NCBI GenBank assembly: GCA_030426585.1
Contig: JAUHYH010000004.1
Span: forward strand, 1-40,167
DNA from: Bacteriovoracia bacterium
GTDB lineage: Bacteria > Bdellovibrionota > Bacteriovoracia > Bacteriovoracales > Bacteriovoracaceae
Direction of reading: 5' to 3'
Length of the DNA stretch: 40,167 bases
Below the pieces are notes generated by a model, which worked only from the letters and a program-made list of their open reading frames with translations, had not been told where the DNA came from and did no database searches. Below are positions 1 to 40,167 of the stretch, piece by piece. Position 1 is the stretch's first letter. Each line of letters begins with the position of its first letter. The position numbers were made by a program, and so were the translations under genes.

Positions 1-1074
1 ACTGAAGAAGCGAAGTTAGATGCTGCTAAAGAGTTGAAGCGAATTGAAGAAGAAACTCAAGATCAGTCAGAGAGGCTTTCAAAGAAAATTATAAGTACTG
101 CCATTCAGAGATTTGCGGGAGAGTATGTTGCTGAACAAACAATCTCTTCAGTGGAACTCCCTGATGATGGTATTAAAGGACGATTGATTGGTAGAGAAGG
201 AAGGAATATTAGGGCCTTCGAACAAATCTGTGGTGTCGATCTTGTAATTGATGATACTCCTGGAATTGTTGTTATTTCTTGCTTCAATGTTGTTCGAAAG
301 CAAATTGCTAAAATGACGATCGAACGTCTCATTGCTGACGGACGGATCCATCCTGCCAAGATTGAAGAGCTTTATGAAAAGTCTAAAGTTCAAATGGAAT
401 CTCAAATGCGAGACCTTGGTGAAAAGGCCCAGATGGAAATTGGTGTTCACGGTATGCACCCAGAGATTTTAAAGATGCTTGGTGCTCTAAACTGGCGGAC
501 TTCATATATGCAAAATCAATATCAACACAGTTTAGAAGTCGGTTTCCTTTGTGGGGCGATGGCTGCTGAGCTTGGCTTAAATGTTAAACAAGCGCGAAGA
601 GCAGGACTTCTTCACGATATTGGTAAAGTCATGGACGCTTCTATTGAAGGTTCGCACGCAATGGTTGGAGCAGACTTTATTAAAAAATATGGAGAGTCTC
701 CAGATATTGTTCATGCGGTACGAGCTCACCATGAAGACGTTAAGCCTGAAACAGTTCTTGCTCACTTGGTAATGGCTGCCGATGCTCTTTCAGGAGCGAG
801 ACCTGGGATTAGAAAATTCCTTAAGGAGTCATACGTTTCAAGAGTTTCAGATATCGAGAAAATTGCGAACGGTTTTGATGGTGTTCGAAAAAGCTATGCT
901 ATTTCTGCTGGTAGAGAGATCAGAGTTCTTGTTGAAAATGATAAAATCAATGATGAGCAAACAATTATACTCTCTAGAGATATCGCCAAGAAGATTGAAG
1001 AAGAAATGTCGTATCCAGGATCGATTAAAGTTTCAGTAATTAGAGAAACACGATCAGTAGGGATTGCGAAATAA
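1..1074 (+). CDS. rny: Ribonuclease Y (5'-truncated by window edge)
   Basis: Frame 1 is open from base 1. KH motif GRLIGREGRNIRAFEQICGVDLVIDDTP, HD-domain motif LLHDIGKVMD...HAVRAHHED, C-terminal ISAGREIRVLVENDKINDEQ and YPGSIKVSVIRETRS typical of RNase Y. Confidence 0.95.
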   Translation, partial: TEEAKLDAAKELKRIEEETQDQSERLSKKIISTAIQRFAGEYVAEQTISSVELPDDGIKGRLIGREGRNIRAFEQICGVDLVIDDTPGIVVISCFNVVRKQIAKMTIERLIADGRIHPAKIEELYEKSKVQMESQMRDLGEKAQMEIGVHGMHPEILKMLGALNWRTSYMQNQYQHSLEVGFLCGAMAAELGLNVKQARRAGLLHDIGKVMDASIEGSHAMVGADFIKKYGESPDIVHAVRAHHEDVKPETVLAHLVMAADALSGARPGIRKFLKESYVSRVSDIEKIANGFDGVRKSYAISAGREIRVLVENDKINDEQTIILSRDIAKKIEEEMSYPGSIKVSVIRETRSVGIAK

Positions 1075-1497
1075 TGAAAGTTTTAATCTTGCTCCTTTGT
1101 TTGTCGACAACAGCTTATTCCAAAGGGGGAAGTTTTGGTGCAGGGATCGTTCTAGGAAGTAAATAATTTCATCGCCAAAGATATGTCCTTAGATGGAGCT
1201 TTTGCTTTTGATGTGGATGACAAATTTGAATTTTATGGAACTTTCTTAAAGTGGATGAATGATTTCGCTCAGATAGAAACAGTCTCACTTAATTTTTATT
1301 ATGGAATCGGAGCTAAGTACGAAAACCATGATGACCAAGATGATTTTATGCTAGGAGTGAGGGCCCCTGTGGGTATCGCTCATCGTTTAGAAGTTGAGCC
1401 ATTTGAGTTTGCTATTGAGCTTTCAGGTTTTTATTCATTAATTGAGGACACTGATTTCGATTTAGAGTTTGGAGTTCTTGGACGATATTATTTCTAG
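1074..1497 (+). pseudogene. Exported outer-membrane beta-barrel-like protein split by an apparent frameshift
   Basis: ATG at 1074 gives MKVLILLLCLSTTAYSKGGSFGAGIVLGSK then stop (1164-1166). The +1 frame continues NNFIAKDMSLDGAFAFDVDDKFEFYG...FGVLGRYYF to 1497, ending in an aromatic residue like OM barrels. Confidence 0.6.
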
Positions 1498-1505
1498 GAT
1501 TGATT

Positions 1506-1952
1506 ATGAAAAAATTTCTTTTAGTGAGCTTAGGTATTTTTTACAAGTATGTTAATGGAGTTCCCCACGTCTTTTTACAAAAGCGTGAAGCAGAAGGGAC
1601 CCTTAAAGGGAAGCTGGAATTTCCAGGTGGTAAGATTAAGCTAGGGGAAAGCCCTGTTGATGCTGTCATTAGAGAACTCAAAGAGGAAGTAAATATTGAT
1701 GTTGATGCAAAGGATGTCGCGCTTTTTAAAATGGCTCAACATGAATACCCCGAAACAAATGTCATTCTTTACAGTTACGTTATTAAGAAATCGGTTGATT
1801 TAAAAGATTGGTATCCCGTAGACCTGAATGCAGATTACCTTAATAATATTCCAGAAGCGAACCATGAAATTTTCAAGGATTTAGAAAAGTTTTTCGGTAA
1901 GGATGAAACCAAGTTTCGCTCTTTTGAAAATAGTTTATGGCATACCTCGTAG
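1506..1952 (+). CDS. Nudix hydrolase, MutT-like
   Basis: Nudix box GGKIKLGESPVDAVIRELKEEVNID; ATG at 1506. Confidence 0.88.
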   Translation: MKKFLLVSLGIFYKYVNGVPHVFLQKREAEGTLKGKLEFPGGKIKLGESPVDAVIRELKEEVNIDVDAKDVALFKMAQHEYPETNVILYSYVIKKSVDLKDWYPVDLNADYLNNIPEANHEIFKDLEKFFGKDETKFRSFENSLWHTS

Positions 1953-2689
1953 AGTCACTGAGCCAGTTTCTTGTTTTTATTGGAATTGGAGTTGTTTGTT
2001 TTTTTCCGGTAGTTTCGCTTAAAGCTACAGGAGTCGGTTTTGGAAAACTTATTCTGTCAGTGAGTTTTTTTTCCTTGATTGCATTCTCCGCTCTACAATT
2101 TTTATCTCCTACACCTAAAGAAAACCTCTATTTAATAAAGCTGACCTTTGCTTTAATGGCAGTGTTAGGGATTTGTTATTTAAGTCTATCTAAAAGCGAT
2201 AAAGTTACGGTTGTACCTAAAATGGGTTACGTGATCTTTATAATAATGTCGTTATTTTTTTTAAATAGTTATAATGGTCTATTTTCACTTGAAAGCTTAT
2301 TTCTTTTTTTGAGCACATTGTTTGTGGGAGTAACTATTTTTTCAATGCTCCTAGGTCATTACTACCTTGTAGTACCTAAGTTAAGTGAAAAGCCATTACT
2401 TTATTTGCATTATCTACTTTGGGGAATAATGGCTTTGAAAATGGCTTTATCTTTATTGAGTTATTTCTCAAATTCAACAGATATTAATTTATGGGATAAC
2501 GTTTTTATCTGGATGCGACTTCTATGGGGATATCTGGCCATCGCGATTCTTACATATTATAGCTATAGACTAAGTAAAATGAGGTCAACTCAGAGCGCCA
2601 CAGGTGTTTTATATGTTGTTGATTTTTTCATGATTGTGGGAGAGTTAGTCTCTTACTACTTATATAATTCGAAAGGCTTATTAATATGA
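1937..2689 (+). CDS. Polytopic membrane protein, unknown function
   Basis: 250-aa ORF with multiple hydrophobic segments; overlaps Nudix 3' end and next ORF 5' end. Confidence 0.7.
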   Translation: MAYLVESLSQFLVFIGIGVVCFFPVVSLKATGVGFGKLILSVSFFSLIAFSALQFLSPTPKENLYLIKLTFALMAVLGICYLSLSKSDKVTVVPKMGYVIFIIMSLFFLNSYNGLFSLESLFLFLSTLFVGVTIFSMLLGHYYLVVPKLSEKPLLYLHYLLWGIMALKMALSLLSYFSNSTDINLWDNVFIWMRLLWGYLAIAILTYYSYRLSKMRSTQSATGVLYVVDFFMIVGELVSYYLYNSKGLLI

Positions 2690-3135
2690 TTGTTCAATTA
2701 ACTTGCAGTGAATGTGGATCAAGCATAGAAATTGAACCTGAGAAATCGGCGACTAAAGCAGAGTGTTCAGTCTGTAAGAATGTTCAAAGCATTAATATTA
2801 GTAAAAACTTAGAGCAAGGTGAACTTGATATTTGTCCTTCATGTGGCCGAAAAGATTTCTATAAGCAAAAAGATTTTAATCGAAAGGTTGGAGTTGCTTT
2901 ATTTGTTGTGGCAGCGATTCTCTCTATTTGGACTTATGGGATAAGCTTAATTGTAGCCTGGTTAATTGATCTACTTTTATTCAAAAAAGTGGGGTGGATC
3001 GGGATTTGTTATAAATGTGACGCTATCTTTAGAACCCCAAAAAATATTGGCAATATCCCTGATTTCAATCATGAGATGCACGATAGGATTAAATATGCAG
3101 ATCATGACTTCAAAGGAGAGCCACTTGAGCATTAG
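2686..3135 (+). CDS. Zinc-ribbon membrane protein, unknown function
   Basis: CxxC pairs: CSECG/CSVCK and CPSCG/CYKCD around a hydrophobic segment (VGVALFVVAAILSIWTYGISLIVAWLIDLLLF). Confidence 0.72.
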   Translation: MIVQLTCSECGSSIEIEPEKSATKAECSVCKNVQSINISKNLEQGELDICPSCGRKDFYKQKDFNRKVGVALFVVAAILSIWTYGISLIVAWLIDLLLFKKVGWIGICYKCDAIFRTPKNIGNIPDFNHEMHDRIKYADHDFKGEPLEH

Positions 3136-3192
3136 TCCTTTAATTTCAAATAGTTACGAGCTCACTTTTCTCAATCTTTTTACTTCTAAATT

Positions 3193-3220
3193 TTTACAGG
3201 TTTCTGAGACATGCTATACT
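3193..3220 (+). promoter_or_regulatory. Putative sigma70-type promoter upstream of CNNM/CorC gene
   Basis: TTTACA (3193-3198), 16-nt spacer, TATACT (3215-3220). Confidence 0.4.
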
Positions 3221-3308
3221 ATAGCTAACAGATTAATTTTTAAGGAGATTCTTAAAATAGAGCCCCCATCGATTTGTTTTCAAATTATTCCCCTGAATTT
3301 ATTAAAGG

Positions 3309-4676
3309 ATGGAAGAGCAGCGTATGGTCGTTGAATCGTCTGAAATCCTCCTCCTTTTAACGGGACTTGTTTTTTCTGCCATCTTTTCTGGTTCAGAGGC
3401 AGTCGTAATGTCCTTCCATTTGGATCGGATAAAACAGATTATCGAAGAGGGGGGAAGAAAAGGTCGGGCCTTCGAATTTGTCCTCAAAAAACCCTCTGAA
3501 TTACTTACTACTATTTTAGTTGGAAACAACTTTGTAAATATTTATGTTGCTGCCTTGGCGACCTCCATTGCGACAAGACTTTTTGACGACGCCATTGCGA
3601 TTAGTGTTGGTGGGACAACGTTCGCTATTTTGATTGTTGGTGAAATTGTTCCTAAGACAATTGCACGATCCAAAGCTGAATTTCTTGGTTATCCAACAGT
3701 TCTCTTTCTAAGGTTTATTTATCGCCTATTGATTTTTATTGTATTTCCACTTTCTTATATGATTCAAAAAGTTTTTGGGAAGAATGCCCGCTTGAATGGA
3801 AGAGTTATCACAGATGATGATATCGAGTTCATGGTTAATCAGGCAGGGAAAGAAAATTCAATAGATTCAAAACAGGTTGATCTCTTAAACTCGATTCTTG
3901 AATTTCCCAAGATTAGAGTTAAGGATATCATGGTTCCTCGAAATAAAATTTATGCTTTTGAGAAAAGCGCTAATTTTAAAGATGTTTTAGAATTAGTGAG
4001 AGAAGTCGCTCATAGTCGATACCCTGTGTACAATGAAGATCTTGATAACGTTCTTGGTTTTCTACATGTAAAAGACTTGGCTTTTGTTGGAGCAGGTGAA
4101 GATCAAAACTTTGATATCGAATCATTCCTAAAAGAGCCTTTCTTTGTTTTTGAAAATATGAAGATTAATGCTGTTTTTGATCATATGAATCGAAACAAGG
4201 TACACCTTGCTTTAGTCAAAGATGAAAATAATGTTATTGTTGGTATGATTACTCTTGAAGACATCATGGAAGAGATTTTTGGTGAGATTCAAGATGAGCA
4301 TGATACTGAAGATGATGGAATTCCGAGAGTCGACCAGCCCCTTGAAAGCGAAGGTCTTGTAGTGCCTGGAATTATTTCTTTAAGGGACTTGGCTTCTGAA
4401 TATGATATTAAGATCCCTTTGAATGATAACTACTCAACTCTTATTGGCTTTATTCTTGAAATGATTGAAAACAATTTTCCGAAGGAAGGTCAGGTCATTC
4501 TTTGGGAGAACTATAGCTTTGAACTTACAAAAGTAATTGGGTCAAATATCGAAGAAGTGACAGTAAAAAGTATTGAGAATGATTCTAAAATTGAATACTC
4601 TGACGAGGTCATAAAGCAGGAAAAAGAAGAGTCGACTGGGGTGTTCAAAGACAGTAAAGAAATTACTTCAAGTTAG
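3309..4676 (+). CDS. CNNM/CorC (HlyC) family protein: DUF21 + CBS pair + CorC_HlyC domain
   Basis: SGSEAVVMSFHLDRIKQI, NNFVNIYVAALAT, VGEIVPKTIARSKAE, KDIMVPRNKIYAF, SRYPVYNEDLDNVLGFLHVKD, ITLEDIMEEIFGEIQDEHD. Start could be ATG 3309 or 3324. Confidence 0.93.
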   Translation: MEEQRMVVESSEILLLLTGLVFSAIFSGSEAVVMSFHLDRIKQIIEEGGRKGRAFEFVLKKPSELLTTILVGNNFVNIYVAALATSIATRLFDDAIAISVGGTTFAILIVGEIVPKTIARSKAEFLGYPTVLFLRFIYRLLIFIVFPLSYMIQKVFGKNARLNGRVITDDDIEFMVNQAGKENSIDSKQVDLLNSILEFPKIRVKDIMVPRNKIYAFEKSANFKDVLELVREVAHSRYPVYNEDLDNVLGFLHVKDLAFVGAGEDQNFDIESFLKEPFFVFENMKINAVFDHMNRNKVHLALVKDENNVIVGMITLEDIMEEIFGEIQDEHDTEDDGIPRVDQPLESEGLVVPGIISLRDLASEYDIKIPLNDNYSTLIGFILEMIENNFPKEGQVILWENYSFELTKVIGSNIEEVTVKSIENDSKIEYSDEVIKQEKEESTGVFKDSKEITSS

Positions 4677-4727
4677 TTTAAAACCTATTTCCTTGAATCT
4701 CACACTCTTTCTAGGTACTCTAAGATT

Positions 4728-5720
4728 ATGGATGACAAGGTCTATAATGTTTCAGTAATTGGGGGAGGCTCTGCCGGAGTTATGGCCACAATGAGATCAG
4801 TTCTTAACAATGATGAAACGCTTTTTTTTCCAGGGACTCCAGCTGACCGTAGAAGATCACGAGAACGGTGGGTTAAGAAAGTTGAAAATATGCCTGCCCA
4901 TTTAAAGTATGACAGAGGAATCGAGCACCCAAATCAAGAATCCCTCGCTTGGTTAAGTGAATGTTCACTAAAACATAATTTTCATTGGAAAAAAGATCTT
5001 GGGGTTACTTCTTTAAAAAAAGAAGATGAAGTTTTTCATCTGACTGATTCTGAAGGTGAGTTATATAAGTCTCGCTTTGTCATTCTTTGTACTGGGGTTA
5101 TGGATGTCCAACCTAAGGTTAATGATTCGATTCGAGATATTCTTCCCTATGCCAATAAACAAACGGCAGATTATTGTCTTCGTTGTGATGGCCATCATGT
5201 TTATGGAAAAGAAGTAACGGTAATAGGGCATTCAAATATTGCTGCTTGGACAGCCTTTATTTTAAAAGAAAGATACAATGTTCCTAATATGGCGATTCTT
5301 ACAAATGGAGAGAAACCAGAATTCTCAGAAGAGTCTAATAAGTTAATAAAATTATACAATATAGATGTTTATGAAGAGCCCATTCAACAAATATTAGGAG
5401 ATCCTAAGGTTGGAGAGCTTGAAGCCTTTATTCTTTGTTGCGGGACTACGGTTCCCACCGAGATTTGTTTCGTCTCCTTAGGCATGCTTGTTTACAATGA
5501 GTTAGCGAAAGAAGCTGGAGCAGAGTTGGATGAAAGAGGTTTTGTTTTAACTAATGAGAAAGGTGAAAGCTCTATTTCAGGTCTCTATGTTGCAGGAGAC
5601 TTAAGGGCCAATATAAAAAAACAAATATACACAGCTTGGGATACCGCCGTTGATTCAGCTGATGCAATTAATTCAATACTAAGAAAAGAAAAAAGAGAAC
5701 GACTACTTCAGGGATTATAA
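4728..5720 (+). CDS. Thioredoxin reductase-like FAD-dependent oxidoreductase
   Basis: FAD motif GGGSAG; redox CxxC in YCLRCDG; C-terminal ISGLYVAGDLR...TAWDTAVDSADAIN. Confidence 0.85.
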   Translation: MDDKVYNVSVIGGGSAGVMATMRSVLNNDETLFFPGTPADRRRSRERWVKKVENMPAHLKYDRGIEHPNQESLAWLSECSLKHNFHWKKDLGVTSLKKEDEVFHLTDSEGELYKSRFVILCTGVMDVQPKVNDSIRDILPYANKQTADYCLRCDGHHVYGKEVTVIGHSNIAAWTAFILKERYNVPNMAILTNGEKPEFSEESNKLIKLYNIDVYEEPIQQILGDPKVGELEAFILCCGTTVPTEICFVSLGMLVYNELAKEAGAELDERGFVLTNEKGESSISGLYVAGDLRANIKKQIYTAWDTAVDSADAINSILRKEKRERLLQGL

Positions 5721-6380
5721 ATGAGTGATTCGAAAAAAGACATTGATTATGAAGTTGATATAAAATTTACCGTTGATAAGCAAATCCGTGATCTTTATAA
5801 AAAACAAGGAATAATTGAAGATGATGGTGAGACTGAAGGGGATAAAACTTCAACGATCGATCTAGGTGCACAAGCAAGTGAAGAATCGGTAAGTTTGGAA
5901 ATTAATGAAGAAGAAAACAGCTTAGAAATTAATGAAGATGATGATGACAATAGTGATCTTGATTTAGATGAACCAACAGAGGCAACACGTGTTCCCTTAA
6001 TGCCAAAAGAGGCAACAACACCACAACCTCGGCTAATATTTTTTGATTATCGAAGTGAGTTTTTTGCTTACTTAATCAAAGAACTTGATGACAACTTAAA
6101 CTATACAATTGTAGAGGAGTTTGAAGAACTTCCTAGAGAGCTGCAATCAGGTGAAAACATTATTTTATTCCTAAATTATAGTGCTTATCCAAAGCTTTGC
6201 GCCCAGCTTATTCCAAAGGTAAAAACAAAGTTTCAGTCTGTGAAGATCGTAATTGTTGCTAAGAACCTGACTCCAGATAAAGTTCAAGCTCATAAAAACT
6301 CCCCTGAAGGAGTTCACGAATACTTAAGCTTTCCATTTTCTAGGGATGACTTTTTTAGGGTTGTTTCTGGGGAAGGCTAA
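5721..6380 (+). CDS. Acidic N-terminal region plus C-terminal response-regulator-receiver-like domain
   Basis: C-terminal half has a receiver-like pattern (RLIFFDYRSEF...NIILFLNYSAYPK...VKIVIVAKNLTP...VHEYLSFPFSRDDFF); N-terminal half is Asp/Glu-rich with repeated SLEINE. Confidence 0.6.
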   Translation: MSDSKKDIDYEVDIKFTVDKQIRDLYKKQGIIEDDGETEGDKTSTIDLGAQASEESVSLEINEEENSLEINEDDDDNSDLDLDEPTEATRVPLMPKEATTPQPRLIFFDYRSEFFAYLIKELDDNLNYTIVEEFEELPRELQSGENIILFLNYSAYPKLCAQLIPKVKTKFQSVKIVIVAKNLTPDKVQAHKNSPEGVHEYLSFPFSRDDFFRVVSGEG

Positions 6381-6663
6381 AAGATAGGTTTCCAATTGCC
6401 CGGGCCCGACATGAAAGTCGGTAATGGTCTGATTCAGGAAGTCCACGCGCCTTTTTAATGCTATCGATGGTGTCCATCTCAATAGTTCGAGGCTCGGTTA
6501 GATTCTCCGCTCCGGATTCAACTTTGATTAAACAGGCGCCACAGCTCCCAGCAAGACAGCCGTGAGGGAGGTCAGTGTTATGGCGAAGAAAAGCCTCGTA
6601 AAGAGTCTCCTCATTTTCGACGCTAACCTCTTGATTTGTGGAAAGGTTTAACACAGTGTGCAT
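6355..6663 (-). CDS. [2Fe-2S] ferredoxin
   Basis: CLAGSCGACLIKV plus downstream LSCRA: plant-type C-x4-C-x2-C ... C cluster ligands; 102 aa. Confidence 0.9.
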   Translation of the reverse strand: MHTVLNLSTNQEVSVENEETLYEAFLRHNTDLPHGCLAGSCGACLIKVESGAENLTEPRTIEMDTIDSIKKARGLPESDHYRLSCRARAIGNLSFSLPQKQP

Positions 6664-6741
6664 GTTTTTTTTACCCCTTAAACTCTATAAAAATTCTACT
6701 TAAACAATTGAAATTAGACCAATTTAATAAAAGGATTCCGC

Positions 6742-7863
6742 ATGGCAACATTTGAAAGCATCTACTCAATGGGACACGAACAAGTTGTCTACTTTAGCGA
6801 CCCCTCATGTAATTTAAAAGCAATCGTTGCTATTCACAATACAACTCTTGGACCAGCACTTGGTGGAACCAGAATGTGGAATTATGCAACTGAAGAAGAA
6901 GCACTCGTTGATGTTCTTAGACTTTCAAAAGGGATGACTTACAAAGCAGCAGTATCGGGATTAAATCTTGGTGGTGGTAAAGGTGTTATCATTGGAGACC
7001 CTAAAACTGATAAGTCAGAAGCACTTTTTAGAAGTTATGGACGATTTATTGAATCACTCAATGGCCGTTATATTACTGCAGAGGATGTAAACGTAACAGT
7101 TGATGATATTGAAAATGTTTATGTTGAAACAAGCAATTGTGTTGGAGTTGCAAAAGTTCATGGTGGATCAGGTAACCCTGCTCCTTATACTGCCCTAGGT
7201 GTTTTTAGAGGAATGGAAGCTTCTTTAACAAAAGTTTTTGGAAAAAGATCTGTTCGGGACCGCGTTGTCGTTCTTCAAGGTGTGGGAGCCGTTGGTTTCG
7301 AGCTTGGGAAACTTCTTGATAAAGGTGGAGCGAAAATCTTTTTTACTGACATCAGTGAATCTAATATTGAGCGTTTTAAAGAAGCAATTCCTTCTGCAGA
7401 ATATGTAAATCCTGAAGAGATCTTTGATATCGAGTGTGATGTTCATTCTCCATGTGCCCTAGGTGCTTCAATTAACGATAATACGATTGGTCGTCTAAAA
7501 ACAAAGATCATCTGTGGTGCTGCTAATAACCAATTAGCTGAAGATAGACACGGAGATGATCTTAAAAATCGAAATATCCTTTATGCTCCTGACTACCTTA
7601 TCAATGCGGGTGGCTTAATGAACGTAAGTATTGAATTTGAAGGTTGGAGTGATACAAAATCAAGAAGAATGATCGATAAGATTTATGATACTTCTTTGGC
7701 TATTTTTAAGATTTCTGAAGATGAGGATATTGCTGTTCATACAGCAACTGATCGATTGGCAAGAAGAAGAATTGAGTCGATTTCAAAAATTAAAACAAGC
7801 TTCTTAGGGAATATCGGACACAGATTTCCTGGAAGGAAAAATAGACAAAATTTTGTTCATTAA
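6742..7863 (+). CDS. Leu/Phe/Val dehydrogenase family (leucine dehydrogenase-like)
   Basis: AIHNTTLGPALGGTRMW, LSKGMTYKAAVSGLNLGGGKGVI, VLQGVGAVGFELGKLL Rossmann motif, YLINAGGLMNVSIE. Confidence 0.93.
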   Translation: MATFESIYSMGHEQVVYFSDPSCNLKAIVAIHNTTLGPALGGTRMWNYATEEEALVDVLRLSKGMTYKAAVSGLNLGGGKGVIIGDPKTDKSEALFRSYGRFIESLNGRYITAEDVNVTVDDIENVYVETSNCVGVAKVHGGSGNPAPYTALGVFRGMEASLTKVFGKRSVRDRVVVLQGVGAVGFELGKLLDKGGAKIFFTDISESNIERFKEAIPSAEYVNPEEIFDIECDVHSPCALGASINDNTIGRLKTKIICGAANNQLAEDRHGDDLKNRNILYAPDYLINAGGLMNVSIEFEGWSDTKSRRMIDKIYDTSLAIFKISEDEDIAVHTATDRLARRRIESISKIKTSFLGNIGHRFPGRKNRQNFVH

Positions 7864-8963
7864 AAACCTGAAGCCATAGAGAGGACAAACCTTCTATCTT
7901 CACGTGCAGGGGCGCCATCACTGCTTAGGTCTACGGCATAAGTGGTGAGGTCCCAAAAAACTCTTTTTCCTTGAATTCCAATTCCTGCAGAACCAAATCC
8001 ATCACCATATCCAAACCTAAGAAAAAACTTTCGAGCAACATCAAACTCAATTCCACCAACTAACTTTCTTTTACTGGCGACGGTATCATACTCATCAGTG
8101 AAGTCTTTATAGTTAGCTTCTAAGTGAACTCGCATTGTTTTTCCAATTTGAGGAGTCAGCGAAAAACCTAAATCATAAGTTGTTGGAATTTCTTGAAGAG
8201 GGGTAACTCCGGTTTGATCAATTTCCCACTCAGTACTTGAAGCATTTCTCACAACTCCAGAGATTGTGGGGAGCCAGGTCCATGGTAGAGTAATTCTGGT
8301 TCCAGCAGTTACAAACAACCCGGTAGCTTCTGAATAGTCCTGATCAGAGATATTAATTGTTGCTGAGGGAGCAAAGTCCATTTGTAATTGTCTTCGATTT
8401 AGGTAAACAGCGCTCGCTCCAAATTTAACAACCCCTCCAAAAAGCGAAAAGTTAAGAGCGGCTACGGGTCCATGATCTCTTCTTTCAGCAAACTCAACAT
8501 CTGAAGATGCATCACCCAAATAAGCACGAGTTGACTGTGAAAACATATATCCAATTTGAAAATACCTGAAAGTTAAATTAGGAAAGAAATTAACTTTGGC
8601 ATGGCTGAGGTTACCTGGTCTATTCGTGAGATTATCCCTAACTCCTCTAGCCGAAAAATTATCTTCTAGTTTACCAAAAACGTCTCCAACATTGCCTTCA
8701 GTAAGATTGATAAAACCTTTATTGAGTTCAAGGTGAAGGTTAGTTAAATGAAACGTCGCTCTTCTGACTGTTCCTAAGCCTGCAGGATTATAAAAAGCAG
8801 CGTTGGGGTCATCAACTTTACAGATAAAAGCATTTCCCATTGCGAGAGCTCGAGCGGAAGTGATGAACTCAGGGAAGGGACCATCTTCAAATTCAAGTAT
8901 AGCGAAGCTTTGCAAGGGAGTTATGCATAAAAGAGTGAGTAGAATTTTGAATTTGGTTATCAC
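7860..8963 (-). CDS. Outer-membrane beta-barrel protein (PorV/UPF0164-like)
   Basis: Signal peptide then ITSARALAMGNAFICKVDDPNAAFYNPAGLGTV, alternating beta-strand pattern, C-terminal Phe. Confidence 0.75.
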   Translation of the reverse strand: MITKFKILLTLLCITPLQSFAILEFEDGPFPEFITSARALAMGNAFICKVDDPNAAFYNPAGLGTVRRATFHLTNLHLELNKGFINLTEGNVGDVFGKLEDNFSARGVRDNLTNRPGNLSHAKVNFFPNLTFRYFQIGYMFSQSTRAYLGDASSDVEFAERRDHGPVAALNFSLFGGVVKFGASAVYLNRRQLQMDFAPSATINISDQDYSEATGLFVTAGTRITLPWTWLPTISGVVRNASSTEWEIDQTGVTPLQEIPTTYDLGFSLTPQIGKTMRVHLEANYKDFTDEYDTVASKRKLVGGIEFDVARKFFLRFGYGDGFGSAGIGIQGKRVFWDLTTYAVDLSSDGAPAREDRRFVLSMASGF

Positions 8964-9067
8964 GTAAAGGCTTCCAGCGCTCCATGTTTATACATGACTA
9001 TTTTACCTTTGAAATGCTGTGTCTATATATCGGAGGAAATGTTTTCCTGACTCATTTAATCGGTATT

Positions 9068-9724
9068 TTATGATTCACTATCCGTATTAGTTTTCTCTTT
9101 GAAAAGTTTATCGATTGATTCTTTTTTACTTTGAGATTCAGACTTGGGAGTCTCTTGAATACTTAAGAAAGTATATTTCAGATCATCATCAGTTAAAGAG
9201 AAAATAGACGCTCTTTCGGCGAGAAATACAAGAAATTGAAAGTATCTTGCTCTCATTTCATAGTCTCTGTCCTCGATCATTTTCTCTAGAAAGAAGACCC
9301 AATTCTCGGAATAGAACTCAAGTTTACGTTTATAGCCGGGACTAGTTTTTGAAGATAATTTTTTAAGATCAGTTTGAATGGCATAGACTAGCCATTGCTC
9401 AAATCGACATAACCTATTTTTCTTTTGGATAAGGTTTTTAAGTGATTTTGAAACATCTTTTGATTTAGAGTTAGCGTTAATTCCTTCAAAGTTTAATAAG
9501 AATTTATAAAACTCAGTTTTTGTAAAAATTTTGAGGCTTCCAGAATTTATTTTATTAAATGCATTGTTAAATTTTTCAACAAAGCCTTTAGCCTCAGTTT
9601 TTTCGATATTGGGCAAACAGTCAGTCATCATTTTTATTTCAACAGGAACTTCTGGCCTTGCTGTTATCTGTTGGCCATAGAGCTTTATTGAAAATAGAGA
9701 AATAAGTATTAAGATTTTATTCAT
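9068..9724 (-). CDS. Exported protein, unknown function
   Basis: MNKILILISLFSIKLYGQQ signal peptide; ATG at 9724 overlaps the stop of the upstream ORF. Confidence 0.6.
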   Translation of the reverse strand: MNKILILISLFSIKLYGQQITARPEVPVEIKMMTDCLPNIEKTEAKGFVEKFNNAFNKINSGSLKIFTKTEFYKFLLNFEGINANSKSKDVSKSLKNLIQKKNRLCRFEQWLVYAIQTDLKKLSSKTSPGYKRKLEFYSENWVFFLEKMIEDRDYEMRARYFQFLVFLAERASIFSLTDDDLKYTFLSIQETPKSESQSKKESIDKLFKEKTNTDSES

Positions 9725-10703
9725 TGTAGATATATACCTTTGAGTCAAAGTTTATTAAAACTTTGTCCCCATTGAGGAAATAGCTAATATCTCCATTGAA
9801 GCTTTTTTCAATAATCGCTTGTTGGCCTTTAAGCTTAAAAAGGACAAGATCCTGAACAATAGGCTTTTCTTTAGATATATTGAATTTTTTTTCTGCATAA
9901 AAGAGCATTCCAGGTAAACATAAGAGTGGTCCAACGTAATGACCTTTTGATCGATGGATTCTGTTTGCCTTAGAATCCTGCAGTTCAAAGAGGCTTAATG
10001 AGGATTTTTTTATACTAGAGTCAAGCAAGGCTTCTTTAATAAAAATTCGACCATTACTTGAACACATACTAAAGTCGGAGTGTTTAATTGTTCCTTTAAG
10101 AAGTATCGATTTATCTTTTTTGTTAAGCTTGATAACCTCTTGTTCATTTTGAGAATTAACTTGTGTAAATATTATATCAAGCTGAGAACTTACCGCAACG
10201 TCGGGAATAAAGTATGGCCTTCTATTATCTTGAATAAGAATTTTTTTATAAACCTCTTTAGTTCTAGCATTAATGATAATAATTGATTTGTTTTGGGGGT
10301 CAAAATAAGATATCCAGGTTGAATTGAGGTGGAATTGTGGATTCACTCCTTTTCCAATGAAGTTAGCTTTCTTTGAACCGACATCCGTAAACCAGATTTT
10401 ATTCATTTTTCGAATATTCATATGAGAAAGGTAATCAGTAATTTCTTCAACTAATAAATGATTATAGTCACTAGAAAGAAAAGCATTGTACTGAGTTTCT
10501 TTGCTCTGGCCTTTGATTATTGGATAAGACTTAAAACCTTTGCTCATAACAAATTCACCCCTGTTGTTATTGAAGTAATAAAGGTTTTTAGAATCAACAA
10601 AAGCTTTGAGGTTTTCGAGACGGTACTTTGGTATAAAGGGTACAATTTTTGAATAAGCAGAAAAGCTAATTGTTAAAAGTAATAAGCTATTTATAAAGAG
10701 CAT
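9717..10703 (-). CDS. Exported protein, unknown function, possible beta-propeller
   Basis: Signal peptide MLFINSLLLLTISFSAYSK; repeated beta-rich segments; overlaps neighbours on both sides. Confidence 0.6.
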   Translation of the reverse strand: MLFINSLLLLTISFSAYSKIVPFIPKYRLENLKAFVDSKNLYYFNNNRGEFVMSKGFKSYPIIKGQSKETQYNAFLSSDYNHLLVEEITDYLSHMNIRKMNKIWFTDVGSKKANFIGKGVNPQFHLNSTWISYFDPQNKSIIIINARTKEVYKKILIQDNRRPYFIPDVAVSSQLDIIFTQVNSQNEQEVIKLNKKDKSILLKGTIKHSDFSMCSSNGRIFIKEALLDSSIKKSSLSLFELQDSKANRIHRSKGHYVGPLLCLPGMLFYAEKKFNISKEKPIVQDLVLFKLKGQQAIIEKSFNGDISYFLNGDKVLINFDSKVYIYNE

Positions 10704-12666
10704 AAAGGCTCCATTTTCTTGTCGGGTGATTTTTTTGATAATTTTCTACGGCAAGGTTTAAACTTTTCCACTCGTAACTTTTAACATCTATTATTGAGTT
10801 AATTGAAAGATTAACAAGAACAGAACTTGTGAGGGCATTTTTTCGTGCCTTTAAGCCACTAATAATGAAAGGAAGTGGGTTGCATTGATTTATTACTCGT
10901 CTTTTAAAGCTGGAAGGTAACAAATCTTCCGCACAACCTATGCCATGAACAAGGACATTTTTTCGATCGAGAATTTCTTCTAGTTGAGTAAGATTATAAA
11001 CCTTACTATCTTTAAGTTTGAATTTTTGTTTAAGAGAACGATGAAAGCCTATGGAAAGTGAATTATTTTGATAAGCATAGTAGTCAATTCGGGATTGATT
11101 TTTAATAGTGATAAATGTAGGGACTTCTCTTCCATTCTGGAACACTTTAATAGCGCATTTATCAAAGAAACAATTATTAGAATCATAGGTTATATGACAG
11201 CCTTGAGATTTTTTTAAACCTAAGGATTTAAGTTTTCTTTCAGGAATAAATAAACAATTTGGCTGATGTTGTGTTCTTTTACTTTCCTTTAAAATTTTTC
11301 CGACAACTTGAGTTATTGAAAGCTCATTGTTGGGGTCATCGAAAAAAGCAACTTTATAACAGTTCTCTTCACGTTGAACCTTATTATAGTAACAGGCGTA
11401 AGTCCCCCAGAGCTTTTCAATATTAAGTTCTTTTGAGTACTCATTCATATTTACAATATTGTTCTTAAAACACTTAGTAGGGTTTTTATAATCAAAATAT
11501 TCATAGTCAGCAGATTCATAATCTTTGTTATAGAAACTAATGATTCTTCCTGCGTTAATGCTCCCTTCATTTTGTAGTCGCGCGGGACAATCAGGCGCTA
11601 AATTTTTTAATAAGGATGAAGTGTAATTTTCGATAAGTTCAGAACATGGAGACTTAGGGTAATGTGAATATGTATAAGGGTGTGTTGAATAACTGCAAAT
11701 TGAGTCATTGGACTGCATTTTGTCTAAGCATTCATGATACTCATTTCGAGTCAGCTTTTTTCGTTTTCCTAGGATATCTAAACAATAGGGAGTTAGAAGG
11801 TTTCGATACTTAAAAGGATCTTTTTTTACAGCCTTAAATATATCCAGACTAATGTGGCTCCGACAAAAATCTTTTAGATTAGAGAAGTTGTATCGTAAAC
11901 CTCTGATTAAATTTAATTGGGAATAGGTTAAAACTTCCTTTATTTTGGCACTTTTAAGAAATATTAATCTTTCTTTATTTTTTAACTCAGTTTTATTTGT
12001 ATTTCTCTGGGTATAATTCAAAATTTGTGACAGATAAAATAAATAGTTGAGATAGGGTGATTTTTTTATTTTTTGATATGTTGTTTGGCATTGAGTGAGA
12101 TTGACTTCAAACTCATTGTCTTTTGGAAGCGAAATCTTCTTTATGAGTGACTCTATATTTGATCGTCTTATTGTATTAAACAAGCTAACCGATTCTGGGC
12201 ACTTATCTTTAACGAGTATTTCTGAAAGTAGTTTGGAATCAACCAGAACTGGCTCTTTAAATCCTGTTTGAAGGTTTTCACGTGAAGCCGGAATATTGAA
12301 TCGACTCCCTGGCTTCTTTGAATATAATCCAAACCATAAGAGTTCTAAAAAATCACAAGTTTGATTGCGACCTTGAGAAAGGAATGATTTGTTTGCCATC
12401 AATAAGGTTGTTTGAATATAACTGTGAGCAACTGTGTATTTATACTGATCAAGGTTTAATTGTTTAGAAGTTGTAAGAACATCTTTTCCTTGAAACTTTT
12501 TTTGAATTTGAGCACGACGTTGCTTCGAGACATTGATAAGAGTCTCGAAAGATTCCAAAACACCTGGAGTATTGGTCAGTTCATTAGCTTGTAGGCTTAA
12601 ACTAATACCTAGAAGTAGAAGCCAACTACTCAATAGACTTAGAAAGAATTTGAGCAACATCTTCAA
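10687..12666 (-). CDS. Large exported cysteine-rich protein, unknown function
   Basis: Signal peptide MKMLLKFFLSLLSSWLLLLGISLSLQANE; 18 Cys counted in the 659-aa translation. Confidence 0.65.
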   Translation of the reverse strand: MKMLLKFFLSLLSSWLLLLGISLSLQANELTNTPGVLESFETLINVSKQRRAQIQKKFQGKDVLTTSKQLNLDQYKYTVAHSYIQTTLLMANKSFLSQGRNQTCDFLELLWFGLYSKKPGSRFNIPASRENLQTGFKEPVLVDSKLLSEILVKDKCPESVSLFNTIRRSNIESLIKKISLPKDNEFEVNLTQCQTTYQKIKKSPYLNYLFYLSQILNYTQRNTNKTELKNKERLIFLKSAKIKEVLTYSQLNLIRGLRYNFSNLKDFCRSHISLDIFKAVKKDPFKYRNLLTPYCLDILGKRKKLTRNEYHECLDKMQSNDSICSYSTHPYTYSHYPKSPCSELIENYTSSLLKNLAPDCPARLQNEGSINAGRIISFYNKDYESADYEYFDYKNPTKCFKNNIVNMNEYSKELNIEKLWGTYACYYNKVQREENCYKVAFFDDPNNELSITQVVGKILKESKRTQHQPNCLFIPERKLKSLGLKKSQGCHITYDSNNCFFDKCAIKVFQNGREVPTFITIKNQSRIDYYAYQNNSLSIGFHRSLKQKFKLKDSKVYNLTQLEEILDRKNVLVHGIGCAEDLLPSSFKRRVINQCNPLPFIISGLKARKNALTSSVLVNLSINSIIDVKSYEWKSLNLAVENYQKNHPTRKWSLYALYK

Positions 12667-14638
12667 CTTGTAGTTCCTCGGTTGATTTAAGTGTTCCCTT
12701 AGAAGAGTTAAAGTTAATCATGCAATAAGAACATGAAGTTGCTAGCTTAGGAGCTTTGGTCTCACCAATTTGTTCAAGTCTATTCTCAGCAAGATGCTTT
12801 CCTTCTTCGAGTTCATACCACATGTTTCCTCCACCCATTCCGCAGCAAAGAGCTTTGTCTTTGTTCTTTTCCATCTCTGTAAGTTGCAACCCTGGAATGG
12901 ATTTCAAAATTTCTCTTGGAGCATTATATTCTCCATGGTGTCGACCAAGATAACAGGGGTCATGGAAAGTAAACTCTTCAGAAACTTCTTTCTTGGGTTT
13001 TAGTTTTCCTGTCTTTAGTAGATCAGCCAATAATTCTGTATGATGGACAGTTTCAAATTCCCCGTCTTCGAACTTAGCGTATTCTTTACCAATGGTATGA
13101 AGACAATGTGGACAATGAGTAACAACTTTATCAAAGCTATATTGCCTCATATTTGCGATATTTTCGATAGCCACTTCGAAGAAAGTATATTCGTCACCAA
13201 ATCGACGAATAGGGTCACCATTGCATTTTTCTGTTTTCCCCATAACGGCAAAATCAACTCCAGCCTTTTTGAGGAGGGTGACAGTGTCTTTTACAACTTG
13301 TTGATTTGAAGAATCGTAGGAACCAGCGCACCCAACGTAGTAAAGGTAATCAATTTTTTTACCGGGTTCTGCAACTGGGACATCAAGACCATCAGCCCAT
13401 TTAAATCTATCATCTTGAGCGATACCCCACGGATTTCCATTAACTCGAATTTTATTAGCGGCATCGGCAGCGGCTGGAGGTAGTTGTCCTAGAGTGAGGG
13501 CCTTGTAACGTTTTAGATCCATAATCGTAGTGACATGTTCAATACTCATTGGACATTCTTCCATACAGGCACCACACGTTGTACACGCGTCTAATTCAGA
13601 CATTCCGTACAAGCTATTTTCCCAAAAGTCGAAGTCTTGAGTATCTTTACCCTTATCGTTGCTTTCATAAAGTTTATCTCTCATCTTGGTAATGATGAGT
13701 TTGGGATCAAGTGGCTTTTCTGCTTGGTTTGCAGGACAAACCTGAGTACATCTTCCGCATTCAACGCATGAAAGAGTATCAAGTCTTTGTTTCATTGAGA
13801 GTTCAGAAAGTTTACCAAGACCGAAAGTTTCACGAGTTTCATCTTCAAAATCCATGGGCTCAAGCACAGCTCCTCTGTAATTTGGAGTTATAAGAGCTGC
13901 AAAAGGAGCAAGGACAAAGTGAATAAATTTAGAATAAGGAATAGAGGCAACGAAAAACATCGTATTCGCCATGTGAGCAAACCAAAGACCTCGAAAAGTA
14001 TAGGCTAAAGCTGTATCACTCATACCTAGAGAGTTAAAACCAATCGCAAAAAGCCAACCAACAGGACTATAGACTTGTTCAGCAATGGGCATTCCGGTTC
14101 CAGCAATTCTTAAACCTTCAATGAGATATCCAAGAACAACGAGAGCAACAAGCATTCCATACATAAAAAGTTCTTGCTTAGGCTTTGAAGCTTTTAAGTA
14201 ATCAGGTTTATCGATGTAGCGACGTTTATAAGCAAGACCGAGCCCTAGGAGAATTGCAATTCCTGCAATGTCAGCAGCAAATGAAACAATAATATAAACA
14301 GGGCCTTTAAAGACTTTAAAGGGTGTATCGTAATGAATGGCTACGAGATCGGTGGCAATCCATAAAATTAAAAATCCATAATAAATTAGGGAATGAAAAA
14401 GGGCTGGGGCCGTAAACCTTTTTATTTTTCCTTGAAAAAAAAGTGTGGACCAAAAATGTGACCAATTTAGTTTCTTTGGAAGAAGTTCTTTGAAAGATCT
14501 TCCCTGTGAAACATAGACATATTTTTGGTAGAGTCCGTAGGTAAAGATTGCTACTGATAAAGCGAACAATCCATACATTGCGAACTTGAAGGACGATGGG
14601 ATATTCCACATGATTTCCCGAGTAGCGTTTAAATCCAT
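12626..14638 (-). CDS. Membrane-anchored Fe-S oxidoreductase (NarI-like TM domain + 2x[4Fe-4S] + HdrD-like CCG domains)
   Basis: CVECGRCTQVCP and CTTCGACMEECP ferredoxin motifs; CCG-type motifs (VTHCPHCLHTIG, ALCCGMGGGNMW, CSYCMINF); N-terminal TM helices. Start chosen at MDLNATREIMW (14638). Confidence 0.9.
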   Translation of the reverse strand: MDLNATREIMWNIPSSFKFAMYGLFALSVAIFTYGLYQKYVYVSQGRSFKELLPKKLNWSHFWSTLFFQGKIKRFTAPALFHSLIYYGFLILWIATDLVAIHYDTPFKVFKGPVYIIVSFAADIAGIAILLGLGLAYKRRYIDKPDYLKASKPKQELFMYGMLVALVVLGYLIEGLRIAGTGMPIAEQVYSPVGWLFAIGFNSLGMSDTALAYTFRGLWFAHMANTMFFVASIPYSKFIHFVLAPFAALITPNYRGAVLEPMDFEDETRETFGLGKLSELSMKQRLDTLSCVECGRCTQVCPANQAEKPLDPKLIITKMRDKLYESNDKGKDTQDFDFWENSLYGMSELDACTTCGACMEECPMSIEHVTTIMDLKRYKALTLGQLPPAAADAANKIRVNGNPWGIAQDDRFKWADGLDVPVAEPGKKIDYLYYVGCAGSYDSSNQQVVKDTVTLLKKAGVDFAVMGKTEKCNGDPIRRFGDEYTFFEVAIENIANMRQYSFDKVVTHCPHCLHTIGKEYAKFEDGEFETVHHTELLADLLKTGKLKPKKEVSEEFTFHDPCYLGRHHGEYNAPREILKSIPGLQLTEMEKNKDKALCCGMGGGNMWYELEEGKHLAENRLEQIGETKAPKLATSCSYCMINFNSSKGTLKSTEELQVEDVAQILSKSIE

Positions 14639-14705
14639 TTTATTTACCTGTCCCTTTAGGATTTCCTGATATTTATTTGATATTATAGAGGAAAAGACCC
14701 AGAAA

Positions 14706-15209
14706 ATGAAAACTGTTTGGCATGTCATACCTATTCTCTTTTGCTTGTTTCACATTGGATCACTTGTGTCCAAGGTCAGAGAGTTTAAGCTTGCTCAAAA
14801 CCTTGCCTTAATGATCATGGGTTCTTATTTAATTTATGCCTTTAATATCAACTGGGGCCGGTATTTTATCCTTATTGGCCATCTCGTTTTTGTTTTTTTG
14901 ATTTTTAACGGTAAAAAGTCGGCTTCATTATTCGTACCGCTTTTCGGCTTATTATTTGCGCTTTTTAATTTTCCACTAGGCTACGCTATTGTTGTCAGTG
15001 CCTCTCTTTATTGGGTCTTGTTGTATTCAAATACAAAAGAGTGGAGACTTGAGCTTCGTTATTTTGTTTTAATGGTAGTTCTTGAAATTATTTTCCTACT
15101 TTTTAATTCTGTAGGTTTATTTTGGGCAATTTCTTTTTTAATTTCTAGATTTTATGGTTCTAGTTTGTTGAATTTGATATTAGTAGCTGATCATGTCTCT
15201 GATGAATAA
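14706..15209 (+). CDS. Membrane protein, unknown function
   Basis: 167-aa hydrophobic ORF overlapping the next ORF. Confidence 0.55.
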   Translation: MKTVWHVIPILFCLFHIGSLVSKVREFKLAQNLALMIMGSYLIYAFNINWGRYFILIGHLVFVFLIFNGKKSASLFVPLFGLLFALFNFPLGYAIVVSASLYWVLLYSNTKEWRLELRYFVLMVVLEIIFLLFNSVGLFWAISFLISRFYGSSLLNLILVADHVSDE

Positions 15210-16209
15210 ATTGTTAATGATTCTTTTTTTCTTTGGTTGTTCTCAAGTCCATAGAATTGGATTAAAAGACCATACATTTTCTGCCCATCCTAAGAAAGTT
15301 GTATGGATCCAAGTGGCAGGTTTTGACCTCAATCATATAGGTCTCTTGAAATTTACAGGTTGGAATAAAAGCCGAGGAACAGTTTTTACAAACTTTATCT
15401 GTACTGGAAGTACGTGGCAGTATGACTTATTTGATTTAAGGCCGAGTGCTTATTCAAGCATGTACTCTCAAGTAACAGGGAAGAATAACTCTACAGGAAA
15501 TACTTGTAAGGATTACGAAAATAGTCCTTACTGGAATGTATTATCAACAGAGAAAGAGTTTGATTATGTTTTAATCGAACAGGGTGCGAACTCTAAAGAA
15601 ACTCTTTCAAAAGGTATGTCTTGCCCTCAAAAAAAGAATTGGTTTGAAAACGGATACTTTATTTCAAGGTCAGGAAATAAGAAAAATAAAGAAGAAATAA
15701 ATTATCATTACAGCGAAAGTAAAAAACTTTTAAAAAATACGATTTACCAAGATCGTTCTTGTAAAAACAAAAGATGTTTTACTACTTTGAATCAAGTAAC
15801 TTCGTCATTGCTGGAAAACACTCTTTTGAAGAAAAGTAAGTATGTTATTCATGTTCGAGATTTTACTTACTTACGGGCTTTAGAAAGAGGCGATTATAAG
15901 GGAGCTGCTGAAATCTTAATTGATTTTGAGAATGTTTATAAACTTCTTAGTGAGCGTTATTCTAATTCAGAGCTTTTATTTCTAATAACTGGTGTTGGTG
16001 GGCGTTCATTTAATTATCCTGCTATGGGCAAGGCGTGGAAAAACTTTGAAAATAAAGGAAGAGGGATATCTTCGCGATCATCTCTGCTTTCACCTGTATT
16101 GTCTTATGGAGCACGAAGTGAAAACTTCTGCGGTATTTATAATCAAAGTGAAATCTTTAATAGATTATTTTATGTTAAGAAAAAATTTAGACTTGAAATT
16201 GGTAACTAA
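15193..16209 (+). CDS. Putative lipoprotein, unknown function
   Basis: MNKLLMILFFFGCSQV lipobox-like N-terminus; 338 aa; stop overlaps pdxH start. Confidence 0.65.
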   Translation: MSLMNKLLMILFFFGCSQVHRIGLKDHTFSAHPKKVVWIQVAGFDLNHIGLLKFTGWNKSRGTVFTNFICTGSTWQYDLFDLRPSAYSSMYSQVTGKNNSTGNTCKDYENSPYWNVLSTEKEFDYVLIEQGANSKETLSKGMSCPQKKNWFENGYFISRSGNKKNKEEINYHYSESKKLLKNTIYQDRSCKNKRCFTTLNQVTSSLLENTLLKKSKYVIHVRDFTYLRALERGDYKGAAEILIDFENVYKLLSERYSNSELLFLITGVGGRSFNYPAMGKAWKNFENKGRGISSRSSLLSPVLSYGARSENFCGIYNQSEIFNRLFYVKKKFRLEIGN

Positions 16210-16844
16210 TGGATCTTAAGAACTTTAGAGAAATAATTAGAGAAAAACCATTGCTTGAGTCCGAGGTTTCAAATGATCCTTTTGGATTTCTTAAGCAGTG
16301 GATTCAGGAAGCAATTGATTCTGGAATAAGACAACCAAATGCAATGAACTTAGCAACTGTTGACTTGAGAGGAAACCCCCAATCAAGAGTTGTTTTGTTG
16401 AAAGAGTTTATTGACGGCCATCTTAGTTTTTTTACATGTTACGATAGTCCCAAGGCAAAAGAAATCGATCGAAACTCTCATGTCGCACTTAACTTTCTTT
16501 GGTTTGACATAAATCGCCAAGTAAGGGTTCTCGGAAAAGCGAAAAAATCGAGCAAAGAATATTCGGAAAACTACTTTAAATCTCGTCCTAGAGATAGCCA
16601 AATTGCGGCGACCATATCATTACAAAGTGGAGTTATTTCTAATAGAGAAGTACTTGAAACGAAATACAGAGAATTTGAAGAAAAATATAAAGATAAAGAA
16701 ATACCTTTTCCTTCAAACTGGGGAGGGTATCTCGTTGAGCCAAGTGAGTTTGAGTTCTGGCAAGGTCGTTCTGGACGACTTCATGATAGATTGAGGTTTA
16801 TCAAGGAAGGTCAGAACTGGACCATTAGTCGGTTAAGTCCTTAG
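16209..16844 (+). CDS. pdxH: Pyridoxamine 5'-phosphate oxidase
   Basis: NAMNLATVDLRGNPQSRVVLLKEF, SRPRDSQIAATISLQSGVI, PSNWGGYLVEPSEFEFWQGRSGRLHDRLRF. Confidence 0.96.
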   Translation: MDLKNFREIIREKPLLESEVSNDPFGFLKQWIQEAIDSGIRQPNAMNLATVDLRGNPQSRVVLLKEFIDGHLSFFTCYDSPKAKEIDRNSHVALNFLWFDINRQVRVLGKAKKSSKEYSENYFKSRPRDSQIAATISLQSGVISNREVLETKYREFEEKYKDKEIPFPSNWGGYLVEPSEFEFWQGRSGRLHDRLRFIKEGQNWTISRLSP

Positions 16845-17571
16845 CAGACAAAGAATACTCTTTTTTACAATAATCACACTTGATCTCTAGTGGAGCTTCA
16901 TTGATAAGTTCTTGTTTATTTGAAAGAGACTTAATTCTCTGAATAAATCTTTCTTTACTACAGTTACATTGAAACGAAACTTTTTTTGAGCTGAGAAACT
17001 GAAATTTATCAGCATTATCAAGATCAAAAATGTTGTTTTTAACAAACTCTTCAAGTTTTAAATCGTCATCTGATCCAGGTAGTTTATGAATTAGAAGAAA
17101 ATCATACTCATCTTTGAAAACAAAATAAGTATCCATTTGGTAAGATTGGTTAAAAATATCGTTTAAAATTTCATAAGCTTGTTTATTTTTAAAATCGATG
17201 AGGGATGTGTATGGAATATTCTCAGGTGGTGAAAACTTTGTTAGCTGACAGTTACCAGAGAGCACTTTTTTAAGATCATTAAAGTTCTCAGGAAGAATTA
17301 AAATCCGAGAATGCCCGTGTCCATTAGATTCGAGCTTAAAAGTAAATTTAGGGTCGTGACTGTCAATATATACTCCTAAGGACTCCTTATCTTTTAGAAA
17401 AACAATCAATGATTGAAGTGAAAGGATTAACTCTTTCACGAGAGGCTGTGCTTCTGCGCTAACGCCATGAGTAGCAAGCAACTCAGTTACAAATTCTTCG
17501 CCTTTAAACAGATGAATTGCGAGATTATGAATGTTATCAAGGTAAGTGTACAAGTTGTCTTTTTGTACCAT
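16825..17571 (-). CDS. hslO: Hsp33-like redox-regulated chaperone
   Basis: C-terminal zinc/redox motif CNC...CDYC, KVSFQCNCSKERF, N-terminal Hsp33-like organisation. Start chosen at MVQKDN (17571) with GAGGG upstream; the ORF extends to 17589. Confidence 0.85.
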   Translation of the reverse strand: MVQKDNLYTYLDNIHNLAIHLFKGEEFVTELLATHGVSAEAQPLVKELILSLQSLIVFLKDKESLGVYIDSHDPKFTFKLESNGHGHSRILILPENFNDLKKVLSGNCQLTKFSPPENIPYTSLIDFKNKQAYEILNDIFNQSYQMDTYFVFKDEYDFLLIHKLPGSDDDLKLEEFVKNNIFDLDNADKFQFLSSKKVSFQCNCSKERFIQRIKSLSNKQELINEAPLEIKCDYCKKEYSLSAKDLTD

Positions 17572-17587
17572 AAAATAGGCCCTCAGC

Positions 17588-19783
17588 ATGTTGAATTTGA
17601 TCCTATATTACCAGACCCAGAGCCTTAACCAAGCGTTTTTTTCTAATAAGGAAAACCTTATTATTGTACCGGGTCCGGTCGAGGCTGATGAAGTTCGAAA
17701 GTCAGGAGCCTATGCAGAAGTTCGTACAATTGCTGAGTTTCTAAGAAACTTGGACAAGGATATTCGACCGACTAGAAAGTCTGAGCTTTATCACTTATTG
17801 GCAACACTTTGTAAGAATGTAGATCAAGAACTAAAGATATCTGAATTCGATGAAGTTTTTAAATGGTTAACAGATATTAGAAACAATATTGGAGATGAAG
17901 AAGTTATTGAAGAAATCTTTTCTCTTTTTGATGAAAAAACGTCTAAGTTACTGTTCTATTGTTCCGAATTTATTAATAAAAGCGATTATTTTGATGAAGC
18001 AAAAATTTATAAATGTTTAATAGAAAAAGAGAGGAGTCTTGAAAGAGGTAAGATTGTTTTTACAGGATTTAAGCATCTAAGTTCGCTACAATTAGACTTC
18101 TTGGGAGCCCTGGCAAAAGTTAATAATATCTTTGTAACAGCACCTTATTTGGTCTTTCAGAAATCAGAACATAATGATTGGATTCAATGGGGAAGTTTTG
18201 ATAATCAGGAAATAATAGATTCAGAAGGAGATCACATCGGATCTGTTCTTCCTCTAGAGAAGTCTCAGCTTGCAAAATTCTTAGGAACTCAAAAAAACGA
18301 AGGCTTTATTTATTTTTCAAATCAGATAAGCCTCGATAAGTTTGCAAAATTTGGTCAATATAAATCGCAAGCTAAGTTTTCAATTGACTACTTTAGAGTT
18401 GAAAAGGACTGGCTAAGAAAAGAATTTAGACAAGTTTCTTTAACTCCAATGAAGGTTGAGAAATTTCTTGAAGTACTCACGAAAGATGTAGGAAGGTATT
18501 TTAAAAGAAAAGAGCCCAAGAGATACAAAATTCTCCTTGATTTAAAAGAGCTCATTCTTAAGACACAAGACTTAACAGATGGACTGACTCATATTGATGA
18601 TTACTACTTTAGGCTCTTCCTGAATATTATTGATTTAAATCTTCCTCGAACTTCTCTGATTTCATCAAAGGGAAGTCAATTTTTCCTAACTCCAAGGGCC
18701 TATGAATTTGGAAATTTGAAAGCAACTATCGCTTTTTTGGATTCTGACTTTTTAAACACAAGCTACAGCTTCGACACGATGCCGATTGAATTAAAAACAA
18801 GGCTTGCCCAACTTGGAGTGATTAAAAGATCGAGTGTTGAAGAAAGTTATCATATGAGTCTTGTTCAGAACTACCTCTACAATGAAGATAATGTGCTTGT
18901 TTATGAAAAAACTGATGAACATGATGAAATTTTTAAAAACTATAATCGATTTGTGGTTAATTCTCCTAGAAAAAATGAAAACAAAAACGACTATTTACAG
19001 AAAGAAATATCTGAAAAAAAACCTCCTTATTTCTCAGCTTCAAGATTACAAACTTATAAAGATTGCCCAAGGCGATATCATTTCCAATATAGAACGGATC
19101 GACTTAAAGAGGCAGTCCTTAATGATGAAGTAACCGCTTTTGAAAAAGGGAACTGGGAGCATCAAATTATTAAGGATTATTTCGAAGGAAAAGAAAAATC
19201 TGAAATTTTTGTATCTGAGCAACTTGAAATCACTCTAAGCAATAAAAATATCAAAAGAGGTGAGTTAGAAGTTGTAAAAGCCGATTCATTAAGGCGAATA
19301 GAAAATGGAATAAGCTTTGTTAAGGAATTACTTAAAAACTACCCAGGAGGAAACTTCTCATTTGAAAAAAGTATAAACTCTAGCGATTTTAGGGGAAGCA
19401 TCGATTTATTAGTAGAGAGTGGCACCATTAAACTAGTTATTGATTTTAAAAGATCGAAGGGAAGTATTCCTTCTATGACGGAAGTGAAAAGTTTCGACTC
19501 TCTACAGGTTTTAGCTTACATAAATAGGGCCAATGTAGATGAAGGTTTTATCGGTGGGTATTTCTGTCTTGATACACCTGAAGACTCTTTATTCTTTGGA
19601 ACAGAAAAAAACTTAGGGAATTATCGTTGCCAGCCTTTTACAAAAGAGCAAGTTGAGCTTTATCGCGAATCCGAAAAAGCATTATGCTCAATAATCGAAA
19701 TGGATAAAATCTTTATCCCTAAACCGAGAAAAACACAGATTTGCACCTACTGTGACTTGAGGAATTTATGTCCAAAACAATAA
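17588..19783 (+). CDS. addB: AddB-like PD-(D/E)XK nuclease with Fe-S-type cysteines
   Basis: SASRLQTYKDCPRRYHFQYR, RGSIDLL...LVIDFKRSKG, ICTYCDLRNLCPK; directly upstream of an AddA-like helicase. Confidence 0.8.
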   Translation: MLNLILYYQTQSLNQAFFSNKENLIIVPGPVEADEVRKSGAYAEVRTIAEFLRNLDKDIRPTRKSELYHLLATLCKNVDQELKISEFDEVFKWLTDIRNNIGDEEVIEEIFSLFDEKTSKLLFYCSEFINKSDYFDEAKIYKCLIEKERSLERGKIVFTGFKHLSSLQLDFLGALAKVNNIFVTAPYLVFQKSEHNDWIQWGSFDNQEIIDSEGDHIGSVLPLEKSQLAKFLGTQKNEGFIYFSNQISLDKFAKFGQYKSQAKFSIDYFRVEKDWLRKEFRQVSLTPMKVEKFLEVLTKDVGRYFKRKEPKRYKILLDLKELILKTQDLTDGLTHIDDYYFRLFLNIIDLNLPRTSLISSKGSQFFLTPRAYEFGNLKATIAFLDSDFLNTSYSFDTMPIELKTRLAQLGVIKRSSVEESYHMSLVQNYLYNEDNVLVYEKTDEHDEIFKNYNRFVVNSPRKNENKNDYLQKEISEKKPPYFSASRLQTYKDCPRRYHFQYRTDRLKEAVLNDEVTAFEKGNWEHQIIKDYFEGKEKSEIFVSEQLEITLSNKNIKRGELEVVKADSLRRIENGISFVKELLKNYPGGNFSFEKSINSSDFRGSIDLLVESGTIKLVIDFKRSKGSIPSMTEVKSFDSLQVLAYINRANVDEGFIGGYFCLDTPEDSLFFGTEKNLGNYRCQPFTKEQVELYRESEKALCSIIEMDKIFIPKPRKTQICTYCDLRNLCPKQ

Positions 19784-22764
19784 GTCACGAACAAGATTTA
19801 GCAATTAAGAGTGAAAACGGCACGGTGCTTTCTGCGGGAGCGGGAGCAGGTAAAACCTTTGTTATTATTGAGCACTTTATAGAAATAATTCATCGTTATC
19901 GAGATAAAAAAGGTTCAGAGGGAATTGAAGATTTTTTAAGTAAGATTGTTATCATTACTTTTACAAACAAAGCTGCGAGAGAATTGAAAAAAAGAGTAGA
20001 GAATAAACTTAAACTTCTTTCTCTTGAAAGTAGCTTTTGGGAAAAGGTTTATGAAAATCGTTCGGTCTGTTTTATTGGAACGATACATTCATATTGCTTT
20101 TCGTTATTAAGAGCGTCTAAGGATTTAGAGTTTTCAAGGTTTGAAATCGTTGATGATGCAATGATAAAACAAAAAATCAAGCATGAGATCATAGAATATA
20201 TTGAAATTAATCCTCGGATTCTAGAGGATTTTTCCATAAAAGAGTTACAGCATTCTTTGGAAAAAATATTTTTCACACCACGGTTAAGAGTTCTTTGGGG
20301 AAAAGATCTAAAGTCTTTTGATGAAGATTCACTTATAGTTGATTTTTTTAATCTTTACCCTGTGGATATGAACTTCAGTTATGACAACTCTAAGAAACTA
20401 AAATGGGTTGAATTCTTAAGTTCTTTTGGAATGATGATAGAGGAGTCAGATCCGAAGAAGCGCTTAAGAAATCTTAGTCATTTATTTAATGATTTAAAGC
20501 GCTTGCCAACTCCAAGTAAAAAATCAGTTGCGCCAGAAGTCTCAAAAGCTTTCTCTGAAATAAAGGATCTGAAATCAGCATTGATAGAGTTTGCAGAGTC
20601 ATTGAATCGTTTTGATAAATCGTTAGAGTTAAGAGCACAAGAGTTACAAAAGTTGTTCTTTTCAGTATCAAAATCATATTTTGAGGATGGAAAAATTTCT
20701 TTTTCTGATATTGAGTATCTGATGCTAACGAACAAAGAATCAATTGAATCTAAAATTGAAGAAATTGTTGTGGACGAGTTTCAAGACGTTTCTTATACAC
20801 AGTTTGAAATTTTTAAAAATCTTGTGAAGGGAGATTTTAAAAAAATATTTGCTGTTGGAGATAAAAAACAAGCGATATATGGGTTCAGAGGCGGAGAAGT
20901 GTCGGTCTTCGAATCGTTAGCAGAGAAGATTACTAATAATTTGAGTATGATAGATAATTATCGTTCGTTTCAAAAAGTTGTTAAATTCAACAATGATCTT
21001 TTCCAGCCTGAGTTTCCACTCGAGAAAGTTCAAAAACCTCAAATAGAAGAAATGGGAGAAGTTTGCTTTTATGATATAGAAACTTCGAATGAAGAACCGG
21101 ATCTGAAAATACTTGAAACAGAGGCCCTTTTTAGTGTTGTACTTGAGAAACTGGAAGCTGGAGTTAGTGAGTTAGCAATACTTTACCGCTTTATGCCTCC
21201 TGCTCAAGATTTAATGAGACGACTAATTGAGCATGATATTGGATTTCATTGCTCTTTAAAAATTGCAAAAAGCCGTGATCCAATGTTGTCTATTTTTACA
21301 CATTTACTAAGTTTCAAAGTAGAGAAACAGGCAATAGAAAATGCAGCATTTTTTATTCAAGGTTATTTTGATTATTTAAATATACCTGTCACGGGTTTGT
21401 TGGATGCGATTAAAGACTTTAGTTCATCTTTAAGTTTTATGGGGCTCGATATTTCTTGGATTCGCTTTCTGTCTAGGCTTGGCGTTGATTATGGCCATGT
21501 CGATCTACACCTAAATGAAATACAACAATTAGAGGGATATTACGCGGGATCACGAACAAAGATTTTATATGCTTTAAAAGAAACAGCAGACGAAAGAATT
21601 GAAATTAATGTTTCTAGTAAATTATCTCAAGCCAAAATTCACCTTATGACTGCACATTCATCAAAAGGCCTTGAATTTGAAGAAGTAATCGTTGCGAATA
21701 TTCTTACTAATAATAGAGGGCGTAGCGATCATTTAGTTTTGGGTGAAACCCCTCTGTCTTTTAGTTATAAATACGAAAATAAACGGTATCTTACTCCGCG
21801 GTTTTTACTAGAAAGAAGAGAGTCAAGTCTCAAGCAAGAAAAAGAGTCTTTAAGGCTTTTTTATGTGGCTTGCACAAGAGCAGTGAAGAAACTCTCTTTT
21901 ATAACTGGTTTAAAATTTCACGAGAAAGTGAAAGAAAAAACTTGGGGGTATTACCTTCAAAACAATCTTCCTGATTCAAAAAAATATGATGTGAAAGATT
22001 TAAAAGTTGAGAAGTTAAGTGAAATTCGACCAATAGAACTTTTTCAAGATCTTGATTTCCAGATAACTGGAAATCAAAAGTTATATAATGTGAGCATCAT
22101 GCCTGAAGTTTCTGTGGCAAGACTATCACTTTTGAAAATTTGTCCCAAAAGGTTTTTCATAGAAGAGATTATTGGACTTGATGAAAAAGATTATGTTGTA
22201 AAAGAGAATTCGGGAGCGGGAGTAGTATCATCGGCAGAAAGAGGCACAAAAGTTCACGAGGAAATTTCCAATTTCTTTTTAACGGGTAAGCTTCCCAAGG
22301 GAAAACCTTATGAATATTTTCAAAAAGTGTTTAAGGAGTATGAATCTTTTTCCATAACCTCTGAAAAAGAAATGAAATTTCAGGTTGAAGGAAAAATGAT
22401 TAGCGGAACCCCTGATCTTGTGCTTGAAAAAGGTAGCGTTTTGGAAGTATGGGATTTTAAAACCGGAGCGCAAAGCACAGATAAAAATTTAATCTATCTT
22501 ACTCAAGCTTCTCTCTATTTATATGGTTGGATACAAAATCATCAAAAGAGCTACGAAAAAATTGTTTCAAGAGTTCTATACCTAGATGAGGGGATAACTG
22601 TAGAACAAGTCTTTAAGGGCATTTCCGAATTGGAAAGTGAAATCGAGAATCTAATTTCTCGGGTATATTTTTATCAAAAAGAATATCCGGAACATCCAAG
22701 CGAATGTTCATGCAAAGTTTTTTTTCCGACAGAATCGGTTTTGTCAGATAATCAAGTATCTTGA
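19768..22764 (+). CDS. addA: AddA-like UvrD/Rep helicase-nuclease
   Basis: Walker A SAGAGAGKTFVI, ITFTNKAARELKKRV, IVVDEFQDVSYTQFE, GDKKQAIYGFRGGE, LMTAHSSKGLEFEEVIV, LFYVACTRA, nuclease GTPDLVLEKGSVLEVWDFKTG. Confidence 0.93.
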   Translation: MSKTISHEQDLAIKSENGTVLSAGAGAGKTFVIIEHFIEIIHRYRDKKGSEGIEDFLSKIVIITFTNKAARELKKRVENKLKLLSLESSFWEKVYENRSVCFIGTIHSYCFSLLRASKDLEFSRFEIVDDAMIKQKIKHEIIEYIEINPRILEDFSIKELQHSLEKIFFTPRLRVLWGKDLKSFDEDSLIVDFFNLYPVDMNFSYDNSKKLKWVEFLSSFGMMIEESDPKKRLRNLSHLFNDLKRLPTPSKKSVAPEVSKAFSEIKDLKSALIEFAESLNRFDKSLELRAQELQKLFFSVSKSYFEDGKISFSDIEYLMLTNKESIESKIEEIVVDEFQDVSYTQFEIFKNLVKGDFKKIFAVGDKKQAIYGFRGGEVSVFESLAEKITNNLSMIDNYRSFQKVVKFNNDLFQPEFPLEKVQKPQIEEMGEVCFYDIETSNEEPDLKILETEALFSVVLEKLEAGVSELAILYRFMPPAQDLMRRLIEHDIGFHCSLKIAKSRDPMLSIFTHLLSFKVEKQAIENAAFFIQGYFDYLNIPVTGLLDAIKDFSSSLSFMGLDISWIRFLSRLGVDYGHVDLHLNEIQQLEGYYAGSRTKILYALKETADERIEINVSSKLSQAKIHLMTAHSSKGLEFEEVIVANILTNNRGRSDHLVLGETPLSFSYKYENKRYLTPRFLLERRESSLKQEKESLRLFYVACTRAVKKLSFITGLKFHEKVKEKTWGYYLQNNLPDSKKYDVKDLKVEKLSEIRPIELFQDLDFQITGNQKLYNVSIMPEVSVARLSLLKICPKRFFIEEIIGLDEKDYVVKENSGAGVVSSAERGTKVHEEISNFFLTGKLPKGKPYEYFQKVFKEYESFSITSEKEMKFQVEGKMISGTPDLVLEKGSVLEVWDFKTGAQSTDKNLIYLTQASLYLYGWIQNHQKSYEKIVSRVLYLDEGITVEQVFKGISELESEIENLISRVYFYQKEYPEHPSECSCKVFFPTESVLSDNQVS

Positions 22765-22788
22765 TCAGTTTACGGACTATGTTACTAT
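22761..22788 (+). promoter_or_regulatory. Weak putative promoter for the Glt/Agl-like cluster
   Basis: TTGATC (22761-22766), 16 nt, TACTAT (22783-22788); overlaps the addA stop codon. Confidence 0.3.
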
Positions 22789-22821
22789 TAACGTAGGCTA
22801 ACATACCAAAAATTAAAGAAA

Positions 22822-23571
22822 ATGGATCTTGTTATGAGAAAAATGCAAAACATCCTAGTGGCTTATTTTATTCTTATTTTTTCTATTCCTGCTTTTGCTG
22901 CGGAAGATAACACCGTAGATTTTGAGTGGTTGGATGATGATAAAGAAATTTATGTTTTACAAAATAGGAAGTTTAGAAAAGATACTCGTTTTAATCTTTC
23001 ACTATTAGGAACAATAAATTTGTCTGAATCATTTGTAGACACTATTGGTGGTGGATTAAAAGGGGCATATTTTTTCTCAGAGAACTGGGGGATTGAGATT
23101 GCTTTAGGACTTGGATCGCAATCAGAAAATAATAGCTTTAAAGGTGTTCGAGAACAAAGTGCACTTGCCTTTTATAGATCAATTACAAGTTATACCGCTG
23201 CTAGTGTTGTTTGGACTCCATTCTATGGAAAGTTTAATACTTTTAATTATATCTATTATTTAGATTGGTTTTTGAGCTTAGGTTTAGCCAATGTATCGAC
23301 TGAACATAATGGAAAAACATTTACTCTTGCAGGTGGGGCAATCGGATCAGGTCAACAAGTCCTTGAGAAAGACAGTTCTGCAGGATTAACTTGGTCGACA
23401 GGACTTTATTGGTATCTCACTAAAATGATGAGTATCAGGTTTGAGTTTACCGGATTTCATTATCAAGCAGATCGTTACACATCGGCTACGGTTAATAATG
23501 CAAACCCGGATACTAATAAAATCTGGTTTCACAATTATAATATGAGTGTTGGTTTAAATTTCATGTTCTAA
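22822..23571 (+). CDS. Outer-membrane beta-barrel protein of the TPR/TonB/TolQR cluster
   Basis: Signal peptide (ILIFSIPAFAAED), glycine/aromatic-rich barrel pattern, C-terminal NMSVGLNFMF. Confidence 0.8.
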   Translation: MDLVMRKMQNILVAYFILIFSIPAFAAEDNTVDFEWLDDDKEIYVLQNRKFRKDTRFNLSLLGTINLSESFVDTIGGGLKGAYFFSENWGIEIALGLGSQSENNSFKGVREQSALAFYRSITSYTAASVVWTPFYGKFNTFNYIYYLDWFLSLGLANVSTEHNGKTFTLAGGAIGSGQQVLEKDSSAGLTWSTGLYWYLTKMMSIRFEFTGFHYQADRYTSATVNNANPDTNKIWFHNYNMSVGLNFMF

Positions 23572-23591
23572 AAATATAAGGAAGAACACGG

Positions 23592-24992
23592 ATGTTCAGA
23601 ATTATTGGAAGTCTTTTAATTATTTTATCTTTTTCGGGAAATCTCTATGCGAGAAAAAAGCTATCTCACGATAGAGTACTCGAAATTTATCGAAAAAATA
23701 TTACTTATGCTTATGATAAAGGCTTTGATTACTCAGCAGTTGCTTGGATAAAAGAGTACCTTTATCTTTCAAATGGGATTATTCCTTCCGATATGACTCG
23801 TTATATAAATAGAGCGGTTTTAAAAGTAGGGGCGAAAAACTTTCAAGGTTTGAACTTAAAGGTTCTTAATAGAGGAAGAGGTTCCGTTTTTAGATATATT
23901 GCGGCCAAAAAACAGTTTTCTCTTGGTAAATATCAGGAAGCAAAAGCAGAATTGAAACGAATTAGTGGGAATAGTGCTTTCTACCCTTTCGCTCTCAATT
24001 ATCTTGCGGTCATTAATTATTTAGAGAAACAATATTCTCGATCTTTGGAGTATTTCAATACTTGCATTGCAATTTCTGATAAAGAAATGGGTAGTAAAGA
24101 TAGAGACAACTATATCTATAAGCAGTACAAAGTAAATCGAGATATTTGTATCGCTGGTAAAGCAAGAGTTTTTTATGCACAAAGAAAGCTAGATCGTGCG
24201 GATTTTCTTTATCTTGACCTTGATAAAAGTTCTATCGTTTGGCCAACTGTTTTAATTGAAGAGGCATGGAGCAGCTATTATCAACAAAACTATAATAGAA
24301 CGCTTGGTAAGCTTGTAACTTACAATGCACCTTTATTGCGATACTTCGCCAATCCTGAGATCTATGTCTTAAGAGCAATGAGTTATTTGAAACTTTGCCT
24401 CTATCCTGATGTGAACTATGTAGTTGAAGATTTTTATAAAAGATTTGAAAGCTTAGCCGGAAGAATTGAAAGAATTCTAGATAAGAATAGAAAAGGAAAA
24501 ATATATTATTACAACTTGGTGGATTCTTATCGAAGTATGAAAGATCAAGAACTAATGTATGTTATTAAAGGTATTTATAAATCTCCGAACATCAAAGCTT
24601 TTATTGATAATGTTAAGAATGCAGAAATAGAGCGAAACAGAATATATAAGATTGGTAGCGGTATAATCAAAAAGTCTCTACTCAGTAACATTAATGATTT
24701 TATCCTGACACAGAAAACAGTTATAGGGATTGCGGCGAAGGCAAAGATTCAAAAGCATGCGTTTGATCTAAGAAAAGCCTTTCAAGCGATGAGTTATATG
24801 AGACTCGAAGTCTTGGGTCGAAGAAAAGAATCTCTATACTTTGACAGAAAACTAACGGGTAAAAGAGGAGATGTTCGATATCTCGATAGAAATGATAAAC
24901 AATACTTCTGGAACTTCATTTCAGAATTTTGGTCAGATGAACTAGGTGATTATGTCTTTACACTGCCTTCGGAGTGTCCGAATGAAAAATAA
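23592..24992 (+). CDS. Exported TPR-like protein (GltC/D-like by context)
   Basis: Signal peptide; helical repeats such as AAKKQFSLGKYQEAKAELKRISGNSAFYPFALNYLAVINYLEKQYSRSLEYFNTCIAIS. Confidence 0.75.
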   Translation: MFRIIGSLLIILSFSGNLYARKKLSHDRVLEIYRKNITYAYDKGFDYSAVAWIKEYLYLSNGIIPSDMTRYINRAVLKVGAKNFQGLNLKVLNRGRGSVFRYIAAKKQFSLGKYQEAKAELKRISGNSAFYPFALNYLAVINYLEKQYSRSLEYFNTCIAISDKEMGSKDRDNYIYKQYKVNRDICIAGKARVFYAQRKLDRADFLYLDLDKSSIVWPTVLIEEAWSSYYQQNYNRTLGKLVTYNAPLLRYFANPEIYVLRAMSYLKLCLYPDVNYVVEDFYKRFESLAGRIERILDKNRKGKIYYYNLVDSYRSMKDQELMYVIKGIYKSPNIKAFIDNVKNAEIERNRIYKIGSGIIKKSLLSNINDFILTQKTVIGIAAKAKIQKHAFDLRKAFQAMSYMRLEVLGRRKESLYFDRKLTGKRGDVRYLDRNDKQYFWNFISEFWSDELGDYVFTLPSECPNEK

Positions 24993-27834
24993 AATTCTAC
25001 TATTTTTAGTATTTACGACTTCGGTTTTCGCTGAATCAGTCACAGAGAAGAGACAAGAAATTATTAATATTATTAATGAAGAGATTAAAGAAGTTAATCG
25101 TCTTTCTCGCCAATATAAGCAAAAAAACCCGAGTGTTCTTTTTAGAAAGTCAGAATTGTACTTAGAAAAAGGTCGGATCGTAAAAGAAATTGAAAATGAA
25201 AAGTTTCTAGAACTCTCTGTGCAAAAAAGACGAAAAGTAAGAAAAAACGATTACTTTAAAGGGTCTTACAGTCTTTTTGTAAGAGCAAGATCAGTCGCGA
25301 CTCAGTTATTAAAGAGTTTTCCTGGCTATGATAGATCATCTGATGTTTATTATATTCTTGGATTTAATGAGAAGGAATTTGGTTCAAATAAAAAAGCACT
25401 CGAATACCTTCAAAAGGCTGAAAAGTATGCCAAGCCTGGTTCAAAATCTCAAATAAGAGCTCAGAACGCTCTCGCAGAAATTTATTACAATCAAAAGAAA
25501 TACAGAAAAGCGATTGATTATTATGAGAAAAATCTAAAAATTCTCAAAGATCGCTGGTGGACCAAGGACGCTTATAACCTCTCATGGTCACACTTCAGAA
25601 TTAGAAATTACGAGAGAGCGATTGATCTGATGAAAAAGGTCGAAGAGCTTAGTAAGAAACCTCAATACATAGATATGAGCGGTCAAGTAGAAAAAGACAT
25701 TGGTCTCTTTTATGCTGAGTCGGGAAAGATTAGAGAGGGTGTAGAACACTATAAAAGATACGGGAAAGATTACACTTTAGAGCTCATTACAATTGCAACT
25801 TTTTTAAGAGAGCAAGGAAAGTACGCTCAGGCGCTCTCTGTTCTAACTGAAGCTTTGAAAATTAGTAAAACAGATAAGAATCGAGCAAAAATTCTTATTT
25901 CAAGAATTCAACTTTTTGATAAATACGAGAAGTTTAACTATCACTTAAAAGATTGTATTTCACTCTATAAACTCACTAAAAATTATGAGTTAACAAGTGA
26001 TCAGAAAGAACTTTTTAAATTTCAAATCAAACGACAGGTAGGGAAACTTCAGAAACAGATCGCGAATCCTACTTACAAGAAATCAAAAGCAGTTACAGAG
26101 CAAAAGATTAAAGCTGTTGTAAGTTATTTGGCTTTATTAAAAGACCTTGAACCAAACAAGAAGGATGATTCAAACTTTTATATGGCAGAGACATATTACC
26201 AAGGTGATTTTTTCGATAAAGCAATTGACAGTTACCAAGCAGCATTTAAAGAGGCTAGTAAAAGAGGCGATAAAAAAATAATGAAGCTTTCAATGGAAGG
26301 AATGCTTTCAGCGATTGGTCAGCCAATGTCTAAATTTCCAAATAGAGATAAATATATTTATCCTGTTTTTAATTCATATCTCGCTTATGATTCAAGGTCG
26401 ACAAAAGCAAAAGAAATTTACAAAAGACTTTATAAAAATCAGTATGAGAAGAAAAATTCCGTTGAGATGAAGAAGCTTCTTACCAAGTATGCCAATCTCT
26501 TTCCAAAAGATGTGAAAAACCAAGAGAAGATGGTTAACTCATTAATTGAGGTTTACAACAACAAGAAAGAAACAGGGCAGCTTGCACTTTTAATGTCTGA
26601 AATTTCAGATGGTAAATTTAAAATATCTTCTAAAACCAAGAAAGAATTGTTTGCGGTTTATCAAAAAATTGAAATTAAACGAATTGAGCAAGATCTTGCA
26701 AAGGGTAATTATAAAGAAGCAATCAATGGTTATCTTAAAATTTACTCAAATGATAAAACCACAACAAAGGCAAGAGCGAACGCTGCTTATAACTTAATGG
26801 CAATATCCTTGAAAGGTCAGAAGCTTCAGGAGACATATAACTGGGGCCTTAAAGCTTCCAAAATTATGACGGATAAGGATTTCTATACTTACAGAAGTTC
26901 TTTCTTGTCTGTGAGTAAATATCTTTTTGAACGACTTCAATTTAGTGCTTCTGCCGATCTTTCACATAGGACACTTGGGAAAATTTGTAAGGCTAAAACA
27001 AAGCTTAAGTCTCAATTTTTTAATAATGCTGTTATTAACTATAGAGCTCATGGGAATATTAATAAACTGAAATCATTAAGAAGACTCGTGAAAATTTGTG
27101 GCTTACCAACAAGTTCATTAGTCCTACTTGATAGAGAAGTATTAGGCCTTTATCATGAAAGTCAAAAGTATGAGAGCCTTGGTCTTTATATTGGATCAGT
27201 AAGAGGGAATAAAGAAATTCATCCTGATCTCGCATATTACTCTACTCTTATTTATAACTATTATTTAGAAAAGAAGATTTTCTATAAATTAAAAGAATGG
27301 AAAGCGACAATTCTTAGCTATTATAATTCAAGTCAGAAAATGAATAAAAAGGTTCCCGTGCAAGTCTTGGATTCAATTGCAAGTTTTAATATGGGAAGCC
27401 TTGAAAGTTTGGATAATAAAATTGACCAAGTTAAGCTTTCTTTTCCTGAAAGTGTTTTTAACTCAAGGTTACAAAGAAAATTGCAAATGCTAAACTCGCT
27501 TACTGCAGAAGCTCTAAAAATCCAAAAGATTGGTTCTGGAAGAGGAATCGTTACTGCTTTTGAAATTCTCGTTTCCTCATATTTGAAAGTCGCTGAAGAA
27601 ATTAACGTTTTTGAACCAAAAGGTAAAAGTCCTCAATACGTTGCAAGCTTTAAGAAGTCGATGAGAGAGATCATTTCTCCGTTAATCAAAAAAGCCAATG
27701 AATATGAAAGACAAGCCCAAAAAATTATTAGCAAAGATGAGATCCTGACTGAGTACAAGAGTCGATATCGAAACTTTAGCTATAATGTTTTTGATAATAT
27801 GAAGTTTTACGATTATGAGAGGGTGGGAAGATGA
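24982..27834 (+). CDS. Large exported TPR-repeat protein (GltD/AgmU-like by context)
   Basis: MKNKILLFLVFTTSVFAES signal peptide; many TPRs (e.g. AQNALAEIYYNQKKYRKAIDYYEKNLKIL; NFYMAETYYQGDFFDKAIDSYQAAFKEA). Confidence 0.82.
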   Translation: MKNKILLFLVFTTSVFAESVTEKRQEIINIINEEIKEVNRLSRQYKQKNPSVLFRKSELYLEKGRIVKEIENEKFLELSVQKRRKVRKNDYFKGSYSLFVRARSVATQLLKSFPGYDRSSDVYYILGFNEKEFGSNKKALEYLQKAEKYAKPGSKSQIRAQNALAEIYYNQKKYRKAIDYYEKNLKILKDRWWTKDAYNLSWSHFRIRNYERAIDLMKKVEELSKKPQYIDMSGQVEKDIGLFYAESGKIREGVEHYKRYGKDYTLELITIATFLREQGKYAQALSVLTEALKISKTDKNRAKILISRIQLFDKYEKFNYHLKDCISLYKLTKNYELTSDQKELFKFQIKRQVGKLQKQIANPTYKKSKAVTEQKIKAVVSYLALLKDLEPNKKDDSNFYMAETYYQGDFFDKAIDSYQAAFKEASKRGDKKIMKLSMEGMLSAIGQPMSKFPNRDKYIYPVFNSYLAYDSRSTKAKEIYKRLYKNQYEKKNSVEMKKLLTKYANLFPKDVKNQEKMVNSLIEVYNNKKETGQLALLMSEISDGKFKISSKTKKELFAVYQKIEIKRIEQDLAKGNYKEAINGYLKIYSNDKTTTKARANAAYNLMAISLKGQKLQETYNWGLKASKIMTDKDFYTYRSSFLSVSKYLFERLQFSASADLSHRTLGKICKAKTKLKSQFFNNAVINYRAHGNINKLKSLRRLVKICGLPTSSLVLLDREVLGLYHESQKYESLGLYIGSVRGNKEIHPDLAYYSTLIYNYYLEKKIFYKLKEWKATILSYYNSSQKMNKKVPVQVLDSIASFNMGSLESLDNKIDQVKLSFPESVFNSRLQRKLQMLNSLTAEALKIQKIGSGRGIVTAFEILVSSYLKVAEEINVFEPKGKSPQYVASFKKSMREIISPLIKKANEYERQAQKIISKDEILTEYKSRYRNFSYNVFDNMKFYDYERVGR

Positions 27835-28679
27835 ATAGTTTTTTAATATCTTTATTCTTGCTCATATTCGCTTGGAGTTGTGCCAGTACAAATAAGGAAT
27901 CGGGACTTGATGAAGAGTTTAAAGTCGTTAAAGAGATTCCTTATCAGAAAAAAGCCGAAAGAATTTACTCAGAAAGAGGTGGTTTTTTTACTGAAACGAC
28001 AGATGGGCTTTATGAAGAGCCTTCTAATTCAGATGAAATTATTCGGATCACACAGAGGTGTCGTGATAAAAGAATTACAGAAGGGCTTGAAGTTGCCTCA
28101 AACGCCTATGGACAGTTCAAAACATGGCCAACATATTGGAATGCTATCGGGATCTGTTATCTCATAAATAAGGATTTTTATAAGGCTAAGCTTTACTTTA
28201 ACAGGGCACTTGAAGCGGATAAAAAGTACGCCCCTGCTTTGAATAACTTAGGATTACTTTTAATTGCAAAATCAGAATGGGAAGCAAGTCTCTTAGCTTT
28301 TAAGTCGGCACTTAAACAAAACTCAAGGTCTCAAGTTGTAAATTATAATCTCGGAAGAGTTTACTTAGCTTATGGTCATGGCTCTAAGGCATTGGCTCAT
28401 TTTACCAAAATCAATGATTCTAAATTCTATAAAGAGAAGTTGGCTCCTTTTATGGGAGTAGCACATTCACTTGCAGGACAACACTCTAAGGCACTTGAAA
28501 TTCTCGAATCTCTTTATCAGGAAGATTCAAATAATGAGATGGTAAGACTCTTCTTTGCTTACTCTCTTAAGAGTTCAGGAAAGATTGCTTATGCTAAAAA
28601 AGTTATTGAAGGAATGGGCATCGGTTCTCAGAATCCTAACTATCCCTTGTTCTATGACTTAAAAAGAGGGCTGAATTAA
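27831..28679 (+). CDS. TPR lipoprotein (GltE/AglT-like by context)
   Basis: MNSFLISLFLLIFAWSCAST lipobox-like N-terminus; TPRs (WNAIGICYLINKDFYKAKLYFNRALEADKKYAPALNNLGLLLIAKSEWEASLLAFKSALKQ). Confidence 0.8.
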   Translation: MNSFLISLFLLIFAWSCASTNKESGLDEEFKVVKEIPYQKKAERIYSERGGFFTETTDGLYEEPSNSDEIIRITQRCRDKRITEGLEVASNAYGQFKTWPTYWNAIGICYLINKDFYKAKLYFNRALEADKKYAPALNNLGLLLIAKSEWEASLLAFKSALKQNSRSQVVNYNLGRVYLAYGHGSKALAHFTKINDSKFYKEKLAPFMGVAHSLAGQHSKALEILESLYQEDSNNEMVRLFFAYSLKSSGKIAYAKKVIEGMGIGSQNPNYPLFYDLKRGLN

Positions 28680-28945
28680 TGAAGTGGTTATTGATTTTAT
28701 GTTTTTTGGTTCCCCACTCTTTTGCTCAGAAAAGCAAAGGAAAGAGTTCGGGAAAAAGAAAAATTATTTATAAGTACAAAAAGTTTGAAAGCTTTGATTT
28801 TGAAAACATCTCCGTAGAGGGTGATACTACTTCTCCGGGGGATATTTCGGTAAACCCGAGATTCCGAGTCAAATTCAAAAATAAGCTACCGGAAAAAAAG
28901 TCTTTTAATACCGAGACGTTAGATTCACTTGATATGATACAGTAA
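28679..28945 (+). CDS. Small exported protein within Glt/Agl-like cluster
   Basis: 88 aa, signal peptide MKWLLILCFLVPHSFAQ; start overlaps the upstream stop codon. Confidence 0.7.
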   Translation: MKWLLILCFLVPHSFAQKSKGKSSGKRKIIYKYKKFESFDFENISVEGDTTSPGDISVNPRFRVKFKNKLPEKKSFNTETLDSLDMIQ

Positions 28946-28966
28946 TAAAGGATTGTGTTGTAAGTC

Positions 28967-30904
28967 ATGGAAGGACAGTTAGAACTCTATCAGTTAAAAG
29001 GGCAATCTAAAGCTGCTCGTGTTAAGTCGAGGCCACTCTCAAGTGGTCGCTACCTTATTGGATCAATTGATACCTGTGGTATTCAAGTTAGTGATCCTTC
29101 AGTTAATCCGATTCATGCCGTTTTAGAAGTTACTCCTGCGGGAAGTAAAATCTATAGTTTAAATGCTGACAGTACTCTTCTTATTAACGGAGAAAAACTT
29201 CCTGTTGCGACTCTAAAGGCTGGAGACACAGTAAAAGTCGGTAACGTTGTTCTTGATTTTGGAAAGTACGAGAAAAGCTCTGAGTTACCAACAGTTCCAA
29301 CAAGTGAATTCCCTAAAGAGGGAACGAAGTCAAAAACAAAATCGGCAATAACTCAAGAGTCAGTGAAGGCTCCTCACTTAATTTATCCTTTTGATCAAAA
29401 CTATAACTTTGATTCCAGTGAATATATTTTTGAAGATAATGAAAATATTTATCCAATTTTTAAATACGATCTAAATAAGTATGCAGTTGAAGTCATTATT
29501 ATTCATAAAAAGAGGATTTTTTCTGTAGATTATATTCCAGAGATTGAAGGGATGTATCACTTAGCTGGAGTTGAGAAAAGCGAAAAAGATATTCGCTATC
29601 CTTATCTTGCTGAAAAAGATGTTGCTGATTTTGTTGAATGTCGTGGAGGATCTTTTTTCGTAAATAAACTTCCAGATTATAGCGTTCAGCTTTTTTCTGA
29701 TAATCCTAATAAATTGGAAGGCTCTACAATTAACCTTGATAAAGATGATGTCATCAGTTTTCAAAAGGGCGATCTTTCGATTGTTGTTAGAAGTGTAGAT
29801 TCACCTCCGTTTGTTACTCCACCGCCATTACTCCCAAGGGATAAGTCATTACTCATGATGATGTTTTTGGCATTTCTTTTAGTTACAGTTCCAATGTATT
29901 TCATTTTCAATATGGAAATTGATAAAGAGAAAATCGAGAAAGAAAAGGCGCCAGAGCGGATTGCAAAAATTCTTTATAATAGAAAACAGTTTCAAAAAAT
30001 TGAAAAACCAAAGCCTATAAAGAAACCTGAGCCAAGGAAGACAAAGCCGACACCAAAGCCGAAGCCTACGCCTAAGCCGAAGCCAGAGAAACCTAAGCAG
30101 GCGAAGCCAAAACCGAATCCGAAGACACCTCAAAAGAATAAACCGATTAAAGGAACACCTCCAAAGGTTAAGAAACCAAAACCGATTCCAGCTCCACCGA
30201 AGCCAAACCGGAAGCCTAAACCGGCAACTCCTAAGAAGAGTAAAGCTCCAGGTAAGAGAAATACAAATACGACGAGAAAGTCACCGACGCCTAAGACAAG
30301 AGGAACGGTAGACGTCTATAGAAACAATAATTTTAAATCTACAGTGAGTGCACTTCTTTCCAAGGGTGGTGAGTTCAAAGGGATAAAAACTCAAGGTGAT
30401 AGTGCGGGATCTGTAACTGCTGCAACTTCGGCGAGCGTCTCGGGTGGAGGCGGTAGCGTTAATACTGCGAATGTTTCAGATCAACTGGGAACACCAACAG
30501 GTTCAAGAGATGGAGTGCAAACTTTCGATAGTGGGGCCGAAGGTCTTACAGGAGCAAAAACTTTTTATACGGCAGGAATTCCATCAGAAACTGTAATCGT
30601 CGGTTCAATGGATCCTGATATTATTAGAAAAATTCTTAGAGATCATATTCCTCAGTTCCGTTTTTGTTATCAAAAGGAACTAGATAAGAGCAGTTCAAGA
30701 ACTCAAGGGGTTGTGAAAATGATTTTTACAATCGGAGCATCGGGGTCAGTTACTCGTGCAGGAGTTCAAGGAGCATCTTCACTTCCTGCGGCGGTCAAGG
30801 GTTGTGTGGCGAATGTTCTTAGGGGAATTCAGTTTCCTAAGCCACTTGGTGGAGGAAGCGTTGAAGTTAAACAACCAATTAACTTTTATCCTCGCTCTAA
30901 GTAG
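28967..30904 (+). CDS. FHA-like domain + TM + Lys/Pro-rich linker + AgmX/PglI-type C-terminal domain (GltG-like)
   Basis: N-terminal FHA-like GRYLIGSIDTCGIQVSDPSVNPIHAVLEV; TM SLLMMMFLAFLLVTVPMYFIF; KPKPTPKPKPEKPK linker; C-terminal FRFCYQKEL...GVVKMIFTIGASGSVTRAGVQGASS...GCVANVLRGIQFPKP. Confidence 0.88.
   Translation: MEGQLELYQLKGQSKAARVKSRPLSSGRYLIGSIDTCGIQVSDPSVNPIHAVLEVTPAGSKIYSLNADSTLLINGEKLPVATLKAGDTVKVGNVVLDFGKYEKSSELPTVPTSEFPKEGTKSKTKSAITQESVKAPHLIYPFDQNYNFDSSEYIFEDNENIYPIFKYDLNKYAVEVIIIHKKRIFSVDYIPEIEGMYHLAGVEKSEKDIRYPYLAEKDVADFVECRGGSFFVNKLPDYSVQLFSDNPNKLEGSTINLDKDDVISFQKGDLSIVVRSVDSPPFVTPPPLLPRDKSLLMMMFLAFLLVTVPMYFIFNMEIDKEKIEKEKAPERIAKILYNRKQFQKIEKPKPIKKPEPRKTKPTPKPKPTPKPKPEKPKQAKPKPNPKTPQKNKPIKGTPPKVKKPKPIPAPPKPNRKPKPATPKKSKAPGKRNTNTTRKSPTPKTRGTVDVYRNNNFKSTVSALLSKGGEFKGIKTQGDSAGSVTAATSASVSGGGGSVNTANVSDQLGTPTGSRDGVQTFDSGAEGLTGAKTFYTAGIPSETVIVGSMDPDIIRKILRDHIPQFRFCYQKELDKSSSRTQGVVKMIFTIGASGSVTRAGVQGASSLPAAVKGCVANVLRGIQFPKPLGGGSVEVKQPINFYPRSK
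30001..30300 (+). repeat. Low-complexity Lys/Pro-rich coding repeat (TonB-like periplasm-spanning linker)
   Basis: Recurring AAR-CCN codons (aagccgaagcctacgcctaagccgaagcca). Confidence 0.85.
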
Positions 30905-31011
30905 TAACCACTGATATTTGTTTATAGGCAGAATTTCCCTCAACTGTCGCCGTTTCCAGGCTAAGTTTAAGATATTATTAAGGATTTAATTTAATTAACA
31001 GGAGTAGAACC

Positions 31012-31710
31012 ATGGAAGGTCAAGATCCGAATCAACTTATTGAACAAGGAATGCAAGTTGGTGCAGAGCCAGCATCATTCATTGAACAGTTAATATTGTT
31101 CTTTCAGGATGGTGGGGTTTTTATGTACATCATCGCTGTCATCTGGGCAATTGGACTTGTCATTGCCTTTGATAAATTTAGAAAGCTTAAGTTCAATTAT
31201 GATGTTGATGGTGCTTCTTTCATGAACGAACTACAGAGATATGTTCTTTCAAATGATATTCAAGGAGCAATTCGAGTTTGTTCTGGATCGATTGCAGCTC
31301 TTCCACGAGTTTTAAAAAGTGGTCTTAAGAGAGCGTCACAATCACCTGCTCAAGTTCAGAATGCTATCGATGCAACAGCATTAGAGGTTATCCCTAAAGT
31401 AGAAAAGAGATTAGGTTATCTTTCTTTGATTGCTAACATCTCAACTCTGCTAGGTCTTCTTGGAACAATCTTTGGATTGATTCAATCATTTGCCGCGGTT
31501 GCTGCAGCTGACCCACAACAAAAAGCTGAGCTTTTATCAAAAGGGATTTCCAAGGCCATGAATACAACTGCACTTGGATTATGTGCCGCGATTTCAATAA
31601 TGGTGATCCATGCGTTTCTTGTAAGCCGATCAGAGAAAATCGTTAATGAAATTGATGAATTCTCAGTGAAGCTTCTTGATTTACTAGGAACTAAAAACGA
31701 AGAGAACTAA
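31012..31710 (+). CDS. MotA/TolQ/ExbB proton-channel family protein (AglR-like)
   Basis: LGYLSLIANISTLLGLLGTIFGLIQSFAAVA and GISKAMNTTALGLCAAISIMVIHAFLVSR. Confidence 0.93.
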   Translation: MEGQDPNQLIEQGMQVGAEPASFIEQLILFFQDGGVFMYIIAVIWAIGLVIAFDKFRKLKFNYDVDGASFMNELQRYVLSNDIQGAIRVCSGSIAALPRVLKSGLKRASQSPAQVQNAIDATALEVIPKVEKRLGYLSLIANISTLLGLLGTIFGLIQSFAAVAAADPQQKAELLSKGISKAMNTTALGLCAAISIMVIHAFLVSRSEKIVNEIDEFSVKLLDLLGTKNEEN

Positions 31711-31712
31711 TT

Positions 31713-32252
31713 ATGTACTCAATGCCTAGTGGCCGAAGAAAAGGTAAAAACGATAGTAAAAGACTGAATCTAGTTCCAATTCTAGATTCGGTCTTCATCT
31801 TGATCTTTTTCTTGCTCCTTTCAGCGAGTTTTTTAAAGATCTATGAAATCAATAGTAATGTGCCGATCATTTCAACGACTCCACCGCCTCCAAGTAAGAA
31901 AAAACCTTTGGGGCTTACGATGGAAATTTCTCCGAAGAAATTGATTGTTAAAATAGGTGAAGCTCCTCAAAGAACGATCAAGGTTTTTGATTTCAATGAA
32001 ACCGAAGAATCTTTTCCTTACGAGGAAATTCATAGTTTTATGTTAGACCTTAAGAAGAAAAATCAAGACGAAAAAACGATTGTTTTTGAACCAAATACTG
32101 AGGTTGAATACGATGTCATCGTTAAGATCATGGATGCGGTTCGAATGATCCGAAAAACCGATGATGCTATTTTTACGAAAGATAAAGATGGGATTGATGT
32201 TAAAGTTGAGGCCCTTTTTGATGATATTATTTTTGGAAATATCACAAGTTAA
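31713..32252 (+). CDS. ExbD/TolR family protein, copy 1
   Basis: RLNLVPILDSVFILIFFLLLSASFL with conserved TM-proximal Asp. Confidence 0.88.
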   Translation: MYSMPSGRRKGKNDSKRLNLVPILDSVFILIFFLLLSASFLKIYEINSNVPIISTTPPPPSKKKPLGLTMEISPKKLIVKIGEAPQRTIKVFDFNETEESFPYEEIHSFMLDLKKKNQDEKTIVFEPNTEVEYDVIVKIMDAVRMIRKTDDAIFTKDKDGIDVKVEALFDDIIFGNITS

Positions 32253-32263
32253 CGGAAGAATTT

Positions 32264-32788
32264 ATGGCTAGAAATAGAGCAATTCGAAAAAGAGGTAGAA
32301 GAAAAAAGCTTGATTTAATGGAGCTCGATATCACGTCTCTTTTAGATATCCTTGTTATCCTTCTCGTTTTTCTCTTAAAGAGTTATAGCACTTCAAATAT
32401 TATCATTAATGTACCAGAAGGAATTACACTTCCGACCTCTTCATCAGAGTCTCCGAATAATCAGGGTGTTATTATTCAAATTTCAAAAGAAAAAATTTGG
32501 GTCAATAACACAGAAGTTGTGGACTACGTGAATGAGCCCAATCGTTCAAAAATCTATGCTCATGGGGGAAGGCTTGTCACTCCTCTTTATGATGAGCTTG
32601 TCAGAGTTAAAGAAAGTATTGAGCTTACAAATAAACAGGCGAATATCGATAAAGCATTTTCTGCTGTTACGAATTTGGTTGTGGATAAAGAGATTAAATA
32701 TATCGAAATCAAAAGAATTCTTTACACTGCCGCTGAGGCAGGATTTAAGTCATACAAATTCGTTGTAATGAGCGAAGAACAATTTTAA
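32264..32788 (+). CDS. ExbD/TolR family protein, copy 2
   Basis: LMELDITSLLDILVILLVFLLKSYS with conserved Asp; VDKEIKYIEIKRILYTAAEAGF. Confidence 0.88.
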   Translation: MARNRAIRKRGRRKKLDLMELDITSLLDILVILLVFLLKSYSTSNIIINVPEGITLPTSSSESPNNQGVIIQISKEKIWVNNTEVVDYVNEPNRSKIYAHGGRLVTPLYDELVRVKESIELTNKQANIDKAFSAVTNLVVDKEIKYIEIKRILYTAAEAGFKSYKFVVMSEEQF

Positions 32789-32803
32789 AAATTTTGTTTT
32801 TTC

Positions 32804-33127
32804 TTAGGTTAATTCGTTCAAGCTTCGAACAATCTCAGACTTAGGCTGATTCCCAACAAGAGTGCTCTTAACTTCACCATCTTTAAAAAAGATAAGAGTT
32901 GGAATCCCTTTGATTCCGTATTTCTGAGCGAGGGCAGACGCCTCATCAACGTTAACCTTAACAATATTGGCTTTATCGCCAACCTCTGCTGCAATTTCGT
33001 CTAAAACAGGAGCCAGGGCCTTACAAGGACCACACCATTCAGCCCAAAAATCAACGAGTACAGGCTTTCCTGAACTCAAAACTTCTGAGTCAAAATTGCT
33101 TTCATTCACTTCTTTTAAATTGGCCAT
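32804..33127 (-). CDS. trxA: Thioredoxin
   Basis: VLVDFWAEWCGPCKALAPVLDEIA; GIKGIPTLIFFKDGE. ATG chosen at 33127 (MANLKEV). Confidence 0.96.
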   Translation of the reverse strand: MANLKEVNESNFDSEVLSSGKPVLVDFWAEWCGPCKALAPVLDEIAAEVGDKANIVKVNVDEASALAQKYGIKGIPTLIFFKDGEVKSTLVGNQPKSEIVRSLNELT

Positions 33128-33202
33128 GGTAATCCTTTTAGGGTGCGTAAAATAACTTTGCTTAGAATATCCCATTTGCTATGAAATAGGTAGTTAACAA
33201 CT

Positions 33203-33775
33203 ATGGACACAATGCGAAATTTCCTTAAGCGTTTAAGGTTTGACCAAATTTACGAAAAATATGAGACATCCCCTGTTCTGTTCAGGGCCCGTCTAGCACG
33301 TGTCGCTGCCAAGGCAGTTGATTTCGGGGTGTTTACAGTCTTCATATTTATTCCCGGAAAGCTTGGGATTCTTCTGGGCTTAACTTACCTGGCGTTAGCA
33401 GATTCACTGTTTGACGGGGAATCACTTGGGAAAAAGTTATTAGGAATTAGAGTGGTTGACCTTGAAGAAGGGACTCCTTGCTCTGTGAGACAGTCTTTTG
33501 TAAGAAATATCCCTCTTCTCATTCCCTTTCTTTTTTCTTTTTTTGGTGGATGGGGCTGGGTGATTACCATTTTATCACTTCTCCCGCTCTCATTATTAGA
33601 GCTCTATTTAGTGATGAAGCTCGATTCCTTTCATCGCGTTGGAGATATTCTTGCTCAGACAACCGTTATTGGAAACGACCCTCATTGTGAAAAGCACCAA
33701 GAGAAGTTAAAATACACGCGTTGGAAAGATGAGGATCAACAGGTACCAATCCACCGCGAGGCCCCTTCTTTCTAA
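33203..33775 (+). CDS. RDD family membrane protein
   Basis: RLARVAAKAVDFGVFTVF; SLFDGESLGKKLLGIRVVDLEEGTPCSVRQSFVRNI. Confidence 0.88.
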   Translation: MDTMRNFLKRLRFDQIYEKYETSPVLFRARLARVAAKAVDFGVFTVFIFIPGKLGILLGLTYLALADSLFDGESLGKKLLGIRVVDLEEGTPCSVRQSFVRNIPLLIPFLFSFFGGWGWVITILSLLPLSLLELYLVMKLDSFHRVGDILAQTTVIGNDPHCEKHQEKLKYTRWKDEDQQVPIHREAPSF

Positions 33776-33788
33776 TAGAAGGAACTCA

Positions 33789-36404
33789 ATGAAAAAACTT
33801 CTCATTTTCGATCTCAGTAACTTTATCTTTAGAGCATTCTTTGCGATTAGGCCGCTTCATACCTCTGACGGAACCCCGGTCAACGCGGTTTATGGTGTTA
33901 TGAATATGCTTATTAGTGCTCTTGAAGAGTTGCACCCAACCCATCTCTTCATTGCCCAAGATCATAAGGGCGGGTCTTTTAGAAATAAAATTTACAAAGA
34001 CTATAAAGCTAACAGAGGGGAACCCCCTGAGGATCTTGTTCCACAGTTTGCGCTTATTGAAGAACTTGTGGACAAGTTTGAAATGCCTAAGCTTCGAGTT
34101 AAAGGATTTGAGGCTGATGACCTCATTGGTTCAGCAGCCCTTCAATTCAAAGATGATTTTGATGAAATTCTTATCGCTTCTAGTGATAAAGATCTTATGC
34201 AGTTTGTTGATGATAAAATTAAGGTCGTCGATACCATGAGAAATAAGATCTATGGTCGAAAAGAAGTCATTGAGAAAATGGGAGTCCCTCCTGAACAGAT
34301 CCGGGATTATTTATCTTTGGTTGGGGATACATCTGATAATGTTCCTGGAGTTAAAGGGATTGGGGCTAAGGGTGCTGCCAAGCTTTTAACAGAATACAAA
34401 GACCTTGAAACGATTTTTGAGAACGTTTCTAAAATTACAAACAAAAGAGTTCTTAATGGTTTAACAAACCACAAGGAAGATGCCTTCTTATCAAAAGAGC
34501 TTGTCACAATCAATTGTGATGTTGATCTAAATTTTGTTAAGGATGAACTTGAATATGAATTAAACCCAACGGTTGAATTGAAAAACTTTCTAACGGAACT
34601 AAACTTTAAAAGTGCGATTAAAAAGCTTTATGAAAAAGCAGAGATTCTTAAAAGTAATAAAGAGGCAAATGCTTTAAACTTGGCTCCAACTCCAGATCAA
34701 GGAATAAGCCAAGGATATCCTTATAACAGAGATACTGTCGTTGAGTTTGTAGCGACCCAACATGAAGCCTTTCTCAAAGGTTTAAATGCAAAGCAAACAG
34801 TTGCTATTGCCTTTGATGAGGGTTGGTGGTCTTTTACAACGAATAATGTTTCTTATGTTGTTCGAGAGGATGAAGTCTCGACCGAAACAACTTTAAAAAC
34901 GTTACTTAAAAAAGAGGTAAAGCTTCTCGCTTTTTCTCCAAAGTCGATTATCAAAAAAGCTTGGGATCTAGGTTTGGATTACACTGATGACATCATCGAT
35001 ATCCCAATGGCCCATTTCAATATTGATCCCGACAAGAAAAATACTGAAAAGTTTCTTGTTGAGAATGTTCTTAATATGGAACTTTCAAAGGAAGATGTTC
35101 GAGAAAACACTCAAAAAAAGTCGAGGGCCCTTTGGGAGCTTTGGCTTCGCTTTGAACCACAACTCAAAGAACTTGAGGTAAGCAATATTTATTATGAAAC
35201 AGACCTTAAACTCAATCCCATTTTAGCAGAAATGGAATATGTGGGTATAAAGGTTGATAAAAAAGTTCTCACAAAACTTGAGAAAGAATTCTCTGAAAGA
35301 CTTGATGAAATAGAAAAAGAAATTCAAAAAATCACTAAGATGGATGATGTGAACTTGAAAAGCCCAAAACAAGTTGGAGAAATGCTTTTCGAGAAGCTGG
35401 GTCTTCCCGTTATCAAAAAAACAAAGACGGGGTTTTCAACTGATCACTCTGTTTTAACGAAACTAGAAGCGATGGACGAAAGCCCAGTACCGGGACTCAT
35501 TCTTCAGTACCGTGAAATTGATAAACTTCTTTCCACTTATGTAGGAACTCTTCCGGATCTTGTTAATCCTGAAACTGATAGAATTCACACTAATTTTAAT
35601 CAAATGGGTGCGGCGACAGGAAGACTTTCATCAGATAACCCGAATCTTCAAAACATTCCGATTAAATCGGAAAATGGAAGGCGAATTCGAAAAGCTTTTA
35701 TCGCTGATAAAGGTTTTAAGTTATTGGCTGCCGATTATTCTCAGGTAGAGTTGAGGATTCTCGCTCATTTCTGCGAAGATCCCGTAATGATGAAAGCTTT
35801 TCAAAATGGTGAAGATATTCACGCCCAAACAGCTTCAGAAGTTTTTGGGGTTCCTCTGAAAGAGATGACTTCAGAGATTCGATCAAAAGCGAAGGCGATT
35901 AACTTCGGTCTCATTTATGGACAGTCTTCTTTTGGTCTTTCTGAAACACTTAATATTTCTCGAGGAGAAGCGAAAGAATATATCGAGCAGTACTTCTTGA
36001 GGTTCAGTAAAGTTAAGGCCTTCCTTGATTCACTCAAAGAAAAGTGTGAGAAGACAGGTTATGCCGAAACTCTCATGGGCAGAAGAAGACCGATTCCAGA
36101 TATTCGTTCTAAAAACCGTACGATGAAATCTTTTGCTGAAAGAATGGCGATTAATTCACCGATTCAAGGGACTGCTGCTGATATCATTAAGCTTGCTATG
36201 ATGAAGATCTCTGAAAAGATTGATGAGTCTTTTAAAGAATCTCGAATGATCCTTCAGGTTCACGATGAGTTAATCTTTGAAGCTCATGAGTCAGAGCTTG
36301 AAGACTTAAGAAAGCTTGTGGTTAAAGAGATGGAGAGTGCGGTTAAATTAAAAGTACCACTGAAGGTTGATGTTGAAGTTGGTGACAACTGGTACGAACT
36401 TTAG
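33789..36404 (+). CDS. polA: DNA polymerase I
   Basis: 5'-nuclease domain (LLIFDLSNFIFRAFFAIRPL; GFEADDLIGSAA; VGDTSDNVPGVKGIGAKGAAKLL) and polymerase motifs (AADYSQVELRILAH; RSKAKAINFGLIYGQSSFGL; LQVHDELIFEA). Confidence 0.98.
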   Translation: MKKLLIFDLSNFIFRAFFAIRPLHTSDGTPVNAVYGVMNMLISALEELHPTHLFIAQDHKGGSFRNKIYKDYKANRGEPPEDLVPQFALIEELVDKFEMPKLRVKGFEADDLIGSAALQFKDDFDEILIASSDKDLMQFVDDKIKVVDTMRNKIYGRKEVIEKMGVPPEQIRDYLSLVGDTSDNVPGVKGIGAKGAAKLLTEYKDLETIFENVSKITNKRVLNGLTNHKEDAFLSKELVTINCDVDLNFVKDELEYELNPTVELKNFLTELNFKSAIKKLYEKAEILKSNKEANALNLAPTPDQGISQGYPYNRDTVVEFVATQHEAFLKGLNAKQTVAIAFDEGWWSFTTNNVSYVVREDEVSTETTLKTLLKKEVKLLAFSPKSIIKKAWDLGLDYTDDIIDIPMAHFNIDPDKKNTEKFLVENVLNMELSKEDVRENTQKKSRALWELWLRFEPQLKELEVSNIYYETDLKLNPILAEMEYVGIKVDKKVLTKLEKEFSERLDEIEKEIQKITKMDDVNLKSPKQVGEMLFEKLGLPVIKKTKTGFSTDHSVLTKLEAMDESPVPGLILQYREIDKLLSTYVGTLPDLVNPETDRIHTNFNQMGAATGRLSSDNPNLQNIPIKSENGRRIRKAFIADKGFKLLAADYSQVELRILAHFCEDPVMMKAFQNGEDIHAQTASEVFGVPLKEMTSEIRSKAKAINFGLIYGQSSFGLSETLNISRGEAKEYIEQYFLRFSKVKAFLDSLKEKCEKTGYAETLMGRRRPIPDIRSKNRTMKSFAERMAINSPIQGTAADIIKLAMMKISEKIDESFKESRMILQVHDELIFEAHESELEDLRKLVVKEMESAVKLKVPLKVDVEVGDNWYEL
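36390..36403 (+). repeat. 14-bp direct repeat copy 1 (end of polA)
   Basis: tggtacgaacttta, identical to 36997-37010. Confidence 0.85.
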
Positions 36405-36826
36405 TATTCGTCGCATAGAACAACAGTCCCTGGTTTAATGATCGCGACAAGAATTCTTCCACTATCAAGGTCGATATAGCCTTTAACTTTTCTACGTTCA
36501 GGCAGAATCGCTTCTCTTACCATTGAAATGTTCTCAGGAGAAAGATGCTTAGATTCCTTGAGGATACTTTTATCCTCTTTGGTAAGAATAATTTTTCGAT
36601 TGGTATAATTTGCATACTGGATATACGTTTCACCATCGATGAGCTCATAGGTTTTTTCACCGAAGTAATCAATAACTCCGATTTCACTACTCTCGTCAAA
36701 GGATTCTCTCATGACTTGAAGCGCGAGTTTTCCATCTATTTCACAATGGATTTTTACATTATCCATGGCAAGAGAAGATCCTAGTGAGAATACTGATGTG
36801 AATAATATGAGTAATGTTTTTTTCAT
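36401..36826 (-). CDS. Exported protein, unknown function
   Basis: MKKTLLILFTSVFSLGSSLAMD signal peptide (ATG 36826). Confidence 0.6.
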   Translation of the reverse strand: MKKTLLILFTSVFSLGSSLAMDNVKIHCEIDGKLALQVMRESFDESSEIGVIDYFGEKTYELIDGETYIQYANYTNRKIILTKEDKSILKESKHLSPENISMVREAILPERRKVKGYIDLDSGRILVAIIKPGTVVLCDEY

Positions 36827-36921
36827 AACGACTTTACCGAGAAGCGAGGTTAATATTAAGTTCTTCACAAAAAAACCAATGTTTCTTATAGAATACTTGA
36901 GTTATGGAGATGAAAGTAGGG

Positions 36922-37000
36922 ACCATGAAATTAAGAAAAAAAGCGTCTAAATAATAATCATCCTCTAATGATTTTTTTTTTTTTTTCTTAATTTCATGGT
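36922..37000. repeat. 21-bp perfect inverted repeat with nested 6-bp hairpin and T15 tract
   Basis: accatgaaattaagaaaaaaa (36922-36942) versus tttttttcttaatttcatggt (36980-37000); inner aatcat/atgatt (36956-36961/36968-36973). Confidence 0.9.
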
Positions 37001-37010
37001 ACGAACTTTA
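36997..37010 (+). repeat. 14-bp direct repeat copy 2 (over stop codon of minus-strand gene)
   Basis: tggtacgaacttta, identical to 36390-36403. Confidence 0.85.
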
Positions 37011-37757
37011 ATTTCGATTAGTGATTGCTTCGAAATTTTCTTTTAGACTTTTATCTTTGTCTAGATCACCATAGAGATAATGGTAAAAGATGAAGTATCC
37101 ATTTCTTATAGCTTCTTGATCTGCCATAGAGTCAAAAGTCCACTCAGTTATTCCTCTATGGGAACCTAATAATTCGTTGAGTTCTGAACCCATTTTAGCA
37201 AGATGATATGTTACTCCTAACCATCTGACGGTGGCTCCCCAGACAAGATTACCGTAGTCAAACGAGTCATAGAGAGTTCCATCAAATAGACAGTGATAAT
37301 AACTCTGACAAAGATTAGCAAAGTCGAGATTATAATCATCTAAGTAATCATTTTCAGATAAATATTCGAACGGTGGGACAAAACTTAAGAAACCCTGGCT
37401 GTTATAAGCAATCTCTAAGAGGTTAGGAAAAAAAGGAGTTTTACTTTCAGGAATATTATAATCCTTGTGTCCAAGACGTTCGAGTAGATATATTTTTCTA
37501 GGGACAAGTATTTTGGGGGACTTATATTTTCCATCAATCGTAATATACTTCTTAGGATCATGGATTTTAAGAGATGCTGAAAACTTTCTAGGGGCATTAA
37601 TTAAAACTACTTTTTGATTTTTTGATTTCGCTTGATTGGTAAATTGATAGATTTGTCCTTTAGGAGTGGACTCAGAAAATTCAAAAAAATAAATATCAGC
37701 CTTCGAGAGGTTCGAAAAACAGAGGAGAAAAAGAGTCAATTTTAGTAAATTTCCCAC
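37008..37757 (-). CDS. Exported protein, unknown function
   Basis: MGNLLKLTLFLLCFSNLSKAD signal peptide; 249 aa. Confidence 0.65.
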   Translation of the reverse strand: MGNLLKLTLFLLCFSNLSKADIYFFEFSESTPKGQIYQFTNQAKSKNQKVVLINAPRKFSASLKIHDPKKYITIDGKYKSPKILVPRKIYLLERLGHKDYNIPESKTPFFPNLLEIAYNSQGFLSFVPPFEYLSENDYLDDYNLDFANLCQSYYHCLFDGTLYDSFDYGNLVWGATVRWLGVTYHLAKMGSELNELLGSHRGITEWTFDSMADQEAIRNGYFIFYHYLYGDLDKDKSLKENFEAITNRN

Positions 37758-37894
37758 TCCTCTTAATATATAACTTCAAAGCCCCTTCCTGAGAGGTTTT
37801 GCAAAATCTACAAAGAGTGATCAAAAAATAGTCATAAAATTATATGGAGAATTTGTAGAGAACTGGTAAACTTTTAGAAATTCAGGGAGGAATA

Positions 37895-38314
37895 ATGAAA
37901 CTAATAATTTTATTTATTGCGGTTATGAGTGCTTCTAGTTTTGCAAAACATAAAATCGAAGGTCGATGGAAAGGAACATGTGCTACCTTTACACCTGATG
38001 GGGAAGTTCGAGAAAGTAAGGTTACAAAAATCCGAGTTTCTCTTAATAAAAAAAGAATTAAGGTAAAACAAAAAGACGAAGGATCAATTATTCCAAAACA
38101 TGCTCAACTTCTAGGGTGTGCAATGGGTGGCACGATTTATAAGGAAGACTACTGTTTTAAATTCATTGAAACACCAAACGAAGTTTTTATTCTTGGTGTT
38201 TGTAATTCTGCTGGGCAGTACAGTCGTTTTACGGTTATTGGGAAGAACCAAATCCACATTATTAATGGTGATTCTGAAAGGGTTTACAACAAAGCGATTT
38301 TAGAGAAGTTTTAG
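37895..38314 (+). CDS. Small exported protein, unknown function
   Basis: MKLIILFIAVMSASSFAKHK signal peptide; SD-like ggagg upstream. Confidence 0.7.
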   Translation: MKLIILFIAVMSASSFAKHKIEGRWKGTCATFTPDGEVRESKVTKIRVSLNKKRIKVKQKDEGSIIPKHAQLLGCAMGGTIYKEDYCFKFIETPNEVFILGVCNSAGQYSRFTVIGKNQIHIINGDSERVYNKAILEKF

Positions 38315-38372
38315 GTGTCATATCTCTAGACAGGTCAGTAAATCCTACATTCTAAGCCCATGAAAATAGGGG

Positions 38373-38393
38373 ATTCTGGTACCATACCAGAAT
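38373..38393. promoter_or_regulatory. Perfect 9-bp dyad overlapping the PLD-like start codon
   Basis: attctggta-cca-taccagaat, ATG at 38392. Confidence 0.7.
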
Positions 38394-39852
38394 GCGGGCT
38401 TTAATTGTCATATTTACCTTCTTTTATGCTTTATATGGATTTAGCTCTGCTTACCATATTATTGATGACCCAAAAGAGGCCATTGCTTTCCGATTAGCAG
38501 TTACGACAAGTGCTAAGAGAAGTATCTACAGCTCAAAGTTTATTTTTAAGAATGATGAAATGGGGCTTAGTACCCTTGCAACGATGAGAGCGAAGGCCAG
38601 AGAGATTAAGGCTAATGGGCATGAGCCTGATATTAAACTTCTTTTTGATTCCACAGGTTCAATTGGGATGCCAGTTGAGGTTTTACTCCACCTTGAAAAG
38701 GAAGGTGTAGAAATACGCTTTTATAACGATATTTTTTCTCTTAAAAAATCAATTTATAATATTTCAAGAATCGGACTAGAGTACGTCACGAATAGAATGC
38801 ACGACAAGCTTCTTATTGTTGATAATAAACATGTCATAAGTGGCGGTAGAAATATTCAAGACTCCTATTACTCAATTGGATCTAAGAACTATCTTGATCG
38901 TGATATCTATGCCTCTAGAGAAGCTGCTTGGGATGCTTCAGAGCATTTTATTGAGATGTGGATAAGTAAAGCTGTAACTCGGTTTGACTTTGGTTTGGGC
39001 TCATTGATGAAATGCTACGATAAGTTTGATCGTTCTTTATTACTCTTAGAAAAAATCACAGAGGATGAAGTTAAAAGCTGCAAGCTTCAGCTAGCAGAAG
39101 ACGGAGAAAAAATATTAGACGAAGTTGAGAAGAAAATTGAAGAAAGAATTAGTGAGGTTGAAGTTGACGTTGAGGGAGCAGTAAAAACAATTGATTCAAT
39201 AAATCATGATAAAAATGTAGAGTTCATTGGAGATGCAATCGATAATAAAGGTCGCTATCAAGCTGTACTTTCAACCAAACTGGTAGAAATTGCTTCGAAG
39301 GCTCAAAAGAGCTTACTGATTGAAACTCCTTACCTCATCCCTGATAAACGAATGTTTGCACTCTTTAAGTCACTTCTCGATAAAGGGGTTAAGATCACCG
39401 TTATAACAAACTCTCTTAAATCGACTGATGGCCTTCAGGCGTTTGCCGGTTACTATAAATATAGAAAGAAACTTGTGAACCTAGGTGAAGGAGAAAATCA
39501 AATAAAGCTCTATGAGTACATGGGTTCACCTCTTGGCGATTACCTACATGCAAAGTCGGCTGTTATTGATGACGAAATCGCGTTGATTGGAAGCTATAAT
39601 CTGGACCCACGATCTGATCGTCGCAATACTGAAGTTATGTTTGTTGCAAGAGATCTTGAGTCTGCAAAAACTCTTTATAAATCAATTATTACCCACACAC
39701 TTTATTCTTTACCTGTCGGTAGGAATGGAAATCCTCAAAATGGTTGGGATGCTTTTCCGGGTGCTTCATTTAAGAAAAGGTTGCAAGTGAAGTTTTACGA
39801 AGGAATTCTTAAAAACCCGATCATTGGTCCCGGGATTGAGTCTCAACTCTAA
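38392..39852 (+). CDS. Secreted phospholipase D/cardiolipin synthase-like protein
   Basis: Two HKD motifs: MHDKLLIVDNKHVISGGRNIQD and LHAKSAVIDDEIALIGSYNLDPRSDRRNTE; N-terminal signal peptide. Confidence 0.9.
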   Translation: MRALIVIFTFFYALYGFSSAYHIIDDPKEAIAFRLAVTTSAKRSIYSSKFIFKNDEMGLSTLATMRAKAREIKANGHEPDIKLLFDSTGSIGMPVEVLLHLEKEGVEIRFYNDIFSLKKSIYNISRIGLEYVTNRMHDKLLIVDNKHVISGGRNIQDSYYSIGSKNYLDRDIYASREAAWDASEHFIEMWISKAVTRFDFGLGSLMKCYDKFDRSLLLLEKITEDEVKSCKLQLAEDGEKILDEVEKKIEERISEVEVDVEGAVKTIDSINHDKNVEFIGDAIDNKGRYQAVLSTKLVEIASKAQKSLLIETPYLIPDKRMFALFKSLLDKGVKITVITNSLKSTDGLQAFAGYYKYRKKLVNLGEGENQIKLYEYMGSPLGDYLHAKSAVIDDEIALIGSYNLDPRSDRRNTEVMFVARDLESAKTLYKSIITHTLYSLPVGRNGNPQNGWDAFPGASFKKRLQVKFYEGILKNPIIGPGIESQL

Positions 39853-39967
39853 AATATCAACATTCGAATAGCTGTAATTTCTTCACAGTTCATTGTTAAA
39901 AACCCGTAATTGCGTTAAGTTGCACTGCGTTCAAAACCACAGGAAGTGAATTAACAAGGAGATTGCT

Positions 39968-40167
39968 ATGAGAAGAGCAGCGCTGCTTGTCGTCCTTTGC
40001 ATGTTTAGCGGGGGGCAATTATTGGCAAAAGTGAGCCTCGATATTGAAAAGGCTTCACTAGAAAAAACGGTTAAAGAGTCGAAAGAGACAGGTTTTCTTC
40101 TTCATAAAGAGAAGTACCACAAAAGCCTAACTCCGGTTGTCGACAAAAGTATTTTTAGTGTTGTGGA
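39968..40167 (+). CDS. Exported protein, unknown (3'-truncated by window edge)
   Basis: aaggaga SD, ATG 39968, MRRAALLVVLCMFSGGQLLAKVSLDIEKASLEKTVKESKETG..., open to window end. Confidence 0.6.
   Translation, partial: MRRAALLVVLCMFSGGQLLAKVSLDIEKASLEKTVKESKETGFLLHKEKYHKSLTPVVDKSIFSVV

Follow-up and report, generated by a model that had tools for sequence, protein, structure and literature searches.

A conserved nine-gene Glt/Agl-type cluster in Bacteriovoracaceae encoding a putative trans-envelope motor of separate lineage

Introduction

The organism whose DNA is analyzed here comes from a lineage of predatory bacteria. In Myxococcus, machines of the Glt/Agl kind power gliding, for which GltA, GltH, GltJ and GltK are needed. 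The Glt/Agl core complex of the Deltaproteobacteria was described by Luciano et al. 2011, with four sets in Bdellovibrio (Bd0828-0838, Bd1473-1483, Bd2368-2377 and Bd0412-0420). The published core (Group B of Luciano et al.) comprises gltC, gltD, gltE and gltG together with aglR, aglQ and aglS, and Bdellovibrio, too, normally lacks GltH-K (PMC3169522). GltG, which is TonB-like, binds AglR (PMC5349195), and mutual binding has been described for GltA, GltB and GltC (PMC4488436). A 2026 review calls the gliding motor of the Bdellovibrionota unidentified (PMC13104615).

This study concerns a stretch of 40,167 nucleotides (the window) from contig JAUHYH010000004.1 of a Bacteriovoracia bacterium of the family Bacteriovoracaceae (assembly GCA_030426585.1). 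The machine encoded there is of an already known kind, that of the core complex of Luciano et al. 2011, and not of a new one; what can be added is that one cluster is singled out as the family-wide core copy beside two accessory ones, and that its motor is assigned to a lineage.

Organization of the locus

Analysis of the open reading frames of the window with family models revealed a complete Glt/Agl-type set of nine collinear plus-strand genes, spanning 22822/22834-32788 in the order barrel-gltC-gltD-gltE-gltF-gltG-aglR-aglQ-aglS, all co-directional (Table 1). The genes gltC and gltD overlap by 11 bp, with gltD starting at the ATG at 24982 (the GTG at 24946 in the ORF list is merely the longest possible start), gltD and gltE by 4 bp and gltE and gltF by 1 bp, and aglR and aglQ are spaced by 2 bp. 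The first-pass annotation, which had proposed a nine-gene collinear cluster with overlapping start and stop codons, composed of a barrel, three TPR-containing proteins, a protein with FHA and AgmX/PglI tail, one TolQ/ExbB and two ExbD proteins, is thus borne out in layout and composition. A chance grouping of the nine genes is ruled out, since all nine lie within 20 kb in 14 of 20 sampled loci of relatives, most of the others being cut by contig ends.

The cluster is preceded by a UvrD-type helicase gene (19768-22764) and followed by a thioredoxin gene convergent to it; its neighbours overall are helicase-nuclease genes, thioredoxin, RDD and polA. Scans for promoters (29 found, 32 expected) and terminators (8 found, 6.7 expected) were at chance level, and the borders of the transcript are therefore left unclaimed.

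Table 1. Features of the Glt/Agl-type cluster (positions in the window)
Feature	Coordinates	Strand	Remark	Model match
GltB-like outer-membrane beta-barrel, signal peptide, 245 aa	22834..23571	+	ATG at 22822 also possible	TIGR04565
GltC-like periplasmic TPR protein, 466 aa	23592..24992	+		NF033756
GltD-like exported TPR protein, 950 aa	24982..27834	+		TPR_2 5.6e-16
GltE-like TPR lipoprotein, 282 aa	27831..28679	+		TPR_1 2.8e-13
GltF/CglF-like small exported protein, 88 aa	28679..28945	+		NF033764
GltG-like protein: FHA, one TM, Lys/Pro linker, TonB-like AgmX/PglI tail, 645 aa	28967..30904	+		NF033760 3.7e-33
GltG FHA domain, cytoplasmic side, residues 29-92	29051..29242	+		PF00498 8.8e-7
GltG AgmX/PglI C-terminal (TonB-like) domain	30608..30886	+		NF033768 65 bits, above cut-off
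AglR, TolQ/ExbB/MotA-family proton-channel subunit, 232 aa	31012..31710	+		PF01618 6.3e-27
AglQ, TolR/ExbD-like	31713..32252	+	TM Asp25	PF02472 2.1e-12
AglS, TolR/ExbD-like	32264..32788	+	TM Asp28	PF02472 2.5e-12

In gene order the cluster is identical to Bd0828-0838 from the GltB-like barrel through AglS; the order barrel-C-D-E-F-G-R-Q-S stands in Bdellovibrio at L139 and L148. All seven published core genes are clustered at the window, joined by gltF and the GltB-like barrel; this, together with the usual lack of GltH-K in Bdellovibrio as well (PMC3169522), leaves the earlier suggestion of a reduced or repurposed version unsupported. The other part of that proposal, a Glt/Agl-like trans-envelope motor related to the Bdellovibrio clusters, agrees with the family models, with the Bd0828-0838 gene order and with the AglR trees described below. 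Unlike the Bdellovibrio sets and the Luciano core, the cluster has one barrel rather than GltA and GltB, the second barrel (GltA) being absent from it. GltA-, GltH-, GltJ- or GltK-like proteins were not found within it. With the M. xanthus gliding machinery (G1, G2 and M1) it shares GltB-, C-, D-, E-, F- and G-like parts and a motor of one TolQ and two TolR subunits, but these are encoded at one locus instead of three and the motor is not an orthologue of AglRQS.

Outer module and force transducer

All five exported proteins begin with stretches resembling signal peptides or lipoboxes. In NCBIfam model searches the barrel scored 92 bits against TIGR04565 (cut-off 60), and a profile built from its family scored 59 bits with the second barrel of B. 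bacteriovorus HD100. By the same profile the single barrel is nearer to the Myxococcus ORF in the GltB position (44 bits) than to that in the GltA position (22 bits). GltC matched NF033756 (E 8.7e-32) with 110.6 bits, short of the 450 set as Myxococcus equivalog cut-off; structure prediction gave a helical, TPR-like solenoid with a pLDDT of 86.8, and its PDB fold matches were mainly to TPR superhelices. GltF matched NF033764 over nearly the whole model (E 4.9e-7). GltD gave TPR matches and no Glt-specific one among the family models, and GltE matched the GltE model NF033758 at only 2.7e-6, as one among other TPR models; these two assignments are therefore based on TPR content, position and profile matches to HD100 and Myxococcus homologues, the GltD family profile scoring 161 bits with the GltD of Bd0828-38 and 95 bits with the Myxococcus C9 GltD.

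The HMM comparison proposed by the first-pass annotation thus yields matches of GltC, GltF and GltG to NCBIfam gliding models. GltC, GltE, GltF and GltG all stay under the gliding equivalog cut-offs, the glt proteins far below them; since the Bd0828-38 proteins of HD100 fall below them likewise, these cut-offs are best read as Myxococcus-specific. Family-built profiles recover the corresponding protein, in the corresponding place, in both Bdellovibrio and Myxococcus.

GltG has a single predicted TM helix at about residue 295 and a linker rich in Lys and Pro. The helix is without SxxxH, the pattern of the TonB/TolA motor-contact motif (an SHLS motif with a conserved His; PMC12204202). Two cysteines are invariant in the alignment of the tail domain, which was modelled as alpha-beta-beta-alpha-beta, confidently for about residues 100-190 of the modelled fragment. 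The eight best PDB fold matches of the tail were all TonB/TolA-type C-terminal domains, none with E <0.001, and PDB sequence searches returned FHA and TolQ/ExbB relatives only. Apart from the three GltGs, no GltJ-like long tail protein was found in the whole genome (91% complete), in keeping with the absence of a GltJ-like component noted earlier.

Lineage of the motor

The motor residues are intact: Asp25 of AglQ and Asp28 of AglS lie inside predicted TM helices, and AglR carries GLLGTIFG and NTT. The presence of TolQ, TolR and TonB-like domains, that is, of 5:2-family motor subunits with a TonB-like C-terminal domain, could also fit a canonical Tol-Pal or ExbBD-TonB energizer serving envelope integrity or nutrient uptake amid unusual neighbours, a reading which we regard as highly improbable. 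Searches with the window AglR scored 97-486 bits for Agl-type proteins versus <60 bits for TolQ/ExbB types of the same genomes. In the AglR tree a 100/99 branch separates the 52 Agl-type rows from TolQ/ExbB, and the same separation received 91/89 with fewer rows. On these trees AglR is placed among the deltaproteobacterial Agl motors and not with the Tol-Pal or ExbBD proteins, the grouping that had been named as speaking against a Glt/Agl relation, and the Tol-Pal/ExbBD reading of the window motor is rejected. In addition, the genome has a separate TolQ (contig C76), ExbB/ExbD sets (C15 and C178) and MotAB, all away from its Glt/Agl clusters. The window cluster is without TolB, Pal or a TonB-dependent receptor, and differs from those systems in its two TolR subunits, FHA domain, TPR solenoids and GltG helix lacking SxxxH.

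For comparison, genome G062 was taken as B. bacteriovorus HD100, its four Agl loci agreeing in number with the operons published for it (PMC2797640, PMC3169522), and its locus at 1402 kb was taken as Bd1473-1483. The Myxococcus reference (G141) is Myxococcus sp. CA023, whose MglA is identical to that of M. xanthus (the query being an exact match to the PDB entry) and whose AglR (245 aa) and AglQ (162 aa) on contig C55 have the lengths published for M. xanthus (PMC3169522). MglA is also encoded in the genome of the window. A further MglA, sharing 99% identity with the Myxococcus protein, occurs at L058 (BNCN01000011.1), titled Comamonas sp. KCTC 72670, probably a mislabelled genome.

The three motor types of the family form one clade (98/98 for AglR, 100/100 for AglR, AglQ and AglS together), indicating that the three sets arose within the lineage and have no one-to-one match to the four Bdellovibrio sets. 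A constraint uniting the family motor with the M. xanthus-type AglRQS/Bd0828-0838 group was rejected (AU p 0.0002), and the motor lineage is distinct from that of Bd0828-0838 (AU p 0.0004), which rules out the window motor as an orthologue of either. In the unrooted tree it groups instead with the HD100 1402-kb locus and the second Myxococcus motor (100/100), a placement less secure than the AglRQS/Bd0828 rejection because of the long branch of the 1402-kb row. The likeness of the cluster to Bd0828-0838 in gene order is accompanied by a motor of separate lineage, nearer, on that unrooted tree, to Bd1473-1483 and the second Myxococcus motor.

Copies in the genome and distribution in the family

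The count of paralogous clusters that had been proposed as a check gave two further nine-gene sets besides that of the window. One, on contig C146, is complete in the order barrel-C-F-R-Q-S-D-E-G. The other is split over two contigs: C153 carries R-Q-S-D-E-G-C up to the contig end, and the missing part is probably that on C199 (C-F-barrel); no end overlap between the two contigs was found, and their unity is suggested by locus L218 of a relative, where the exact gene order of C153 and C199 stands on one contig.

Counting the genome of the window itself, 35 of 37 family genomes have window-type AglR (66-76% identity in the relatives), and the window-type cluster is the copy kept also in genera with one cluster only. 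Judged by this distribution, the window cluster is the family-wide core copy and the other two are accessory. GltC-type proteins reach further, to 134 of 141 Bdellovibrionota genomes; in the GltC tree, which contains long Myxococcus and HD100 branches, the position of the window relative to these is not fixed.

The arrangement of the motor genes varies. In the window and in L198 aglRQS is co-directional with gltG, as in Bdellovibrio, and in all other members showing both halves (L194-L197, L199, L200, L202, L203 and L205-L212) it is turned to face gltG. Members with inverted aglRQS form, with the remaining members, one group of the AglR tree (97/96) beside the window and L198. At L212:426-4307, gltD and gltE are apparently fused in one frame of 1293 codons.

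Proposed machine and its use

From the components with their domains, the motor residues, the family-wide conservation and the Glt/Agl relation, we infer complex formation, a force cycle and a biological role, and consider it likely that the nine gene products together make up a single proton-driven force machine spanning the envelope, used for traction in prey contact and for surface gliding. AglR with AglQ and AglS would form a 5:2-type inner-membrane motor driven by proton flow, to which the TM helix of GltG would be coupled. The FHA domain of GltG may sense or tether cytoplasmic partners, and its Lys/Pro linker would span the periplasm to the TonB-like domain. This domain would pull cyclically on the outer-membrane module of barrel, GltC and GltD solenoids, lipoprotein GltE and GltF, and would thereby shift surface contacts relative to the cell wall. 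Such a proton motor with a TonB-like arm is the simplest reading of the motor residues and the tail fold, taken with the published GltG-AglR and GltA/GltB/GltC contacts.

As to its use in this lineage, traction in prey contact and surface gliding, with entry into biofilms, appears most likely. The role in the organism of the window is taken from Bdellovibrio mutants: in a transposon mutant of the AglS gene Bd0838, prey attachment, killing and rounding fail (PMC6561027), and mutants of Bd1481 (aglR) and Bd1483 poorly reduce thick biofilms (PMC2277423). As the window motor lies outside the AglRQS/Bd0828-0838 clade, the transfer of gliding and attachment functions from there is weak, and the three paralogous sets of the genome imply a different task for at least some of them, Nfs in Myxococcus spores being an example.

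Nfs is the model for the alternative that the same architecture moves not the cell but a surface polymer or outer-layer component during envelope remodelling. In Myxococcus, Nfs moves the spore-coat polymer by means of a Glt-like complex and AglRQS (PMC5349195, PMC3858216), and the order barrel-C-D-E-F-G recurs at L155, a putative nfs locus. The four Bdellovibrio operons, moreover, are not expressed alike, as three of them go up in host-independent growth only (PMC2797640), and the three sets in the present genome would suit such divergent uses. Unlike Nfs, which borrows AglRQS from elsewhere, the window cluster has its motor inside the operon; no polysaccharide export genes adjoin it, its flanks being those given above, and its retention even in one-cluster genera suggests a basic function. 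We accordingly hold a transporter of this type to be unlikely, and favour the traction and gliding machine.

Probable replacement of the engine in a sister genus

In genus g6 of the same family, window-type AglR was found in none of the 14 genomes. In ten of these no protein scored above 45 bits with the window AglR, and the other four had a remote Agl-like protein (32-35% identity; G155:C9, G156:C42, G157:C29 and G149:C113). This absence is provisional, the genomes being fragmented, though all 14 agree and one (G033) has only 6 contigs. Two genomes, G033 and G101, were read in detail. Loci L214 and L216 of these genomes, flanked like the window cluster by helicase, thioredoxin, RDD and polA genes, are its orthologues and keep barrel-C-D-E-F; gltG and aglRQS are absent. 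A TolQ-like gene with one TolR-like gene and a short gltG is found apart from them (L246, L247) and inside a second Glt cluster (L215, L217), each of the two Glt sets being matched by such a motor.

The short gltG has 361-383 codons and is without FHA; the GltGs of both genomes carry SxxxH in the TM helix, seen in none of the other GltGs examined. The TolQ-like proteins group with TolQ (99/94), and close relatives of them are present in all 14 g6 genomes, in two copies in most. In the GltC tree, GltC of the g6 loci falls within the window-type and C146-type clades, which argues for an old outer module and a new engine.

The Glt conduit thus probably takes interchangeable engines, g6 having replaced AglRQS by a TolQ and single-TolR motor acting with a short SxxxH GltG without FHA. 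A description of such an exchange was not found in the literature searched, although this does not prove it to be new. If this is true, g6 is a natural experiment in which the outer Glt module would need a TolQR-class motor and a TonB-like tail, and in which FHA and the two TolR subunits are assigned to AglRQS; FHA and the second TolR would then belong to Agl-specific coupling or regulation and not to force transmission itself, which bears on why Agl motors carry two different TolR proteins.

Two further gene arrangements were observed among the sampled loci. Small lipoprotein-like proteins consisting mainly of an AgmX/PglI tail are encoded beside or away from motor genes (L022:2703-3107, L023:1642-2058 and L246:6954-7349), and at L016:382-2642 ExbD comes after ExbB-like genes in tandem, the leading one of which has a long N-terminal extension (438 aa).
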